The notes under the pieces: model-generated
The model's database searches: none
What the model was told of the DNA's origin: nothing
Seen by the model: the letters and a program-made list of their open reading frames with translations, nothing else
Assembly: GCF_001586775.1 (NCBI RefSeq)
Contig: NZ_LQXS01000003.1
Coordinates: 1-64,000 of the forward strand
Source: Sphingobacterium populi
Lineage (GTDB): Bacteria; Bacteroidota; Bacteroidia; Sphingobacteriales; Sphingobacteriaceae
Length of the DNA: 64,000 nucleotides
Direction: 5' to 3'
Shown: piece by piece, positions 1 through 64,000 of the stretch
Position numbering within the stretch: the first letter of the stretch is position 1
Layout of the letters: the number at the start of each line of letters is the position of its first letter
Translations under genes and position numbers: made by a program

Positions 1-117
1 CCAGAAGAAAAGCCAGCAACTGAAGAATCGACTACGCCGGTTAGTAAACCTGCTGGCTTCAAACCGCGCTTCAAGGCTGGCGTAACCAAGCCTAGCAAGC
101 CCAAAGACGATCAGTAG
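1..117 (+). CDS. C-terminal end of an unidentified protein (cut by window start)
   Basis: Frame 1 is open from the first base to a TAG stop at 115-117, giving the last 38 residues of a protein that begins outside the window. The tail is rich in Pro, Lys, Glu and Thr and ends in repeated Lys-Pro pairs, which suggests a disordered, basic C-terminus. It lies 12 bp before the flippase gene on the same strand, so the two may be cotranscribed. No domain is visible and no function can be assigned. Confidence 0.6.
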   Translation, partial: PEEKPATEESTTPVSKPAGFKPRFKAGVTKPSKPKDDQ

Positions 118-129
118 CGAACGAAAGCA

Positions 130-1590
130 ATGGATCCAGTAAACCCCGCGCCAGAAGAAAGTTTAAAAAAGAAAGCCGCCAAAGGATTTTTGTGGGGCGG
201 CCTATCCAACGGATTGCAACAGGTTATTGGGTTGATCTTCGGCCTGGTGCTGTTGCGCGTGCTGGATCCTAAAGATTACGGTCTGGTCGGAATCCTCACC
301 ATTTTTTCTGCTATTGCGGCCGCGTTGACAGAATCTGGCTTTGTGAGTGCAATTAGCATTAAGAAGGACGTTACGAAAGCAGACTATAATGCCGTATTCT
401 GGTTTTGTGTGCTTTCAGGCGCCGGAATCTATTTGGTTTTGTATTCCGTGAGTCCGTTTATTGCCAATTTTTATGAGTTGCCCCAATTAGAGCCATTGGC
501 TAAAATCTCCTTTTTGAACTTCCTCATCAGTAGTTTTGGCGTCGCGCATAGTGCCTACCTTACGCGTAACTTAATGGTGAAAGAGCGTTCTACTGCGCTT
601 CTTTTCGCAGTTTTGATCAGTAATATCATCGGGGTGATTGCGGCGCTACAAGGGCTTAAATACTGGTCTTTGGTCATACAAAATTTGACTTACTGCGTGA
701 TTTCCGCATCGCTATTCTGGTACTTTTCTCATTTTCGTCCGTCTTGGCGAATCAATATTCGTCCCGTCAAACCATTGTTGTCGTACAGCAGCAAGCTGAT
801 CATTACCAATGTATTCTTTCACGTCAATAACAATTTCCTGACCGCCATTCTGGGCAAATATGTGCCCGTAGCGCAAGTCGGACAATATACTTCGGGCAAT
901 AAGTGGAATCTCATGGGGCAAAATCTGATTTTGAGCATTTCCAATACCATTATCCAGCCGCTGATGACGGAGGTATCGCACAGCGAAGAAGAGCGCAAAA
1001 TTCGTGTCTTCCGCAAGCTGCTTTCCTTTATCTCTTTCATCACTTTTCCGCTGATGTTTGGTTTAGCACTCATCGCGCCTGATTTTCTTTTGCTTGCTGG
1101 TGGTGCCAAATGGCTCGAAAGTGCCGATTACCTGCGCGTTTTGGCATTTGGAGGCGCATTCGCTGTCGTGAGCAATGCGTTTTCCAACTATACCTTGAGC
1201 AAGGGTCGATCTACTACCTACATGTGGAATATGATCGTATTTGGCATCTTACAGGTCGGCTTATTCTTTGCGCTCAAACACTTGGGCGTACTTTACATTG
1301 TACTGGGTTATGCAACTATGAATCTGCTTTGGTTGAATACTTGGTTTTTCATCACGCAGAAAAGCCTGCAATACAGTTATCGCTTCATGTGGCGCGATGT
1401 ATATGCTTACGCGCTTAGCGCCATGGTTGGATTTCTCGCGACCTATTTTTGGATAGACATTTTGCCCCATGCGGCATTAAGATTAGCGGTGTCTGTATTA
1501 TCCATGGGTGCAGTGTATCTGGGGATTTGTTATCTATTTTCCAGAGAAACTTTTCAAGAAATTCAAAATTTCTTTCGCAACAAGCTATGA
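130..1590 (+). CDS. Wzx-like polysaccharide/lipopolysaccharide flippase (MOP superfamily)
   Basis: Inner-membrane protein of 486 residues with about 12-14 hydrophobic segments. Its N-terminal part (residues 15-60, Lys-rich start followed by a GFLWGG stretch and an LRVLDPKDYG motif) is typical of the polysaccharide-synthesis/oligosaccharide flippase families. Such proteins move undecaprenyl-linked sugar repeat units across the inner membrane. The length is normal for the family. The gene is followed by a glycosyltransferase with a 4-bp ATGA overlap, so it heads a small glycan operon (130-4440). Seen: membrane topology and family signature. Inferred: the substrate is the glycan built by the adjacent transferases. 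Confidence 0.88.
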   Translation: MDPVNPAPEESLKKKAAKGFLWGGLSNGLQQVIGLIFGLVLLRVLDPKDYGLVGILTIFSAIAAALTESGFVSAISIKKDVTKADYNAVFWFCVLSGAGIYLVLYSVSPFIANFYELPQLEPLAKISFLNFLISSFGVAHSAYLTRNLMVKERSTALLFAVLISNIIGVIAALQGLKYWSLVIQNLTYCVISASLFWYFSHFRPSWRINIRPVKPLLSYSSKLIITNVFFHVNNNFLTAILGKYVPVAQVGQYTSGNKWNLMGQNLILSISNTIIQPLMTEVSHSEEERKIRVFRKLLSFISFITFPLMFGLALIAPDFLLLAGGAKWLESADYLRVLAFGGAFAVVSNAFSNYTLSKGRSTTYMWNMIVFGILQVGLFFALKHLGVLYIVLGYATMNLLWLNTWFFITQKSLQYSYRFMWRDVYAYALSAMVGFLATYFWIDILPHAALRLAVSVLSMGAVYLGICYLFSRETFQEIQNFFRNKL

Positions 1591-2444
1591 AGAAGGTCCT
1601 CAGCATTATCGTTTCATACAATTTTGAGCCTTGGCTCACCAAATGCTTAGATAGCTTGCTACAATCGACTTATCCCGCCGATATTTTTGTAGTCGATAAT
1701 GCTTCAAGCGATGATACAGTCGTCCGAATTAACGAAAATTATCCGCAAGTAATCTTGCATGAAAGCGGTACGAATCTCGGCTTTGGCCGTGCCAATAATA
1801 TCGGTTTTGATTACGCGATCGCGAATCAGTATGATGCTGTTTTCTTAGTCAATCAAGATGCTTGGGTGGATCCAGCATGTTTAGCGTATTTGATGGAAGA
1901 AGATTATGGATCTAACGTAGGAATTATATCGCCGATGCATTACGATGGTACGGGGTTGCAATTGGATGAAGGTTTTGCTGGATATGTGAAGCAAGAACAA
2001 GCGCATCTTGATCATTTTGCTGTACCATTTGTGAATGCTGCATTCTGGCTGATTCCAATTTCCGTTCTCAAAGAAGTGGGACAATTTTCACCGATCTTCT
2101 ATCATTATGGCGAAGACAGCGATTATGCCAACCGTATACAGCACCATGGCTTGAAAATTATGGTCAACACCAAAGCCATTGCCTATCATGATCGGCAAAC
2201 GCGAAAGGCCGTTTCCAGCGCGCAATTTTTTAAAAGAGAATTTATCTATTTCCTGACGGAGTATGCCAATGTGAATCATTCCTTTCCGAAAGCGTTTGGC
2301 TACGGTGTGCTAGCTCCGATCAAAAAAGCGTTTCAGCGGCCTTCCGCCACACCTTATCATGGATTCGCTTCGTATTTTTCTGTTGCTTTTCAGGTTTTGG
2401 CGAAGACAGCTGCCGTTATTCGGACAAGGAAACGAAACGCTTAA
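1587..2444 (+). CDS. Glycosyltransferase family 2 (rhamnosyltransferase-like)
   Basis: A 285-residue GT-A fold enzyme. The start at 1587 is chosen because ATG overlaps the flippase stop (ATGA) and the protein then begins directly with the MKKVLSIIVSYN beta strand; an upstream in-frame extension would lie inside the flippase gene. The VVDNASSDDT motif (near residue 33) binds nucleotide sugar, and NQDAW around residue 90 occupies the DXD position, a form common in WbbL-type rhamnosyltransferases. Complete rml genes are not in this operon but rmlB, rmlC and rmlD lie at 62-64 kb. Donor and acceptor cannot be fixed from sequence. Confidence 0.85.
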   Translation: MKKVLSIIVSYNFEPWLTKCLDSLLQSTYPADIFVVDNASSDDTVVRINENYPQVILHESGTNLGFGRANNIGFDYAIANQYDAVFLVNQDAWVDPACLAYLMEEDYGSNVGIISPMHYDGTGLQLDEGFAGYVKQEQAHLDHFAVPFVNAAFWLIPISVLKEVGQFSPIFYHYGEDSDYANRIQHHGLKIMVNTKAIAYHDRQTRKAVSSAQFFKREFIYFLTEYANVNHSFPKAFGYGVLAPIKKAFQRPSATPYHGFASYFSVAFQVLAKTAAVIRTRKRNA

Positions 2445-2525
2445 TCATTATGCGATCTGCTCGTTGCTGCGTATTTGCATATGCAGACTTTTTTGGCGAG
2501 TTTCGTCTATTCATTTAACACATCC

Positions 2526-3425
2526 ATGCAGCAGCTAAGTCCAATTATTCTTTTTGCCTACAACCGACCCGAACACACGCAGCGTGCATTAGAAGCGTTG
2601 CAGAAAAATGTCGGTGCTGCGGAAAGCACCTTATATGTATTTGCGGATGGCGCAAAGCATGATGGCGCCAAGCAAAGCGTGCAGCAAGTAAGAGATGTGC
2701 TGAAAAGAGAATGGGCCTTCAAAGCGGTGCATATCATCGCGCGCGATCGCAATTGGGGATTAGCCAATAATGTGATGGATGGCGTAGGGCAGGTGATGAA
2801 AGAACATGGCCGCGCGATCGTATTGGAAGACGATGTGCTATTTGCACCGCACACGCTGCAATACTTCAATGAAGCATTAATTCGCTACGAAAAGGAAGAA
2901 AAGATCATGCACGTTGGTGGATTCATGTATGAGCTGGATCGCTCTGGGCTGGATGAAACATTCGTAACGCGATATGTGGCCAGCCAAGCTTGGGCAACAT
3001 GGTCACGCGCTTGGCAACATTTCGAACCGAATATCGATCAGATCATCGCACAATTTGATGAGGCCAAAATCGCGGCTTTTACCTTTGATCATACCATGAA
3101 TTTCTGGCGAACCATATTGCAACAGCAAAAGGGAGAAGTCGATTCTTGGGCGGTGCGCTGGTATGCCAGTGTGTTCTTAAAAGGTGGTTTGGCGATCGAA
3201 CCTAGCCAATCGCTCATCGAAAACATCGGTCACGATGGCTCGGGTGTGCATTCGGGAATCAACACCATGTTTGAAACATCGATACGATCCACGCCGATAA
3301 CCCGATTTCCAATGGATTTGACAGAAAATCCGGCTGGATATGCCGCGCTGCGCCATTTCTTTAAACATCGAAAAGGAAATTTATTTCAACGCGCATACCG
3401 CTTTGCGATTAATAAGCTGCGCTAA
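2526..3425 (+). CDS. Glycosyltransferase, GT-A fold (GNT-I-like)
   Basis: A 299-residue protein starting MQQLSPIILFAYNRPEH. An in-frame ATG at 2475 would add 17 residues that do not resemble the family, so 2526 is preferred. The early AYNRPEHT motif and a VLEDDV acidic motif near residue 100 mark the GT-A class that includes GNT-I-like and GT2-like transferases; the Glu-Asp-Asp holds metal and UDP-sugar in relatives. It sits 81 bp after the previous transferase on the same strand. It is probably cytoplasmic and adds one sugar to the growing repeat unit. Sugar specificity is unknown. Confidence 0.8.
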   Translation: MQQLSPIILFAYNRPEHTQRALEALQKNVGAAESTLYVFADGAKHDGAKQSVQQVRDVLKREWAFKAVHIIARDRNWGLANNVMDGVGQVMKEHGRAIVLEDDVLFAPHTLQYFNEALIRYEKEEKIMHVGGFMYELDRSGLDETFVTRYVASQAWATWSRAWQHFEPNIDQIIAQFDEAKIAAFTFDHTMNFWRTILQQQKGEVDSWAVRWYASVFLKGGLAIEPSQSLIENIGHDGSGVHSGINTMFETSIRSTPITRFPMDLTENPAGYAALRHFFKHRKGNLFQRAYRFAINKLR

Positions 3426-3455
3426 ACGTTTATTCATTCGCTATTGACCACAACC

Positions 3456-4223
3456 ATGTCAGATCAATCTCCTTCACTTCCAACCATTTCTATTATCACG
3501 ATCGTGTATAATAATGTGCGGGATATCGCGTATACTTTAGCTTCTGTGGCGGGGCAAAGTTACAGGGAGGTCGAATACATTGTGATTGATGGCGCATCTT
3601 CGGATGGCACGTTGGATGTGATTCATCAATATGCGCAGCATATTGATATTCTGGTGTCGGAGAAAGATAAAGGCATTTATGATGCGATGAACAAAGGGTT
3701 GGCTCGTGCCACAGGCGATTATGTCTTGTTTCTCAATTCTGGCGATACGCTGTGTGATGCAGAAACATTAAGAACGGTCGTGGAGCGTGGCAATGGTGCC
3801 GATATCATTTATGGAGAAACCAAATTGGTGGATGAAGATCGTCGCATCATTGGCGATCGTCGGCATAAAGCTCCGGAAAAGTTCGATTGGCGATCGTTTC
3901 GCTATGGGATGAGTATTTGCCATCAGGCGATATATGTGCGTAGAAGTATCACTTCGCCTTATGATACGAGCTATCAATTAAGTTCGGATATTGATTGGGT
4001 GATTCGTGCAGCGAAAAAAGCTAAAACTACTCAAAATGTGCACACTGTCGTCGCGAAATATCTTGTTGGCGGTATGTCGCAGCAGCGGCATCGACAAAGC
4101 TTGAAAGAGCGCTACGAAATATTCAAAAAACATTATGGGGCGCTCACCAATATCTTCAACCATCTGATTATTGGTGTTAGATTAGTATTTTATCGATTGC
4201 AACATGGAAAATCTAGAGAATAA
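3456..4223 (+). CDS. Glycosyltransferase family 2 (WcaA-like)
   Basis: A 255-residue GT2 enzyme. ATG at 3456 is taken as start; the frame also opens with TTG four codons earlier, which is rarely used in this group. The SIITIVYNN strand, a VIDGASSDGT motif and LFLNSGDT (DXD-equivalent) are all present in the usual order, and the conserved IDWVIRA segment follows near residue 180. It resembles the short GT2 proteins found in exopolysaccharide operons. Its 3' end overlaps the next small gene by 20 bp, supporting cotranscription. Confidence 0.86.
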   Translation: MSDQSPSLPTISIITIVYNNVRDIAYTLASVAGQSYREVEYIVIDGASSDGTLDVIHQYAQHIDILVSEKDKGIYDAMNKGLARATGDYVLFLNSGDTLCDAETLRTVVERGNGADIIYGETKLVDEDRRIIGDRRHKAPEKFDWRSFRYGMSICHQAIYVRRSITSPYDTSYQLSSDIDWVIRAAKKAKTTQNVHTVVAKYLVGGMSQQRHRQSLKERYEIFKKHYGALTNIFNHLIIGVRLVFYRLQHGKSRE

Positions 4224-4440
4224 TCTGCTTAACCCGCAACTGTTGGTCGAAGTAGCCAATGCGAAGATGCCTTTTGGGAAATATAAAGATACGTATCTGC
4301 GATATCTTCCAGAATCGTATCTCAATTGGTTTCGCGCCAAAGGTTTTCCGCCCGGAAAGCTCGGAGTGCAATTGGCTACCTTATATGAAATCAAGCTCAA
4401 TGGCCTCGAATACCTGTTACAACCTTTAGTAAAACGCTAA
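4204..4440 (+). CDS. DUF3820 family protein
   Basis: A 78-residue protein with the DUF3820 pattern: MPFGKYKD, then LPESYLNWF, GFPPGKLG, and a C-terminal YEIKLNGLEYLLQPL. Members are small cytoplasmic proteins of unknown biochemical role. It begins inside the end of the preceding glycosyltransferase (20-bp overlap), so translation is probably coupled, yet nothing about the family ties it to glycan synthesis. An AT-rich hairpin with a nine-T tail lies 53 bp after the stop. Confidence 0.8.
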   Translation: MENLENNLLNPQLLVEVANAKMPFGKYKDTYLRYLPESYLNWFRAKGFPPGKLGVQLATLYEIKLNGLEYLLQPLVKR

Positions 4441-4493
4441 GTTTTCCAGCCGTTATCAGGGTTTCATGAATTTCACAAAAAGTTTTTAAACAT

Positions 4494-4518
4494 AAATGTC
4501 ATTTTGACATTTTTTTTT
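4494..4518 (+). terminator. AT-rich hairpin terminator after the first glycan operon
   Basis: Arms AAATGTCA (4494-4501) and TGACATTT (4505-4512) are perfectly complementary around a TTT loop and run into nine T residues (4510-4518). This fits a rho-independent terminator for the operon ending with the DUF3820 gene. The same palindrome could instead serve as an operator for the symporter gene downstream. Confidence 0.6.
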
Positions 4519-4560
4519 GTAATATTTGGAACATTAAATCTGAATACCTGTGTAATACCG

Positions 4561-4584
4561 TGCTGCGTCAGCGTAGCATTTTTT
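4561..4584 (+). terminator. Hairpin with T-tract in the symporter leader
   Basis: TGCTGCG (4561-4567) pairs with CGTAGCA (4572-4578; one G-T pair) around TCAG and is followed by six T residues. It may be a second terminator of the upstream operon or an attenuator in the symporter leader. A weaker AGCGC/GCGCT hairpin with a T-rich tail follows at 4625-4646. Confidence 0.45.
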
Positions 4585-4668
4585 ATAAACTTAATCGTTA
4601 AAAAACTATAGTGCAATAAGAGGAAGCGCGATTTTGCGCTCTTTTTCTAACCAATTTTATTCAAACAA

Positions 4669-6366
4669 ATGACTAGATTTTCAACAATTGATTACGTTAT
4701 ATTCCTGATATATTTCGTGATTGTCGCGGGGTACGGTTACTGGATTTACCGTCGTAAAACCAAAAGTGATTCTGCAACCAAAGATTTTTTCCTAGCTGAA
4801 GGTTCGCTTACCTGGTGGGCTATTGGTGCTTCACTCATTGCATCCAATATTTCTGCGGAGCAATTTATTGGTATGAGCGGAAATGGTTTTACCGTGGGTA
4901 TGGCCGTGGCCGCATACGAATGGTTTGCTGCTATTGCCTTGATTATTGTGGCCGTGTGGTTTATACCGATGTATCACAAGAACGGCATATTTACCATGCC
5001 ACAATTTCTCAAGATTCGATACAACGAGACGACGGCATTGATCATGGCGATCTTCTGGTTGTTTCTCTATATTCTAGTTAACCTAACTTCGATCTTATTT
5101 TTAGGATCCATGGCAATCAATAACTTCGCTGGCGGCGAAAATTTTGAGGTCATTATGACGATCCTTTGTGTGTTTGCTATTATTATCACGCTGGGCGGAA
5201 TGAAAGTAATCGGTTTCACCGATGTGATTCAAGTATTGGTATTAATTATTGGTGGATTAGCCACGACATATGTAGCGCTTACCTTAGTGAGTGAACATTT
5301 TGGTTTAGGATCCGATATTATTGCTGGTTTTAAGGCGATGATGAAAGATTCTCCGACGCACTTCCAGATGATTGCCGAGAAACCAGGACCTGAGGCCACG
5401 CAGGAAGAAATTAATAAATACTTAATGTTGCCGGGTATTGCGATGTATTTTGCAGGGCAATGGATTGTGAATTTAAATTATTGGGGTTGTAACCAGTACA
5501 TCACACAGCGTGCGCTAGGAGCAGATCTTAAAACTGCGAGAACAGGTATCTTATTTGCCGGTTTCTTGAAATTATTGATGCCGATTGTGGTGATGTTGCC
5601 GGGTATCGCTGCTTATGTACTATACAAAAATGGTGCATTACAACAAGAGATGGCACCAGGAGGTGAATTTCATGCCGATAATGCGTATTCTGCGATTTTG
5701 AGCTTCTTACCAGATGGCATGAAAGGACTTTCATTAGCCGCATTGACGGCTGCGATTGTAGCGTCATTAGCAGGAAAGGCAAATAGTATTGCGACAATTT
5801 TTACGCTTGATATTTATAAAAAATACCTAGACAAAGACGCTTCTGAAACCAAAATGGTTTGGGTAGGAAAGGTTGCCATTGTCGTGTCGATGTTATTAGC
5901 GCTGTTACTTACTTGGGACGACGTGTTGGGTATTGGTGGAGCAGGTGGATTTACTTTCATTCAAAAATATACCGGTTATGTTAGTCCAGGCGTATTAGCT
6001 ATGTTCTTGTTAGGTATGTTTTGGAAACGTACTACTGGTACTGCTGCGATTGTCGGTCTATTATCTGGATTCTTACTTTCTGTATTCTTCAATGAATTTG
6101 CACCAGCGGTATTTGGTCCAGAAACGTGGTTGTACACGGCATTCCAGAATGCTAATGGCAAATATGAGATTCCATTCTTGATTTGTATGGGTTGGGCGTT
6201 TGTCTTTGCGGTATTACTCATGGTGATTTTAAGTTTAGCTGGCCCGAAAGTCAATCCTAAAGCATTCGAGATCGATAGAAAAATGTTTAAAGTAGATCCT
6301 TCTACATTGATCCTAATTGTGTTTACACTATTAGTGGTAGGAGCATTATATGTTAAATTCTGGTAG
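4669..6366 (+). CDS. Sodium/sugar symporter, SSS family, vSGLT-like
   Basis: Inner-membrane symporter of 565 residues with about 14 transmembrane segments. It closely resembles the Na+/galactose transporter of Vibrio (vSGLT): the SNISAEQFIG segment, the YEW motif and WGCNQYI are all present. The residues that contact galactose in vSGLT (Gln in SAEQ, Glu in YEW, Asn in NQY, Lys in FLKL) correspond here to Q65, E84, N275 and K301, so a hexose such as galactose or glucose is a plausible substrate. The next gene encodes a Nudix-type regulator and a lipoprotein mutarotase follows on the other strand, consistent with a sugar-uptake module. Substrate choice is inference. Confidence 0.9.
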   Translation: MTRFSTIDYVIFLIYFVIVAGYGYWIYRRKTKSDSATKDFFLAEGSLTWWAIGASLIASNISAEQFIGMSGNGFTVGMAVAAYEWFAAIALIIVAVWFIPMYHKNGIFTMPQFLKIRYNETTALIMAIFWLFLYILVNLTSILFLGSMAINNFAGGENFEVIMTILCVFAIIITLGGMKVIGFTDVIQVLVLIIGGLATTYVALTLVSEHFGLGSDIIAGFKAMMKDSPTHFQMIAEKPGPEATQEEINKYLMLPGIAMYFAGQWIVNLNYWGCNQYITQRALGADLKTARTGILFAGFLKLLMPIVVMLPGIAAYVLYKNGALQQEMAPGGEFHADNAYSAILSFLPDGMKGLSLAALTAAIVASLAGKANSIATIFTLDIYKKYLDKDASETKMVWVGKVAIVVSMLLALLLTWDDVLGIGGAGGFTFIQKYTGYVSPGVLAMFLLGMFWKRTTGTAAIVGLLSGFLLSVFFNEFAPAVFGPETWLYTAFQNANGKYEIPFLICMGWAFVFAVLLMVILSLAGPKVNPKAFEIDRKMFKVDPSTLILIVFTLLVVGALYVKFW

Positions 6367-6382
6367 TGATTTTTTCACTACC
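6362..6382 (+). terminator. Hairpin between symporter and regulator genes
   Basis: GGTAGTGA (6362-6369) and TCACTACC (6375-6382) form a perfect 8-bp stem with a five-T loop; the symporter stop codon is inside the first arm. There is no T-tract after it, so it may act as an mRNA 3' stabiliser or weak attenuator rather than a full terminator. Confidence 0.4.
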
Positions 6383-6410
6383 AACTATTTCTACGAGATA
6401 AACTAACAGG

Positions 6411-7103
6411 ATGGCCAAATATTCAGCACAACACCGCGTTCTTATTGCCGTCGATTGTATTATCTTCGGTTTCGATGGCGCGGAGTTGAAGTTGCTGGTC
6501 GTTCAGCGCGCATTAGAGCCGCAGATCGGCAATTGGAGCTTGATGGGTGGTTTTGTAGAAGAAGGAGAAGATCCGAACGATGCGGCATCTCGCGTGTTGT
6601 ACAAATTGACTGGATTGAAAGATGTCTATATGGAGCAGCTTTCGGTATTTGGCAGGCCAAATCGCGATCCGGTGGAGCGCACGATCAGCGTGGCATACTC
6701 CGCGCTGATTAATATCAAGGAGTACGAAACACAACTGAGCGATGCTTACCGTGCAGAATGGATTCCGTTGAAGGATGTGCCGGCGTTGATCTTTGATCAC
6801 GATGAGATGGTCGCTGCCGCGAAAGTGCACTTGCGCTACAAAGCAGCGCTGCATCCGGTCTTATTCGAGCTTTTGCCCGAAAAGTTTACCATTCCACAGA
6901 TCATGGCACTGTACGAACAGGTATATAATGTGGAACTCGATAAGCGCAATTTCATGCGTAAATTGCGTTCTACAGGTTTGCTGGTGAAGCAAGCTGATAA
7001 AGATAAAGAAGGTTCCCGCAAAGGAGCCTTCTATTACAAGTTGGATCAAGAAACCTATAAGGATAAGTTTAGTTCATTCTTGCATTTTATTCCGCAGCCA
7101 TAA
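6411..7103 (+). CDS. Nudix-domain transcriptional regulator (NrtR/AraR-like)
   Basis: A 230-residue protein with an N-terminal Nudix fold (residues 8-140) and a C-terminal winged-helix part (about 150-225, with the PQIMALYEQVYN and KRNFMRKL segments usual in the NrtR family). The Nudix box spans 47-69 but is degenerate: of the REUXEEXGU core only Arg61, Leu63, Gly68 and Leu69 remain, and the three Glu positions are Val62, Lys65 and Leu66. Loss of these metal ligands argues for a ligand-sensing regulator rather than a hydrolase. In Bacteroidota such proteins control sugar genes (for example AraR). It lies 44 bp after the symporter, its likely target. Confidence 0.85.
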   Translation: MAKYSAQHRVLIAVDCIIFGFDGAELKLLVVQRALEPQIGNWSLMGGFVEEGEDPNDAASRVLYKLTGLKDVYMEQLSVFGRPNRDPVERTISVAYSALINIKEYETQLSDAYRAEWIPLKDVPALIFDHDEMVAAAKVHLRYKAALHPVLFELLPEKFTIPQIMALYEQVYNVELDKRNFMRKLRSTGLLVKQADKDKEGSRKGAFYYKLDQETYKDKFSSFLHFIPQP

Positions 7104-7132
7104 GGCTGTTCGAGTTCCATGTAGCTAAAAGC

Positions 7133-7171
7133 AAAACGGTCTCCTTCTGATAAAGAAGGAGACCGTTTTTT
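7133..7171. terminator. Bidirectional terminator between Nudix regulator and mutarotase
   Basis: A perfect 16-bp stem, AAAACGGTCTCCTTCT (7133-7148) with its complement (7154-7169), and a GATAA loop. A-rich and T-rich ends serve both strands, placed between two convergent genes. Confidence 0.9.
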
Positions 7172-7183
7172 ACGTTTAAGATA

Positions 7184-8356
7184 TTACTTTACCGTCGTGA
7201 AGCGGTAGGTACTTTGTGTTTTGTATGTCTCGCCTGGCGATAACACGGTAGATGGGAAATTCGCTTGATTCGGCGCGTCTGGGAAATGTTGTGTTTCTAG
7301 ACAGAATGCCGAACGCAAGCCGTAGGTTTTATCATCTTTAGCATTTTTAATGTCTTTCATGAAATTACCGCTGTAGAACTGCAAGCCGGGTTCTTCCGTC
7401 AGGATTTCCATCTGAATGCCTGTTTTCGGACTGGTTACAGTGGCAATATGCTGCAAGCCCTCTTCCTTGTTCAACACAAAGTTGTGGTCATAACCGCCGC
7501 CAATTTTAAGTTGCTCATCGTCTGCATCAATGTCTTGGCCGATAGCTTTGGCCGTACGGAAATCAAACGGGGTATTTTCTACAGATGCCAATTCTCCGGT
7601 AGGAATTAAGGTTTTGTCCACTGGCGTATATTTATCCGCTTTTACCATCAATTCGTGATCGGTGATGGTTTCCGCTCCTTCACCACTCAGGTTGAAGTAA
7701 GCGTGATTAGTTAAGTTCACGATGGTCTTTTTATCGGTAGTTGCGCGGTACGCAATATCCAATCCATTATCTGATGTAATGCTATACGTGACATAAATAT
7801 CCAAAGCGCCTGGATATCCGGCATCGCCATCTGGTGATAATAAGTGCAATTCTATGCTGTTGTCGGTTATTTTACTCACCGTCCACACTTTTGTGTAATA
7901 ACCTGTTTCACCGCCATGTAAGGTATTCACGCCATCATTCAACTCCAGTTGAAACGGTTTGTCATCCAGCTTAAATTGTCCTTTAGCAATACGATTTCCA
8001 AATCGACCGACGATAGCGCCATAGAAGCCTTCGCCTTTTTTCTGATAGTTTTCTAAATCTTTGTAGCCCAATACGACATCGACTGGATTACCTTGGTTAT
8101 CTGGCACTAATAAGCTCACCACGCGCGCACCATAATTGGTAATCGCTGCGGTAATTGTACCGTTACTGATCGTATATAGATTTACGGAATCTTGGCCAAC
8201 CAATCCGGTAAAGTCAGCAGCAGAAACACCGACATTTATGCTGTCTGCTGTTGTTTCTTTCGCGGTATTTGCATTTTGATTACAAGAGCTTAGGGTAATG
8301 GCTAGCGCGATTGGCGCAATACAGGCTTTCCAGATGAAGCCGGGAGATGTTGTCAT
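7184..8356 (-). CDS. Aldose 1-epimerase (galactose mutarotase), lipoprotein
   Basis: A 390-residue protein that interconverts alpha and beta anomers of hexoses. A signal peptide ends in a lipobox (LSSC, about residue 24), so the enzyme should be anchored outside the cytoplasm. The NLTNHAYFNL segment carries a family His and CLETQHFPDAPN near the C-terminus carries the catalytic Glu. Length is longer than cytoplasmic GalM because of the leader and linker. It is convergent with the Nudix regulator and symporter genes, and an exported mutarotase could supply the anomer preferred by a sugar transporter. It lies 92 bp downstream of radA on the same strand, with a possible own promoter region at 8357-8448. 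Confidence 0.92.
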   Translation of the reverse strand: MTTSPGFIWKACIAPIALAITLSSCNQNANTAKETTADSINVGVSAADFTGLVGQDSVNLYTISNGTITAAITNYGARVVSLLVPDNQGNPVDVVLGYKDLENYQKKGEGFYGAIVGRFGNRIAKGQFKLDDKPFQLELNDGVNTLHGGETGYYTKVWTVSKITDNSIELHLLSPDGDAGYPGALDIYVTYSITSDNGLDIAYRATTDKKTIVNLTNHAYFNLSGEGAETITDHELMVKADKYTPVDKTLIPTGELASVENTPFDFRTAKAIGQDIDADDEQLKIGGGYDHNFVLNKEEGLQHIATVTSPKTGIQMEILTEEPGLQFYSGNFMKDIKNAKDDKTYGLRSAFCLETQHFPDAPNQANFPSTVLSPGETYKTQSTYRFTTVK

Positions 8357-8379
8357 AATAAAAAAGTCTTTTATAGGAT

Positions 8380-8398
8380 GTTTAGGGTTATACTAAAC
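8380..8398. promoter_or_regulatory. Possible operator upstream of the mutarotase gene
   Basis: GTTTAG (8380-8385) and CTAAAC (8393-8398) form an inverted repeat with a 7-nt spacer, 24 bp before the mutarotase start. No copy of the same motif was found before the symporter, so its link to the Nudix regulator is only a guess. Confidence 0.25.
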
Positions 8399-8448
8399 CT
8401 AAGATAGTGAGTATATTCCAGAAAAGCAACCGAAGAATTCGGCGCGTT

Positions 8449-9834
8449 TTATCCAAATAGCGAACGGAACACATCTTCTAGATTGGCCACTGGGCGGATG
8501 GCAATATTGTATTTCTTTGGATCGATTCCTTTTAGATTATATTTGGAGATAAAAATACCATCAAAACCCAGTTTCTCTGCTTCCGCAATGCGTTGCTCGA
8601 CGCGATTCACCGCGCGAATTTCGCCTGATAAACCCACTTCTCCGGCGAATGCCGAAGTCCCCGGGAGCGGGATATCCTGTTGCGATGATATTAAAGCGGC
8701 AATAACCGCCAAATCAATCGCTGGATCTTCGACGCGCAAGCCGCCCGTAATATTCAGAAATACATCTTGCGTACCCAATCGAAAGCCAAATCGCTTTTCT
8801 AATACCGCCAACAACATGTGCAGTCGCTTGGTGTCAAAACCGGTCGAGCTACGCTGTGGCGTGCCGTAAGCCGAAGGACTTACCAATGCTTGCACCTCGA
8901 TCATGAGCGGACGAATGCCTTCCAACATAGAAGCGATAGCTACGCCGCTCATCGATTCTTCGCGTTGTGAAAGCATAATCTCGGACGGATTGGATACTTC
9001 GCGTAAACCATTGCCCTGCATCTCATAAATACCTAATTCGGAAGAAGAACCAAATCGGTTTTTCACCGCGCGCAAGATGCGATACACGTGATGTCGGTCG
9101 CCCTCGAATTGTAATACGGTATCGACCATGTGCTCCAATACTTTTGGTCCGGCAATCGCACCATCTTTGGTGATGTGCCCGACAATCAGCACGGGCGTAT
9201 CGCTTTCCTTCGCGAAGCGCAAAAGTTCAGCGGTACATTCTTTCACTTGCGATACCGAGCCGGGAGCCGATTCGATCTGCGAAGAGTGCAAAGTCTGGAT
9301 CGAATCAATCACGATGACATCGGGTTGCACCGATTCGATCTGCTTAAAGATATTTTGGGTGGAAGTTTCCGTCAGGATAAAGCAATTCGCCTTGCTGCTT
9401 TGGTTCAATCGTTCGGCACGCATTTTAATCTGCTGTTCGCTCTCTTCACCGGAAATGTACAAGGTTTTTACCTGTGGTATGGATAAAGCCAATTGAAGCA
9501 TCAGCGTCGATTTGCCAATCCCCGGCTCGCCACCAATCAATACGAGCGAACCTGGAACAATTCCGCCACCCAGCACGCGATTAAATTCATCATCTGGCGT
9601 TAGGATGCGTTTCTCCTCGCTGTACACGATTTCGTGAATCACGGCCGCTTTGTTCGTGCGTTTCGGACTGCCAGCAGCGGTGGAACTTCGCCATTCAGGT
9701 ACGCGCGACGAACCCTTGTCTACTACTTCTTCTACAAAGGTATTCCATTGCTTGCAGGATGGACATTGACCTAGCCATTTGGGCGATTCGTAGCCACAAC
9801 TTTGACAGAAATAAGCAGATTTAGTTTTCGCCAT
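8449..9834 (-). CDS. radA: DNA repair protein RadA
   Basis: A 461-residue RecA-related ATPase that helps branch migration and processing of recombination intermediates. All family parts are visible: an N-terminal zinc finger with Cys10, Cys13, Cys24 and Cys27, the Walker A motif GGEPGIGKST at 101-110, the RadA-specific KNRFG motif at 258-262, and a C-terminal Lon-protease-like domain after about residue 300. Length is typical. It is transcribed divergently from the ECF sigma factor gene, 71 bp away, and the mutarotase gene follows it. Confidence 0.97.
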   Translation of the reverse strand: MAKTKSAYFCQSCGYESPKWLGQCPSCKQWNTFVEEVVDKGSSRVPEWRSSTAAGSPKRTNKAAVIHEIVYSEEKRILTPDDEFNRVLGGGIVPGSLVLIGGEPGIGKSTLMLQLALSIPQVKTLYISGEESEQQIKMRAERLNQSSKANCFILTETSTQNIFKQIESVQPDVIVIDSIQTLHSSQIESAPGSVSQVKECTAELLRFAKESDTPVLIVGHITKDGAIAGPKVLEHMVDTVLQFEGDRHHVYRILRAVKNRFGSSSELGIYEMQGNGLREVSNPSEIMLSQREESMSGVAIASMLEGIRPLMIEVQALVSPSAYGTPQRSSTGFDTKRLHMLLAVLEKRFGFRLGTQDVFLNITGGLRVEDPAIDLAVIAALISSQQDIPLPGTSAFAGEVGLSGEIRAVNRVEQRIAEAEKLGFDGIFISKYNLKGIDPKKYNIAIRPVANLEDVFRSLFG

Positions 9835-9905
9835 TGCACGAATTTAGAAAAAAAGTAAGGACAAACCGTAACAAAGCAGTAGTATTGTCGTCAAATACCT
9901 AGAAA

Positions 9906-10412
9906 ATGAACCCAGAGCTTGAACAACAATTTGTGCTTCTCTTGGAGGAAAACCAAAATATCCTTCATAAGATCTGTAAGCTGTATGCTGCAGATCGTGA
10001 TGCGCACAAGGATTTGTTTCAGGAAATGGTGATTCAGTTGTGGAAAGCGTATCCCAAATTCAAAGGTCAATCGAAGTTTACGACTTGGGCTTATCGCGTA
10101 TCGCTGAACACCGCGATCTCGCTTTACCGCGTAAAAAAGCGGCGTGTGGAAACCGTAACCTGGGATTATACCGTACATAATATACAGTATGAAGAATACA
10201 GTTCGGAAGAGGAAGATAAGTTGAGCTATCTCTATGCTGCAGTGCAGGAACTGAATGATATTGAGAAGGCATTGGTGTTTATGTATCTGGAAGATAAAGA
10301 TTATGCAGAGATCGCGGAGACACTAGGGGTAAGTGAGGTGAATGCGCGCGTGCGGATGAACCGTATTAAAACAAAATTGAAAGTCATACTCAGCCAACGA
10401 GGAGCATTATAA
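9906..10412 (+). CDS. ECF-type RNA polymerase sigma factor
   Basis: A 168-residue sigma-70 family protein. Region 2 (about residues 20-85) includes the KDLFQEMVIQLWKAYPKFKGQSKFTTWAYR stretch shared by ECF factors (shown here only as a location, residues 35-64 approximately), and region 4 near the C-terminus has a helix-turn-helix (LEDKDYAEIAETLGVSE). No N-terminal extension or C-terminal sensor is present. The stop TAA shares its last base with the ATG of the next gene, a membrane protein, so the two are translationally coupled. In this phylum such a partner is often the anti-sigma factor. Confidence 0.93.
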   Translation: MNPELEQQFVLLLEENQNILHKICKLYAADRDAHKDLFQEMVIQLWKAYPKFKGQSKFTTWAYRVSLNTAISLYRVKKRRVETVTWDYTVHNIQYEEYSSEEEDKLSYLYAAVQELNDIEKALVFMYLEDKDYAEIAETLGVSEVNARVRMNRIKTKLKVILSQRGAL

Positions 10413-11036
10413 TGGACGAATTAGATTTCTTAAAAAATCATTGGCAGAAGGAGCAGCGTTTCCCGCAGATAAAGGCGAAGGAAATTCAGGCCATGGCGCA
10501 CAAAAGTTCTTCTTCTGTCGTAAAATGGATCTTTGTGATCAGTATTCTGGAGTTTTTCTTAGGAGGGGTAATATCTTTTTTCTTGCCTTCGGTTGATTTC
10601 CGATCTACTTTTGAAGAGGTGTTTGTCACGGCGCTAGAGTTCATTTTTTACGGCGTTATTATTTACTTTATTTATCAGTTTTTTTGCTAGTTTTCGCACC
10701 ATTCGCAATACGAAGGATACCAAATCTTTGCTTACCTCAATCATCGATACGCGCGCTCACGTAGAGCGTTATATCAAATTTAATATCTATTATTTCTACT
10801 TCGGATTTTTGACAGCAAGTGGTTTTACGCTGTACGAAAAAGTGGCGGCCGATTCCGAAAATAGTATAGGAACTCTGATCGTTCATATCGTGTTGTTTGC
10901 AGTGCTAACGGCGATTATTTCCTATCTGTTTATTCGTGTGGTGCGTTTCTACTACCGAATCGTTTACGGATTGCTGTTGAAGCGATTGAATAAGAATTAC
11001 GAAGAATTACTCCAACTGGAACAAGAGGTAGAATAG
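10412..11036 (+). pseudogene. Frameshifted four-helix membrane protein coupled to the sigma factor
   Basis: Two reading frames make one protein: 10412-10690 encodes 92 residues and stops at TAG, and the frame containing 10728-11036 carries the rest. They meet at a run of seven T (10679-10685). With six T the reading would pass through YQFFASFRT without a break and give a 207-residue protein with a charged N-terminus (first 35 residues) and four hydrophobic helices. It starts on the last base of the sigma factor gene. Function is unknown; an anti-sigma role is suggested by position. The break may be a sequencing error, a real mutation or a slippage site. Confidence 0.75.
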
Positions 11037-11044
11037 AATATTTG

Positions 11045-11052
11045 TATCTTTG
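11045..11052 (+). promoter_or_regulatory. Candidate -7 promoter element for trhO
   Basis: TATCTTTG matches the Bacteroidota -7 consensus TAnnTTTG and lies 37 bp before the first ATG of the trhO frame. No TTTG is found at the expected -33 spacing, so the assignment is moderate. Confidence 0.45.
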
Positions 11053-11095
11053 TGCCGCAATTCATTAAACGCCGTTTGCAGCGGTATCAATGCTC

Positions 11096-12064
11096 ATGGG
11101 AAAATACAATACTTTGCTGTACTACTGTTACAGCCCTATCGAAGATGCAGCACAGTTTGCTGTAGATCATTTAAATTTTTGTAAATCATTGGATTTAGTC
11201 GGTCGTATTATTGTGGCAGACGAAGGTCTGAATGGTACAGTTTCGGGCTCGCCAGAATCGTGTCAAGCTTATATGGAGGCGGTACATGCCGATCCTCGCT
11301 TTGCGAAAACGGAGTTTAAGATTGATGAGGTGGAGGAGTTATCTTTCATCAAAATGCATTGCCGTTATAAGCCTGAGATTGTGCATTCGGGATTGCGAAA
11401 TCCTAAAGATATCGATCCGAATCGCCAAACTGGTGTACATCTGGAGCCACAGGATTTCATGCAGATGAAAGATCAGGATGATGTGGTGGTGCTGGATGTG
11501 CGCTCTAACTACGAGCATTCGGTCGGTCGCTTCAAAAATGCAGTTACCTTAGATATCGAAAACTTTCGTGAGTTTCCAGAGAAGATTAAAGAGCTGGAGC
11601 AATATAAGGGCAAAAAGATTTTGACTTATTGTACGGGAGGTATCAAATGCGAAAAAGCCTCTGCTTTGTTGCTTAAAGAAGGTTTCGAAGATGTTTACCA
11701 ACTGCACGGCGGTATCATCAAGTACGGAAAAGAAGCTGGTGGAAAGGATTTCGACGGACAATGTTATGTGTTTGATAACCGTGTAACGGTAGATGTCAAC
11801 TCGGTGAATCCATCGGTAGTATCTACCTGCCGCAATTGTGGAACAATAACTGCCAAAATGATCAATTGTGCTAACCCAGATTGCAATGAGCATTTTACGC
11901 AATGTGACGCCTGCGGCGAACAATTAGAAGGCTGTTGCTCGCCAGTATGTATGACGCATCCGCGCAAGCGCGAGTACGACGGTACAGGCTATTATGTAAA
12001 AGTGCCTCAGCCAGTCAACGCCGATAAAATCAGCAAAAGAAAACATAAGCAATTTGTGAAGTAG
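11096..12064 (+). CDS. trhO: tRNA uridine(34) hydroxylase TrhO (rhodanese family)
   Basis: Enzyme of the YceA/TrhO family that hydroxylates U34 of certain tRNAs using oxygen. The N-terminal half has the YceA-specific domain (ADEGLNGTVSGS near residue 45), followed by a rhodanese domain with the active-site loop CTGGIKC around residue 180, and a C-terminal Cys-rich stretch with several CxxC pairs that probably binds zinc. Start: ATG occurs at 11090 and 11096; the protein MGKYNTLLYY from 11096 fits relatives, but two extra residues are possible. The gene stands alone and ends in a strong terminator. Confidence 0.93.
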   Translation: MGKYNTLLYYCYSPIEDAAQFAVDHLNFCKSLDLVGRIIVADEGLNGTVSGSPESCQAYMEAVHADPRFAKTEFKIDEVEELSFIKMHCRYKPEIVHSGLRNPKDIDPNRQTGVHLEPQDFMQMKDQDDVVVLDVRSNYEHSVGRFKNAVTLDIENFREFPEKIKELEQYKGKKILTYCTGGIKCEKASALLLKEGFEDVYQLHGGIIKYGKEAGGKDFDGQCYVFDNRVTVDVNSVNPSVVSTCRNCGTITAKMINCANPDCNEHFTQCDACGEQLEGCCSPVCMTHPRKREYDGTGYYVKVPQPVNADKISKRKHKQFVK

Positions 12065-12090
12065 CTCTTTGCTTTTTGAATATTATCAAT

Positions 12091-12127
12091 AAACGAGCCT
12101 TCCACATATGAAAGGCTCGTTTTTTTT
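12091..12127 (+). terminator. Rho-independent terminator of trhO
   Basis: AAACGAGCCTT (12091-12101) pairs with AAGGCTCGTTT (12112-12122) and is followed by T residues to 12127. It lies 26 bp after the trhO stop codon. Confidence 0.88.
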
Positions 12128-12198
12128 GGGGGAATACGTGAGATTGCGACAGGTCGTCTTACTAAAATCCTAAGGAAGCTTCGGAGTTGTCATAAACG

Positions 12199-12230
12199 AA
12201 AAAAGTCCATCATTGCTGATGGACTTTTTT
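12199..12230 (-). terminator. Terminator downstream of tRNA-Gly
   Basis: A perfect 14-bp stem: AAAAAAGTCCATCA (12199-12212) with TGATGGACTTTTTT (12217-12230) around TTGC. Read on the minus strand it ends in six T residues directly after the tRNA gene. Confidence 0.88.
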
Positions 12231-12232
12231 GC

Positions 12233-12308
<76 letters not shown>

Positions 12309-12371
12309 ATTGGTGGAACAAAGGTAATATATCCACCGGTATATGTCAACACTTTTGTAAAAAAAAGTGTA

Positions 12372-13910
12372 TTAATTGATCGCATCGATACAATTCATCC
12401 CGTCGATCGCTGCCGAAACAATACCGCCTGCGTAGCCAGCGCCTTCAGCACAAGGGTATAAACCAGCGACTTGCGGATGTTGTAAGCTGTCTTTATCTCT
12501 TGGAATGCGTAGCGGTGAAGAAGTGCGCGATTCTACACCGACTAATATCGCTTCATTTGTATAATAGCCTTTCATCTTTTTGCCAAAGCGTGGCAATGCA
12601 CCTTGAAGCGCTTTATGTACAAAATCAGGAAGCACTTCTTTCAGTTCTACTGATTTGGTGCCCGGTTTGTAGGAGTGATTCGGAAGGTCATTAGAAAGTC
12701 GGCCTTCCACAAAGTCAACCATGCGCTGTGCGGGCGCAACTAAGGCGCCACCGCCCGCTTGAAAAGCTTTTTGTTCTACCGCTTGCTGAAATTCTAGCAG
12801 TGCAAATGGATTGTTTATCGCTGCCGGAATATCTTCCAAATTGATCTGTGTGACCGTGCCCGAATTGGCATGTGGATTATTTCGTTTGGATGGCGACCAA
12901 CCGTTGACCACGATCTCTTCCTGATCCGTCGCGCAAGGAGCAATGATTCCGCCAGGACACATACAGAAAGAAAATACACCACGACCATCTACCTGCTCCA
13001 CCAAGCTATAATACGCTGGAGGTAAGTTTTCGTGTCTTTCGACGCAGTGATATTGAGCGCTGTCTACAATGTATTGTGGATGTTCGATACGCACGCCCAA
13101 TGCAAAAGGTTTGGCTTCTAACAACCAACCTTTGTCGCGAAATAAATAAAAGATATCGCGAGCTGAATGTCCAGTAGCGACAATGATGTTATTGGCGTTG
13201 ACCGTTGAGCCATCAGCGAGCTTTACGCCTGTGGCTTGGCCGCCTGAAGTTAAGATGTCGATCACTTTCGCATCAAAATGCACTTCGCCACCCTGCTCCA
13301 CAATGCGCTCACGCATCAGCTGAATGATATGCGGTAATTTATTAGTGCCAATATGTGGTCGCGCATTGACCAAAATATCTTCATCTGCGCCATGTTCCAC
13401 AAAGATGGACAACACTTTTTGCACGTCACCGCGCTTGTCCGAGCGAGTATATAATTTGCCGTCGGAATACGTGCCAGCGCCGCCTTCGCCAAAACAATAA
13501 TTGGATTCTGGATTGACCACGCCTTCCCGATTGATGCGCGCCAAATCGCGGCGGCGATCTTGTACAGCTTTGCCACGCTCCAATACAATCGGTTTAAAAC
13601 CACGCTCCAGACATCGATAAGCAGCAAATAATCCTGCCGGACCTGCGCCAATAATGATCACAGGTTTAGCATCTTTTACTTTCTTGAGATTGGACGTGTA
13701 GGTGAATGGCGTAGGGGATTCATCAATGTAAAAAATTACCCGAAGTCGGTACACGACTTGTCTGCTTCGGCCATCAATAGATCGTTTGCGGATATGGATT
13801 CCGCCAATTCTGCTGGCTGCTACGCCTATTTTCTTCGCGCCCATCCGTAGGATCGCGGCCTCATCGAGGATCAAATCGGGGCTTACGGCTAATTCAATTT
13901 CTTTTTGCAT
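12372..13910 (-). CDS. FAD-dependent dehydrogenase (COG2509 type)
   Basis: A 512-residue flavoprotein of a widely conserved but uncharacterised family. After an N-terminal domain of about 85 residues, the dinucleotide-binding motif VIIIGAGPAGLFAA occurs around residues 84-97, followed by FGEGGAGTYSDGKL, which is diagnostic of the family, a second nucleotide-binding stretch (VATGHSARDIF) and a C-terminal PCAEGAGYAGGIVSAA motif that closes the FAD site. Length agrees with the family. The reaction is not known. It is a single gene between tRNA-Gly and the divergently read LemA operon. Confidence 0.88.
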   Translation of the reverse strand: MQKEIELAVSPDLILDEAAILRMGAKKIGVAASRIGGIHIRKRSIDGRSRQVVYRLRVIFYIDESPTPFTYTSNLKKVKDAKPVIIIGAGPAGLFAAYRCLERGFKPIVLERGKAVQDRRRDLARINREGVVNPESNYCFGEGGAGTYSDGKLYTRSDKRGDVQKVLSIFVEHGADEDILVNARPHIGTNKLPHIIQLMRERIVEQGGEVHFDAKVIDILTSGGQATGVKLADGSTVNANNIIVATGHSARDIFYLFRDKGWLLEAKPFALGVRIEHPQYIVDSAQYHCVERHENLPPAYYSLVEQVDGRGVFSFCMCPGGIIAPCATDQEEIVVNGWSPSKRNNPHANSGTVTQINLEDIPAAINNPFALLEFQQAVEQKAFQAGGGALVAPAQRMVDFVEGRLSNDLPNHSYKPGTKSVELKEVLPDFVHKALQGALPRFGKKMKGYYTNEAILVGVESRTSSPLRIPRDKDSLQHPQVAGLYPCAEGAGYAGGIVSAAIDGMNCIDAIN

Positions 13911-13990
13911 AAATACGGCTGTTGGGTTGCTATCCCAAATTTTTGTACAAAGATACAGAATCTGGTATTAGGAGGATGTAGCCAAAATAC

Positions 13991-14024
13991 TTTGAGAAAA
14001 TACATCGCAAAATTTGTATATTTA
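13991..14024 (+). promoter_or_regulatory. Candidate promoter of the LemA operon
   Basis: TTTG at 13991-13994 and TATATTTA at 14017-14024 (7 of 8 positions of TAnnTTTG, counting free positions) are separated by 22 bp, and the lemA start follows 27 bp later. The spacing is slightly longer than in the gcvH and metF promoters in this window. Confidence 0.45.
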
Positions 14025-14051
14025 GCCATATAGAAAAGAAAAACATTACAG

Positions 14052-14633
14052 ATGAAAAGATTTTTAATGCTGACTGTTGTGAGTTTGTTTACGGCAGTAT
14101 CTTTAAGCTCATGTGGCTACAATACGATGGTTTCTAAAGATGAGAACGTCAAAGGTAAATGGGCGCAAGTAGAGAATGCGTACCAACGTAGGGCTGATTT
14201 GATTCCGAATTTGGTGTCGACCGTAAAGGGAGCCGCTGATCATGAGGAGAGTACGTTGACTGCTGTGGTCGAAGCTCGAGCTAAAGCAACGCAGGTATCG
14301 GTAGATCCGTCTAATCTTTCGGAAGAGGAAATTGCCAATTTTCAACAAACACAAGATGCATTTTCACAATCCATTGGACGTTTGTTGGTGAGTGTGGAGG
14401 CGTATCCAGACTTAAAAGCCAACCAAAACTTTCGTGAATTGCAAGCGCAGTTGGAAGGTACAGAAAATAGAATTTCGGTAGAGCGCCGTGCGTACAACGA
14501 GGCGGTACAGGATTTTAATACCACAGTTAGGAGCTTTCCGAACAATATCATGGCTGGGATGTTTGGATTCAAAGCAAAGGGAACTTTTAAAGCAGCAGAG
14601 GGATCGGACAAAGCACCAACAGTCTCTTTCTAA
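14052..14633 (+). CDS. LemA family lipoprotein
   Basis: A 193-residue LemA protein. The signal peptide ends with a lipobox LSSC (Cys about residue 20), so it is probably membrane anchored. The core shows the family segments VKGKWAQVENAYQRRADLIPNLV, given here only as residues 34-56, then ETSLTAVVEARA-like and the C-terminal RAYNEAVQDFNTTVRSFPNN stretch. LemA proteins are helical bundles of unknown function that often accompany TPM-domain proteins. Here two TPM-domain genes follow on the same strand, the first 65 bp downstream. Confidence 0.93.
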   Translation: MKRFLMLTVVSLFTAVSLSSCGYNTMVSKDENVKGKWAQVENAYQRRADLIPNLVSTVKGAADHEESTLTAVVEARAKATQVSVDPSNLSEEEIANFQQTQDAFSQSIGRLLVSVEAYPDLKANQNFRELQAQLEGTENRISVERRAYNEAVQDFNTTVRSFPNNIMAGMFGFKAKGTFKAAEGSDKAPTVSF

Positions 14634-14639
14634 ATGGTT

Positions 14640-14671
14640 AACGCTTGCTGCCATCCCTAGCAAGCGTTTTT
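14640..14671 (+). terminator. Intra-operon hairpin after lemA
   Basis: AACGCTTGCT (14640-14649) pairs with AGCAAGCGTT (14659-14668) around a 9-nt loop and is followed by three further T residues, 6 bp after the lemA stop. It resembles a terminator but may permit read-through to the TPM genes, making LemA more abundant than its partners. Confidence 0.65.
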
Positions 14672-14698
14672 AGGATAAATCACAGCGAAAGAGAAATT

Positions 14699-15133
14699 AT
14701 GGAGATTTTTACACAGCAAGAACAGGATGCGATAGTTCAGGCTATCAGCTTGGCCGAGAGCCACACTTCCGGTGAGATTCGCCTCGTCGTGGAGCGCGCA
14801 CTCAAAGAAGGTGAAGCGCTAGATCGTGCTACCTATTATTTTAACAAGCTGAAGATGGATGATACGACCTTGCATAATGGCGTACTCATCTATTTGGCTC
14901 ACGACGATCATGCCTATGCGATTATAGGCGATTCTGGTATTCACGATAAAGTTCCTGCTGACTTCTGGGAGACGGTATCTTCTCATATGCTGGATCATTT
15001 CAAGGAAGGTAACGTAGCACGTGGCCTGATTGCTGGTATCACAGAAGCGGGTGAACAATTAGGAATATATTTTCCGAAGGGACAAGATGATATTAATGAA
15101 CTTCCAGATGATATACACTTTGGCGAAAATTAA
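14699..15133 (+). CDS. TPM-domain protein without signal peptide
   Basis: A 144-residue protein containing little more than a TPM (YgcG/DUF477) fold: the SGEIRLVVERAL strand near residue 25, NGVLIYLAHDDHAYAIIGDSG around 60-80, and a C-terminal helix. The start at 14699 gives MEIFTQQEQDAI; an upstream ATG in frame at 14645 would run through the terminator-like hairpin and is unlikely. There is no signal peptide or membrane helix, so it should be cytosolic, unlike the next TPM protein. It lies between LemA and that protein in one apparent operon. Function unknown. Confidence 0.85.
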   Translation: MEIFTQQEQDAIVQAISLAESHTSGEIRLVVERALKEGEALDRATYYFNKLKMDDTTLHNGVLIYLAHDDHAYAIIGDSGIHDKVPADFWETVSSHMLDHFKEGNVARGLIAGITEAGEQLGIYFPKGQDDINELPDDIHFGEN

Positions 15134-15950
15134 AACAAAAGAGCTTTCTACATCGCTTTTCAAAACGGTATTCTGCTCCATAATTTTGAGTCTATGTGTT
15201 GTTGGTTTTGCGATCGCGCAAGATTTTCCGGCACAGCCGAAGAGTTTGGTTAACGACTATGCTGGTGTACTAAGTCAATCCGAAGTACGCCAGCTCGAGC
15301 AAAAGTTATTGAGTTTTGAAGATTCTACTTCGATTCAGCTTGCTGTCGTGGTTATGCAATCTACCGGAGAATATGATATTGCTGATTATGGCGATCGTTT
15401 GGCAAAACACTGGGGCGTTGGTAATAAGAAGTACGATAACGGCATATTGCTTTTAGTCGCAGTAGGCGATCGTGCCGTTACGATTCGTACAGGTTATGGA
15501 ATCGAAGGCTCCGTGCCAGATGTGATTGCGTATCGTATTATTGAAAACGAAATAAAACCGGCTTTTCGAAGTGGTCGATATGGTCAAGGAATCGATAACG
15601 GTGTTGACGCACTTATATCGTATACGAAGGGCGAATACAAAGCTGATCCAAAGGCTCGAGGAAATGCTAGAGATGGGAGTGGCGTTCCGGTAATCGTGAT
15701 CTTCTTTATCATCATTATCCTCGTATCTATTTTCTCAAAAGGAGGCGGCAAGGGTGGTGGCGGAAAGATGATGAACGGCAAAGGCGCTTCAGATTTATTC
15801 TGGTGGACAATGTTGAGCCAAATGGGCGGCGGCGGCGGCCGTAGAAGCTCAGGCGGAGGATTTGGTGGCGGTTTCGGCGGCGGCGGCGGTGGCTTCGGCG
15901 GATTTGGTGGTGGAGGATTTGGCGGCGGCGGCGCAAGTGGTCGCTGGTAA
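15108..15950 (+). CDS. TPM-domain membrane protein with Gly-rich tail (YgcG-like)
   Basis: About 280 residues from the chosen ATG at 15108; an earlier ATG at 15087 is also possible, and both overlap the previous gene. A hydrophobic signal segment ends near IAQDFPAQP. The TPM domain follows (LVNDYAGVLS to about residue 170, including GNKKYDNGILLLVA), then a membrane helix (IVIFFIIIILVSIF) and a very Gly-rich C-terminus with Phe and Ser. This order is usual for YgcG-type proteins next to LemA. The domain likely faces the periplasm. The GGC-rich tail gives a local GC peak and spurious Arg-rich shadow frames. Confidence 0.9.
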   Translation: MIYTLAKIKTKELSTSLFKTVFCSIILSLCVVGFAIAQDFPAQPKSLVNDYAGVLSQSEVRQLEQKLLSFEDSTSIQLAVVVMQSTGEYDIADYGDRLAKHWGVGNKKYDNGILLLVAVGDRAVTIRTGYGIEGSVPDVIAYRIIENEIKPAFRSGRYGQGIDNGVDALISYTKGEYKADPKARGNARDGSGVPVIVIFFIIIILVSIFSKGGGKGGGGKMMNGKGASDLFWWTMLSQMGGGGGRRSSGGGFGGGFGGGGGGFGGFGGGGFGGGGASGRW

Positions 15951-15993
15951 TTCGCACTTTTTCGCTGATAGCCTCAGCATGATGAAATAAACA

Positions 15994-16027
15994 AAAAGGG
16001 ATCTGTGATAATTCACAGATCCCTTTT
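15994..16027. terminator. Bidirectional terminator between YgcG-like gene and mfd
   Basis: A perfect 15-bp stem AAAAGGGATCTGTGA (15994-16008) with TCACAGATCCCTTTT (16013-16027) and a TAAT loop, with A/T ends on both sides, between convergent genes. Confidence 0.9.
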
Positions 16028-16048
16028 ACATATTACGGTAGCTTTTAT

Positions 16049-19000
16049 TTAAACAGGTACCGAGCGCATTTCTCTTAAGAGATGGAGTGCATATTCAATT
16101 GAGCTAACGCCGCTAATTGCGATGCGCAACTGTCCTTTTACTTCTTTCAGGTTACTGATCGTTGCGTGCTGTTGTACAAAGGTGAGCACTTGGCCGAATT
16201 GTGGTGATTCAAAATAGCTGGATTTCGCATTCGATACAAAGAAACCTTTCAGCGTATCTTTCTTATACGTGATCTTCTCCAAGCCTATTTCTTTACCCAA
16301 CCATTGCAGACGGAGCGTATCGAACAACTGGAAAACAGGGGCGGGGATCGGACCAAAACGATCTTCTAATGCTTTTGCAAAATTCTCTAATTCTGATTCG
16401 CTCTGCAACTTCGACAATTCAGTATACAGATTGTAACGCTCCGAGATATTTGTGACATACTCGTCCGGAATCAATACTTCCAGGTCGGTATCGATCTGGG
16501 TGAACGATACGTAGGTACGATTTTGGTCGTCGGCGAATAGTTCGCCAAACTCGTCATCTTTCAATTCTTGCACGGCTTCGTCCAAGATCTTGTTATACAT
16601 TTCGAAGCCGATCTCGGCGATAAAACCCGATTGCTCGGCGCCCAGTAAGTTTCCGGAGCCACGAATGTCCAAATCGCGCATCGCTACGTTGAAACCAGAA
16701 CCCAACTCCGAAAATTCTTCAATAGCCGAAAGACGTTTGTAGGCTTCGTTGGTCAAGGTGGATAATGGCGGGCTTAACAAATAGCAAAATGCTTTCTTGT
16801 TGGATCGACCAACACGACCGCGCATCTGATGCAAATCGCTCAAGCCAAACATGTGCGCTTGGTTGATGATGATCGTGTTGGCATTTGGAATGTCTAATCC
16901 CGCTTCAATAATGGTGGTCGCGATCAAAACATCGTAATCGTGATTAATGAATTTGAGCATCACGTCTTCCAGATCGTCGCCTTCTAGCTGACCGTGGGCC
17001 ACGCCAACGCGCGCATTAGGCACGAGCTTTTGGATCAATAAACCCAACTGTTTTAAGTCCGCCACACGATTGTGAATGAAGAAAACCTGACCGCCACGAT
17101 CTAGCTCAAAAGATATGGCTTCTTGAATGAGTGCATCATTGAAAACATGTAACTCCGTTTGTACAGGTTGGCGATTAGGCGGCGGCGTGGAGATAATGCT
17201 CAGGTCGCGCGCACCCATCAAAGAGAAATGCAACGTTCGTGGAATTGGAGTCGCAGTAAGCGTCAGCGAATCTACGTTAGCACGCATATGCTTCAACTTT
17301 TCTTTGACCGATACGCCAAACTTTTGTTCTTCATCGATAATCATTAAGCCCAAATCCTTAAACTTCACATCTTTACTCACCAAGCGATGCGTGCCGATAA
17401 TGATGTCGACTTTGCCTTCGGCCAGTCGAGCTAAGGTTTCCTTGATCTGCTTACTGGTCTTGAATCGGTTGATGTAGTCGATATTTGCGGGCAGATCTTT
17501 TAGACGCTCGGAGAAAGTGCGATAATGCTGTAATGCCAAGATCGTTGTTGGAACTAATACAGCAACCTGTTTGCTGTCTGCCACGGCTTTGAATGCCGCG
17601 CGAATCGCGACTTCGGTTTTCCCAAAGCCTACATCACCACAGACCAAACGATCCATCGGATGCGGTGATTCCATATCTCGTTTTACATCGGCCGTAGATT
17701 TCTCTTGATCTGGCGTGTCTTCATAAATGAAGGACGCTTCTAATTCTTTTTGCAAATAGGTATCAGGACTAAACGCATTCCCGGTTTGTGCTTTTCGCTT
17801 CGCGTAAAGCTTAATCAAATCACGAGCAATATCTTTTACCTTTTTCTTAGTGGTTTTCTTGAGCTTCTCCCAAGTGTCGGTGCCGAGCTTATTCATTTTG
17901 GGAATCGCACCTTCCTTGCCCGTGTATTTGGAAATACGATTCAGGGAGTTGATGTTGACATAAAGCAGATCATTATCGGCGTAGATTAACCGAATCATCT
18001 CTTGCGTTTTGCCACTAACTTCTACTTTTTCCAATCCGGCATATTTGCCGACTCCGTGGTCGATGTGTGTGATAAAATCACCCGGTTTTAGATCGCGTAG
18101 ATCTTTGAGTGTGATGGCCTGAGAGCGCTCATAGCCTTTTTTGCGCTTGTATTTGTAATAGCGATCAAATATCTGATGATCGGTATAGCAGGCCACTCGA
18201 ATGCTGTCGTCGCGAAAACCTTCGCGAAGCGCTTTGTAAACAGGTGTAAATTGTACGGATTTGTCCAAATCATCCAGAATGGCATAAATACGCTCAATCT
18301 GTTTGTTCGAATCTGAAAAAATCACATTAGTAATCTTCTTTTGCTCATTTTCCTTAAAATTATGAATCAACAGGTTGAAATCCTTGTTGAAAGAAGGCTG
18401 CGGATGCGTGTCGAATTGTACCGTGATATCGGCATTATAAAAGAACTGTTTGCCAAACTCTATGATAGGGAATTCAAAAAGCATCGCATTCACATTTTTA
18501 TCATCGGAAAATGTAAAACGCGGATCTACCCACTCGGGATTGTTTTTGATATCGTCTTCGGACAGTGCTTTCCAAAATTGAGCGGCTTTCAGGTAGCCTT
18601 CACGCAATATATCTAAAGTAAACTGCACATCTTTAATCCAAATCACCGCGTCATTGGAAATATATTCTAATAAAGAAATATGGTTATTGGACAGAAACTT
18701 TGCCTGCACATTGGGCACGATGGTGACCGAATTGATTTTCTTCACTGACACCTGACTTTCGATGTCAAAGGTGCGTATCGTCTCAATCTCATCTCCAAAA
18801 AATTCTACGCGATAAGGCAAATCATTGGAAAAAGAAAAGATATCAACAATACCACCACGGATCGCAAACTGCCCGGGCTCATACACAAAATCGACACGTT
18901 CAAAATCGTATTCGTACAAGAACTCGTTGATAAAATCGATGCTTAACTTGGTATTGACACGGATCTCTAAGGTATTCTTCTCCAAATCATCCCTATTGAT

Positions 19001-19408
19001 GACTTTCTCGGCAATAGCTTCTGGATAAGTAACAACGATCTTAGGCAATTCCGAAACATGGTGCAGCGAACTCAATGTTTCTGCTCGTTGCAATACGTGT
19101 GTGCCATCGAGCTGTGTAAAATCGTATGCTTTCCGGTAGGAGGATGGGAAAAATAAAATCTGTTTATCAAATAAGCTTTCGAGATCGGCCAAGAAAAAGG
19201 ACGCTTCCTCATGTGTTGGGAGGATGAAGACAAATGGACGTTGCTGTAATTCGTACAGACTTGCTGCTACGACTGCGTCTGACGATCCGATCAATCCTTT
19301 TGCATGAATTTTTGGACTTTTTTTAGTAATCTCTTTGCCTAAGGTAGTTAGCTGCTCGGAGCCGCCATATTTTTTGATGATCTCTTGAATATCCACTCGT
19401 ATTACCAA
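16049..19408 (-). CDS. mfd: Transcription-repair coupling factor Mfd
   Basis: A 1119-residue ATP-driven translocase that removes RNA polymerase stalled at DNA lesions and recruits UvrA. Visible parts in order: UvrB-like N-terminal region (residues 1-350, degenerate), the RNA-polymerase interaction domain around DLKPGDFITHIDHGVG (about 440-500), a superfamily 2 helicase core with Walker A GDVGFGKTEVA (about 595) and DEEQ box in IIDEEQKFGV, motif VI region QMRGRVGRS, and the C-terminal TRCF domain. Length is normal. It is transcribed alone, ending at the shared terminator at 15994-16027. Confidence 0.98.
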   Translation of the reverse strand: MVIRVDIQEIIKKYGGSEQLTTLGKEITKKSPKIHAKGLIGSSDAVVAASLYELQQRPFVFILPTHEEASFFLADLESLFDKQILFFPSSYRKAYDFTQLDGTHVLQRAETLSSLHHVSELPKIVVTYPEAIAEKVINRDDLEKNTLEIRVNTKLSIDFINEFLYEYDFERVDFVYEPGQFAIRGGIVDIFSFSNDLPYRVEFFGDEIETIRTFDIESQVSVKKINSVTIVPNVQAKFLSNNHISLLEYISNDAVIWIKDVQFTLDILREGYLKAAQFWKALSEDDIKNNPEWVDPRFTFSDDKNVNAMLFEFPIIEFGKQFFYNADITVQFDTHPQPSFNKDFNLLIHNFKENEQKKITNVIFSDSNKQIERIYAILDDLDKSVQFTPVYKALREGFRDDSIRVACYTDHQIFDRYYKYKRKKGYERSQAITLKDLRDLKPGDFITHIDHGVGKYAGLEKVEVSGKTQEMIRLIYADNDLLYVNINSLNRISKYTGKEGAIPKMNKLGTDTWEKLKKTTKKKVKDIARDLIKLYAKRKAQTGNAFSPDTYLQKELEASFIYEDTPDQEKSTADVKRDMESPHPMDRLVCGDVGFGKTEVAIRAAFKAVADSKQVAVLVPTTILALQHYRTFSERLKDLPANIDYINRFKTSKQIKETLARLAEGKVDIIIGTHRLVSKDVKFKDLGLMIIDEEQKFGVSVKEKLKHMRANVDSLTLTATPIPRTLHFSLMGARDLSIISTPPPNRQPVQTELHVFNDALIQEAISFELDRGGQVFFIHNRVADLKQLGLLIQKLVPNARVGVAHGQLEGDDLEDVMLKFINHDYDVLIATTIIEAGLDIPNANTIIINQAHMFGLSDLHQMRGRVGRSNKKAFCYLLSPPLSTLTNEAYKRLSAIEEFSELGSGFNVAMRDLDIRGSGNLLGAEQSGFIAEIGFEMYNKILDEAVQELKDDEFGELFADDQNRTYVSFTQIDTDLEVLIPDEYVTNISERYNLYTELSKLQSESELENFAKALEDRFGPIPAPVFQLFDTLRLQWLGKEIGLEKITYKKDTLKGFFVSNAKSSYFESPQFGQVLTFVQQHATISNLKEVKGQLRIAISGVSSIEYALHLLREMRSVPV

Positions 19409-19855
19409 TTTGAATACGAATGTACAAAAACCTTACCGATGCATGCAACTACCGTATATTTAATCACGCAGTTGAACGGCCTAAAAATACCAAAGGAGTC
19501 GTACTCAATGGCAGACTCCTTTGTACGTTTTGCCGAAGCATCACGCGATGTTAACAACATGGTTAGTTAGTTGTATTTTTATATTTGTATTATCTGTTTC
19601 GTAATGTAAATATAGTATTTTGTTTAAAAAATGCAACGAAAATAGTTTTTATTTAAGAGAATGATATAACATGGGCTGATTTATGCCAGTTTCGTTAATA
19701 GGCGTGCGCTATCATAGGAAGTTATTACGAGATCCGAATTGATCTGAAAGTTCGTAGCCTATCACCACGATACTACTTTAAGTGGTATATTTGAGGAATG
19801 AGCGAGTCTTATAATAAATTTGTGAGATAGCGCAGTGCTGAAAAGGAGAATTGCT
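19409..19855. other. Intergenic region between mfd and the DUF983 gene
   Basis: This 447-bp stretch has no convincing gene. It holds a hairpin with arms CAAAGGAGTC (19491-19500) and GACTCCTTTG (19514-19523), a long AT-rich part (about 19565-19670) and, near its end, a palindrome and a promoter element described separately. Divergent promoters for mfd and the DUF983 gene must lie here. Confidence 0.6.
19770..19793 (+). promoter_or_regulatory. Candidate -7 element with overlapping operator-like palindrome
   Basis: TATATTTG at 19786-19793 matches TAnnTTTG. It overlaps an imperfect palindrome of 9-nt arms, ATACTACTT (19770-19778) and AAGTGGTAT (19780-19788), with one non-Watson-Crick pair and a single central base. 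A repressor bound there would cover the promoter of the DUF983 gene. No TTTG occurs at the usual -33 distance. Confidence 0.4.
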
Positions 19856-20287
19856 ATGAAGAATACAACCGAAACAAAGTTTCCCAGTATTATTGAAAGT
19901 GCATGGAATTGCAAATGTCCGCGCTGTCGTCGCGGAAATATGTTTGAGGGGTCAATTTTTAGCTTTAGCAGTTCTGCTCGGCAAATGCGAGCTGTATGCC
20001 CACATTGTGAGCTTGTGTTTGAGAAAGAACCCGGATATTTTTACGTAGCAATGTATGTGAGCTACGTTTTTGTGGTGGCACAGCTCATTGCTTCTTGCGT
20101 AGCCACTTATGTAATTACGGGCAATGCAGAGTCACCGTGGTTATACTTAATTGTGGCTTGTGCAGCGGTTATTATCTTAGCGCCTTTTAATTACCGTTAT
20201 TCGCGTGTCGTATTGCTATACTGGATGACGCCATCTTTTCGATTCCGTCCAGAATTATATGAACGCGAACCAGCTAACAGTATTTAG
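19856..20287 (+). CDS. DUF983 membrane protein
   Basis: A 143-residue protein of the DUF983 family. It begins MKNTTETKF at 19856, chosen because AAAGGAG lies just upstream; an ATG seven codons earlier would overlap that site. Two CxxC pairs (CPRCRRGNMFEG near residue 18 and CPHCELVFE near 48) suggest a zinc ribbon, followed by two hydrophobic helices (about 62-85 and 95-117). Role unknown; family members are small inner-membrane proteins with the zinc ribbon on one face. It is a single gene convergent with the amidase gene. Confidence 0.88.
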   Translation: MKNTTETKFPSIIESAWNCKCPRCRRGNMFEGSIFSFSSSARQMRAVCPHCELVFEKEPGYFYVAMYVSYVFVVAQLIASCVATYVITGNAESPWLYLIVACAAVIILAPFNYRYSRVVLLYWMTPSFRFRPELYEREPANSI

Positions 20288-20299
20288 AGAAAATATTTG

Positions 20300-21268
20300 C
20301 TAATAAAATTTGCGGTACAAATCATACAGAACCATGATGTCGTAGGGTGTTAGTTCTGAAGATAGATCGGTACGGATATACTTCTTTTTAAAAGAACGCA
20401 CCGCAGTACGCAGATTTGAAGTATCATAACCAATAATACGCAAGGCGTCGGTGCTGTTGAATGTCGCTGGTGGAGGTGCAAGGTAATTGGCATTGTACCA
20501 AATTCCAAATCCGCGGTCGGCCAAGGTTTCCCATGGAAAGTAGGTGCTTGGATCATCTTTACGACCGGGAGCATAATCAGAATGTCCAATAAAGTTGGTT
20601 TGCGGAATACGGTATTTGCTTTTGAGATTGTTCAACAAAATCAACAAAGCATTGATCTGCAAATCTGGAAAGGGCTCGCTGCCATTATTATCCAATTCTA
20701 TTCCGATTGATACGGAGTTCATATCAGTGATATTTCCCCATTTTCCGGCTCCGGCGTGCCAAGCACGCTGATAATCATTAAGCATTTGTACAACTTGCCC
20801 GTCTCGACCGATCACATAGTGACTGCTTACTTGTGTGTGCGCTAATTGAAAGGTTCTGATGGTTTGCGCAATGCTGTTTTGTGAAGTATGATGGATCATC
20901 ACAAATTGAGGCTTGCGTAGATCGTAATGTATGGTGGGGGCAAAGTCATAATTGCGTTGAATACCAGTTGCATGCAATTCTGCTACCTCTCGCTCTGGTG
21001 TGGATACTGGTTGGGAGATATTTTCAAACGGCGTGTTTGGTATTGCAGTGGTCTGCGACTGTGCGACAGCGGTATTGTTTTCCGCTACGCGCGGCTCTTC
21101 AATATCGATCACGATCGACTCAGAAGAAGGTGCTGCCGTTACTACCGCTGGAGAAACGATTGCTTTAGTTTTTTTCTTGGAGCTAGAACAGCTTTGCGTA
21201 ATCGCTGCTAACAAAATCATTCCACACGCAAGCCATTTAAATTTCATCATTTTGAACTTATCCTTCAA
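20300..21268 (-). CDS. N-acetylmuramoyl-L-alanine amidase (Amidase_2), lipoprotein
   Basis: A 322-residue zinc amidase that cleaves the lactyl-peptide bond of peptidoglycan. The signal peptide ends in a lipobox (TQSC). After a low-complexity Ser/Thr/Glu linker (about 35-95) the Amidase_2 domain shows its zinc ligands in MIHHTSQN, in the WHAG segment and in GHSDYAPGRKDDP. A C-terminal region of about 75 residues follows and may bind the wall. Start is uncertain: Met at residues 1, 7 and 8 are all possible. It ends a run of envelope genes read on the minus strand. Confidence 0.92.
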   Translation of the reverse strand: MKDKFKMMKFKWLACGMILLAAITQSCSSSKKKTKAIVSPAVVTAAPSSESIVIDIEEPRVAENNTAVAQSQTTAIPNTPFENISQPVSTPEREVAELHATGIQRNYDFAPTIHYDLRKPQFVMIHHTSQNSIAQTIRTFQLAHTQVSSHYVIGRDGQVVQMLNDYQRAWHAGAGKWGNITDMNSVSIGIELDNNGSEPFPDLQINALLILLNNLKSKYRIPQTNFIGHSDYAPGRKDDPSTYFPWETLADRGFGIWYNANYLAPPPATFNSTDALRIIGYDTSNLRTAVRSFKKKYIRTDLSSELTPYDIMVLYDLYRKFY

Positions 21269-21301
21269 TCTTGTCTATCTAGTCCTGGGAAAACCAATCC
21301 T

Positions 21302-22309
21302 TTATTGTCTTGGGAAATTAAATAATACACCCATTGCCAATGCTTGACTGTATTGCATTGGAGCACCACGATCCGGGTCAGGCTTCCATGTTCTATCGTA
21401 TACCATTGTTCCATTGGCAGTTACACTAATAAAACTCGTGACTTTAGCAGTCAATGTAACATCCAATCGATGATCCGGATTGGTTACCTCGGTATAATCT
21501 GCCAATAACATATATCTAGATTTTATATGGAGATTTTTTGTTAAATCTCGATCCAAATTTGCTAGTAATTGAAAACCGAGTTCGTTTCGTACAGTTCGGC
21601 CAGGTAGCACGCCAAAACGAGTATCTACACCATCTCTCTGTCCATTTGGCGGAATATCAGAGTCTAGTACGAAAGTCTGTCTAGCAGAACCTGTACCAAA
21701 ACGTAGGGAAAAGGTGTTGTCTGGCTTATATTCCAAACCCAGTGATTCTGTTAAATAGCCTGGTGACATAAACCGGGTATTAATCAGACCTCGATCTTCC
21801 GCGGCTGGATTTTCATACCCTGGGGCGAAGATGGATTCGAATGAAACAGAAGTAAATACAGACCAATTACTAGAAAACTTATAGGCCAACTTATTATCCC
21901 AAAGAATACGGTCAACATTTTTCCTTGCGCGTTGATCCTGATTGGCTAACACACCATATCGTAAATCAAATTCAGTGGTGAAGTTAAAGTCATTACGGTT
22001 GTATTCCGACTTATGCCATGCAGTAGTTGCCCATGCCATGGAATTGACACCACCGTCACGCCAAGATTCACTAAATGAAGCTTGGTTAAGGTTGAATCCG
22101 ATTTTTGTCCAGTGTTTCCAGTAATCTACAGATAAACCCAATTCTGGAATAGGTACTTTTACATTGCGAATGCTTAATGGTTTTGTCGTACGGCTATCGA
22201 CGATACTGGTGTCTGGCCGAGCACGAAGATCTTTTAAATCTTGCGCTTTGGCGGCATTCCCCATACCTACAAACATAGCTAGCGCAACTAAGCAAATTAC
22301 CTGTTTCAT
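21302..22309 (-). CDS. DUF3078 domain protein, exported
   Basis: A 335-residue protein with a cleavable signal peptide ending near AKAQ. It has the DUF3078 features of Bacteroidota: DYWKHWTKIGFNLNQASFSESW around residue 60-80 (named here by position), a WRDGGVNSMAW segment, and many alternating aromatic strands that suggest a small outer-membrane beta barrel. Function unknown. It starts 2 bp after the stop of the upstream carboxypeptidase-regulatory-domain gene, so the two are cotranscribed, followed by the amidase gene 33 bp later. Confidence 0.85.
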   Translation of the reverse strand: MKQVICLVALAMFVGMGNAAKAQDLKDLRARPDTSIVDSRTTKPLSIRNVKVPIPELGLSVDYWKHWTKIGFNLNQASFSESWRDGGVNSMAWATTAWHKSEYNRNDFNFTTEFDLRYGVLANQDQRARKNVDRILWDNKLAYKFSSNWSVFTSVSFESIFAPGYENPAAEDRGLINTRFMSPGYLTESLGLEYKPDNTFSLRFGTGSARQTFVLDSDIPPNGQRDGVDTRFGVLPGRTVRNELGFQLLANLDRDLTKNLHIKSRYMLLADYTEVTNPDHRLDVTLTAKVTSFISVTANGTMVYDRTWKPDPDRGAPMQYSQALAMGVLFNFPRQ

Positions 22310-22311
22310 AC

Positions 22312-23073
22312 TTAATTATCTTGTTTTACATCAAAGTCTACCTTAGGTAGTACTGGCAAAGGTCGCAAATCTGGCAATATTTTAAACATATTGTATTTAC
22401 TTTTTATGTATTGTGTCAATTGATAATGACTTGCTCGCGTGGCAAAAGCATAGGACGGCCGATATCGAATCATAAAATTTTGCAACTGCTCGCCTTCAAG
22501 CCCAAGTAAATTGTGCACCAGATCGGGCGTAAATATAGAATCAACCACATTATCTTCATAGACTTGCTGCATGTAAGCGGTAAATCTACGAGCATTGCGA
22601 CCTTCTTTACTTAGCAAGTTATATATTGCATTAATACTTAGTCCAGCTCCGGTTGGTCCTACGCTAATCAAAGATCCTGGATCAGCCAACTTATATGCGT
22701 CGTGATACTCTCGTTTTGATTCTTCATAAATCTCAATTGGAGATCGACGAGCATTTACTTTTACCGTCTCAATATACCGAAAATCTCGCAACATCGAGTG
22801 CACCAAGATTTGTTTGCGGGGTACTGCGAGTGTATCACTAAGAAAACCATCTTTTAAAAAGACTAGCGTGTCGGTAGGTTCCACGTCTATACGGAACTCG
22901 CCCTTGGCATTATTGAAAATTCGTTGATGAGTTCGGGTATTGTAGATTTGTACTCTTCCTAATCGATCCTTGGATTCTTTATCATATACGATGCCCTCCA
23001 AGCGAACCTGACCTTGCAAGTAAAAAGGTAGAGTTGCTAGGCAAAATGCGATGATATAGAAGGATAGGTTCAC
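22312..23073 (-). CDS. Carboxypeptidase-regulatory-like domain protein, exported
   Basis: A 253-residue protein with a signal peptide (cleavage near YLQGQ) and one CarboxypepD_reg-like domain at about residues 22-95, with the usual VRLEGIVYDKES start and KGEFRI turn. The remaining part is helical and of unknown type (RRSPIEIYEESKREYHDAYK region). It is probably periplasmic or outer-membrane attached. The tight spacing to the DUF3078 gene suggests the two proteins act together. Many Bacteroidota carry such pairs, but a biochemical role is not known. Confidence 0.78.
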   Translation of the reverse strand: MNLSFYIIAFCLATLPFYLQGQVRLEGIVYDKESKDRLGRVQIYNTRTHQRIFNNAKGEFRIDVEPTDTLVFLKDGFLSDTLAVPRKQILVHSMLRDFRYIETVKVNARRSPIEIYEESKREYHDAYKLADPGSLISVGPTGAGLSINAIYNLLSKEGRNARRFTAYMQQVYEDNVVDSIFTPDLVHNLLGLEGEQLQNFMIRYRPSYAFATRASHYQLTQYIKSKYNMFKILPDLRPLPVLPKVDFDVKQDN

Positions 23074-23138
23074 TGCTATAAAACTACATGTTCACACAGA
23101 AGATTACTAATATTTAACATCTTTTTGAAGATGTTGCC

Positions 23139-23987
23139 TTATTTGGATACAATGATAAGCTGTCCGACGGCTAGATTTTCATCTTCCAACGCATTGATTT
23201 GGATTAGTTCGGCGACCGAGAGGCCATATTGCTGACCGATACTATAAAGTGTATCATTGGCCTTTACCTGATAGATAATCATGGCTACTGGTTTCTTAAC
23301 TTCCTCTGGTGTCGCAATTTCTTCTGATACTTCTTTCTCTCTAATGATATCTTCGACCTCTACCTCACGTCTTTCTTGTTCAACGTAGCTTTCTGCTCTG
23401 TCGTATTGCTGTAAATCGTATCGTTCTATAAGATCGATAAGCAGATAGGCGTAACGAGGATTTGTTGCATAGCCAGCCTTCTTAAGTCCGTGTGCCCAAC
23501 CTTTGTAATCGTCTTTCCGGAGGGTAAAAAGTGCTTCGTATCTTTTGCGGAGCAAAAACTGCGAATGATCTCTAAAGGAATCATCAGGGTTATTGTATAC
23601 TCGGAAACAATCATTTGGGCCGTCATCAGGGCGTGAAATACGACGACCTTTCCAAACGCCTCCACATTTTATTCCGAAATGATTGTTAGCTTGTGTTGCT
23701 AAATAGCTGTTGCCGTTGCCCGATTCCAACAATGCTTGAGCTAGTTTGATACTAGCCGGGATACCATATTGGTTCATCTCAGCAATCGCAATGGCCTTGT
23801 AGCGATCAATGTAGGAGTGGCTACTGCCGTAGGTTTGTCCTACGGGTTTATTGTTCGAGTTGGGTCTATTAGTAGTTGTCGAGGGGTATTTCTTGGAGGA
23901 GCGCAAGGTTCCTGATCTTCTTGAGCTACAGCTCGTGAAGATCAGGAAAATGCTAAATAACATAATAAATCCAAACTTATATCCCAC
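23139..23987 (-). CDS. Glucosaminidase-LysM lipoprotein
   Basis: A 282-residue exported wall hydrolase. A lipobox-like FTSC follows the hydrophobic leader. The glucosaminidase domain (about residues 60-215) contains the ALLESGNGNS motif with the probable catalytic Glu, and NNHFGIKC. A spacer rich in Glu is followed by one LysM repeat at the C-terminus (about 238-282, VKANDTLYSIGQQYGL) that binds peptidoglycan. It should cleave glycan strands. A shorter paralogue lies directly upstream. Confidence 0.92.
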   Translation of the reverse strand: MGYKFGFIMLFSIFLIFTSCSSRRSGTLRSSKKYPSTTTNRPNSNNKPVGQTYGSSHSYIDRYKAIAIAEMNQYGIPASIKLAQALLESGNGNSYLATQANNHFGIKCGGVWKGRRISRPDDGPNDCFRVYNNPDDSFRDHSQFLLRKRYEALFTLRKDDYKGWAHGLKKAGYATNPRYAYLLIDLIERYDLQQYDRAESYVEQERREVEVEDIIREKEVSEEIATPEEVKKPVAMIIYQVKANDTLYSIGQQYGLSVAELIQINALEDENLAVGQLIIVSK

Positions 23988-24033
23988 TGCTCAATCGAAG
24001 AAAAATGTTGCCTGATTATGTACGAGGGTTTAT

Positions 24034-24546
24034 TTAGTTAAGGGACGATTTTTCGTCATATTGATCTAAATCGTAACGATCGATAGTTGCCAAAACTTTG
24101 CGAGACCAATCTCCTGATGTAGAGTATCCTGATCGGGCGATTCCTTTTATCCAAGATTGATAATCTTCTGAATCGTGTTTTAAGAAAAGGGGTTGTGTGG
24201 ATTTTTTTCGTTGTAGTAGCTCTACGAAATCGCGGTAGGAGGCGAGTGTAGAATCGTAACCTTTGTAAGCAGACCTAATCTTTTTACTGCTGTTTTTGCC
24301 TTTGATGCCAAAATGATTATTTAGGTACGTAGCAATTCGACTATTGCCATAAGCGCTTTCGTGAATTGCGATTGCTAAGATAACAGAAGCTGGTACTCCC
24401 GTCTCTCTCATCAGCTGCTTAGCAGCTTTGCTGTGTTTTTCCAGATAACTCGTCGGTGTGTATTTTTTCTGTGCAGTACACAAAGATGTGCCGATTGTTA
24501 ACATGACAAAAAGTACACTTAGTACCTTCATCCAGTTTTTTAACAT
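24034..24546 (-). CDS. Glucosaminidase-domain protein, exported
   Basis: A 170-residue protein with a signal peptide (ending near CTAQ) and only a glucosaminidase domain. The motif AIAIHESAYGNSRIA around residue 57-71 aligns with the LLESGNGNSYLA motif of the downstream paralogue and retains the catalytic Glu; NNHFGIKG is also shared. It lacks the LysM repeat. The two probably arose by duplication and sit 46 bp apart. It follows the O-methyltransferase gene by 22 bp. Confidence 0.9.
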   Translation of the reverse strand: MLKNWMKVLSVLFVMLTIGTSLCTAQKKYTPTSYLEKHSKAAKQLMRETGVPASVILAIAIHESAYGNSRIATYLNNHFGIKGKNSSKKIRSAYKGYDSTLASYRDFVELLQRKKSTQPLFLKHDSEDYQSWIKGIARSGYSTSGDWSRKVLATIDRYDLDQYDEKSSLN

Positions 24547-24568
24547 AGTGCTTTTTTTGGTTCAACCA

Positions 24569-25204
24569 TCACTTTTTGCGTAATACAAAAAGCCCGTCTC
24601 TAATGGGCAAGATCAATTTTTCAACACGTTGATCTGCCGCTAAAAATGTATTTAATTCTAAAATTTGTCTCGTCTGACTGTCGGGTGTATCATCTAATAC
24701 ACGACCTTTCCACAACACATTATCCACCAGAATCAATCCACCAGAAGGAATCCTGTCTATAACCATCTCATAGTAGATTTTGTTTCGTTTTTTATCGGCG
24801 TCGATAAAAACGAGATCAAATTGCCCTTCAATAGTGGGGATCACATCTACCGCATCACCTAAATGATAACAAATTTGATGTCGTTGCTCGGACTGCTCAA
24901 AATAGTGTTGCACTCGCTCTTGCAGTTCCTCATCAATGTCAATCGTATGAATAATACCTTCTGCTTGCAAACCTTCTGCTAAAGCCAATGTCGCGTATCC
25001 GGTAAATGTGCCAATCTCCAAAATCTGCTTCGGAGCGATTAACTTGCTTAACATGGAAAGTACCCGACCTTGAAAATGACCAGATAGCATGTGTGCCTTT
25101 GTCTCCTTTAAATACGTTTCCCGATTGATTTTTTGAAGTAATATTGGCTCCTGATCACAGGTGCTTTCTAGGTACTCGCTATATTTCTCATCAGGCATAT
25201 TCAT
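24569..25204 (-). CDS. Class I SAM-dependent O-methyltransferase (family 3)
   Basis: About 211 residues from the chosen ATG at 25204 (MNMPDEKYSEYLE); an in-frame ATG 27 bp upstream is less likely. The SAM-binding motif ILEIGTFTGYATLALAEGL lies near residue 63-81, an acidic HTIDIDEE follows, and the FDLVFIDADKKRN metal-binding segment typical of catechol-type O-methyltransferases is intact. The likely substrate is a small catechol or related molecule. Its neighbours (wall hydrolases and pterin genes) give no hint. Confidence 0.9.
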   Translation of the reverse strand: MNMPDEKYSEYLESTCDQEPILLQKINRETYLKETKAHMLSGHFQGRVLSMLSKLIAPKQILEIGTFTGYATLALAEGLQAEGIIHTIDIDEELQERVQHYFEQSEQRHQICYHLGDAVDVIPTIEGQFDLVFIDADKKRNKIYYEMVIDRIPSGGLILVDNVLWKGRVLDDTPDSQTRQILELNTFLAADQRVEKLILPIRDGLFVLRKK

Positions 25205-25298
25205 CGCGACAAATATACTTATTCCCGCCACATAGACAAGTTAAAAATTGTTAATCGACTGTTGTGCAGCGTTTTGTGAAGGGTGGGTAGGTAACAAA

Positions 25299-25325
25299 AT
25301 CAGGTCTGCCGTAGGCAAACCTGAT
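25299..25325 (-). terminator. Terminator after folE
   Basis: ATCAGGTCTGCC (25299-25310) pairs with GGCAAACCTGAT (25314-25325) with one mismatch around GTA. On the minus strand the stem runs into TTTTG, directly after the folE stop region. Confidence 0.7.
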
Positions 25326-25342
25326 CGGATATTCAACTATTT

Positions 25343-25981
25343 TTAATCTAATGATGCAGTGATCAGACGTAGGAATTCTGACCGGGTAACATCATTTTGA
25401 AATTCACCGGTAAAGGCCGATGTTGTTGTAACTGAGTTTTGTTTTTGGATGCCACGCATCGCCATACACATGTGTTTACATTCCATTACAACCGCTACGC
25501 CTCTCGGCTGCAAAGTTTCTTGAATACAGTCTCTAATCTCGTTGGTTAGGCGTTCTTGTACTTGCAGTCTTCTGGCAAAGGCATCCACAACGCGGGGAAT
25601 CTTACTAAGACCAACAATATGGCCATCTGGAATGTAGGCAATATGTGCTTTTCCAAAAAACGGAAGCATATGATGCTCACACATAGAATACACTTCGATA
25701 TCTTTCACGACGACCATTTGACTATATTCTTCCTCAAACATGGCACTGCGCAATAGTCCTGCAGCGTTCACATTGTAGCCGTGCGTCAAATACTGCAACG
25801 CTTTTGCCACTCGTTCGGGTGTTTTTATGAGTCCTTCGCGAGCTGGTTTTTCACCCAAAGCATCCAATATATCTGTATAATGCGCTGCGATACGTTCCAC
25901 GTCTTTGGTGTTGTATTGATCGATTTTGCGGTATCCTTCCACTTCGTCGTCGTCGTCATCCAAATGGTGCAAATTGTTCAT
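25343..25981 (-). CDS. folE: GTP cyclohydrolase I (FolE)
   Basis: A 212-residue enzyme converting GTP to 7,8-dihydroneopterin triphosphate, the entry step to folate and other pterins. The zinc-site segments [12 protein letters not shown] and [14 protein letters not shown] are intact, as are the [19 protein letters not shown] helix and a C-terminal SEFLRLI. Length is normal, with an acidic N-terminal extension (DDDDDE). The PTPS-like gene ends 5 bp upstream, so the two are cotranscribed and probably form consecutive pathway steps. Confidence 0.97.
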
Positions 25982-25986
25982 GTCAA

Positions 25987-26415
25987 TTATTTTATTGGGG
26001 TATTTGTGCCGAAATACTCGGCATAGTTATTTTCTGTTTCGTGTAGCCTCACAGAGTGTAAGATTACATTTTCCTGATCGAAAGGAGGTTTTAGTACTTC
26101 AAATATGGATTGTGCGATCACCTCGGTTGAAGCCATTTTACCTTTCATAAAAGCGACCTCAAGATTGATGTTTTTATGGTCCACGTGTCGAATCACAAAT
26201 TCGTGAATTATTGCCTTCATCTGCTTGAGATCCATTACAAAACCCGTCGCAGGATTGATATCACCCTTTACGGTAACAAATAGCTCGTAATTGTGGCCGT
26301 GCCAATGTGGGTTGGAGCAGTTGCCGAATACGCGCAAATTTTCTTCGTCTGACCAATCAGCCCGAAAAAGCCTATGCGCAGCACTAAAACGTTCGCGACG
26401 TGTGATATAGACCAT
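25987..26415 (-). CDS. 6-pyruvoyl-tetrahydropterin synthase family protein (PTPS/QueD)
   Basis: A 142-residue protein from ATG at 26415 ([16 protein letters not shown]); an ATG six codons upstream would add MMYIWH and is not favoured. The zinc His residues occur in FSAAHRL and in [10 protein letters not shown]. The catalytic-Cys region reads [11 protein letters not shown], with two more residues before GHNY than the CKNLHGH of bacterial QueD, which is the spacing seen in animal PTPS. Together with folE this suggests dihydroneopterin triphosphate processing, either to a biopterin-like cofactor or to 6-carboxytetrahydropterin for queuosine. Sequence favours the first only weakly. Confidence 0.88.
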
Positions 26416-26419
26416 ATGC

Positions 26420-26427
26420 CAAATATA
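26420..26427 (-). promoter_or_regulatory. Candidate -7 element next to the PTPS start
   Basis: On the minus strand TATATTTG (26427 to 26420) ends 4 bp before ATG 26415. If used, the transcript would be nearly leaderless. No -33 TTTG is present at standard spacing. Confidence 0.35.
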
Positions 26428-26474
26428 CATCAAAAAACAGTTACTTTGTCTGTTCGTTATTACCGAAATTTCAT

Positions 26475-27098
26475 ATGGAGATATTAATTGTCGCGGCCAC
26501 AGAGCGAGAGATAAAACCGTCTTTACCCATTTTGCAGGAGCTGGAGATCGACGTACTGATTACAGGTGTCGGTATGGTCGAAACCGCATTCGCTTTGGGC
26601 GAAAGGCTAGCTACAAAGAAATATGACTTGCTACTAAATGTAGGCATTGCCGGATCTTTCTCTCCAGATCTACCACTTGGCAGTGTGGTCGAAGTGACGC
26701 AAGATCAATTCATCGAGCTGGGAGCTCAAAACCGAGAAGAATTCCTCTCCATAGAAGAAATGGGGTTTGGCCAATCCTTATTTTTTTCGAATTCAATCGC
26801 CGGCACTATCGCGCCAACTGGTTTGCGGCAAGTACATGGCATCACCGTCAATACAGTGCATGGTAATGCCATCGCTATCGAAGCCATTCGTAAGCGGTTG
26901 GCTGAAAATCTCACCATTGAATCGATGGAAGGCGCAGCTGTACTGCATGCTGCGCATAAAAGAAACACACCTGTGATACAGGTTCGTGCGATTTCCAATT
27001 ATGTAGAGCCTAGAGATACAAGTCTTTGGGATATACCACAAGCGATTCAAAAGCTACACGAATGGTTGCGCGGATACTTAATTTCGCAGCAGCGTTGA
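26475..27098 (+). CDS. mqnB: Futalosine hydrolase (MqnB)
   Basis: A 207-residue nucleosidase of the PNP/UDP family. It removes hypoxanthine from futalosine to give dehypoxanthinyl futalosine in the alternative menaquinone route. The LLNVGIAGSFSPDLPLGSVVEV stretch around residues 55-75 and ESMEGAAVLHAAHKRNTPVIQVRAISN near 155-180 (described by position) are characteristic; the latter holds the ribose-binding Glu and precedes the region with the catalytic Asp. An MTA/SAH nucleosidase is the main alternative, but the short length and NYVEPRD segment fit MqnB better. It is divergent from the PTPS gene. Confidence 0.88.
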   Translation: MEILIVAATEREIKPSLPILQELEIDVLITGVGMVETAFALGERLATKKYDLLLNVGIAGSFSPDLPLGSVVEVTQDQFIELGAQNREEFLSIEEMGFGQSLFFSNSIAGTIAPTGLRQVHGITVNTVHGNAIAIEAIRKRLAENLTIESMEGAAVLHAAHKRNTPVIQVRAISNYVEPRDTSLWDIPQAIQKLHEWLRGYLISQQR

Positions 27099-27145
27099 TG
27101 AAGTAAAATACTTGAATCCCACTACCATAATTCGATAAATTGTAG

Positions 27146-27153
27146 TAGCTTTG
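27146..27153 (+). promoter_or_regulatory. Candidate -7 element of pdhB
   Basis: TAGCTTTG matches TAnnTTTG exactly and lies 31 bp before the pdhB start. The -33 TTTG is not visible. Confidence 0.4.
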
Positions 27154-27184
27154 CCATGGAAAAACAGACTATTCACTAATACTG

Positions 27185-28171
27185 ATGAGAGAAATACAAT
27201 TCAGAGAAGCGCTTCGTGAAGCAATGAACGAAGAGATGCGCAAAGATGAAACGATATTTTTAATGGGCGAGGAAGTCGCAGAGTATAATGGCGCTTATAA
27301 AGTAAGTCAAGGTATGCTCGACGAATTCGGTGCTAAACGTGTAATTGATACGCCAATTGCAGAGCTTGGTTTTGCAGGTATCAGCGTGGGTGCGGCGATG
27401 AACGGCTTGAAGCCAATCGTTGAATTCATGACGTTTAACTTCTCCCTAGTAGCTATAGATCAGGTAATCAATGCAGCAGCAAAGATTCACCAGATGAGTG
27501 GCGGACAATTTTCTTGTCCGATCGTATTCCGCGGTGCGACTGGTAATGCTGGTCAATTGGCGGCACAACACTCCCAAAACTTTGAAAACTGGTATGCTAA
27601 TACACCAGGATTGAAGGTAGTAGTTCCTTCTAATCCTTATGATGCAAAAGGTTTATTGAAATCTTCGATCATCGATCCAGATCCAGTAATCTTTATGGAA
27701 TCTGAGGTGATGTATGGCGATAAAGGCGAGGTGCCTGAGGAAGAATACTACATCGAGATCGGAAAAGCTAAAGTGGTTAAAGAAGGTACTGATGTAACGG
27801 TAGTTTCTTTCGGTAAAATGGTTCCACGTGTAGTAATTCCTGCAGTAGAAGAATTAGAAAAAGAAGGTATCAGCGTAGAGTTGATCGATTTACGTACCGT
27901 AAGACCGATTGACTTCGAAGCGATTATTAATTCTGTTAAGAAAACGAACAGATTAGTCGTGGTAGAAGAAGCATGGCCTTTGGCATCGATTTCTTCAGAA
28001 ATCACATTCCGCGTGCAGAAAGATGCATTTGATTATTTAGATGCGCCTGTTACACGTGTTACTTCCGCCGATGTGCCTTTGGGCTATGCGCCTACTTTGG
28101 TAGAAGCCTCGCTTCCAAGCATCACGAAAGTCGTAAAAGCAATTAAAGAAGTATCTTACATCAAAAAGTAA
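27185..28171 (+). CDS. pdhB: Pyruvate dehydrogenase E1 component, beta subunit
   Basis: A 328-residue thiamine-diphosphate enzyme subunit of the 2-oxoacid dehydrogenase complex. The REIQFREALREAMNEEM start, the FLMGEEVAEYNGAYKVS segment (Glu contacting ThDP), the GATGNAGQLAAQHSQ loop and the C-terminal transketolase domain (VVVEEAWPLASI) are all intact. The alpha subunit and E2/E3 genes are not adjacent. Branched-chain 2-oxoacid dehydrogenase beta subunits are similar, but this form, with the long MNEEMRKDETIF start, is the usual PdhB of Bacteroidota. The gene is monocistronic, with a terminator 22 bp after the stop. Confidence 0.93.
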   Translation: MREIQFREALREAMNEEMRKDETIFLMGEEVAEYNGAYKVSQGMLDEFGAKRVIDTPIAELGFAGISVGAAMNGLKPIVEFMTFNFSLVAIDQVINAAAKIHQMSGGQFSCPIVFRGATGNAGQLAAQHSQNFENWYANTPGLKVVVPSNPYDAKGLLKSSIIDPDPVIFMESEVMYGDKGEVPEEEYYIEIGKAKVVKEGTDVTVVSFGKMVPRVVIPAVEELEKEGISVELIDLRTVRPIDFEAIINSVKKTNRLVVVEEAWPLASISSEITFRVQKDAFDYLDAPVTRVTSADVPLGYAPTLVEASLPSITKVVKAIKEVSYIKK

Positions 28172-28193
28172 GACTTTACATAACATAATTTGG

Positions 28194-28229
28194 AACCTCC
28201 ATGCAGAAAACATGGAGGTTTCCTTTTTT
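28194..28229 (+). terminator. Terminator of pdhB
   Basis: AACCTCCATG (28194-28203) and CATGGAGGTT (28211-28220) form a perfect 10-bp stem with a 7-nt loop; TCC and six T residues follow. Confidence 0.88.
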
Positions 28230-28288
28230 AGTGAAAATACCATCCATAATTGCTATATTTAACTATTATAAGTACTTAGTAATTCAAC

Positions 28289-29044
28289 ATGAAGAAATTA
28301 AAATTAAGTGTTTGTTTGTTTCTAGCCGTAGCGCTAGGCGTGCAGGCGCAGGAAAAAGTATCCTTTCGATATAATCCTCCTATCGGAGAAAAATTAGTCT
28401 ATAGTACGGCTATGAATATGGATATAGAAGGAGAGCAGTCTATGATTATGGATATCAATATGGTCATGACACAAACTGCGAAAGACAAAGGAGCCGACCA
28501 AGTATTCAATATCGTATCACAGATCGAGTCTATCAAAATGGACATGAATATGCAAATGATGATGATGTCGTATGATTCGGAGAATCCGGATGATAGCAAC
28601 CCTGTTTCGCAACAGATGGGTGAGCAGTTTGCTCCGTTATTGAAGAAAGATATCCATGTCAAAATCAATGATCGCGCTGAGGTAATTGATGTAGCAGATG
28701 CAGAAGCATTTGCTGGAATAGGTGATATTAAGTCGATGTTTAGTGCGGCAAGTTTTCCGGAGCAGCCCGTTGCAGAAGGAGAAAGCTGGTCGATGTCTGT
28801 ACCAAATGAGCAGTTGGGAGTAGAATTGAATTATAAATTGACCTATGCTGGTAAAGAGGGCGATTTAATTCGAATTAATCTAGAGTCTGAACCTGTAGAA
28901 GAAGCTGGTGCCATGAGTATCACCGCAAGTGGATACAACTTGTACGACCCAACTACGTTCGTAGTCGTGAAGTCAGAGGTTACGTCGAAGGTAGATGCAC
29001 AAGGTGCTTCGATTACGAATAAGACCGTAATGGAAAAGCAATAA
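28289..29044 (+). CDS. DUF6263-like exported protein
   Basis: A 251-residue protein with a clear signal peptide (cleavage after VQAQ). The mature part begins VSFRYNPPIGEKLVYSTAMNM and is rich in Met, with a cluster of ten Met in residues 75-90. It has the overall pattern of DUF6263 proteins, which are predicted periplasmic or surface beta-rich proteins of Bacteroidota with no known activity. The Met-rich segment could bind metal, but this is only a possibility. It is a single gene between terminators. Confidence 0.75.
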   Translation: MKKLKLSVCLFLAVALGVQAQEKVSFRYNPPIGEKLVYSTAMNMDIEGEQSMIMDINMVMTQTAKDKGADQVFNIVSQIESIKMDMNMQMMMMSYDSENPDDSNPVSQQMGEQFAPLLKKDIHVKINDRAEVIDVADAEAFAGIGDIKSMFSAASFPEQPVAEGESWSMSVPNEQLGVELNYKLTYAGKEGDLIRINLESEPVEEAGAMSITASGYNLYDPTTFVVVKSEVTSKVDAQGASITNKTVMEKQ

Positions 29045-29068
29045 GCAGCACGATATTTATAAACATAA

Positions 29069-29098
29069 AGAGAGCGGCATCTGAAGATGCCGCTCTCT
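29069..29098. terminator. Bidirectional terminator between DUF6263 gene and gcvH
   Basis: AGAGAGCGGCATC (29069-29081) pairs with GATGCCGCTCTCT (29086-29098) around TGAA. It lies between convergent genes and is followed by T-rich sequence on the plus strand. Confidence 0.85.
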
Positions 29099-29129
29099 CT
29101 TGTTTTATAATAAACCGATTAATCGGTTC

Positions 29130-29510
29130 TTAAGAAGTTACTTCTGCTTTATACTCTTCAGCAGATAATAAACTATTTACATCTTCTGGATTACTTAATT
29201 TAACACGAATAATCCATCCAGCTTCGTAAGCATCATTATTTACCAATTCTGGAGAAGCGTCAATAGCTTCATTCACAGAGAGTACCGTTCCCTGAACAGG
29301 CATAAACAAATCAGAAACCGTTTTCACCGCCTCAATTGTTCCAAAAACCTCATTCGCTGCTACCTCTTCGCCAACACTGCTGATGTCTACAAAAACGATA
29401 TCGCCCAATTCACGTTGTGCAAAATCCGTAATACCGATAACGGCTTCATCACCTTCCACACGAACCCATTCGTGATCTTTTGTATACTTTAAATCTGCTG
29501 GAAAATTCAT
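29130..29510 (-). CDS. gcvH: Glycine cleavage system H protein
   Basis: A 126-residue lipoyl carrier that shuttles the aminomethyl group between the P, T and L proteins of the glycine cleavage system. The lipoyl domain is complete and the attachment Lys is residue 63 in [12 protein letters not shown]. The start [15 protein letters not shown] is standard. Other gcv genes are elsewhere. It has the best-matching promoter in the window, 20 bp upstream, and is divergent from anmK. Confidence 0.97.
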
Positions 29511-29529
29511 TATTTCTCTATAGTTTTTT

Positions 29530-29560
29530 CAAATTTATCATTATCGGTCGACAATCCAAA
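29530..29560 (-). promoter_or_regulatory. Bacteroidota-type promoter of gcvH
   Basis: On the minus strand TTTG (29560-29557) and TAAATTTG (29537-29530) are separated by 19 bp. Both boxes match the consensus exactly, and the gcvH ATG follows 19 bp after the -7 box, giving a leader of roughly 14 nt. Confidence 0.75.
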
Positions 29561-29582
29561 AGTTAAGTGTAACTTTATTTGA

Positions 29583-30773
29583 ATGAATACGCAGATCGAA
29601 AAGCTTTACCAGATCGCTCAAAAGAAAGAGCGATTGATCATCGGTTTAATGTCTGGTACGTCGCTCGACGGATTGGATATCGCGTTATGTCAGATCTCAG
29701 GCAGCGGTACAAATACGCAACTTCGCTTGTTAAACTTTACTACAGCGTACTATTCTGCCAAGTTTCGTGATGAGGTGAAACAAATATTTGCGCAGAAACA
29801 AGTAGATCACTTGCTTTGGAGTACGCTGCATGTGAAGGTAGCACAAGTACATGCCGATCTCGTACTTTCGAGCATGACCTCTTGGGGATTGATGAGCGAT
29901 GATATTGACCTCATCGCAAGTCACGGACAAACGGTATTTCATGCGCCAAAAAGTAGCCATTGTCATCAACTGAACAGTACATTACAGATCGGAGATGGCG
30001 ATCATATCGCGGTGAAAACCGGAATTATCACTGTTTCCGACTTTCGACAAAAACATGTTGCCGTAGGCGGCGATGGCGCGCCATTAGTCGTTTATGGCGA
30101 TGCTTTATTATACACTTCCGAAGAAGAGCATCGCGTCTTATTAAATATCGGCGGCATGGCCAACTTCACCTTTCTTCCGAAGAAATCTTCCGGATTATCT
30201 GCTTATGCGACCGATTTAGGGCCTGGAAATACCTTGATGAATCAGTATATGCAGAAGCATTTGGATGAAGAGATGGATCGTGATGGTGAATTAGCACGTC
30301 GGGGTGTAGTTCACGATGAACTTTTAAAAGTGCTGCTCGAAACACCGTTTCTAAAGCACGATTTTCCGAAAACAACTGGCCCAGAATTGTTCAATTTGTC
30401 ATTATTAGACCAAGCTATGGAACAAGTAGAAGCAACAAACTTCGATCATGCTGATATACTAGCTACGCTGGCACAATTAACGATTAATAGTATTGTCGAT
30501 GGCATCAGGCGTGTAACTCAACAGATTGACTACGTCACAATTTATATCAGTGGCGGCGGTTTGCACAATCCATATTTGGTTGACGGAATTCGGAAAGGAC
30601 TAACCAATCAAGGTGTAAAATCATTTGAGGAGATTGCGTTTAATCCCGATGCTAAAGAAGCTGCTTTATTTGCTGTACTGGCAAACGAAACGATTGTCGG
30701 AGCACCAGCCAATGTAGCACATATTGCGGGCGCACCAGCCGTCTGTATGGGCAAGATAAGCTTTCCCTATTGA
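29583..30773 (+). CDS. anmK: Anhydro-N-acetylmuramic acid kinase
   Basis: A 396-residue kinase that opens and phosphorylates 1,6-anhydro-MurNAc released in wall turnover, giving MurNAc-6-phosphate. The ATP-binding GLMSGTSLDGLDIALC motif is at about residues 22-37, the catalytic Asp lies in GDGDHIAVKTG/VSDFRQKHVAVGGDGAP, and the C-terminal VYISGGG-like motif is present as IYISGGGLHNPYL. The protein is slightly longer than enterobacterial AnmK. It overlaps the convergent DUF2461 gene by 7 bp. Wall hydrolases at 20-25 kb could supply part of its substrate. Confidence 0.95.
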   Translation: MNTQIEKLYQIAQKKERLIIGLMSGTSLDGLDIALCQISGSGTNTQLRLLNFTTAYYSAKFRDEVKQIFAQKQVDHLLWSTLHVKVAQVHADLVLSSMTSWGLMSDDIDLIASHGQTVFHAPKSSHCHQLNSTLQIGDGDHIAVKTGIITVSDFRQKHVAVGGDGAPLVVYGDALLYTSEEEHRVLLNIGGMANFTFLPKKSSGLSAYATDLGPGNTLMNQYMQKHLDEEMDRDGELARRGVVHDELLKVLLETPFLKHDFPKTTGPELFNLSLLDQAMEQVEATNFDHADILATLAQLTINSIVDGIRRVTQQIDYVTIYISGGGLHNPYLVDGIRKGLTNQGVKSFEEIAFNPDAKEAALFAVLANETIVGAPANVAHIAGAPAVCMGKISFPY

Positions 30774-31435
30774 TCGATCGCTTGATGAATATAATTTTTG
30801 AACGGTAGGCAAGATGAGTAAATCTTCACTACTTCTTCTAGTGCATCTTTGCTTTCCATCGTTTTTTGGGGCACTTCGCTACTCAGCGTAAAACTTTTCA
30901 GCTTGAGTATATCGATATGTGGATGATCGGCCTCGTATCCTGCCGGCGGCCTAACCAACTTATCTTCTGTTCCTAAATCGGTCCAATTCCACTGCCCTTT
31001 TGCCAATGCGGTATGCAGTTCTTCGGCATTATAATCAATCTCCTGGCGGATTAAATCCAGATGAATTTTATTTGGTCGCCAATAACCGACTGCCAGAAAA
31101 ATCTTGTTGGGTTCGATGTGAATGTAATACTCTGGGCCATCCAACTTCCTTCCATCAACAGATATACCAGCTGCTAACCAAGTTTTGTATGGCGCTTTAT
31201 TTTTCGAAAAGCGAACGTCGCGATATATTCTAAATAAGCATTTGGCCGGGCTGATATCCTGATGGATATGTGGATCTACTTCAGAAAGACGCGCAATAAG
31301 AGCTTGTACAAATTCCTTCATATTCTGCTGCGCAGCATCGTAACGCGCTTTGTTTTCTTGGAACCATTCCCGATTGTTGTTTTCTGCCAATTCTGCCAAG
31401 AAGGCAAAAGTGGCAGGATAAATAAGCGTTGTCAT
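30767..31435 (-). CDS. DUF2461 family protein
   Basis: A 222-residue protein of the DUF2461 (TIGR02453) family. The starting FLAELAENNNREWFQENKARYD segment, DPHIHQDISPAKCLFRIYRDVRFSKNKAPYK in residues 50-80 (by position) and the YYIHIEPN strand identify it. Members occur in bacteria and fungi and have no established activity. It lies one base after cdsA on the minus strand, the last gene of a four-gene operon that also includes CPBP-protease and DUF2007 genes. Confidence 0.88.
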   Translation of the reverse strand: MTTLIYPATFAFLAELAENNNREWFQENKARYDAAQQNMKEFVQALIARLSEVDPHIHQDISPAKCLFRIYRDVRFSKNKAPYKTWLAAGISVDGRKLDGPEYYIHIEPNKIFLAVGYWRPNKIHLDLIRQEIDYNAEELHTALAKGQWNWTDLGTEDKLVRPPAGYEADHPHIDILKLKSFTLSSEVPQKTMESKDALEEVVKIYSSCLPFKNYIHQAIDQ

Positions 31436-31436
31436 A

Positions 31437-32237
31437 TTATACTAATAGTAAAAATATCCAGACTAATGGCGCGGCAATTAGCAAGCCGTCAAAGCGGTCT
31501 AATAGCCCTCCATGTCCAGGAAGGATATTGCCTGAATCTTTCACGCCTAATGTGCGTTTCAGCATCGACTCGACCAGATCTCCCAAAGTGCCTAACGTAC
31601 CGATCATGAATCCCATCGTAAGCCATTGCCAAAGCGGCAACACGGTATAGAAGTGCGATAATAAAGCGGCAACAACCATAGCCAAAACAACACCACCAAC
31701 AAATCCTTCCCAAGTTTTGTTCGGAGAAATACGTTCAAATAGTTTAGTGCGACCGATGCTGCGACCAACCAAATAAGCGCCGGTATCATTACTCCATAAC
31801 ATATACAGGAAGCCAAGCGGAATATGTGCCTGATAGCTTCCGCGGATAAAACCTAGTGCTACAAAGCAGAAAAATGGAAAGGACGTATACAAAATCCCAG
31901 TCAATGTATACGAAATGTCGTGGAATGGTTTAGCATTGCCGCGATAAAGTGGGAATATAAAAATTAGACCAATAAAGGGAATAAGGAGTGCCGCATAACG
32001 CAGTGGCAGTGCTTGTAGATGATGCATTGCCAAAACAGCACCTAAGAATATGGCGGTCAAAATTCCGACGGTGGTAACCGGAATCACGTCTTGCTGCTGG
32101 CGCACCATACCAAAAAATTCGTACAAACACCATACACCGATTGCAGAAAAGAAAATAGTGAAAAAAGTAGCTCCAGATAGTGCGGATCCTATTAATACAG
32201 CAATGAATACCGCTCCCGTGATGGCACGTTTAAGCAT
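31437..32237 (-). CDS. cdsA: Phosphatidate cytidylyltransferase
   Basis: A 266-residue integral membrane enzyme making CDP-diacylglycerol from phosphatidate and CTP, the branch point of phospholipid synthesis. It has about seven hydrophobic helices and the C-terminal CdsA signature: SMLKRTLGVKDSGNILPGHGG (given by its position, residues about 213-232), followed by LLDRFDG with its Asp pair. Its ATG shares one base with the upstream DUF2007 stop and its stop is directly before DUF2461, so cotranscription is very likely. Confidence 0.95.
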   Translation of the reverse strand: MLKRAITGAVFIAVLIGSALSGATFFTIFFSAIGVWCLYEFFGMVRQQQDVIPVTTVGILTAIFLGAVLAMHHLQALPLRYAALLIPFIGLIFIFPLYRGNAKPFHDISYTLTGILYTSFPFFCFVALGFIRGSYQAHIPLGFLYMLWSNDTGAYLVGRSIGRTKLFERISPNKTWEGFVGGVVLAMVVAALLSHFYTVLPLWQWLTMGFMIGTLGTLGDLVESMLKRTLGVKDSGNILPGHGGLLDRFDGLLIAAPLVWIFLLLV

Positions 32238-32452
32238 TAATCTACAGGATTATTGGATTGTTGATCAATCAGTTCTAAGGCGGCAGTTTCATTTTCTTGC
32301 TGCACGTACAGCTCTACGTTGCCAAATCGGACATATACATCTTGTTTGTTGACCACGACAGCCGGAATATCATTCTCGATGAGCATCTGTCTTACAATCT
32401 CGGCCTCCACCACAATGCTATACGTGTTTATTTTTACCCAGCCTGGTTCCAT
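32237..32452 (-). CDS. DUF2007 family protein
   Basis: A 71-residue protein with the DUF2007 pattern: an early Glu-rich helix (EAEIVRQMLIENDIPAVV) and a LYVQQENETAALELI end. DUF2007 proteins are described as putative signal-transducing proteins, with a ferredoxin-like fold. It overlaps the CPBP-protease gene by 19 bp and cdsA by 1 bp, so all three are translationally linked. Confidence 0.85.
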   Translation of the reverse strand: MEPGWVKINTYSIVVEAEIVRQMLIENDIPAVVVNKQDVYVRFGNVELYVQQENETAALELIDQQSNNPVD

Positions 32453-33381
32453 AGTTTGAGTTTTAGTTTTGTTGATTGCCTATAAAAATACCAACCTACT
32501 GCGACACTCGCAATTAAACTCACAAAATAAAGGCTGAGGTGATAAGTATCCTCTGTCATCAACTGCTGATAAGTATAACCTTTTTTGGTGTAGAAGAAAG
32601 CAACAATCACGACGGTCGCATTGTTGACAAAATGGGCTAAAATCGGAATCCATATATTCCGTGTTAGTAACAACATATAGCCAAAGATGGCACCTAAAAG
32701 CAGTCTAGGAAAAAAACCAAAAAACTGAACATGGATCGCGGAAAAAACGATGGCCGTAATCCAAACGACCACATGTTGGTTTGCGATCCAGCGTCCCAGA
32801 ATGTTTTGTATAGCTCCGCGGAAGAAAAATTCTTCGGCGATGGCAGGTAATACGGCAATCGTCAGAAGGTTTAATGCTAATCTTGAAAGTGAATCGCTCA
32901 TCACCAGATTGCTAGTAAGTAATGCCATTTCATCCTCCTTCAGTCGCATCCATTCTTCTACGGCATTCCAGCTTTCGGGAAGTTGCATCGCCCTGTTCCA
33001 TTCACCGATAAGATTTAGTGCGGGACTAAAAGTAATTAAGAATATGACTGCCAATCCGAAAAACAGTGCTGGCGTGCGGCCTGACATAGGCAGGTATTCA
33101 ATCGCGCTATTTCTCTCTATAAATTGTAAGATGATGGGCGGTAATAAAAAAGTTGATATGCTGCTAGTGGCGAGCATGGTATACATAAATCCAGTGCTAC
33201 TACCACTTCCAAATGCCATCGTATGCTGTACATTATGAAGCAGATCGCCCTCGTTTGTAAATAGTGCAGCATATCCTAGTAGCGCGATTAGCTGTAAAGA
33301 GAAGGAACAAAGCAGTACCAATCCAAATAGAATGACAAGAGAAATACCAGGTGAATTGTTTGGCGATTTGAGTGGTTGCAT
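32434..33381 (-). CDS. CPBP family intramembrane metalloprotease
   Basis: A membrane protein of about 315 residues from ATG at 33381 (MQPLKSPNN); an upstream ATG at 33408 would add nine residues. It has around eight hydrophobic helices. The CPBP signature EEFFFRGAIQNIL lies around residue 185, and the later His in FSAIHVQFFGF and the Asn in LAHFVNNATV complete the three motifs expected to hold zinc. Family members cleave membrane peptides or modify proteins; the target here is unknown. It heads the operon with DUF2007, cdsA and DUF2461. Confidence 0.92.
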   Translation of the reverse strand: MQPLKSPNNSPGISLVILFGLVLLCSFSLQLIALLGYAALFTNEGDLLHNVQHTMAFGSGSSTGFMYTMLATSSISTFLLPPIILQFIERNSAIEYLPMSGRTPALFFGLAVIFLITFSPALNLIGEWNRAMQLPESWNAVEEWMRLKEDEMALLTSNLVMSDSLSRLALNLLTIAVLPAIAEEFFFRGAIQNILGRWIANQHVVVWITAIVFSAIHVQFFGFFPRLLLGAIFGYMLLLTRNIWIPILAHFVNNATVVIVAFFYTKKGYTYQQLMTEDTYHLSLYFVSLIASVAVGWYFYRQSTKLKLKLWNQAG

Positions 33382-33412
33382 AATCCGAAAATAGACAAAA
33401 TCTTTCATAAAA

Positions 33413-33440
33413 AGGGCTGCTTACTTATGTAGGCAGCCCT
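33413..33440 (-). terminator. Terminator of the tricorn-like protease gene
   Basis: AGGGCTGC (33413-33420) and GCAGCCCT (33433-33440) pair, extended inward by TTAC/GTAG around a TTAT loop. On the minus strand the stem runs into five T residues. Confidence 0.82.
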
Positions 33441-33466
33441 GTAGCAAATCAAAAAAACATCAAAGC

Positions 33467-36400
33467 TTAATTGACCCGAACTGGATCCGCCGGTTTTTTC
33501 ATTTCTTGATAAGGATAGGTTTTCATTTCCTCGAGTAATAGCTTGATGGTACGATCTAGTTGTGGATCTTTTCCTTCCAATAAGTCTTTTGGCATTTGCT
33601 CCACAAAAATATCTGGTGCGACTCCTTCATTTTCAATGATGTAATTTCCTTTTAGGTCGAATACACCGAAGTTAGGAGAGGTAATGCTTCCGCCATCCAG
33701 CAGTGGCGGATAACCCGAGATCCCGACCAAAATACCCATCGTAGTACGGCCTACTAATTTTCCCAGACCTTTGAAACGGAACATATATGGCATCATATCG
33801 CCACCAGATCCCGCATTCTCATTAATGATCATCGCTTTTGGTCCATAAATGCCATTTCCCGGAGTCGTAAAGCTTTTGCCATCACGGATTCCCCAGCCTG
33901 AGATCAGTTCGCGAGAAAGCAAATCAATTACATAATCAGCTACAGATCCGCCGCCGTTATTTCGCTCATCCAGCAACAAGGCTTTTTTGTCCATTTGCGA
34001 GAAGTAATATCGGTTGAAAGAATCATAACCTTCACGTCCCGTATTAGGCATGTATACATAAGCAATCTGTCCGTTACTCGCTGCATCTACTTTTTGGCGA
34101 TTTTGCTCCACCCAGTTCTGCCGGCGCAAGCTTACTTCGTTCGCGTAGGAGATTGGTTTTACAATGACATCGCGTGCACCATCCTTGGACGCTTTGGAGT
34201 TTATTTTGAGCGTCACTTGTTTGTTTACCGTGTGATCGAATAAGCTGTAAATATCTATATCTGCTGTCAGATCCTTTCCGTTTACAGCTAATATATAATC
34301 ACCTTCCTTGACATGCAATCCTGGTTCTGCTAACGGCGCCTTGAATGACGGATTCCAATCCATACGCGTATAGATTTTCGCAATGCGATAGTAGTTATTC
34401 GAGATCTCATAATCAGCCCCCAACACACCAGCAGATACAGATGGCGTAGACGGCTCATCGCCCGGATAGATATAATTATGGCCAACTACCATCTCACCCA
34501 TCATCTCGTTAAGCAGATATCCAAGATCTGCGCGATGGTTTACATAAGGTAAGAATTTAGCATATTTAATTTTCATCGCATCCCAGTCCACACCATGCAT
34601 ATTCTCGACGTAGAAAAACTCTTTCTGCATCGCCCAAACTTCATTGAATACCTGATCCCATTCTGCTTTAGGATCGACGAGCTGTTGTACCTCATCGATT
34701 TTTAATTTTTCCGGAGTCCCGCTTGGCTTTTTACCAGCATCTACCATATAATATCCGCCTGTATTGTAATAAACCATTTTTTTGCCATCAGCACTTATCA
34801 CGAAGTTATAGGCATTGTCAATCAGGCTCTTTTCTTCGAGTTTATTAAGATCGTAGGAGAAAATACTACGGCCGCGTGTGTATATCAACATGTTGTCGAC
34901 CAAGCCACTTAGCTGGCCAACTCCCGGGGAGATGTCTAGCGCTATGATACGATTATTGATCTGTACAAAATCGACCTTTATATCTTTATTCGTTGCAGTT
35001 TTACTATCCTTTTCTTTGTCTTTAGAATCTTTTTTATCCGTATTGCCCTTCTTGCTGGTGTCGTTGCTAGCTGAATCTGTTTTTACCGTCTCTTCATCAC
35101 TTTCGTTTTTGAAGATCGTAGGTGTGTCACTTGAAAGGATAAAAGCATACGTGTTGAACGCTGGACTACGATCATATGCGGTCATATGCAAGCCCGAATT
35201 TGTCAGTCCGGTATTAGTGCTAGCTTGGAAAATAAGATATTTACCATCACGCGTAAATATTGGTTGACGTACTGCGCTCATGCCATCGGTGATTTGCTGC
35301 GTTTTCTTGGACTCGAGATTGTACATGAATACTGCAGTGACGCCATTTGATAAAGCCTTGATATAGGAGATCCATTTGGAATCGCTAGACCAGCTCGGTT
35401 GAAAGTGGTTGTATGTACGGCCAGTATGCGAAGCTAAATAATCATCATCTACTTTCACACGCGATTTGGTGTCGATATCGATGTAATACAAATTCAAATG
35501 CGCATCATTATAGAAAAGTTTCTTGCTATCTGGCGACCAAGTGGGTTGAAAGTAAAAAGCAGTTTCACCCAGATCCATATAGATTGGGTCTTTTTCAGCT
35601 TTCTGGTCACGCAGTACTAATTGATATTTCCCATTTTTGTCGGAAATAAACGAAATCCACTTTCCATCTGGTGACCAAGCTGGAAAGCGTTCATGCGTAC
35701 CAGGAGAGTTAGATAGATTTCTCGCATCGCCTTTCTCTTTTGGAATCGAAAATATCTCGCCCCGCGCCTCGAATAATACACGCTGACCGGTAGGAGAGAT
35801 ATTCCACCCGCGGATGCCATCTTTCATCTTCACGTAATGAGGACGGGTATACAGTGCATCGGGATAGATCTCAATGGTTAAAGGAGTGACAGATTTGGAA
35901 CTTGTATTCAACAGGTTGATCTTGCCATTGTATTCAAAAACCAATTCATGGTTTTTTCCTTGCAAAGAACGAACATCATAATCGGAGAAATTTGTTATTT
36001 TCTCTACTTTTTTCGTCTTCACATGGTAGCTGAATATATTGACTGTCTTTTCACGGTCTGATAAGAAATATACATAATCTCCTAACCACACTGGTTTTAC
36101 GTCATTGCAGTTTTCGCCAGGCACGATCTCTACCTGATGGGTTTTCGAATCAAATATCCAAATCGACGGCATACCACCTCCTCGGTATCGTTTGAAAGCT
36201 ACACGATCCCGCTCAGTCGGATCTCCGTTTTTGATATATGCCCAATATCGGCCATCCGCCGAAGGTGATCCTTGATAAGCTTCAGGCATGTTCAATGGCC
36301 GATCTACGCCTTTGTTGATGTCCGACTTATATAAACGCGATCCAAGAGAATAGGTGAACTCTCGAGATGTCGTAAAATAAACTTCATTATTATTTAACCA

Positions 36401-36742
36401 TCCTCGCAAAACATCAGCAGCAGGATGATGCGTTACACGGCGTGGTTCACCTCCTTGAATAGGTACAACGTACACGTCAGTATTCCCATCATAATTGCCT
36501 GTGAAGGCTACTTGAGAGCCATCAGGAGAAAATATAGGATTCTGCTCCACGCCGGGATTTACGGTAAGACGACGGGCGTTGTTTCCATTTTTGTCGGCCA
36601 GCCAAATATCTCCTCCATACACGAAAGAAATGTGTTTGTCGCTAATACTCGGGTTTCGTAGCAGCAGTGTTTCCTCTTGCGCATGTGAGGAAAAAGTTTG
36701 ACCCACTAAAAGAATTATAAAAGGTAAAACTGTTTTTAACAT
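33467..36742 (-). CDS. Tricorn-like S41 family protease, exported
   Basis: A 1091-residue protein with a signal peptide (cleavage near SSHAQ). The N-terminal half has PD40/WD40-like beta-propeller repeats (for example FSPDGSQVAFTG, WSPDGKWISFIS, WSPDSKKLFY), there is a Lys/Asp/Ser-rich linker near 560-600, then a PDZ domain (about 780-860) and the S41 tail-protease core with NENAGSGGD, where the Ser of the GSGG turn is the likely nucleophile. The layout matches tricorn protease homologues. Periplasmic or surface peptide degradation is likely. TATCTTTA on the minus strand (36775-36768) may be its -7 element. Confidence 0.94.
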   Translation of the reverse strand: MLKTVLPFIILLVGQTFSSHAQEETLLLRNPSISDKHISFVYGGDIWLADKNGNNARRLTVNPGVEQNPIFSPDGSQVAFTGNYDGNTDVYVVPIQGGEPRRVTHHPAADVLRGWLNNNEVYFTTSREFTYSLGSRLYKSDINKGVDRPLNMPEAYQGSPSADGRYWAYIKNGDPTERDRVAFKRYRGGGMPSIWIFDSKTHQVEIVPGENCNDVKPVWLGDYVYFLSDREKTVNIFSYHVKTKKVEKITNFSDYDVRSLQGKNHELVFEYNGKINLLNTSSKSVTPLTIEIYPDALYTRPHYVKMKDGIRGWNISPTGQRVLFEARGEIFSIPKEKGDARNLSNSPGTHERFPAWSPDGKWISFISDKNGKYQLVLRDQKAEKDPIYMDLGETAFYFQPTWSPDSKKLFYNDAHLNLYYIDIDTKSRVKVDDDYLASHTGRTYNHFQPSWSSDSKWISYIKALSNGVTAVFMYNLESKKTQQITDGMSAVRQPIFTRDGKYLIFQASTNTGLTNSGLHMTAYDRSPAFNTYAFILSSDTPTIFKNESDEETVKTDSASNDTSKKGNTDKKDSKDKEKDSKTATNKDIKVDFVQINNRIIALDISPGVGQLSGLVDNMLIYTRGRSIFSYDLNKLEEKSLIDNAYNFVISADGKKMVYYNTGGYYMVDAGKKPSGTPEKLKIDEVQQLVDPKAEWDQVFNEVWAMQKEFFYVENMHGVDWDAMKIKYAKFLPYVNHRADLGYLLNEMMGEMVVGHNYIYPGDEPSTPSVSAGVLGADYEISNNYYRIAKIYTRMDWNPSFKAPLAEPGLHVKEGDYILAVNGKDLTADIDIYSLFDHTVNKQVTLKINSKASKDGARDVIVKPISYANEVSLRRQNWVEQNRQKVDAASNGQIAYVYMPNTGREGYDSFNRYYFSQMDKKALLLDERNNGGGSVADYVIDLLSRELISGWGIRDGKSFTTPGNGIYGPKAMIINENAGSGGDMMPYMFRFKGLGKLVGRTTMGILVGISGYPPLLDGGSITSPNFGVFDLKGNYIIENEGVAPDIFVEQMPKDLLEGKDPQLDRTIKLLLEEMKTYPYQEMKKPADPVRVN

Positions 36743-36779
36743 ATGTAGTTTCGGTTAATTAATGCACTAAAGATAACAA

Positions 36780-36815
36780 AAATAGCCGGTGTCGAATGAT
36801 CGACACCGGCTATTT
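36780..36815 (-). terminator. Terminator of the OmpA-family gene
   Basis: A perfect 16-bp stem: AAATAGCCGGTGTCGA (36780-36795) with its complement (36800-36815) around ATGA; on the minus strand it runs into TTTTTG. Confidence 0.88.
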
Positions 36816-36841
36816 AAAGTAGTTGTATTGATGAAATACAG

Positions 36842-38056
36842 TTAGTCTGCTATAACAATTACTGCACGGCTCAATCGAGGGTCATCATAGTACATATTAT
36901 CTACACCACCTTTGTATTCTTTTACTAATTGAGAAGGAGATACGTTGAATTCTCTAACAAGGACATTGTATATCGCTTCTGCGCGTTCTCTACTTAGGCG
37001 TTCATTGATTTTCGCAGTACCAGTACCTTTATCAGCGTATCCAGTAATGCTATATTTGATGTTAGGATCACCTTCTTTAATCATATCAGCAAAGAAACTT
37101 AGGTTTACTCGAGCTTCATTGCTTACGATACTTTTGTTGATTTGGAAGGTTACCAAGATCGGAGCTACAAGCATGTTGCGCTCGATCTGTACTTCGGTAA
37201 TTGTGCTATTTTTAGCTTCAGCCAACTGCTTTCTCAAATGATTATTATCTTGAGCCAATTTGTTAACTGCGCTACGTAATGCGCTAAGATCTTCTTCGTT
37301 ATATTTGATGATGGTAGTTTTTGGCTTATCCCAATCTCTTTTCTTTCCAAAATTGTATCTAATGCCAAGAGTAGCGCTTCCTAATCCGTCTTCTAAGCGG
37401 TTTCCAACCTCACCATCAAAACGATCTCCGACCATCGATCCGCGAACATCTAAGGTAAGATGAAATGCAGGACTCAAGCGAAAGGTATTTAATACACCGA
37501 TGCTTGCACTTACTTCTCTACCACTGCCAGGATTTTCATCGGCATATTTAGTCATTATCATTAAACCCAATCCAGCATATGGGCTGATTTCGTAAAAACG
37601 ATTATCGCGGTATCCGCCAAGTAGATTTGATAGATTAAATAACACATCTCCATGAAGATGAATGAAATTCAATTCTTGTCTCTCAAGCTCATAACCTTCC
37701 CACGGAAGCTTATCATACGGGCCAACAACATAGCTGCCATTTTGAGTAAGGCCATTTGCTTTAAATCCGTTAGCACCTAAACGCACACCAATACCTGGTG
37801 TAAACCATTTACCTAAGTACGCTTCAAAAGCAGGAGTGATACGATCCCCAAGCTCCATTTGCTTGTTGTGGTCACCGTAATAAATCTGCGCACCGGCTCC
37901 AACACCGATAAACCAGTTTTGAAAAAAACGGTTGGTTTCTACTTTGTATTTATCATCGTGTACAATAGTCGTTGTGTCACGACGAATCTCATAAGTTTGG
38001 GCTGAAGCGGACATGGAAGTCACAATTCCCATGATTAAAATGAATGTATATTTCAT
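36842..38056 (-). CDS. OmpA family outer-membrane protein
   Basis: A 404-residue protein with signal peptide (cleavage near SASAQ), an N-terminal beta-barrel domain (about 45-245, porin-like, with many alternating aromatic strands), a short coiled-coil segment (about 255-285, LSALRSAVNKLAQDNNHLRK), and a C-terminal OmpA domain with the ITGYADKGTGTAKINERLSRERA motif (by position about 345-367) that binds peptidoglycan. It should tie the outer membrane to the wall. TATATTTG on the minus strand (38163-38156) is a possible -7 box, implying a leader near 100 nt. Confidence 0.93.
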   Translation of the reverse strand: MKYTFILIMGIVTSMSASAQTYEIRRDTTTIVHDDKYKVETNRFFQNWFIGVGAGAQIYYGDHNKQMELGDRITPAFEAYLGKWFTPGIGVRLGANGFKANGLTQNGSYVVGPYDKLPWEGYELERQELNFIHLHGDVLFNLSNLLGGYRDNRFYEISPYAGLGLMIMTKYADENPGSGREVSASIGVLNTFRLSPAFHLTLDVRGSMVGDRFDGEVGNRLEDGLGSATLGIRYNFGKKRDWDKPKTTIIKYNEEDLSALRSAVNKLAQDNNHLRKQLAEAKNSTITEVQIERNMLVAPILVTFQINKSIVSNEARVNLSFFADMIKEGDPNIKYSITGYADKGTGTAKINERLSRERAEAIYNVLVREFNVSPSQLVKEYKGGVDNMYYDDPRLSRAVIVIAD

Positions 38057-38261
38057 TGCTAATGGATGTTTTGGTATGGTGCACTATTTTTTATGATCAC
38101 TCATGAGAACTTGGTTTTCAAAAAACCTTGAAATACATCGGTGACCAATCCCATGCAAATATATTGATCAATTGAGACAAAACCCTCTTTTTTTTAAACT
38201 ATGTAGTCAAAACACTACAGGTGAGAGGTAAAAAATAGTTTTTTTTCGCTTTGAGGTGAAA

Positions 38262-38846
38262 TTATTCAATATTTTCAGGAATGTGATGATATCTCAAATA
38301 GGATGCAAGCGGACTTTCGTATGCAGTAGAAATGATCATTTGCAGATCTTCCCGAAAGTCAAACCGGAGATCTTCATGCAGCTTCTGCCATTTGCCATAA
38401 GCGAATTTTATTCGTGCCGCCAAATACTGGTGTAGCTTGTGGCTAGCGTGCAGATGATCCTGGTCAATGATATGGGCAAATCGTGTGAGTGCCTCCTCCA
38501 ATATCAATAATCGAAATTCTAATTCACTTACTTTGTCTTTGGTGATCTTCTCATGCTCATTCACCATACCGTTCGTCTGGCGTACCAGCTTGTTTAGGGC
38601 TATGATATTACTTAAGCTATTTTTATTTGTCAATAACTTGGCCGCGTTAGCGAAGAGCTCTCTCAATTGGTCTCTCAAATTATCAACACGCAGTTGCAAA
38701 TCCGCCTCGTCTTCCAGTAGCTCGAAATGAAGCTTTTTTATCAGCAACTTATCTTTATTGATTAATCGGATTAGTAGCTTGTCTTTTTCCTTGTTTGGAA
38801 GAGCTAGGATGGCCGCTTTGAGTTCCGGCTGTTGGTGTACAGACAT
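38262..38846 (-). CDS. Uncharacterised helical protein
   Basis: A 194-residue protein without signal peptide or membrane segment. It is dominated by charged helices (KEKDKLLIRLINKDKLLIKK at about 19-38, then LQLRVDNLRDQLRELFA), which suggests a coiled-coil or helical bundle. I do not recognise the family. It ends the minus-strand group that includes galE 3 bp upstream, so it may be cotranscribed with galE and the UDP-glucuronate decarboxylase gene, though nothing suggests sugar metabolism. Confidence 0.75.
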   Translation of the reverse strand: MSVHQQPELKAAILALPNKEKDKLLIRLINKDKLLIKKLHFELLEDEADLQLRVDNLRDQLRELFANAAKLLTNKNSLSNIIALNKLVRQTNGMVNEHEKITKDKVSELEFRLLILEEALTRFAHIIDQDHLHASHKLHQYLAARIKFAYGKWQKLHEDLRFDFREDLQMIISTAYESPLASYLRYHHIPENIE

Positions 38847-38849
38847 AGA

Positions 38850-39881
38850 TTATTCCACTAACGGATTTTCTTGCATATATTTCTCCCAAGCCCATGCTGA
38901 TGACATCATTTCCTCGATACCCAGCTCCGCTTTCCAACCCAACTTTTCAGTAGATTTGTTAACATCGCCCCATACCTGTACAATGTCGCCATCTCTTCGT
39001 GGGCCAATCTCGTAATTCAGTTTTTGTCCGGATGCTTTTTCAAACGCTTCAATGGCTTGCAATACCGAATAGCCGATTCCGGTACCAATATTAAATACAT
39101 CGTATCTTCCGGCTGGATTTTTATTTTCTAACAAGCGAATAGCTGCGACATGTGCTTTTGCTAAATCTACAACGTGGATATAATCACGTACGCAAGATCC
39201 ATCAGGAGTATCATAATCGCCACCAAAAACCGTTAGCTTTTCCCTTTTGCCAATCGCCGTTTGTGTGATGAATGGGAGAAGATTTTGTGGAACGCCAAGC
39301 GGTAGCTCACCAATAAGTGCCGATGCGTGCGCGCCAACCGGATTAAAGTACCGTAAGGATATGATTTGATAATTGTCGTGTGCCTGTGCAGTCTCTTGTA
39401 AGATTTCTTCGGCGATCTGCTTCGTATTTCCATAAGGCGATTCGGCCGCTTTTACTGGCGCCGATTCCGAAACAGGCAATTCGTCTGGCTGTCCATATAC
39501 CGTGCAGCTGGACGAAAATACAAAATTGACCGGAGCACCTTGATAAGCATTCAGCAGATTGATCAAGGAGAAAAAATTGTTGTGGTAATATTTTAAAGGC
39601 TTCACTACCGATTCGCCAACTGCTTTGGAAGCGGCAAAATGGATGACACCCGATATGTCGGGGTTGTTATGCACAAAACTTTTTACGGCAGATTCGTCGC
39701 ATAAATCAAATTGGTGAAACTCTGGTCGGTAATTGATGATTTTCTCAATCTGATCCAAAATCCGAATGCTTGAATTCGATAGGTTGTCAACAATAATGGG
39801 AGTGTAGCCAGCTTGGTACAATTCTACTACGGTATGTGAACCAATGAACCCAGTGCCGCCTGTTACTAAAATTTTACGCAT
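38850..39881 (-). CDS. galE: UDP-glucose 4-epimerase
   Basis: A 343-residue short-chain dehydrogenase fold enzyme interconverting UDP-glucose and UDP-galactose. The start at 39881 gives [16 protein letters not shown], the NAD-binding loop; the open frame extends 33 codons further but this would be inside the upstream gene. The active-site Ser/Thr region FSSSCTVYG and the Tyr-Lys pair in [12 protein letters not shown] are present, as is the C-terminal [12 protein letters not shown]. The gene overlaps the decarboxylase gene by 8 bp. UDP-galactose from it could feed the galactosyl transfer proposed for the GT6/GT11 pair. Confidence 0.95.
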
Positions 39882-40869
39882 TTCTTTTGAAATATATTTG
39901 AGTTGTTTCTTGTAAATCAATTTTGTCCATCGCTCGATAATAAGCGATCGTTTGGAGTAAGCCCTCCACTCGAGACACATTTGGTGCCCAGTCTAATAAG
40001 CTTTTTGCTAATGCAATATCTGGCTGCCGCCGTTGCGGATCATCAACTGGTAAATCACCAAACACTACGTTTGACGAGCTTTCTGTCAGTTCAATAATTT
40101 GCCTAGCGATATCCGTAATAGTAATCTCATCTGGATTACCCAAGTTGACCGGCTTCGCATAATCGACATGTAGCAAGCGGAATATGCCTTCGACCAAGTC
40201 GTCCACGTAGCAAAATGAGCGTGTTTGCTGCCCGTCACCAAAAACACTTAAATCTTCGCCACGAAGCGCCTGCGCAATAAATGTTGGCAACGCACGACCA
40301 TCATTTAGTCGCATTCTTGGTCCAAATGTATTGAATATCCGGACTATTCGTGTGTCTACGCCATGAAAATTATGATAAGCCATCGTCATTGCTTCTTGAA
40401 AACGCTTGGCTTCATCATAAACACCTCGCGGACCTACAGGATTTACATTTCCCCAATAGTTCTCCGCCTGCGGTGAAACCAAGGGATCGCCATATACTTC
40501 TGATGTAGAAGCTACCAGGATTCTTGCTTTCTTTGATTTAGCTAATCCTAAAAGGTTGTGCGTTCCTAATGAGCCTACTTTAAGCGTCTGTATTGGTATA
40601 CGCAGATAATCTACAGGACTGGCTGGCGATGCAAAATGAAGAATGTAATCAAGATGCCCAGGAATATGGACAAACTTAGAGACATCGTGTTGGTAGAATT
40701 CAAAATTGGGCAATTGGAACAAATGTTCAATATTGCGCAAACTTCCGGTGATCAGATTGTCCATTCCAATCACCTGATGCCCTTCACGAATAAACCGATC
40801 GCACAAGTGCGAACCCAAAAAACCGGCTGCACCCGTAATTAGCATACGTTTAGGAAAGGCTTGCTTCAC
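39874..40869 (-). CDS. UDP-glucuronate decarboxylase (UDP-xylose synthase)
   Basis: A 331-residue enzyme of the extended SDR family making UDP-xylose from UDP-glucuronate. It starts with the [22 protein letters not shown]-binding loop, and has [10 protein letters not shown], the catalytic Tyr and Lys in [12 protein letters not shown], and [16 protein letters not shown], which marks the UXS group. No UDP-glucose 6-dehydrogenase is in the window to make its substrate. It is divergent from the Stealth gene, which suggests that a glycan containing pentose is assembled nearby. Confidence 0.93.
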
Positions 40870-40990
40870 TGTATTTCACGACATGTTGGTGAGAAACGAA
40901 TATAGGCATAATTTCTAGGCCTTAGAATACATTTGAAGGAAAATATCTATCTTTACAGACTCCAAAAAAAGTGAAAGACAGGAGCGCGCT

Positions 40991-42001
40991 ATGGACATAG
41001 ATTTTGTGATCACCTGGGTCGATATGAACGACCCAATCTGGCAAGAAAGCTTTGCCAAACATTCAGGAAAGATCAACAATGCGAAGAATGAGGTTTCGGA
41101 AGCGCGTTTTCGAGACCATGGACTTTTAAAATATTGGTTTCGCGGCGTCGAAAAATTTGCTCCATGGGTACGTAAAATTCATTTTGTGACCTGCGGACAA
41201 AAGCCAGATTGGCTCGATGCCAATCATCCTAAGCTGAACCTTGTGCATCACGAAGATTATATTCCGCAACAGTTTCTGCCATTATTCAATTCGAGCGTTT
41301 TAGAGGTGCATCTACATCGCATCCCTGATCTCGCAGAGCAATTTGTGTATTTTAACGACGATTTTTTCATTATCAACAATTTAAAGCCTAATCGCTTCTT
41401 TACTGAAAACGGACTTCCGCAGGATATTGCCGCTTTCCGTATGAATATGGGTATGTCTTTGTGGAGCAAGTGTTTGAAAAATAATATCCGACTGATCAAT
41501 CAGCGCTTTGACAAGCCATCGGTGATGAAGCGCGATCACGAGAAATGGTACAATCCGATCTATGGTAGCAAAGCAAGATTGACCTATCTTTTATCTTGGT
41601 ACCACAAATTCATTACGCTGCGCACGCCGCACAATGCGCAACCCTATACGAAAACAACTTTCAACGAGGTTTGGAATTACGCAGAAGCAGAATTGATGGA
41701 AATGTCTAAACATAAATTTCGTTCTCCTGACGACTTCACGCAAGAGCTTTTCAGAACTTGGCAGATCTGCCAAAGTAACTTCGAAGCATACAATACGTAC
41801 CAAGATACCAAAATGTTTCCCTTATTGTTCCGCGCCAAAAAAGCGATCAAGGCTATTCGAGAGCAAGCTTACTCCTTGGTATGTATCAATGACAATGAGC
41901 ATATGCCCAACTTCGATCAGACGATGATGGAAATCGAAAAATCATTCCAAAGTATTCTACCGCAGCCGTCGCAGTTTGAGCTGGCTGACCGTTTATCATA
42001 A
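40991..42001 (+). CDS. Stealth family sugar-phosphate transferase
   Basis: A 336-residue protein of the Stealth family, enzymes that transfer hexose-1-phosphate and make phosphodiester-linked capsules. Conserved region 1 (DFVITWVDMNDPIW, residues 3-16), region 2 (RFRDHGLLKYWFRGVEKFAPW at about 36-56, given by position, through VTCGQKPDWL and the FVYFNDDFFI motif) and region 3 with the TPHNAQPY stretch are all visible. It opens the plus-strand transferases of the central glycan block; its end overlaps the extended frame of the next GT but real overlap is absent (17 bp gap). Confidence 0.92.
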   Translation: MDIDFVITWVDMNDPIWQESFAKHSGKINNAKNEVSEARFRDHGLLKYWFRGVEKFAPWVRKIHFVTCGQKPDWLDANHPKLNLVHHEDYIPQQFLPLFNSSVLEVHLHRIPDLAEQFVYFNDDFFIINNLKPNRFFTENGLPQDIAAFRMNMGMSLWSKCLKNNIRLINQRFDKPSVMKRDHEKWYNPIYGSKARLTYLLSWYHKFITLRTPHNAQPYTKTTFNEVWNYAEAELMEMSKHKFRSPDDFTQELFRTWQICQSNFEAYNTYQDTKMFPLLFRAKKAIKAIREQAYSLVCINDNEHMPNFDQTMMEIEKSFQSILPQPSQFELADRLS

Positions 42002-42017
42002 TTTAGCTTATCCTTTT

Positions 42018-42800
42018 ATGACGCAAGGGCCTTTGATTTCTGTTGTTATCCCCGTTTATAACGGGGAGCAGTATGTCAAATCGTGTTTGGACAATATGTT
42101 TGCTCAGAGCTACCAAAATCTGGAGATTATTGTAGTAGATGATGGTTCATCCGATCGATCTGGTCAGATTGCGTTGCAGTACCCGGTAAAACTGATTCGC
42201 TTGGATGAGAACCGAGGTTTGTCAGCAGCGAGAAATACAGGCATTGATGCTGCCTCGGGTACATACATTCATTTTATGGATGTCGATGATTCGATTAATC
42301 TTGAATATTATCAACAGATGGCCGATGCGGTCGTGTCTACTCAAGCAGATATTGCATGCGGAGGGATGTTTAATGAGAAGCATAGCTATAAAACTTGGCG
42401 TTTTAAAAAACAAAAAGTATATCATACCGCTCAGGAAAAGTTAAAAGCAACCTTTGTTGGTAAATGGGGTTATGTTTGGCGTTATCTATTCCGTTTGGAT
42501 TTTATCAAAGAGCAAGGTTTACGTTTTGAAGAAGGGCGTTTTATTGAAGATCTGACTTTTTCTCTTCCAGCAGTTTACTACGCGCAGAGTGTCGTGGTAG
42601 TTCCGGGTACGGAGTACATCTACTACCATCGAGAGAATTCTATCATGAACAAAAAAGATAAAGCACATCGAGAGAAGAGAAGGTTGGATTGGTCGCACGC
42701 CAAAGCGTTTCGAAAAGAATTTGCGCTCAAGCATAACCTTAAAATACCGGGAATAGATACTGGAAGATTTGCTTATTTGTTGCGAAAGGTTTTTCGGTAG
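42018..42800 (+). CDS. Glycosyltransferase family 2
   Basis: A 260-residue GT2 protein beginning MTQGPLISVVIPVYNGEQY at 42018; the frame is open back to 41976 but that extension lies inside the Stealth gene. It shows VVDDGSSDRSG at about 40-50, the DXD-type motif in HFMDVDDSI at about 92-100, and a C-terminal acceptor half with the FEEGRFIEDLTF segment (putative catalytic ED). Short interval (16 bp) to the Stealth stop suggests coexpression. The sugar transferred is not predictable. Confidence 0.88.
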   Translation: MTQGPLISVVIPVYNGEQYVKSCLDNMFAQSYQNLEIIVVDDGSSDRSGQIALQYPVKLIRLDENRGLSAARNTGIDAASGTYIHFMDVDDSINLEYYQQMADAVVSTQADIACGGMFNEKHSYKTWRFKKQKVYHTAQEKLKATFVGKWGYVWRYLFRLDFIKEQGLRFEEGRFIEDLTFSLPAVYYAQSVVVVPGTEYIYYHRENSIMNKKDKAHREKRRLDWSHAKAFRKEFALKHNLKIPGIDTGRFAYLLRKVFR

Positions 42801-42804
42801 GTTA

Positions 42805-43731
42805 TTATGACTGTTTTTTTAAGATAAGATCTCCCATCCAAGAACCTTCTTTATACATGCCTCTTCTGATATAAAAGTCTAGTCTTCTTCGCGCATAGCG
42901 AATGAGTTTCACGGTTTTGGGTTTCGGATCGGGAGTTTTATTTAAGAGTAATATTTCTGCCATCTCCACTTCCCCCCACTTTTTTTTAACTCCAAGAGAG
43001 TAAAGGAAGAAGTCATCTTCTGCTCTTATTATGCTTAGCCGAAAATTTTGATCTCTGCGCATTAATACCTGAGCAGTAAGGTAGACTGGATAATAGTCAA
43101 GATCTAACGGAAATTCTGCGATATCAAAGTTGCCAAATTTTTTCATGTACTCAATTGAAGAGTGCTCTGATAAACATTTTTCGAATTCGGCCAACCATTC
43201 TTTGATAAATCTTGAGCCTTTAATAGCACCAATAAAAGAACTTTCTAGCATAGGATGTTGTTTGCTAGTAGTATTCTCATCGGTATAATATAGGACGGCT
43301 TCAGATCCATCCTGCTGTTGTAGCGCGCTCACCCAATCTAGATTTTCAGACAATAGCGTGCTAGCGTCTAAGTAGAATCCGCCATGTTCTGCCAATAGTT
43401 TGAGTCGAATCAGATCCGAACTCAGTGCTGGAGATTTTAAAATTTCCAGAGGAAAGTTAGGCAGATACTCCGATAAAGTTTCTTGATTTAAAACTAGAAC
43501 GGCATAGTCGGGATGTAGTCTTTTAATCTCCGCTAAGCAAATCTCCACGGTTGGAGAATCAATCGGGTGGTTATTCCAATAAATCCATATTTTTCTCGGG
43601 ATTTGCTTTGATTGATAAACACTTTTATCAGCCACCCCCCATGTTTTTGTATATACATCCCTTAATTCAGGAGTTCCTGATCTTAGCGATGGCCACCAAT
43701 ACCTCGCCCAATGTTTTAACTTCATTTTCAT
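42805..43731 (-). CDS. Capsular polysaccharide synthesis glycosyltransferase (Caps_synth, GT32-like)
   Basis: A 308-residue protein of the Caps_synth type. PRKIWIYWNNHPID near residue 44-57, LSSDLIRLKLLAEHGGFYLDAS with the DXD-like Asp pair (about 138-158, by position) and the FIGAIKGSRFIKEW segment are typical. It reads on the minus strand, 19 bp after the GT2 gene 43751-44680, forming a two-gene minus unit inside a plus-strand block. A frameshifted relative lies at 45068-45987. Confidence 0.85.
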   Translation of the reverse strand: MKMKLKHWARYWWPSLRSGTPELRDVYTKTWGVADKSVYQSKQIPRKIWIYWNNHPIDSPTVEICLAEIKRLHPDYAVLVLNQETLSEYLPNFPLEILKSPALSSDLIRLKLLAEHGGFYLDASTLLSENLDWVSALQQQDGSEAVLYYTDENTTSKQHPMLESSFIGAIKGSRFIKEWLAEFEKCLSEHSSIEYMKKFGNFDIAEFPLDLDYYPVYLTAQVLMRRDQNFRLSIIRAEDDFFLYSLGVKKKWGEVEMAEILLLNKTPDPKPKTVKLIRYARRRLDFYIRRGMYKEGSWMGDLILKKQS

Positions 43732-43750
43732 AATGAATGCTTCTTTTAAA

Positions 43751-44680
43751 TCATCTATTGGTAGAAGAGAAAATCAAATTTTTGACCACACGTACTACTA
43801 GCCGCATATTATATGCTGGCGGGAAATCAGATCTAAAAAAAGCAAATGTTGATCCAGTGACAGTTGAATATTTATCTGCCCACTCGGTAATCATCCATCT
43901 ATGTTTTTTTCTATTCCAAGCTAATTTATAGCGACATCTTAGGTAATTAATGACTTTCAAATATTCGTTAATACGTCGAGTCTCTAAAGCTGGATTCTGA
44001 AGACTTCTGGTCGTTGAGGCATGTTTGCGGAAATTGTTTAACCGCTTGGCAGTATATAAAACATCACCTTTCTCCATCAACCGAATCCAAAATAACCAAT
44101 CGCCAGCGAAATGCATGGACTCTATTTCATTAAACACCAGCATGTCCACCTTACTCTTTTGAAATACAGCAGCGCTAGCATTAGGTATTGAGCATTTAAA
44201 ATACATTTCATTTCTGATTTCATCGGATCCATTTGAGATGAAGTCTTGGTCCCAATTTCGCTTACTGCTTCCCACTGCCCATGCTTCCTTTTCAATGAAT
44301 ACTCCCTTCTCATCAATAACATTCGATCCACAATAAGAAATGACAGCTTTAGGGTGTGTCTTAATCCGCTCAATTAGAGTTTTAAGAAAATCTGGGTCTG
44401 CTACATCATCGCTTTCCGCTATCCATATCAATTCGCCTTTCGCAAGCAAGAGTCCTTTCTTCCATTGTTTAAAGGTAGATCCTGAATTTTTCTCATTATA
44501 TATAATATGGCTAACTTTTGGATGATCTTTATACCGATCAATTACCAGCCGGCTACCATCGGATGAAGCGTCATCTAATATGATGAGCTCAAAGTCCAAG
44601 TAGCTTTGATTCAAAACTGAGTTGATTCTCTGTTCTAAAAACTTAGCATGATTGAAGTTCGGAATAATGATAGATACCAA
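43751..44680 (-). CDS. Glycosyltransferase family 2
   Basis: A 309-residue GT2 protein: VSIIIPNFNHAKFLEQRI at the start, LDDASSDGSR near residue 36, and WIAESDDVADP near 89, the DXD equivalent. A SMHFAGDWLFWIRL segment (about 190) with the catalytic-base Asp follows. The C-terminal third is basic. Together with 42805-43731 it is transcribed opposite to its neighbours. Base composition is clearly AT-richer than galE or the Stealth gene, which hints at separate acquisition. Confidence 0.88.
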   Translation of the reverse strand: MVSIIIPNFNHAKFLEQRINSVLNQSYLDFELIILDDASSDGSRLVIDRYKDHPKVSHIIYNEKNSGSTFKQWKKGLLLAKGELIWIAESDDVADPDFLKTLIERIKTHPKAVISYCGSNVIDEKGVFIEKEAWAVGSSKRNWDQDFISNGSDEIRNEMYFKCSIPNASAAVFQKSKVDMLVFNEIESMHFAGDWLFWIRLMEKGDVLYTAKRLNNFRKHASTTRSLQNPALETRRINEYLKVINYLRCRYKLAWNRKKHRWMITEWADKYSTVTGSTFAFFRSDFPPAYNMRLVVRVVKNLIFSSTNR

Positions 44681-45067
44681 GAATACTAATTATAACAAGT
44701 GTAAAAATAATAAAATAGTTTAAGTCCGGTTTTTATTACTCATGACAATTACACTACATGTAATGTTTTGTGTAATTGACTAAATTTTAAATTCATTATT
44801 GAATGACGAACATTTATAATACGGTTCTCCTCTATAATATGCTACAAGTTACGACATTGCTATTTAGCGTTAAAATAACTTACCGTCTAGGGTAGTACAG
44901 GAATGATTATGTAACAAGTGTTGCATGCAAACCAGTATAATGCTTGCCGATACGTTATCGTTTACAGCACTTTCGTAACTTTGAATTGAAAAGCTAGTAG
45001 CATTACGTCCAAACATTATGAACGGTCTCTGTTGTGGTGGCTGTAATGATGCAAAAATAGAAAATCA
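44681..45067. other. AT-rich intergenic region between divergent GT genes
   Basis: These 387 bp hold no convincing gene. An inverted repeat CAATTACAC (44746-44754) / GTGTAATTG (44770-44778) and a TTGCATGCAA palindrome (about 44922-44931) are visible, and TAACTTTG at 44976-44983 matches the -7 consensus for the plus-strand GT at 45068. Promoters for both divergent units should be here. Confidence 0.5.
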
Positions 45068-45987
45068 ATGAAGATTGTAATAAAATTCATCTCTGATAAA
45101 ATTTGGTTTCCCATCAGGAATAGTATTGTGAGGCGTAGGCATGCAAAAGTAGCAAAGTTTTGGAAGCAAGAAATCAAAAAATATCTCGAAAAGGAAGATG
45201 CTGATCTAGTCAATTTAATACCTTTAAAACGGTTTGATAAACCGATTCTTTGGCAATATTGGAATGAAGATCTACCCTACGAAGATTTGCCACCTATTGT
45301 TCAACGGTGTTTTGATTCTGTTGACAAATATGCTACAGAGCACGAAGTTATAAGATTACATGATGGCAATGTCGCAGAATACGTTACGCTTCCAAATTTT
45401 ATTTGGAAACACAATGGAGAATGCAAATTTCCAGTAGTTTTTTTTCGGATTTATTGCGTTTAGCTTTGTTGCATACCTATGGGGGAGTATGGCTGGATGC
45501 CACTGTTTTGCTAACTAAGCCGCTCACAAAAGATTACATCAATCTGGATCATTTCGTCTTTCAGCGTGATCCCGAAGAATCTGACAAAGCGTTTTGGGAG
45601 GGACCTCATACGGCCTATTGGAGTTGGAATCCAGGTTATCGCGTCAAGATGCTGAACAGCATCATCTTTGCAAAAAAAGATAGTGTAATGATCCAAACCA
45701 TGCTTTCTTTAATGTTGCATTATTGGCAAACACAAAATAAGATTATTGATTACTTCTTTTTTCAGATCCTATACGATGAGTTAATCAATGGGAAAATGAA
45801 CCACGTAAAACCTCCTATTGTGTCTGATATTTTACCGCATATCTTGCGGGTGCTGGTTTATGGAGATTCATACCCTATTTCCACTAAAGAGCTTTTTAAT
45901 AAAGTTGGAATGCACAAACTTACTTACATCGACCCGGAGAAGATAGCGAGGTTGGATAAGATTTTAACGGATTCCAGAAATTTTTAA
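45068..45987 (+). pseudogene. Frameshifted Caps_synth-type (GT32-like) glycosyltransferase
   Basis: The first frame (45068-45463) gives PILWQYWNEDLPYEDLPP and ends soon after CKFPVVF; the second frame (from about 45446 to 45987) continues with SDLLRLALLHTYGGVWLDATV, the DXD-containing motif. Joined, they make about 306 residues, the length of the paralogue at 42805. The break is in eight T residues (45438-45445). One more T, two fewer, or a -1 slip would restore the frame, and the zero-frame reading T TTT TTT is a classical slippery heptamer. Without correction the enzyme lacks its catalytic half. Confidence 0.82.
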
Positions 45988-46043
45988 ATCGATCTAATTG
46001 TTACCTTTAGTGGTCTTTAAAAATAATACTGAATAAAAAATCT

Positions 46044-46913
46044 ATGTCACCAGTCTTTTCGATTATAATTCCTTGTTACAATCAAGCCGCTTTTTTGGAA
46101 GATGCGATACAATCATTAATATATCAAGCTTTAGAAAGCTGGGAGTGTCTCATTATCGATGATGGGTCGCCAGATGATACAGCTAGAATTGCTCAAAAAT
46201 GGGTTGAAAGAGATAGTAGAATCAAACTTTTCAGAAAGGAAAATGGCGGGTTAAGTAGCGCACGTAATTTAGGATTGAAATATGCTGTTGGAAAGTACAT
46301 CCAATTTTTAGATTGTGATGATATCCTCAAACCAGAAAAGCTTGAGTTTGCTTATACTGAGCATAAACAAGGCATGCAATTAGTCGTTTCAAATTTCGAA
46401 CTATTGAAAAATCAAATAGTACAAAAAGTTAAACATAATCTCGGACAGCAGTACTTGTCATATGACAGCATTTTGGTTGAATGGGATGACACTTTTAACA
46501 TACCTATTCATTGTGCAACATTTAGTCGGGATATCATTGAAAATCTAAAATTCGACGAGAACGTGGGTGCTGGTGAGGATTGGATGTTTTGGCTTCAAGT
46601 ATTTAAACGATCTCCGAGATCGAAATATATTGACAAATTTTTGGTCTACTATAGAATACATTCTAGTAGCATCACAGCAGATATGAATTTGATGGTTCAA
46701 CAAAAACTTGCGACAGCTTTAATTATCTATAATTCACTTGACGCGCATTACAGAGAAATCTTTTTTAAACGATTCGCTTTAGAAGCTTTGAATCGTAGAG
46801 AAACTCTGTATGAATCATATAGAAAAAACGATAGATCAATACGGAAGAAGATTAAAAATACGTTTAGAGGTTTTTTTAGGCCAAGGCTTAAGATTGAAAA
46901 TTGGAATAGATGA
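46044..46913 (+). CDS. Glycosyltransferase family 2
   Basis: A 289-residue GT2 enzyme. FSIIIPCYNQAAFLEDA opens the fold, IIDDGSPDDT lies around 37-46, QFLDCDDIL around 92-100 is the metal-binding motif and GAGEDWMFWLQ about 175-185 holds the catalytic Asp. It is 56 bp after the broken Caps_synth-type gene and followed by a 245-bp stretch holding a small ORF and a large hairpin. Donor and acceptor unknown. Confidence 0.9.
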   Translation: MSPVFSIIIPCYNQAAFLEDAIQSLIYQALESWECLIIDDGSPDDTARIAQKWVERDSRIKLFRKENGGLSSARNLGLKYAVGKYIQFLDCDDILKPEKLEFAYTEHKQGMQLVVSNFELLKNQIVQKVKHNLGQQYLSYDSILVEWDDTFNIPIHCATFSRDIIENLKFDENVGAGEDWMFWLQVFKRSPRSKYIDKFLVYYRIHSSSITADMNLMVQQKLATALIIYNSLDAHYREIFFKRFALEALNRRETLYESYRKNDRSIRKKIKNTFRGFFRPRLKIENWNR

Positions 46914-46981
46914 AGTTATTTGAACTATTAGAAACAGCATAAAAAGATGAAACGATCCAGATTTTAGTCTGTAATGTCGAC

Positions 46982-47104
46982 ATGAAATCAGAAAAGATTT
47001 TACTCCTTTTTATTGATAGCAGTTTAATCATAGCGTGCTTGTATCGTATTGGTAAGAAGATGCGTACTAAATATGACAGGCTTTTTTGCTATTATTCACT
47101 TTAG
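46982..47104 (+). CDS. Small ORF (40 codons) upstream of the GT6 gene, possible leader peptide
   Basis: ATG at 46982 opens a 40-residue frame (KSEKILLLFIDSSLIIACLYRIG, then a basic stretch and FCYYSL) that ends with TAG at 47102-47104, inside the loop of the perfect hairpin at 47081-47126. The hydrophobic centre could form a membrane helix. No homologue is recognised, so coding is uncertain. Its interest lies in the coincidence of its stop with the hairpin loop: a ribosome translating it would melt the first arm. Confidence 0.25.
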   Translation: MKSEKILLLFIDSSLIIACLYRIGKKMRTKYDRLFCYYSL

Positions 47105-47126
47105 CAAGTGAATAATAGCAAAAAAG
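47081..47126. repeat. Perfect 21-bp inverted repeat with 4-nt loop
   Basis: Arms 47081-47101 and 47106-47126 are exactly complementary around TAGC. The inner part of the first arm is GCTATTATTCACTT; the outer part is CTTTTTT on the left and AAAAAAG on the right. It ends 32 bp before the GT6 start. A terminator would need T after the second arm, which instead is A-rich, so a terminator role on either strand is unlikely. It may form a stable RNA hairpin in the GT6 leader. Confidence 0.9.
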
Positions 47127-47158
47127 TTGGTCGCGATAAAAGTATAGAAAGTATAAAA

Positions 47159-47980
47159 ATGAAAATAGGAATTCTATATATATGTACGGGGAAGTATGTT
47201 AGCTTTTGGGATGGATTTTATGAATCCTCGCAAAAGTATTTCATGGTTGATCCCGATTTGGAAAAGCATTATTTTGTTTTTACCGATTCACAGGACATCA
47301 AGGCCAGTCCCTTTATCCACACTTATTTTAAAACTTCCGAAGGTTTTCCTGCGGATTCGATTGGTAGGTTCGATATGTTTCTATCGATAGAAGAAGATTT
47401 GAAATCTATGGATTTTGTATTTTTCTTTAATTCCAATATGCTCTTTTTAGATCATGTTGGTCGCGAAATATTGCCTTTGGATAATCAGTCGGGTCTTACG
47501 GGAACATTACATCCAGGTTACTACAATGTATCTAAAGAAAAGTTTCCTTACGAGCGAGACCCAAGGTCCACAGCCTATATTCCGAACATTGAAGGTGTAA
47601 AATATCATTATTTCATGGGTGGGCTAAATGGCGGTCGGACGACAAATTTTATGACGTTATGTAGAGATTGTAGCGCCAATATCAAGTTAGATGAGAAAAA
47701 TAATATCATTGCATGTTTTCACGATGAGTCACATATTAATGCCTATTTTCTTCAAAAGGACGTTTTGATAATGCCCTCCAGTTATGGCTTTCCAGAAGGT
47801 CTAGAATTCCCTTTCGCTGTAAAAATCTTAATACGAGATAAGGTGAAACACTACGGTGAAGATTTCCGTAAGGAATACGCTAATCCATTTTTACTACCTT
47901 CTCCTTTCAAACGAAAAGGCCTGTGGGGCAGATTTGTTTCAAGTCTTCAAAAAAATCACCAAAAACTCTTCAATAAATGA
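47159..47980 (+). CDS. Family GT6 glycosyltransferase (blood-group A/B-like), NXN type
   Basis: A 273-residue retaining alpha-1,3-galactosyl/GalNAc-transferase homologue, without the membrane anchor of animal enzymes. Start 47159 (MKIGILYICTGKY) is preferred to 47108, which lies within the hairpin. Matches to human ABO transferase include KHYFVFTD, LDHVGREIL, GTLHPGYY, YERDPRSTAYIP and HDESHINAYF (188-192 for HDESH). The metal-binding DXD is NSN at 91-93, as in bacterial metal-independent GT6 (NXN). The donor-selecting loop reads MGG (153-155) where A has LGG and B has MGA. The stop overlaps the fucosyltransferase start (ATGA). Confidence 0.93.
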   Translation: MKIGILYICTGKYVSFWDGFYESSQKYFMVDPDLEKHYFVFTDSQDIKASPFIHTYFKTSEGFPADSIGRFDMFLSIEEDLKSMDFVFFFNSNMLFLDHVGREILPLDNQSGLTGTLHPGYYNVSKEKFPYERDPRSTAYIPNIEGVKYHYFMGGLNGGRTTNFMTLCRDCSANIKLDEKNNIIACFHDESHINAYFLQKDVLIMPSSYGFPEGLEFPFAVKILIRDKVKHYGEDFRKEYANPFLLPSPFKRKGLWGRFVSSLQKNHQKLFNK

Positions 47981-48837
47981 TTGCGGTAAAATTGCAAGGA
48001 GGATTGGGCAATCAGCTGTTTCAGTATGCTACGGCATATGCGCAAATGCCTAATGTATATATAGATTTCGATTTTTTAGCATCACAGGAGCCCACATCCG
48101 ACACGTTTACTCAAAGATCGTTTGAGCTTAAACTGTTTCCAAAAATAAAGTTCAAGGAGCTCGAACGATCAGATAGAAAGTTTTTCTTATCACGAGGTTT
48201 TTTTCATAAAATTAGTAGAAAGCTACGGGAGGCAGTTATTGTGAGGCAAGAAGGTAATGAATTTGTGCACATTCCAGATGCGAGGCATATATACTTAGAT
48301 GGTTTTTTTCAGTCGGAAAAATATTTCCTCAATGATAGGCAGAAGCTTCTGGAGATCTATCAGTTTCCTGAACTGGATGCGATAAATCAGAATTTAAAAA
48401 AACAGATCCTGGACGATGGTTTTCATAGCGGATCGATACATATTCGGCGAGGCGATTATATGAAACCTCATATTGCGAATTACCACGGCTTGCTACCACA
48501 GGATTATTATCAAAAAGCCTTAGATATTTTACACGCAAAAGTCCCAAATTTACGGCTATATATTTTTTCTGACGACGTTTCGTTTGCCCAAACTCAATTT
48601 AAGAGTTTTAGCAATGCAGTTATCGTTGAAGGAAATGATCATGAAGCGTGGAAAGACATGGCACTGATGTCGTGCTGTACACATCATATCATTGCCAATA
48701 GCTCTTTTAGTTGGTGGGGAGCTTGGCTATCTACGCAAGAAGGAGGAATCAATATTGCGCCAAAAGAGTGGTTCAATGCGCAAGTTGTAGACTTTGATAT
48801 CGATCATATAGTTCCTCAAAATTGGATTAAAGTTTAA
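47977..48837 (+). CDS. Alpha-1,2-fucosyltransferase (GT11)
   Basis: A 286-residue GT11 enzyme that would transfer fucose from GDP-fucose to O2 of galactose, making the H-type structure. The signature motifs are intact: GGLGNQLFQY at 8-17, HIRRGDY at 155-161 (GDP binding), FSDDVSFA, and IIANSSFSWWGAWLS near the C-terminus. Length is typical of bacterial FucT2 (WbwK, FutC type). Its ATG overlaps the GT6 stop by 4 bp, so the two are translationally coupled. GDP-fucose genes (gmd, fcl) are not in this window. Confidence 0.95.
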   Translation: MIAVKLQGGLGNQLFQYATAYAQMPNVYIDFDFLASQEPTSDTFTQRSFELKLFPKIKFKELERSDRKFFLSRGFFHKISRKLREAVIVRQEGNEFVHIPDARHIYLDGFFQSEKYFLNDRQKLLEIYQFPELDAINQNLKKQILDDGFHSGSIHIRRGDYMKPHIANYHGLLPQDYYQKALDILHAKVPNLRLYIFSDDVSFAQTQFKSFSNAVIVEGNDHEAWKDMALMSCCTHHIIANSSFSWWGAWLSTQEGGINIAPKEWFNAQVVDFDIDHIVPQNWIKV

Positions 48838-48846
48838 GCAGATAGA

Positions 48847-49674
48847 ATGCCCAAAATAAGTTTACTGATATCGAATTTTAACAACGGTCAATATTTTAAG
48901 GATTGCTTCAAGAGCTTGGTATCTCAGACTGAGGAAGACTGGGAAGCGATCATAATCGACGATTGCTCTACGGATGATTCAATTAGCCAAATCGAAGTGT
49001 GTATTGGAGTCGACGCTCGTTTTAGATTCTACAAGAACGAGCGAAATATGGGTTACCAACGAAGCACAATAAGAGCAATTGAATTATCGGAAGCGCCGAT
49101 ATTAGCTAGGTTGGATCCAGACGACGCACTCCGTCCCACTGCGTTGGAGAAGACATTGCAAGTCCATGCCGAAAATGAAAGTGTTGGTTTGGTGTACAGT
49201 AATTTCACCTGGTGTGATGCCAATTTGGTTTCGATTCGGGATCATCAAGCAGTACAGATCGATACGCCGTACGAAGAAGCATATTATAATTTCAAAGGCG
49301 AAATCTCTCATTTTGCCGCCTTCAAGAAAATTTTTTATAAACAAACCTCAGGCATAGATCCTTTTATCAAGCGGGCAGAAGATAAAGATCTTTACATGAA
49401 ATTATGTGAAGTTGCTCCTGTTAAACATATCAACGAATCTTTGTATTTGTACCGAATACACGAAATGGGTATGTCTACAAATGTGAATGTGGACCGTGCT
49501 TTTTACTGGCATTGGGTGGCGCTGGTAAAAATGTCTGAAAGAACGGGTACCAATTTAGAAGATTTATTTTTAGCTCATTTCACCCGAAAAGATCTAGTAA
49601 AACGTGTTAAAAAATCGCGATGGGCTAAATTAGGACATTGTTTAGGGCTTTTTAAGACATACAAAGACCTTTAG
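48847..49674 (+). CDS. Glycosyltransferase family 2
   Basis: A 275-residue GT2 protein starting 9 bp after the fucosyltransferase stop. KISLLISNFNNGQYF, IIDDCSTDDS near residue 37 and ILARLDPDDALRP near 82-94 (metal-binding DPDD) are present, as is IKRAEDKDLYMKL with the catalytic Asp around 175-187. It probably adds another sugar of the same repeat. The basic C-terminus (KRVKKSRWAK) may contact the membrane. Confidence 0.9.
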   Translation: MPKISLLISNFNNGQYFKDCFKSLVSQTEEDWEAIIIDDCSTDDSISQIEVCIGVDARFRFYKNERNMGYQRSTIRAIELSEAPILARLDPDDALRPTALEKTLQVHAENESVGLVYSNFTWCDANLVSIRDHQAVQIDTPYEEAYYNFKGEISHFAAFKKIFYKQTSGIDPFIKRAEDKDLYMKLCEVAPVKHINESLYLYRIHEMGMSTNVNVDRAFYWHWVALVKMSERTGTNLEDLFLAHFTRKDLVKRVKKSRWAKLGHCLGLFKTYKDL

Positions 49675-49752
49675 ATAGATCATTTTAATGCTACTATCTC
49701 AAATCCAAGGTAAATATATGTAAGTGAAAGTGTATTTAATTATTTTCTTAAA

Positions 49753-51609
49753 ATGCCATTAGTTACAGTTTTTATTACAGCATATAATAGCGCACGGTAT
49801 ATTGATCAGGCTATACAAAGCGTTTTGTGCCAAACGATGCAAGACCTCGAAGTGATTGTCGTCGATGACGGATCTACTGACAATACCCAAGCAGTTCTTT
49901 CCGAAATTAATGATTCGCGGCTTCGGGTACTCACCAATACTACAAACCAAGGGATTGTATATAGTAGAAATTTGGCATTGACGGAAGCGCGAGGAGATTT
50001 TTTGGCAGTACTAGATAGCGACGATTTAGCGCTTCCCGACCGATTGCAAAGACAGTTGAATGCTTTTAAAGATCGGGACAATTTAGCCCTGTTGGGAGGT
50101 CGTGCGTATGTTATCGACGATCTGGGTAATTTGCGAGGAGAAATTCCTCATAGTCCATCAGGTTCAGATCGGAATAAAGCTGCTCTATTTTTTGAAAATC
50201 CATTTGTACACTCCAGTGTCATGATGCGGATGTCGATCTTTCGCGAAGTTGGCGGTTATCCCGTTTTGAAGTATCCAGTTGTAGAAGATCTTGCCCTATA
50301 CATTGAAATTGCAAAAAAGTATGAGGTCGATAATCTTGATGAATTTATTTGCCAATATCGCAGGCATGATAGTAATATCACGAAGACTGGCTTGTTGAAG
50401 GTCTTGTCTATGATGCACCACGTAAAGCAGGATCAACTTATCCATTTGGGCATGCAGGGGACGGAGGATGAATCTGAGATGCTGATAAACTATTATCAAC
50501 CTAATACTTTTGATGTTCAGGAATATTTGGGATTCTTGTCAAAACTCATTTTACACAATCGTGAATACAAGACGTATAACCCAACTTATTATGATAAAGC
50601 AATTCACCAAATATGGTATGATGTCGTAATGAACAAATCGCGACATAAGGCCCTATCTCTGCTTTTTAAGTTGCCTTATAACCGAAGGAGTTATTATTCC
50701 TTTTCCCAATTGCGTAAAGCATTCAAACGATCAGTGCTGCCAACAGCCATAAATAAAGACAAAGTAGTGAAAATAATGGGCAACCTTGGCGATCAAATGT
50801 TTCAATATGTTTTTCTGCTAGCGCTTAAGCAGCAAGGACATACAGTAAAAGCTGACCTTGACAATTTGATGATTAACTCAGCGCAAAATCCATGTGTGTT
50901 GGAGCATGTTTTTTCCATCAGACCAGAATACATTACTGATGAGAAGCGCAAACTTTTTCTTAAACAGGAAGGTGAAAGTATTTACTGGAAAATGAAAAGA
51001 CAAATACTCGGTACTAGGAAAGCTTTTAAAATCGACCAGCCCCCATTTTCTTTTCATGCTTACTACCTGACCTATCCCTCTGCGGCATATTATTCAGGAT
51101 ATTGGCAGCATCTGGACTACATGAAGTTTGTAAAAGATGAGGTTAAAAACCTCTTTAAGTTTCCCGTGTTGAAAGAAGAGCACCATCAAAATATTGCTCA
51201 AATTATCTCGAAAAGCGAAAGTATTGCTGTGTATGTCAATCGCAAGAACATAGATCCACACTTGGCTGATGTTTGTGACCTAAATTATTACCTTAGGAGT
51301 ATTTCTTACATCGAGAAATATGTTGAAAATCCTGTCTTTTATTTTTTCTCTGATGACATTTCTTGGTGCAAGGAACATTTTTCATATTTGGAAGCTCACT
51401 TTTTTGAGCTTAATCAAGGCAATGATAGCTATGTTGATATGCAGTTGATGAGTTTGTGTAATCACCAAATCATCGCTAACAATACGCTTAGCTGGTGGGC
51501 AGCTTGGTTGAATACTTATCTTAGTAAAGTCGTTTTGGCGCCTAAAAATTGGGCAAATGATGCTGGTGTAAATACCTCTGGTTTAACCAAATTTTTTGTT
51601 ACCATATAA
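49753..51609 (+). CDS. Fusion of GT2 glycosyltransferase and GT11-like domain
   Basis: A 618-residue two-domain protein. Residues 1-260 are a complete GT2 domain (VTVFITAYNSARYIDQAI, VVDDGSTDNT, AVLDSDDLALP and the PVVEDLALYIEI catalytic region). After a linker of about 75 residues a GT11-like domain starts near 337 (GNLGDQMFQY in place of GGLGNQLFQY) and ends with IIANNTLSWWAAWLN. The HXRRGDY motif of active fucosyltransferases is replaced around 493-499 by YVNRKNI, retaining one Arg only, so GDP-fucose use is doubtful. The gene ends the plus-strand block, 5 bp from the convergent response regulator. Confidence 0.9.
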   Translation: MPLVTVFITAYNSARYIDQAIQSVLCQTMQDLEVIVVDDGSTDNTQAVLSEINDSRLRVLTNTTNQGIVYSRNLALTEARGDFLAVLDSDDLALPDRLQRQLNAFKDRDNLALLGGRAYVIDDLGNLRGEIPHSPSGSDRNKAALFFENPFVHSSVMMRMSIFREVGGYPVLKYPVVEDLALYIEIAKKYEVDNLDEFICQYRRHDSNITKTGLLKVLSMMHHVKQDQLIHLGMQGTEDESEMLINYYQPNTFDVQEYLGFLSKLILHNREYKTYNPTYYDKAIHQIWYDVVMNKSRHKALSLLFKLPYNRRSYYSFSQLRKAFKRSVLPTAINKDKVVKIMGNLGDQMFQYVFLLALKQQGHTVKADLDNLMINSAQNPCVLEHVFSIRPEYITDEKRKLFLKQEGESIYWKMKRQILGTRKAFKIDQPPFSFHAYYLTYPSAAYYSGYWQHLDYMKFVKDEVKNLFKFPVLKEEHHQNIAQIISKSESIAVYVNRKNIDPHLADVCDLNYYLRSISYIEKYVENPVFYFFSDDISWCKEHFSYLEAHFFELNQGNDSYVDMQLMSLCNHQIIANNTLSWWAAWLNTYLSKVVLAPKNWANDAGVNTSGLTKFFVTI

Positions 51610-51614
51610 TTAGC

Positions 51615-52355
51615 TCACCCCAACCAATCCTTAAACGCCCCGACCCGCTCTCGGCTAACGATAAGATCCGAATTCGATAAGTTTAGCAAGCTCACTTTCA
51701 AACGGGAATTGGAGTGGATCGCAATATCTTGAATGCAATATAGCTGAACAATATGGCTGCGGTTGATCCGAAAGAAATCTCTAGGATTTAGCATGGAGGA
51801 TAATTGATCGAGTGTATAGTCGATCAAGTAATCGTGTTCATCGATAGTGCGCAGGAAAGTGCCACCGTGTGCACTGTAGAAACATGCAATATTTTTCGCT
51901 TCTACTGGGCGCAATAGCTGTCCAATCTTGACGGTGAAGCGATCTTTATATGTCGAATGATTCGCTGTTAGTAGGTTTCGGATTTCGGCAAAATCATAAA
52001 CAGTCGATGTGCGCGACAAGTACTTGTCAATCGCATTAGTCAGTTCCTCTTCGATAATAGGCTTGAGTAGATAGTCCACGCTGTTTTCCTTGAAAGCGCG
52101 GAGTGTGTACGCATCAAAGGCCGTGGTAAAGATAATGGCCGAGGGAATGTCGCGCTTTTCTAATAAATCGAAAGCCGTGCCGTCCGATAATTGGATGTCC
52201 ATGAAAATCAGATCTGGAACTTTGTTGCTAGCCAACCATGAATCGGCCTCTGCCACAGAATGTACCATGCTTATGTAATGATATCCAGCGTTTTCCAGTT
52301 TGCGTTGTAAGAGGCGTGCCGCTAATTTTTCGTCTTCAACTATTAGAAAATGCAT
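51615..52355 (-). CDS. LytTR-type response regulator
   Basis: A 246-residue DNA-binding regulator. The receiver domain (1-120) has the acidic pair in VEDEK, the phospho-acceptor Asp53 in FMDIQLSDG, and the conserved Thr and Lys (TTAFDAY, LLKPI). A LytTR DNA-binding domain (about 145-246) with INRSHIVQLYCIQDI follows. It starts 4 bp after the sensor kinase gene, its certain partner. Output genes are unknown; the TonB-receptor and TPR genes upstream are candidates. Confidence 0.95.
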   Translation of the reverse strand: MHFLIVEDEKLAARLLQRKLENAGYHYISMVHSVAEADSWLASNKVPDLIFMDIQLSDGTAFDLLEKRDIPSAIIFTTAFDAYTLRAFKENSVDYLLKPIIEEELTNAIDKYLSRTSTVYDFAEIRNLLTANHSTYKDRFTVKIGQLLRPVEAKNIACFYSAHGGTFLRTIDEHDYLIDYTLDQLSSMLNPRDFFRINRSHIVQLYCIQDIAIHSNSRLKVSLLNLSNSDLIVSRERVGAFKDWLG

Positions 52356-52359
52356 GAGA

Positions 52360-53379
52360 TTAAATCTTTGTTATTAATGGAAGTGCTACTCGGAATATTT
52401 GTTCATTTTCTTCTATTCGAACCGACTTATCTGTCAGATTTCGATACCGTTCGGTGATGATCGACAAGCCTAGCTTGTTGGATTCAACGAAAGAATTGCG
52501 CGGTTGCAGATTATTCTCTACCACCAAATAATCCGAATTGCTGAAGATCTTAATGTGCAGTGGGCGAGCTTCCGAAGCTTCGTTATGCTTTACCGCATTC
52601 TCCAATAACAATTGCAGACACAGCGGCACCACAAACTTCTGCTCTTGTTCCAATCCGGCTGCTATTTCGTAGGTCAATGCGCCTTCAAAACGGATCTGCA
52701 AAAGATATAGAAAATCTTTGCCCGTTGCCAATTCTTCTCGTAATGGCACCAAATCCTTGTCTTTTTGACTCAACATACTCCGATAAATAGCCGATAAGCT
52801 ATTCGTATAGCGAAAAGCCTTCGCTGCATCTTCCTCAATTAGGCCACTCAGGACATTTAAGCTGTTAAATAAGAAATGTGGATCAATCTGGTTTTTAAGA
52901 TGAATAAATTTTGTTTCCGAAAGACTCGACTTTGCTTTTTCTGTCGTGATCTGTGCATCCTTCAATGCCTTTAATGCATTGAAAGCATAAAAAATGCCGC
53001 CAGTAACTAATGCGATGGCTGCACTTAATAGATAAAACTGCAACGATTCTTCCTGCAAGAATGCCACAGGTCGATAGTTCGATTCGCGCCCGAAAATTAA
53101 AAAACGAATGAGGAAAAGTACTACAGCAGTAACAACCGGACTTGCACAGAGATACACAAAGAAACGATGCCATCTCTTTTCAAGGTACCTTTGCAGTGCT
53201 ATCGCAAAATTTTTATTGATTAAGTACAATGATGTACTCAGGAATAGAGTGAATGCTAACCATTCTATCGGAATGCTGGAGATATTGCATCCGCATTCCT
53301 GCATCGAAATAATCAGCATAATCACCAATCCGAAGAGTAATGATATCAATAGATCGGGAACTAATTTTCGGGCGTTCAC
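52360..53379 (-). CDS. LytS-like sensor histidine kinase
   Basis: A 339-residue membrane kinase. Four hydrophobic helices (about residues 8-25, 38-55, 70-95, 108-130) are followed by a His_kinase domain in which KNQIDPHFLFNSLNVLSGL carries the phosphorylated His, and by an ATPase part with LLLENAVKHN (N box) and a degenerate G2 region (KLGLSIITERYRNL). There is no periplasmic sensor domain, so the signal may be sensed within the membrane. It is cotranscribed with the response regulator. Confidence 0.93.
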   Translation of the reverse strand: MNARKLVPDLLISLLFGLVIMLIISMQECGCNISSIPIEWLAFTLFLSTSLYLINKNFAIALQRYLEKRWHRFFVYLCASPVVTAVVLFLIRFLIFGRESNYRPVAFLQEESLQFYLLSAAIALVTGGIFYAFNALKALKDAQITTEKAKSSLSETKFIHLKNQIDPHFLFNSLNVLSGLIEEDAAKAFRYTNSLSAIYRSMLSQKDKDLVPLREELATGKDFLYLLQIRFEGALTYEIAAGLEQEQKFVVPLCLQLLLENAVKHNEASEARPLHIKIFSNSDYLVVENNLQPRNSFVESNKLGLSIITERYRNLTDKSVRIEENEQIFRVALPLITKI

Positions 53380-53395
53380 AGTAGGTTTTTGTAAT

Positions 53396-54013
53396 CTAAG
53401 GTTGTTTTTGAATCATTGCTTCGGCTCTGTCTCTGCCCCAAGTTGGGTAGAAAAGCTCTCTGTGCTGATCGTTCTCGTATAAAGATAAGGCTTTCTGCAA
53501 GTCTTTATACTCTTTGTCGCTGTTGCCACCCATAAACTTTTTGGTTTGTATCTGAAATTCCGCTAATCCAGCGATCGCTCTGGGATTTTCAGAGTCAGCT
53601 TTCACCGCTTGCTGATAGGTGTTGATGATCTTCGGAGATAATTTCTGTCCTAAATTCATCGGATCGGCCGCCAATTCCGACGTGAGCGCTAAGGCTTCTA
53701 GTACCAGCCATTCCGATGAAGCACCAACAGTCCTTTTTTGCGTGATAATGGTATTCCCTCGTTGTAGTAATTGCGTTCTTTGTGTGGCATCTTCGACACG
53801 GAATGATTCTGTAATCAGGATCAGCGCTTGATAATAGGCCGGAAGCCATTGTGTTTTTTCTGCTGCCGCAATACGTTCTAATTTTGCGGCAGCTTCTGTG
53901 CTGTTGCCTGCTTCCCAAAGTTGCAATGCTTCGCTCATGGCTTTTTCATAAGCAGTTTGTGCAAAGCTGCCATAGCTGTAAAAAGTGAACAGGATAATAA
54001 ATAGTGCTTTCAT
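53396..54013 (-). CDS. Exported TPR-like protein
   Basis: A 205-residue protein with a signal peptide (cleavage near GSFAQ) and three to four weak helical hairpin repeats (for example EALQLWEAGNSTEAAAKLERI and IAGLAEFQIQTKK) that resemble TPRs. It is probably periplasmic and likely a protein-interaction module. It sits between the TonB receptor gene and the two-component genes on the same strand, with 16 bp to the kinase gene, so it may link the receptor to signalling. Function not known. Confidence 0.72.
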   Translation of the reverse strand: MKALFIILFTFYSYGSFAQTAYEKAMSEALQLWEAGNSTEAAAKLERIAAAEKTQWLPAYYQALILITESFRVEDATQRTQLLQRGNTIITQKRTVGASSEWLVLEALALTSELAADPMNLGQKLSPKIINTYQQAVKADSENPRAIAGLAEFQIQTKKFMGGNSDKEYKDLQKALSLYENDQHRELFYPTWGRDRAEAMIQKQP

Positions 54014-54132
54014 GTTTTGTGACTGATTAAGGTTTCATTTATTTGTTATCGAAAATTAGGGACACTTTTCGCGATGGCGAAAATTATCGTAATGAACTGT
54101 CGAATTCTTGGGATGAGTTGTAAAATTGAACG

Positions 54133-56295
54133 TTACAAATTGTCCAATTGGTTGTCTTTTTTGTTTCGGCTGATTGTCCAGAAGAATCCGACAAAGACAA
54201 ATCTTTTGGCAGTAGGCATCATCGCTTGCCGATCGAAGATGCCAGCGGTATTTCTGTTTTGTGCGTATTGATAACCGTATATGGGCTCATTTCCCAATAC
54301 ATTAGATACCGCGATGTGAATAATCTTCTGCGGCGTTATCAAATACGACCAATTTATGGATAAGGTATTAATCGGTTTGGTAAATTCTTGAACATAACCA
54401 GTTTGGTTCGGGTCGTGATACGGGCGGCCAGCGGTGATTGCGTTCGTGATGCCAACTTGAGATCGTATGGAACTGATCCAGTATTTCGCGACCAGCGAGC
54501 CGTAATGCTCGGCGACATAAGGTGGTTGTACCGCGAACGCATAATCTCGTTCCCACTTGCGGGCATGTGTCCAAGAATAAGAAATCCAATATTGCAAATT
54601 CCGAATAGAAAGGTTGTCTCGCCAAAATACATCGAGTCCATTAACAGAGCCATTTCCATCTGTGTTATATGCTTGAGCAATGTTGGGATCTGCGCGCTCG
54701 AAACGCACGAGTTGCGCGTACGATTTGTGAAATAGTTCCAGTCGAAGCTGTTTGCCCACAGCGGCGTAGCTGTATTGTAATATGAGATGATTCGCCTTTT
54801 GCCAAGGAAGGTCGGGTTGGAATTTTTGTACTTCTTCGGTTGGTTGCTGATGAAAAATGCCGTACGATAAGGATGCGGTTTGTTGTTTATCCAACTGAAA
54901 ACTTAATGCGGCGCGCGGGTCAAAAAAAGATACCGCTTGCGTATTAAGTGTGTAGCGCATTCCCGCGTCCAGATACCATTTCGGGAATATTCGATAAGAC
55001 AGTTCACCATACCCAGCTGCTAGGTGATTGGTAAAGCCATATTTTGGTGTGGTGAATGATCCAAAGGAAACCTTCTCGAGATAGTTTTGGAAAAAGTAAT
55101 CTAGGCCAAAGAAATAGCGGAAGGTATTGTTTACGGACTTAGACCATTTGTTTTTGATGTGTAAATCGGTTGTTTTATTAGGGATCTGTAATGTGTCCAC
55201 GGTCGAGGTTCGTTGCATGTATCCTGCGCCAAGGCCAAGATCCCATTTCCAGTTGTTGGGCAAATAACGCGTATAGCTCGCGTTCGTATAAAGATTATTG
55301 GATTGTACATGGATTTCCACATCGCGGCCAAAATCGACTTGGTAATCTCGAAAACCGACTCTTTCTCCGGCAAAAGAAGCATATACATTAAGCGCATGCT
55401 TTTCGGAACGCTGCCGAACGACAGCTTCGCCACTCCATTGCTCATAAGGATGCGTCCAATCAATATTTTGCGAGAATACTTTCGTAAATGGCTTTAGGGA
55501 AATATAGTTTGTATTGATGCTGACAGATGTTTTTCCCTTTCGGCTGGTGTGTCCTGCCGCCAGTCCCAAGGCGGATACAGAAAGATCTGTTTTGGCATCT
55601 TCGGGTTCTGGAGATGTCTTGAGGTTTAGGATGCTGGAAAGCGCATTGCCAAATTCGGCAGAATAAGCTCCTGTAGAAAAGTTTGTGCCTTGAAATAGCA
55701 TAGGAGAGAAGCGCCCGCGTACTGGCAGATTATTCCCGGATATCGTATAAGGTTGTCCAACGCGAATGCCATTGATATAGGTTTGTGTTTCATGCGGATC
55801 GCCACCTCGTACCATTAATCGTCCATTTTCGCCAGCTACTTGCGCTCCGGGCAAGGTTTGCAAAGCGGCAATAATATTGCCCATGCTGCCTGCTGTAGAT
55901 ACAATATCCAATGCACTTAGCGCTGCATTTGCTTGATTCCCAATCCGAAATTCTCCTGCTTTTACCACCACTTCTGGGATGATGTGCTGATCTTCAATTA
56001 AGGTAATAATGAGCGATTCTGATAATGGGATTTGAAGCCAAATAGATTTTGCTAGAAATCCCATAGCCGTCACCTGAAGTAAAATAGAATCCTTTTGTGA
56101 ACTAGAAAAGCTAAAATGACCATTACGATCTGTAGTTGCACCATCATAGCTGCCATCAATAAAGACATTAGCGCCGGCAATACCCGCTTTTTCAGTATTC
56201 TGAACAAAACCTTGTACAATCTGGGGTGAGGTGCTTTCTTGCGAATACGCAAGAAGGGCTAGAGAAAGATAAATGAAAATAAATAAGTACCGCAT
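54133..56295 (-). CDS. TonB-dependent outer-membrane receptor
   Basis: A 720-residue receptor. After a signal peptide comes a CarboxypepD_reg-like domain (about 22-100, VQGFVQNTEKAGIAGANVFIDG, by position), then a plug domain (ALDIVSTAGSMGNIIAALQTLPGAQ, MVRGGDPHETQTYINGI) and a 22-strand barrel ending with FVGFFWTI near residue 708. It imports a bulky ligand using TonB energy. No SusD partner is adjacent, so it is not a SusC-type glycan importer; siderophore, metal or peptide uptake is possible. Confidence 0.92.
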   Translation of the reverse strand: MRYLFIFIYLSLALLAYSQESTSPQIVQGFVQNTEKAGIAGANVFIDGSYDGATTDRNGHFSFSSSQKDSILLQVTAMGFLAKSIWLQIPLSESLIITLIEDQHIIPEVVVKAGEFRIGNQANAALSALDIVSTAGSMGNIIAALQTLPGAQVAGENGRLMVRGGDPHETQTYINGIRVGQPYTISGNNLPVRGRFSPMLFQGTNFSTGAYSAEFGNALSSILNLKTSPEPEDAKTDLSVSALGLAAGHTSRKGKTSVSINTNYISLKPFTKVFSQNIDWTHPYEQWSGEAVVRQRSEKHALNVYASFAGERVGFRDYQVDFGRDVEIHVQSNNLYTNASYTRYLPNNWKWDLGLGAGYMQRTSTVDTLQIPNKTTDLHIKNKWSKSVNNTFRYFFGLDYFFQNYLEKVSFGSFTTPKYGFTNHLAAGYGELSYRIFPKWYLDAGMRYTLNTQAVSFFDPRAALSFQLDKQQTASLSYGIFHQQPTEEVQKFQPDLPWQKANHLILQYSYAAVGKQLRLELFHKSYAQLVRFERADPNIAQAYNTDGNGSVNGLDVFWRDNLSIRNLQYWISYSWTHARKWERDYAFAVQPPYVAEHYGSLVAKYWISSIRSQVGITNAITAGRPYHDPNQTGYVQEFTKPINTLSINWSYLITPQKIIHIAVSNVLGNEPIYGYQYAQNRNTAGIFDRQAMMPTAKRFVFVGFFWTISRNKKDNQLDNL

Positions 56296-56434
56296 AGTGC
56301 ATCGTTTCGACCGAAAGTAGTCGGCGATGCGATGCGCAACAAGTAAATGTCGATGAACTGTTTATTTTACGATATGAGTTGCAAAAACAGCTATTTAAGT
56401 GAAAACGACTATGAATAAGGAATACTAAAGCCGG

Positions 56435-57352
56435 CTAGAACAATAGTACGCTGACGATCGGAACTAGGATTAGCGATACAATGGAGGAAATTCCTACCAG
56501 CAAGGCGGCGTTTTCTTCCTCTGTCTCTAAAAAGGAGGCAAATACCACCAGATTGGCAGCAATCGGAAAGCTGGCCATCAACAACATCAACATCGACTGA
56601 TCATCATCCAATACGCCAACCCACTGCGCTTCAGCGAAAACAAAAAGGCCTAAGATGATTGCGCCAGCTACATAGCGCAAACCTAAGATCTTACTGAACG
56701 TGGCGTAAGCTACCTTTTTATAGTCAATACCACCGAGTGTAACGCCGATAATGAGCATGCCCAAAGCAGAAACGATCCAGCTAATTATATTTCCGACTGG
56801 TTCGACACTTTCAGGGAGTTCTACTGAAAACAAGTTGAGCCCAATCGCGACAATACATGCATATACAGCCGGAATTTGAAATACTTTTTTGACAGCTTCT
56901 TTGGTCGGCACATCTTTAGTGCGCGACATCAGGAAAAATCCCACCGTGTCGCCATACAATGCATTGCCGACATACGCCGAGATAATCAATGGCATTTGCT
57001 CCTCGCCAAATAATGCCATCACGACGGGTATGCCAAACCAGCCGATATTGTAGTAAGAAAAAGATCCCTTTAAAAGGCTGCCATCATATTCCGAACCAAA
57101 GCTGCGCTTGGCGATTATCGCGGGAATATTCATCGCTAGCGCTAGCAAAAAGATCATGGAGCCGGATACCGCTGTTTCGGCAAGATCTGCCTTCAACAGA
57201 TTCTCAATGATCAAAATCGGAATCAATGCGAAAAGCAGTACCTTGGAAATCCACTTGCTCTTCAAATTCCATTTGGCGTGTGCTAACCAGCCTATGAGGA
57301 TAAACCCATAGAGCGGCAGTACACGAGTCGCCAGTTCATTAATGATATCCAT
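56435..57352 (-). CDS. AEC family transporter
   Basis: A 305-residue inner-membrane protein with about ten hydrophobic helices in two five-helix halves, matching the auxin efflux carrier (AEC) family. GWFGIPVVMALFGEE near residue 103-117 is the typical motif of the first half. Bacterial AEC proteins move dicarboxylates or amino-acid-like anions; the substrate here is not predictable. It overlaps the FAD protein gene by 14 bp on the same strand, so they are coupled. Confidence 0.9.
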   Translation of the reverse strand: MDIINELATRVLPLYGFILIGWLAHAKWNLKSKWISKVLLFALIPILIIENLLKADLAETAVSGSMIFLLALAMNIPAIIAKRSFGSEYDGSLLKGSFSYYNIGWFGIPVVMALFGEEQMPLIISAYVGNALYGDTVGFFLMSRTKDVPTKEAVKKVFQIPAVYACIVAIGLNLFSVELPESVEPVGNIISWIVSALGMLIIGVTLGGIDYKKVAYATFSKILGLRYVAGAIILGLFVFAEAQWVGVLDDDQSMLMLLMASFPIAANLVVFASFLETEEENAALLVGISSIVSLILVPIVSVLLF

Positions 57353-58874
57353 GACCGAGTTGTAAAAGTAAATCGTTGGTTAGTAGATCTGCTTGTTCAA
57401 CGTTGAACCAAAGTGAATTAATGTCTAGTTGTGCGCCTGCAAGCTGATGGCCGATTACATAGAAAGGTGATAGTTCATTCCGGGAGGAAGTCCATACGCG
57501 CATAGTGTTCAAATCTGCTAATATGCCGGCAATAGGATGCTGTTCGATGTATTTTTTTGCAAGCAAATCTGGCCAAATAGGTTGGTCTTGCATCTTTTCG
57601 ATATCGCTGGAGGGTCCAGAAGCATTGATGACATAATCTGCTTCGTGCGTCTTACCATCTTGCTGTTTGAGAATAAACCGATCACCCTTCCACTCAATGT
57701 CGTCGGTATGCGCAATGATTTCTAACTGCCCAGAACGTAAAATATTGCGGATCTTGATCGCATTCTCCAGCGGAATAGCGTGCCGGTTGATATCGAAATG
57801 AGGTTTTACCCATTTGCCAAAAAGCATTTTTTGATCCGGTGGGAGCAAACGCCAGATGCTGTAGGAGTCTTCTCGCAAGGAATATAATATCGTTTGAAAA
57901 ATATTGCCGTCGCCCGTCGCTTCCTGAATATCTTTTTCCAACAAGGTTAACTGATCCTTGTTGATGCGGTCTTCGTTGCTCCAATCAACTTGTTGTTGGA
58001 GTGCACTTTCAACTTCCGAACGGAAAAGTCGGATAAGATCAATGATGCGGAGTGTTCTCTGCTGTTGGCGAATGATGCTACGAATGCTAGACAAAGTCAA
58101 TACTTTTCGTTCGTAGGGCATCTCAGAAGGCGTCTGCACGCGAGGCAATAGGCCAGTGAGTGAGAAAAATTGAATCGGCCCTTCATGACCATTATCTACC
58201 AGGGTTATCAACGCATCAATTGCCGTTAGGCTGCTGCCCACGATACTTACACGCGCCTGCTTGTCTTTAATCTCTCGTAGCAATCGGCTAGTAGGCCAAG
58301 GTGAGCAAAAGAAATGATCTGTCGTTTTCAGTTTAGCGAATGTAGAGGATTCGGGATTCCCTGTCGCTAGTATCACGAAGTCAAATGGTAATTGGCGTTC
58401 GTCGGCGGTATGTAGTACGACATTATTTCGATCGATTACATCTGCGGCGACTACTTCCGTTGATTCCGTTTGGATTTCAATGCCTTTATCAGCTCCCCAG
58501 GTTCGGTATGTGTCAAACATAGTCTGTACATAATTTCCGTATAACATGCGCGGTGGATAGCTGTCTGGGTGTGTACTTACCTGCGGATAATTATCTTCGA
58601 TCCACTCACTATTTTGGTGCATCCATTGCACGAAATGCATGCGTTCTTTTGGGAAAATACCCATGAGACCGGCTTTCGTATTGAGGAGATGACCTTGTTG
58701 TTCGGTGCCAAACGCCAATCCATCACCAAATTCCTTCCTTTTTTCAAACAATGTGATGGAAATAGGGAAGGGATTTCCTTGTGTGACGTGTTTTTGCACC
58801 AGTTGGATGAAGCAGGCTACACCACTAGCTCCTGAGCCAACGATAGCAATGTTTTTAGGTAGATGTTTGACCAT
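57339..58874 (-). CDS. FAD/NAD(P)-binding protein (NAD_binding_9 type)
   Basis: A 511-residue protein of the FAD/NAD(P)-binding PF13454 type. The NIAIVGSGASGVACF dinucleotide loop at about 8-22 and the GLAFGTEQQGHLLNTKAGLMG stretch (about 52-72, by position) characterise the family. An ATGNPESS motif follows near 170. These proteins are predicted oxidoreductases, often near siderophore or amino-acid genes; the substrate is unknown. It is followed by the AEC transporter gene, which may import or export its substrate or product. Confidence 0.86.
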   Translation of the reverse strand: MVKHLPKNIAIVGSGASGVACFIQLVQKHVTQGNPFPISITLFEKRKEFGDGLAFGTEQQGHLLNTKAGLMGIFPKERMHFVQWMHQNSEWIEDNYPQVSTHPDSYPPRMLYGNYVQTMFDTYRTWGADKGIEIQTESTEVVAADVIDRNNVVLHTADERQLPFDFVILATGNPESSTFAKLKTTDHFFCSPWPTSRLLREIKDKQARVSIVGSSLTAIDALITLVDNGHEGPIQFFSLTGLLPRVQTPSEMPYERKVLTLSSIRSIIRQQQRTLRIIDLIRLFRSEVESALQQQVDWSNEDRINKDQLTLLEKDIQEATGDGNIFQTILYSLREDSYSIWRLLPPDQKMLFGKWVKPHFDINRHAIPLENAIKIRNILRSGQLEIIAHTDDIEWKGDRFILKQQDGKTHEADYVINASGPSSDIEKMQDQPIWPDLLAKKYIEQHPIAGILADLNTMRVWTSSRNELSPFYVIGHQLAGAQLDINSLWFNVEQADLLTNDLLLQLGHGYH

Positions 58875-58911
58875 ATAACTACCTAAACAGGAATTAGTAG
58901 CGATTGTTTAG

Positions 58912-59868
58912 TTATGCCAGTTGTTGCACAATGTTTTTAGTAGGTCCGGGATTACTCATCGTATAGAAATGTAGTACGGGCGCACCAAAGGCAATGAGTT
59001 CACGGCATTGTTGTACTAGCCATTCTTCTCCTACTTTTCTCACGTCCGCATTGTTTTTGCAACTTTCAACCGCGTCGGACAGTTCTTCGGGTATATCGAG
59101 ATGAAATATGCGCGGCAACGTGATCAGCTGTTTTTTGGTAGTTAAGGGTTTCAAGCCAGGAATGATAGGCACATGGATATCATGCTCACGGCATTTGGTG
59201 ACAAATTCTTTATAACGCTCCACGTTGAAAAACATTTGAGTTACAATAAATTCTGCGCCCATATCTACCTTTTTTTTCAACCATTTGAAATCGGTCTGCG
59301 CGTTTGGTGCTTCGAAATGCTTTTCAGGATAACCTGCTACACCAATGCAGAAATCTGTTTTTGATGAAGTCATAATATCCTCATGCAGGTATTTGCCATT
59401 ATTCATATCCTTCACTTGCTGCAATAGATCTGTCGCATAAGCATGGCCACCTTCTGTAGGAATAAAATCAGCATCGCCTTTACGCGCATCTCCTCTTAAA
59501 ACGAGTACATTGTCGATTCCAAGAAAATCCAAATCAATTAAGGCATTTTCCGTTTCTTCTTTGGTAAACCCACCACAAATCAAATGCGGCACCGCATCCA
59601 CCTTGTATTTGTTCATAATGGCCGCGCAAATAGCTACCGTGCCTGGGCGTTTACGATAAGAAACGCGCTCTAACAAGCCGTTCGGATGTTGTTTGTACAA
59701 GTAATCTTCCCGATGATAAGTCACGTCGATAAAAGGCGGGTTGAATTCCATGAGTTCATCCATCGTTTGGAAGATGTTTTGAATTCCCTGACCTTTGGCA
59801 GGGGGTAGCAACTCAAACGAAAACAAGGTTTTTCCTTGTGCATTCTTGATATGATCAATGATCTTCAT
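58912..59868 (-). CDS. metF: Methylenetetrahydrofolate reductase
   Basis: A 318-residue FAD enzyme that reduces 5,10-methylene-THF to 5-methyl-THF for methionine synthesis. The FSFELLPPAKG strand at about 16-26 holds the catalytic Glu, DVTYHRED at about 48-55 and VLRGDARKGD near 125 form the flavin site, and VTQMFFN near 210 is conserved. Its leader carries a SAM-I riboswitch, so expression should fall when S-adenosylmethionine is plentiful. The MTHF reductase is alone; metH/metE lie elsewhere. Confidence 0.96.
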   Translation of the reverse strand: MKIIDHIKNAQGKTLFSFELLPPAKGQGIQNIFQTMDELMEFNPPFIDVTYHREDYLYKQHPNGLLERVSYRKRPGTVAICAAIMNKYKVDAVPHLICGGFTKEETENALIDLDFLGIDNVLVLRGDARKGDADFIPTEGGHAYATDLLQQVKDMNNGKYLHEDIMTSSKTDFCIGVAGYPEKHFEAPNAQTDFKWLKKKVDMGAEFIVTQMFFNVERYKEFVTKCREHDIHVPIIPGLKPLTTKKQLITLPRIFHLDIPEELSDAVESCKNNADVRKVGEEWLVQQCRELIAFGAPVLHFYTMSNPGPTKNIVQQLA

Positions 59869-59929
59869 ATGTATCTGTTTCTTGAATGGAAGGCTTGCAG
59901 AGAAGAGGTGCTGGTAATTGCTCCAGTTC

Positions 59930-60033
59930 GCTTATCATTCCCTTCGTTGTGAACGGGTAGATTGTAGCACCTTGACGTGTGTCAGGTTGCTAAGGCGTCT
60001 GCGGGTCTAATCCCTCAGCCTTTCTCTATAAGC
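59930..60033 (-). ncRNA. SAM-I riboswitch (S-box leader) of metF
   Basis: The minus strand has the S-box core in order: P1 5' strand GCTTAT (60033-60028), AGAGAAAGGCTGAGGGA with the kink-turn, GACCC, GCAGACGCC, the conserved GCAACC, AAGGTGCTA in P4 and the closing GATAAGC that pairs with P1. It lies 62 nt before the metF start, and its 5' end is just downstream of the promoter at 60039-60069. A CTGG/CCAG hairpin between it and metF may form part of the expression platform; no clear T-tract follows, so control may be on translation. Confidence 0.92.
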
Positions 60034-60233
60034 AATCACAAATATGGGAAAACAGTGTGGGATAACAAAATGCAGAAGGATTTAAATTAATTAACTTCAT
60101 TGTTTATCCAGGTCAAAACTATGTTGCAATTTGCTGCGAAGCTGGTGCAAGACACCGCTCCTAAGTACTTTAATGGAAGATTACGAGTTTTGAATTTTCT
60201 GAATTATCAGACTATTTAGTACATTCGTGCAGA
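60034..60233. other. Intergenic region between metF leader and UDP-hexose dehydrogenase gene
   Basis: With the riboswitch and its promoter this completes the 365-bp gap between divergent genes. Apart from the metF promoter no structured element is evident; TTTG at 60189-60192 has no well-spaced -7 partner. Confidence 0.45.
60039..60069 (-). promoter_or_regulatory. Bacteroidota-type promoter of the metF riboswitch
   Basis: On the minus strand TTTG (60069-60066) and CATATTTG (60046-60039, one mismatch to TAnnTTTG) are separated by 19 bp. This is the same spacing as the gcvH promoter. The riboswitch P1 stem begins 6 bp downstream, consistent with a start site near 60033. Confidence 0.7.
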
Positions 60234-61526
60234 ATGAAGAAAATAGCCGTTATCGGACAAGGATACGTTGGGTTGCCTCTAGCGTTGGCGTTTGCTTCGC
60301 ACACGCAAGTAATTGGATTTGATATCGATGAATTGCGCGTCGGCGAGCTGAATGCGGGCATTGATCGGACTAAAGAAGCAGATTCAGGGATCCTAAGTTC
60401 GGCTCTTCTGTTTTGGAACAACTCAGATGGTGATAAAGGTTATAAAGCTTCATTTGCACTCGAGGATCTTCGTTCATGTTCGATCTATATTGTTACGGTA
60501 CCTACGCCCATCGACTCATTTAATGCGCCGGATCTTAAACCACTACATGCGGCCACCCGTATGTTGGGCAAAGTTTTAAAAAAGGGTGATATCGTTATTT
60601 ACGAATCGACGGTATATCCAGGTTGTACAGAAGAAGATTGTGTGCCGATACTGGAACAGGAATCTGGATTAATATTCAATCAAGACTTTTTTGCGGGATA
60701 TTCACCAGAGCGCATTAATCCGGGAGACAAGATCAATACATTGGCTACGATTGTAAAAGTAACCTCGGGTTCTACGCCAGCTATAGCAGAAGAAATAGAT
60801 CAGCTTTATCAGAATATCATTCTTGCGGGTACGCACAAGGCGCCGAGTATCAAGGTGGCGGAAGCATCCAAAGCGATTGAAAATGCGCAGCGAGACGTGA
60901 ACATATCTTTTGTCAACGAATTAGCGTTGATTTTCGATCGAGTAGGTATTGATACACAAGATGTATTGGCGGCAGCAGGCACTAAGTTCAATTTTCTGCC
61001 ATACAAACCCGGTTTAGTTGGCGGGCACTGTATATCGGTAGATCCTTATTATCTAGCTCACAAAGCAGTACAATTAGGTTATCATCCAAATGTGATTCTT
61101 TCTGGCCGCCGTGTCAATGATTCTGTTGCAGAGTTTATCGCTTCCAAGGTGGTCAAGCTCATGATTCAAAAAGATATTGCGGTAAAGGGAGCTAAAGCGC
61201 TCATCTTAGGAATCACGTTTAAGGAAAACTGTCCAGATATAAGGAATACGAAGGTTAAGGATTTGCATGCTGCCTTGGAAGATTACGGTGTAAAAGCTGA
61301 TGTTGTCGATCCTTGGGCGAATGCTGAAGAAGTGGCGCATGAATATGGTTTACGATTAAAAACTGTGGACGAAGCAATGCAATCTGGAGGTTATGATACC
61401 GTGATAATGGCGGTGTCGCATCAAGAATTTTTAAAAATGGATTTGACGAGTTTCTGTAAAGAGTGTGTGGTCGTTTTCGATATTAAAGGAGTGCTAGATA
61501 GGGCTATCGTAGATGCTCGGCTCTAA
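60234..61526 (+). CDS. UDP-hexose(amine) 6-dehydrogenase, WbpO/TviB type
   Basis: A 430-residue NAD-dependent enzyme that oxidises C6 of a UDP-sugar twice. It begins with GQGYVGLPLALAFA (NAD loop at about 6-19), has TVPTPID and YSPERINPGD, and the catalytic Cys in GLVGGHCISVDPYYLA near residue 265. The sequence belongs to the UDP-GlcNAc/GalNAc dehydrogenase (TviB, WbpA/WbpO) branch rather than UDP-glucose dehydrogenase, so a UDP-N-acetyl-hexosaminuronate is the likely product. It opens the third glycan block. Confidence 0.92.
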   Translation: MKKIAVIGQGYVGLPLALAFASHTQVIGFDIDELRVGELNAGIDRTKEADSGILSSALLFWNNSDGDKGYKASFALEDLRSCSIYIVTVPTPIDSFNAPDLKPLHAATRMLGKVLKKGDIVIYESTVYPGCTEEDCVPILEQESGLIFNQDFFAGYSPERINPGDKINTLATIVKVTSGSTPAIAEEIDQLYQNIILAGTHKAPSIKVAEASKAIENAQRDVNISFVNELALIFDRVGIDTQDVLAAAGTKFNFLPYKPGLVGGHCISVDPYYLAHKAVQLGYHPNVILSGRRVNDSVAEFIASKVVKLMIQKDIAVKGAKALILGITFKENCPDIRNTKVKDLHAALEDYGVKADVVDPWANAEEVAHEYGLRLKTVDEAMQSGGYDTVIMAVSHQEFLKMDLTSFCKECVVVFDIKGVLDRAIVDARL

Positions 61527-61666
61527 TAGGAAGACTGTTAGCCTGCTTGGCATATTTTTTGAAGAATCGGCGCTGTGTGTAGCACCTACCCTTCGACGTA
61601 GTCCAATTGTAGTTTAGGGATATATAAATATATTAAGAAATCATATAATCAGAGCAATCATTCGCT

Positions 61667-62131
61667 ATGGAAAAAAAGAAGAAACAAGACTATAATCCTG
61701 GGCCACGTGTTGGCATTACGTTTTCAACCTTCGATCTACTGCATGCTGGTCACATCATGATGTTGGCAGAAGCAAAAAGACAGTGTGATTATTTAATTTG
61801 TGGTTTGCAAATGGATCCCACATTAGATCGCCCTGAAAAGAATGCACCTACGCAGACTGTAGTAGAGCGCTATATTCAGTTGCGAGGTTGCGAGTATGTA
61901 GACGAAATAGTGCCTTACTCTACAGAGCAAGACTTGGAAGATATCTTAAAATCATTCAAATTGGATGTGCGCATAGTTGGGGATGAGTATGAAGATAAAG
62001 ACTTTACGGGGCGTGCCTACTGCGAGCAGAAAGGGATAGAACTCTATTTTAATAGTCGCGATCACCGTTTCTCCAGTTCGGGTTTGAGGAGAATTGTTGC
62101 AGAAAAAGAAGCTGCAAAAAATAATAAATAA
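61667..62131 (+). CDS. Nucleotidylyltransferase, TagD-like (glycerol-3-phosphate cytidylyltransferase family)
   Basis: A 154-residue enzyme with the HXGH signature in LLHAGHIMML (about residues 25-34) and the second signature near residue 130, FSSSGLRR, matching the family's S-x-S-x-x-R end. Such enzymes make CDP-glycerol or related activated polyols or nucleotide sugars. Here it is placed 32 bp before rmlB, suggesting that an activated glycerol or similar group modifies the same polysaccharide. Its KKKKQDYNPGPR start is basic and non-conserved. Substrate is inferred only from family. Confidence 0.85.
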   Translation: MEKKKKQDYNPGPRVGITFSTFDLLHAGHIMMLAEAKRQCDYLICGLQMDPTLDRPEKNAPTQTVVERYIQLRGCEYVDEIVPYSTEQDLEDILKSFKLDVRIVGDEYEDKDFTGRAYCEQKGIELYFNSRDHRFSSSGLRRIVAEKEAAKNNK

Positions 62132-62163
62132 AAGCAGTATATTACTCTAATTCGAATAGAGCT

Positions 62164-63216
62164 ATGTCAAAAACGATATTGATTACCGGCGGAGCCGGAT
62201 TTATTGGTTCTCATGTAGTAAGGGAATTTGTTACTAAATATGCCGACTATCGTATTGTCAATCTGGATGCGTTGACGTATGCAGGGAATTTGGAGAACCT
62301 AAAAGATATTCAAGACAAGGCCAATTATACATTCGTAAAAGCGGATATTACTGATGCAGCTCATATTCTAGAAGTATTTAAAGAATACCAACCAGACGGT
62401 GTGATTCATTTGGCTGCAGAATCTCATGTGGATCGTTCGATCACGGATCCCTCTGCTTTTGTGATGACCAACGTTATCGGCACTGTTAACTTACTAAATG
62501 CGGCCCGAGAAATCTGGAAGGATAATTTTGAAGGGAAGCGTTTCCACCATGTATCTACAGACGAAGTTTTCGGAGCATTGGGTAGCACAGGTTTGTTTAC
62601 AGAAGATACTAAATACGATCCACACTCGCCGTATTCTGCGTCGAAGGCATCGTCAGATCATTTTGTAAGAGCTTATCATGATACATATGGCTTACCGATA
62701 GTACTAACGAATTGCTCAAACAACTATGGTCCCAACCATTTTCCAGAAAAACTGATTCCGTTGTGTATTCATAACATTTTGAACAACAAACCTTTGCCAA
62801 TATATGGTGACGGCAAGTATACCCGGGATTGGTTATTCGTAATCGATCATGCGAAAGCTATTGATTTAGTTTATCATAAAGGTAAAAATGGGGATTCTTA
62901 TAATGTGGGAGGTTTCAATGAGTGGCAAAATATTGATTTGGTTAAGGAATTGTGCCAACAAATGGACGACAAATTAGGCAGAACTAAGGGAACTTCCGAA
63001 AGCCTAATTACCTACGTGAAAGACCGGCCAGGGCATGATCTCCGTTACGCGATCGATGCTACAAAAATTAATAAAGAATTGGGATATATGCCATCTGTAA
63101 CCTTCCAACAAGGACTGTCACTGACGATCGATTGGTTTTTGAATAACAAAGAATGGCTGCAGAATGTAACCAGTGGGGATTACCAAAACTATTACGAAAC
63201 GCAGTACGAAAGATAA
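62164..63216 (+). CDS. rmlB: dTDP-glucose 4,6-dehydratase
   Basis: A 350-residue SDR enzyme, second step in dTDP-L-rhamnose synthesis. TGGAGFIGSHVVREF (about 7-21) binds NAD, HLAAESHVDRSITDP (about 80-94) and the catalytic Tyr-Lys in YSASKASSDHF near residue 160 are intact, together with the dehydratase-specific STDEVFGALG. It starts 32 bp after the cytidylyltransferase gene and is followed at 1 bp by rmlC, so the rml genes are an operon. Confidence 0.96.
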   Translation: MSKTILITGGAGFIGSHVVREFVTKYADYRIVNLDALTYAGNLENLKDIQDKANYTFVKADITDAAHILEVFKEYQPDGVIHLAAESHVDRSITDPSAFVMTNVIGTVNLLNAAREIWKDNFEGKRFHHVSTDEVFGALGSTGLFTEDTKYDPHSPYSASKASSDHFVRAYHDTYGLPIVLTNCSNNYGPNHFPEKLIPLCIHNILNNKPLPIYGDGKYTRDWLFVIDHAKAIDLVYHKGKNGDSYNVGGFNEWQNIDLVKELCQQMDDKLGRTKGTSESLITYVKDRPGHDLRYAIDATKINKELGYMPSVTFQQGLSLTIDWFLNNKEWLQNVTSGDYQNYYETQYER

Positions 63217-63217
63217 T

Positions 63218-63769
63218 ATGAAGGCTACAGAAACCAAGCTGAAAGGCTGTTTCATTTTAGAACCCAAAAAATTCGGAGATAGCCGCGGTTACTTCTTCGA
63301 AAGCTTCAACGAGCAAACATTTAATGAGGTCACGAAAACCCAAACTCGGTTTGTGCAAGATAACCAATCGTATTCTACGAAAGGTGTATTGAGAGGTTTG
63401 CACGCACAGGCAGGCGAATATGCACAAGCTAAGTTAGTACGCGTATTATCTGGAAAAGTATTAGATGTAGCGGTTGACGCAAGAAAAGGCTCTGCCACAT
63501 TTGGCCAGCACGTAGCTGTGGAGTTGTCGGCCGAAAATAATCTGCAATTATTTGTTCCACGTGGGTTCTTGCACGGTTTTGTAGTGTTAAGCGATACGGC
63601 CACCTTCTTTTATAAGTGCGATAACTTTTATCATAAGGATGCCGAACAAGGTGTGCGTTTTGATGATGATACATTGGGCATAGATTGGATTTTGCCACAC
63701 GGGTCTCTTTTGGTTTCCGACAAAGACGGTGTATTACCAACCTTTGCTGAAGTGTTTGGTGGTAAATAG
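63218..63769 (+). CDS. rmlC: dTDP-4-dehydrorhamnose 3,5-epimerase
   Basis: A 183-residue cupin enzyme. Start 63218 (MKATETKLKG) follows rmlB by one base; the frame is open to 63173 but that overlaps rmlB without family support. It has YFFESFNEQTF, the FVQDNQSYSTKGVLRGLH motif with the catalytic His (about 46-62, by position), DVAVDARKGS and the FVPRGFLHGF segment with a second conserved His, all in the usual order. Its product is the substrate for the reductase that starts 29 bp downstream. Confidence 0.96.
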   Translation: MKATETKLKGCFILEPKKFGDSRGYFFESFNEQTFNEVTKTQTRFVQDNQSYSTKGVLRGLHAQAGEYAQAKLVRVLSGKVLDVAVDARKGSATFGQHVAVELSAENNLQLFVPRGFLHGFVVLSDTATFFYKCDNFYHKDAEQGVRFDDDTLGIDWILPHGSLLVSDKDGVLPTFAEVFGGK

Positions 63770-63798
63770 TCAAAGAAGAGGGGTATTAGAATAGCTTT

Positions 63799-64000
63799 AT
63801 GAAAATTTTAGTTACCGGAGCTAACGGACAGTTGGGCCAAGAGTTGCAAGTCGTAGCGAAACACTATCCTCAAGATGTTTTTATCTTTGTTGGTCGGGAT
63901 GAAATGCCCTTGAACCATCCTGCACAAATTAACTCCGTATTAGATCATCACAATCCGGATTTTATCATCAACGCAGCTGCTTATACAGCGGTTGACAAGG
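63799..64000 (+). CDS. rmlD: dTDP-4-dehydrorhamnose reductase (N-terminal part, cut by window end)
   Basis: The first 67 codons of an SDR protein starting MKILVTGANGQLGQELQ at 63799. The NAD(P) loop GANGQLGQEL and the later segment INSVLDHHNPDFIINAAAYTAVDK match RmlD, which makes dTDP-L-rhamnose from the RmlC product. It is read in the same direction after rmlB and rmlC, completing the pathway apart from rmlA, which is expected next. The gene runs off the right edge. Confidence 0.93.
   Translation, partial: MKILVTGANGQLGQELQVVAKHYPQDVFIFVGRDEMPLNHPAQINSVLDHHNPDFIINAAAYTAVDK

Follow-up and report, generated by a model that had tools for sequence, protein, structure and literature searches.

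Paired GT6 and GT11 genes in Sphingobacterium populi as a candidate two-step module for a blood-group-like surface branch

The window, meaning the whole stretch of 64,000 nucleotides of Sphingobacterium populi DNA that was analysed, carries a GT6 glycosyltransferase gene overlapping a GT11 fucosyltransferase gene, and we consider it moderately probable that the two form an H-then-B/A-like module in which GT11 acts before GT6. Such a module would be a two-enzyme side branch of a surface polysaccharide. GT11 would attach fucose, probably in alpha-1,2 linkage, to a galactose of the repeat unit as this is built up on its lipid carrier, giving an H-like disaccharide, and GT6, working free of metal, would then add a UDP-sugar in alpha-1,3 linkage onto the same galactose, after which the finished unit would be flipped out and then polymerised. 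The chances that the product would be a B-like trisaccharide (Gal added) are about even, while an A-like product (GalNAc) is possible at lower odds and any other product appears unlikely. The module looks real, functional and of a known kind; this variant of it belongs to a clade for which we found no report of the activity of any member in the literature searched. Features of the window that bear on this interpretation are collected in Table 1.

Table 1. Window features at and around the GT6-GT11 pair (locus numbers beginning with L denote GT6 loci from other genomes)
Feature	Coordinates	Strand	Evidence
galE, UDP-glucose 4-epimerase (start codon inferred)	38850..39881	-	TIGR01179, 394.4 vs 262.3 bits on 38853-39866
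GT2 glycosyltransferase upstream of GT6-GT11	46044..46913	+	PF00535; 49% and 44% identity in L017 and L019
GT6 glycosyltransferase, 273 aa	47159..47980	+	PF03414, NF041524, model vs BoGT6a, residues
ATGA overlap of GT6 stop and GT11 start, 4 bp	47977..47980	+	4 bp overlap also in L017, L018, L019
GT11 fucosyltransferase, 286 aa, HIRRGDY intact	47977..48837	+	PF01531, conserved columns, model
GT2 glycosyltransferase, third of GT6-GT11-GT2 trio	48847..49674	+	PF00535; 54-56% identity to L017, L018, L019 counterparts
GT2-GT11 fusion, VYVNRKN replacing HIRRGDY	49753..51609	+	Pfam domains; GT11 alignment

The GT6 gene starts at the ATG at 47159 and its stop codon ends at 47980. The mechanical open reading frame opens 51 bases before this ATG, at a GTG at 47108, and residue 1 of the Bacteroides ovatus enzyme BoGT6a aligns with the ATG. 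The product matched PF03414 (E 3.6e-35, 121.7 bits vs a Pfam cut-off of 25) and NF041524 (292.4 bits vs an NCBIfam cut-off of 250), and the ABO-type motifs that a sequence-only reading of the window had pointed out were all located in it, with GTLHPGYY at residues 115-122, YERDPRSTAYIP at 131-142 and HDESH at 188-192, as were the motif NSN at 91-93, which bears out the NXN type claimed there, and the tripeptide MGG at 153-155. By sequence, the nearest solved proteins are BoGT6a (E 2.9e-61) and then the human ABO enzymes (E 2.7e-30). An AlphaFold2 model of the protein (pLDDT 91.6) superposed on BoGT6a (4ayj) with a Z of 34.6, 1.3 A over 231 residues and 46% identity, and on the ABO synthases with a Z of about 29; the fold is GT-A of the GT6 type. 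All six catalytic and donor residues of BoGT6a are matched in the alignment, as N95, N97, R73, D191, E192 and K231 correspond to N91, N93, R70, D189, E190 and K228 of the window protein, and the NXN motif suggests an enzyme independent of metal. The two tryptophans by which ABO- and BoGT6a-type enzymes were recognised, W66 and W189 in BoGT6a, are F63 and F187 here, and with phenylalanine at both positions the enzyme may have a different acceptor or closed state, which counts against the two-step module. The human counterparts of W66 and W189 are W181 and W300.

For the GT11 gene, the earlier description of intact fucosyltransferase motifs was upheld. PF01531 matched with E 1.5e-35 (123.3 bits vs a Pfam cut-off of 23.9), and in HIRRGDY at residues 155-161, a motif of the HxRRxD type, the residues H155, R157, R158, G159, D160 and Y161 vary little or not at all across 47 aligned GT11 proteins. 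An NCBIfam search at a threshold of E 0.001 gave no match to this protein, and a PDB sequence search gave no matching solved structure. The best Foldseek matches of its model (pLDDT 95.5) were the fucosyltransferases NodZ and POFUT1 (E 2e-7), with the heptosyltransferase WaaC close in rank and FUT8 lower in the ranking than the first two. The linkage made by GT11 is probably alpha-1,2. Two points here weigh against the two-step module, namely that the TM of the best matches was only 0.46-0.47 and that the GT11 family also includes the alpha-1,3-fucosyltransferase HhFT2, according to the accessible part of PMC4202792.

The short overlap proposed from the window was found as an ATGA shared by the two genes, and it would permit translational coupling of GT6 and GT11. 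Three further Sphingobacterium loci (L017, L018 and L019) have both the overlap and the GT2 gene that follows, and their proteins share 57-63% (GT6), 51-52% (GT11) and 54-56% (GT2) identity with those of the window, and because these elements recur we regard the arrangement in the window as more than chance. The GT2 gene upstream of the pair likely has its counterpart upstream in L017 and L019, judged by identity. The genome as a whole has a single GT6 match. Its GT11 matches number two, one in the pair and the other in the C-terminal part of the GT2-GT11 protein. As VYVNRKN stands at the position of HIRRGDY in that protein, its GT11 part is probably inactive or changed, and with its motif broken it was ruled out as an equal candidate for the partner of GT6.

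Genes for sugars that such a module would need can be traced in the same genome (G000; 3.56 Mb in 49 contigs). Two gmd genes lie above the cut-off (559.5 bits vs 415), and the gmd at C3:104090 has a gene resembling GDP-L-fucose synthase (fcl-like) directly upstream, at C3:103030-103980, whose protein scored 474.6 bits, slightly below the NCBIfam cut-off of 500. These two genes are on the same contig as the pair, 55 kb downstream, in another large polysaccharide region that also encodes Wza-, Wzc- and Wzx-like proteins (recognised by eye). The look-up of gmd and fcl that the sequence-only reading had proposed found gmd and an fcl-like gene, and the lack of a GDP-fucose route, which it had named as a refutation, is ruled out. 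From its family match, galE can be the source of UDP-Gal. The GalE residue aligned to human Cys307 is valine. The two-step module is favoured because gmd, the fcl-like gene and galE may supply its sugars; it is disfavoured by the location of the GDP-fucose genes in the other polysaccharide region and by the fcl-like protein scoring under the cut-off.

Bacterial GT6 genes commonly have a GT11 neighbour. Named genomes were scanned and yielded 114 relatives, and the best 80 were retained for their similarity to an alignment with the window protein at its head. Left out were L076, which has no open GT6 frame, and L012-L016, which were taken as copies of L019, L017, L018, L090 and L081 on account of matching sequences, gaps and places; the final bacterial sample comprised 79 loci plus the window, 80 in total, including the near-copies L028/L031, L026/L033/L034/L035 and L038/L042/L050. 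GT11 genes in the loci were called by our own iterated profile at E 1e-5 instead of the Pfam cut-off, in flanks of up to 8 kb that were often shortened by contig ends. In this sample (best 80 of 114), GT11 lay within 8 kb of GT6 in 68/80 loci, within 1.5 kb in 62/80 and within 300 bp in 43/80. This adjacency search had been suggested along with the original claim of coupling, and the 62/80 figure makes that claim stronger than it was from the window alone. As a control, flanks of 1.5 kb were taken around Caps_synth (PF05704) genes of the same phylum, and GT11 was present in 0/25 loci; these came from 17 genomes, and of the four loci from the window's genome two are the halves of a single broken gene.

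The same contrast was seen at the level of genomes, with GT11 in 39/44 GT6 genomes (hand-picked from the 80 loci that are the best 80 of 114) vs 42/395 genomes of the phylum (Fisher p 1.3e-27). The five of these 44 genomes searched in which a GT11 match was absent were four Paenibacillus genomes and Bacteroides reticulotermitis, and in the last of these (L045) our own profile found a GT11-like frame near GT6 with E 3e-28. The Paenibacillus loci L038, L042, L050 and L056 have GT6 in genomes without a GT11 match. At L056, gmd-like and fcl-like genes are nearby, and because of these genes and the missing GT11 match another fucosyltransferase family may serve there. GT6 itself is rare in the phylum, being found in 3/395 genomes, the window's own counted. 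Of 149 relatives searched, four have it, which are the window's genome and three of the same genus, the genes of these three being those of L017, L018 and L019.

On the GT6 tree, the arrangement of the partner gene (downstream, upstream, on the opposite strand or none) switches at least 18 times, and pair vs no pair switches 14 times. The association has therefore been formed, lost or reshuffled repeatedly. GT6 and GT11 distances are correlated over 61 loci (Mantel r 0.48, with 0/2000 shuffles as high), a value that is not corrected for species kinship. In two Chitinophagaceae loci (L054 3041-6819 and L062 7938-11714), GT6, GT11, fcl-like and gmd-like genes adjoin one another.

Some capsule loci reduce this setting to a few genes. 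In the Prevotella-type locus L034, the cluster has the order Wza-like, Wzc-like (both by eye), EpsG polymerase, GT6, GT11, GT2 and initiating sugar transferase (PF02397), with one GT2 and one initiator in all and unrelated-looking genes on both flanks; L026 has the same gene order by likeness. With one initiator, one GT2, GT11 and GT6, there are few possible acceptors for the fucose and for the GT6 sugar, and a repeat of four sugars is predicted from this gene content. GT6 is fused to a Wzx flippase (PF03414 + PF13440, 670-671 aa) in both L026 (7995-10007) and L034 (7995-10010), while the GT6 frames of 675 aa in L033 (5392-7419) and L035 (4381-6408) were judged to be fusions solely from their length and the start of their sequence. 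In L039, L052, L069 and L092, GT6 and GT11 are separated by a flippase-like gene, with Pfam support for L092. Given the fusion and these neighbours, GT6 fits a late step, the last before export. On a Nomurabacteria contig (L027 8001-9584), GT6 has about 300 extra residues without a Pfam match.

The pairing extends to viral contigs, for which the loci L097-L176 are the best 80 of 323 relatives and are not dereplicated. Among these best 80 of 323, GT11 was in the flank of 62/80 loci, within 300 bp in 35, and gmd-like and fcl-like genes were both present in 14/80, with one of them in 15 more, so that some viral contigs may hold a nearly self-contained fucose-plus-GT6 set. The 86 viral GT6 proteins of the same loci (best 80 of 323) have DXD in 84 and NXN in 2; all 86 keep the tryptophan equivalent to W189, and their tripeptides are AGG in 38, QGC in 20, AAA in 17 and others in 11. 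Other GT6 fusions occur on viral contigs, GT2-GT6 and FkbM methyltransferase-GT6 (L101 5725-7716; L097 4739-5998). If the GT6-GT11 pair is usual both in bacteria and on viral contigs, possible makers of such epitopes can be predicted from genome sequence alone, and in a minimal locus with one GT2, GT11 and GT6 a single polysaccharide structure could test the prediction.

These data bear on the possibility that GT6 and GT11 are neighbours with no shared substrate, with GT6 adding alpha-Gal to an unfucosylated galactose (a linear-B-like product, as made by vertebrate alpha3GT), GT11 fucosylating another sugar, be it in that polysaccharide or in a different one, and the adjacency reflecting the clustering of polysaccharide genes. 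The region around the pair is indeed rich in other glycosyltransferases (Pfam), published work ties the two tryptophans lost from the window GT6 to the acceptor site, and 18/80 loci (best 80 of 114) are without GT11 within 1.5 kb, some owing to a contig end. However, Caps_synth, another polysaccharide family, had no GT11 at that distance in any control locus, genomes of the phylum with any GT11 are few, the pairing has been repeatedly rearranged yet kept, and L034 has a single GT2 besides the pair. We regard independent substrates as unlikely. The two-step module is favoured because the pairing is commoner than in the Caps_synth control and in the phylum genomes, and because it was made more than once; the 18 loci just mentioned and the four Paenibacillus genomes without GT11 count against it.

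The replaced tryptophans turned out to mark a group of enzymes. In the columns of W66 and W189, both tryptophans are present in 53/80 bacterial GT6 proteins and both are lost in 25/80, with one mixed case and one gap (best 80 of 114). The 25 double-loss proteins, the window GT6 included, are set apart from the rest by a branch of SH-aLRT 97 in a quick tree for which both columns and the tripeptide were masked, and they form a Bacteroidota clade. As the double loss is confined to this one clade, it represents a single historical event and not repeated covariation. The clade has the tripeptides MGG (14), MGS (10) and HGG (1), never AGG, and in 24/25 of its loci a GT11 gene lies at most 1.5 kb downstream of GT6 on the same strand, the sequence of the 25th (L084) ending 1.5 kb downstream (best 80 of 114 throughout). 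The GT11 partners of the clade, placed on their own tree, do not group as a single clade in its best version, with 5 label changes of which 2 are forced by starred branches. The window GT11 belongs to a group of five with full support, together with three Sphingobacterium proteins and one partner of a GT6 that keeps both tryptophans, nearest by path Paraflavisolibacter. These trees suggest that members of the clade acquired different GT11 genes, which would favour a functional need for GT11.

The sequence-only reading had taken MGG as a mixture of the B-type Met and the A-type Gly. The tripeptide is where it was said to be, but an unusual A/B chimera is ruled out, since MGG is the commonest of the bacterial tripeptides (MGG 30, AGG 22, MGS 10 and others 18 in 80 GT6; best 80 of 114). 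In the ABO enzymes this position sets the donor, human residues 266-268 being LGG (A) or MGA (B), as stated in the portion of PMC6351642 that was available; the five tripeptides tested, as given in that portion, do not include MetGlyGly. In the human enzyme, Met at position 266 clashes with GalNAc, and by analogy Gal looks likelier than GalNAc as the donor. In BoGT6a, W66 contacts the UDP phosphates and the backbone of W189 contacts O6 of GalNAc (accessible text of PMC3961637), and in view of these contacts the clade probably closes its active site by another way. If the clade does work without both tryptophans, it would offer another GT6 solution to site closure and acceptor choice.

A branch that depends on fucose and is neither A nor B would also fit this clade, which would then make a new epitope by using a different donor sugar or a different fucosylated acceptor; such a reading shares ground with the products other than A-like and B-like allowed for above. 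It is consistent with the coherence of a well-supported clade (SH-aLRT 97) without both tryptophans, with MGG or MGS in 24/25 and GT11 downstream in 24/25 (best 80 of 114), and with donor choice in ABO being set at the tripeptide (PMC6351642, as far as accessible). The remaining donor and catalytic residues are kept, however, the backbone of the model follows BoGT6a at 1.3 A, and MGG also occurs in 15/53 enzymes with both tryptophans (best 80 of 114), and we judge such an outcome quite unlikely. A wider proposal is tentative and, in our estimate, doubtful: that the window GT6 belongs to an undescribed Bacteroidota class with both tryptophans exchanged, locked to a downstream GT11, that would complete a non-canonical, fucose-dependent branch other than A/B as the final reaction ahead of export, a reaction that in Prevotella-type capsules would be part of the flippase itself through the GT6-Wzx fusion. 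The literature searched, which left most subscription journals outside its coverage, contained no GT6 class without both tryptophans and no GT-Wzx fusion.

The surroundings of the pair are those of a large polysaccharide region, in which a Stealth-type protein (PF11380 + PF17101) is encoded at 40991-42001. No flippase or polymerase gene was found beside the pair in the window, which is a further point against the two-step module. A Caps_synth (PF05704) gene at 45068-45987 is split into two overlapping frames at a run of eight T (45438-45445), which may be a real frameshift, a sequencing error or phase variation. This split gene and the VYVNRKN of the GT2-GT11 fusion might suggest a decaying locus with the pair out of use, but the GT6 and GT11 frames are open with intact motifs and the trio with its overlap is kept in three Sphingobacterium loci at 51-63% identity, making decay very improbable.

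The proposed module, GT11 followed by GT6, can be set beside several known systems. BoGT6a, described in the accessible part of PMC3961637 as a metal-independent GT6 making an A-antigen-like product on 2'-fucosyl-lactose, is like the window GT6 in family, NXN motif, fold, catalytic Asp/Glu/Lys and about 45-46% identity; it differs in having W66, W189 and AGG where the window protein has F63, F187 and MGG, and the alignment shows two residues inserted immediately before the tripeptide. Helicobacter mustelae BgtA, by its description in the available text of PMC4202792 an A-type enzyme acting on Fucalpha1-2Gal, is likewise a bacterial member of the GT6 family. In E. coli O86, as the same text describes it, WbwK (GT11) makes H and WbnI (GT6) completes B, giving a blood group B O antigen; by that description it resembles the window in having GT6 and GT11 in one organism and differs in host and in cluster, and distant DNA searches with the L046 and L072 GT6 genes gave no match to its WbnI. 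Human FUT1/FUT2 (GT11) and ABO (GT6) are the same pair of families with the same expected order of action. The human ABO enzyme has DXD, depends on metal and keeps Trp at both positions, whereas the window GT6 has NSN and Phe at both, and at 266-268 it carries LGG (A) or MGA (B), following the accessible part of PMC6351642, where the window GT6 carries MGG.
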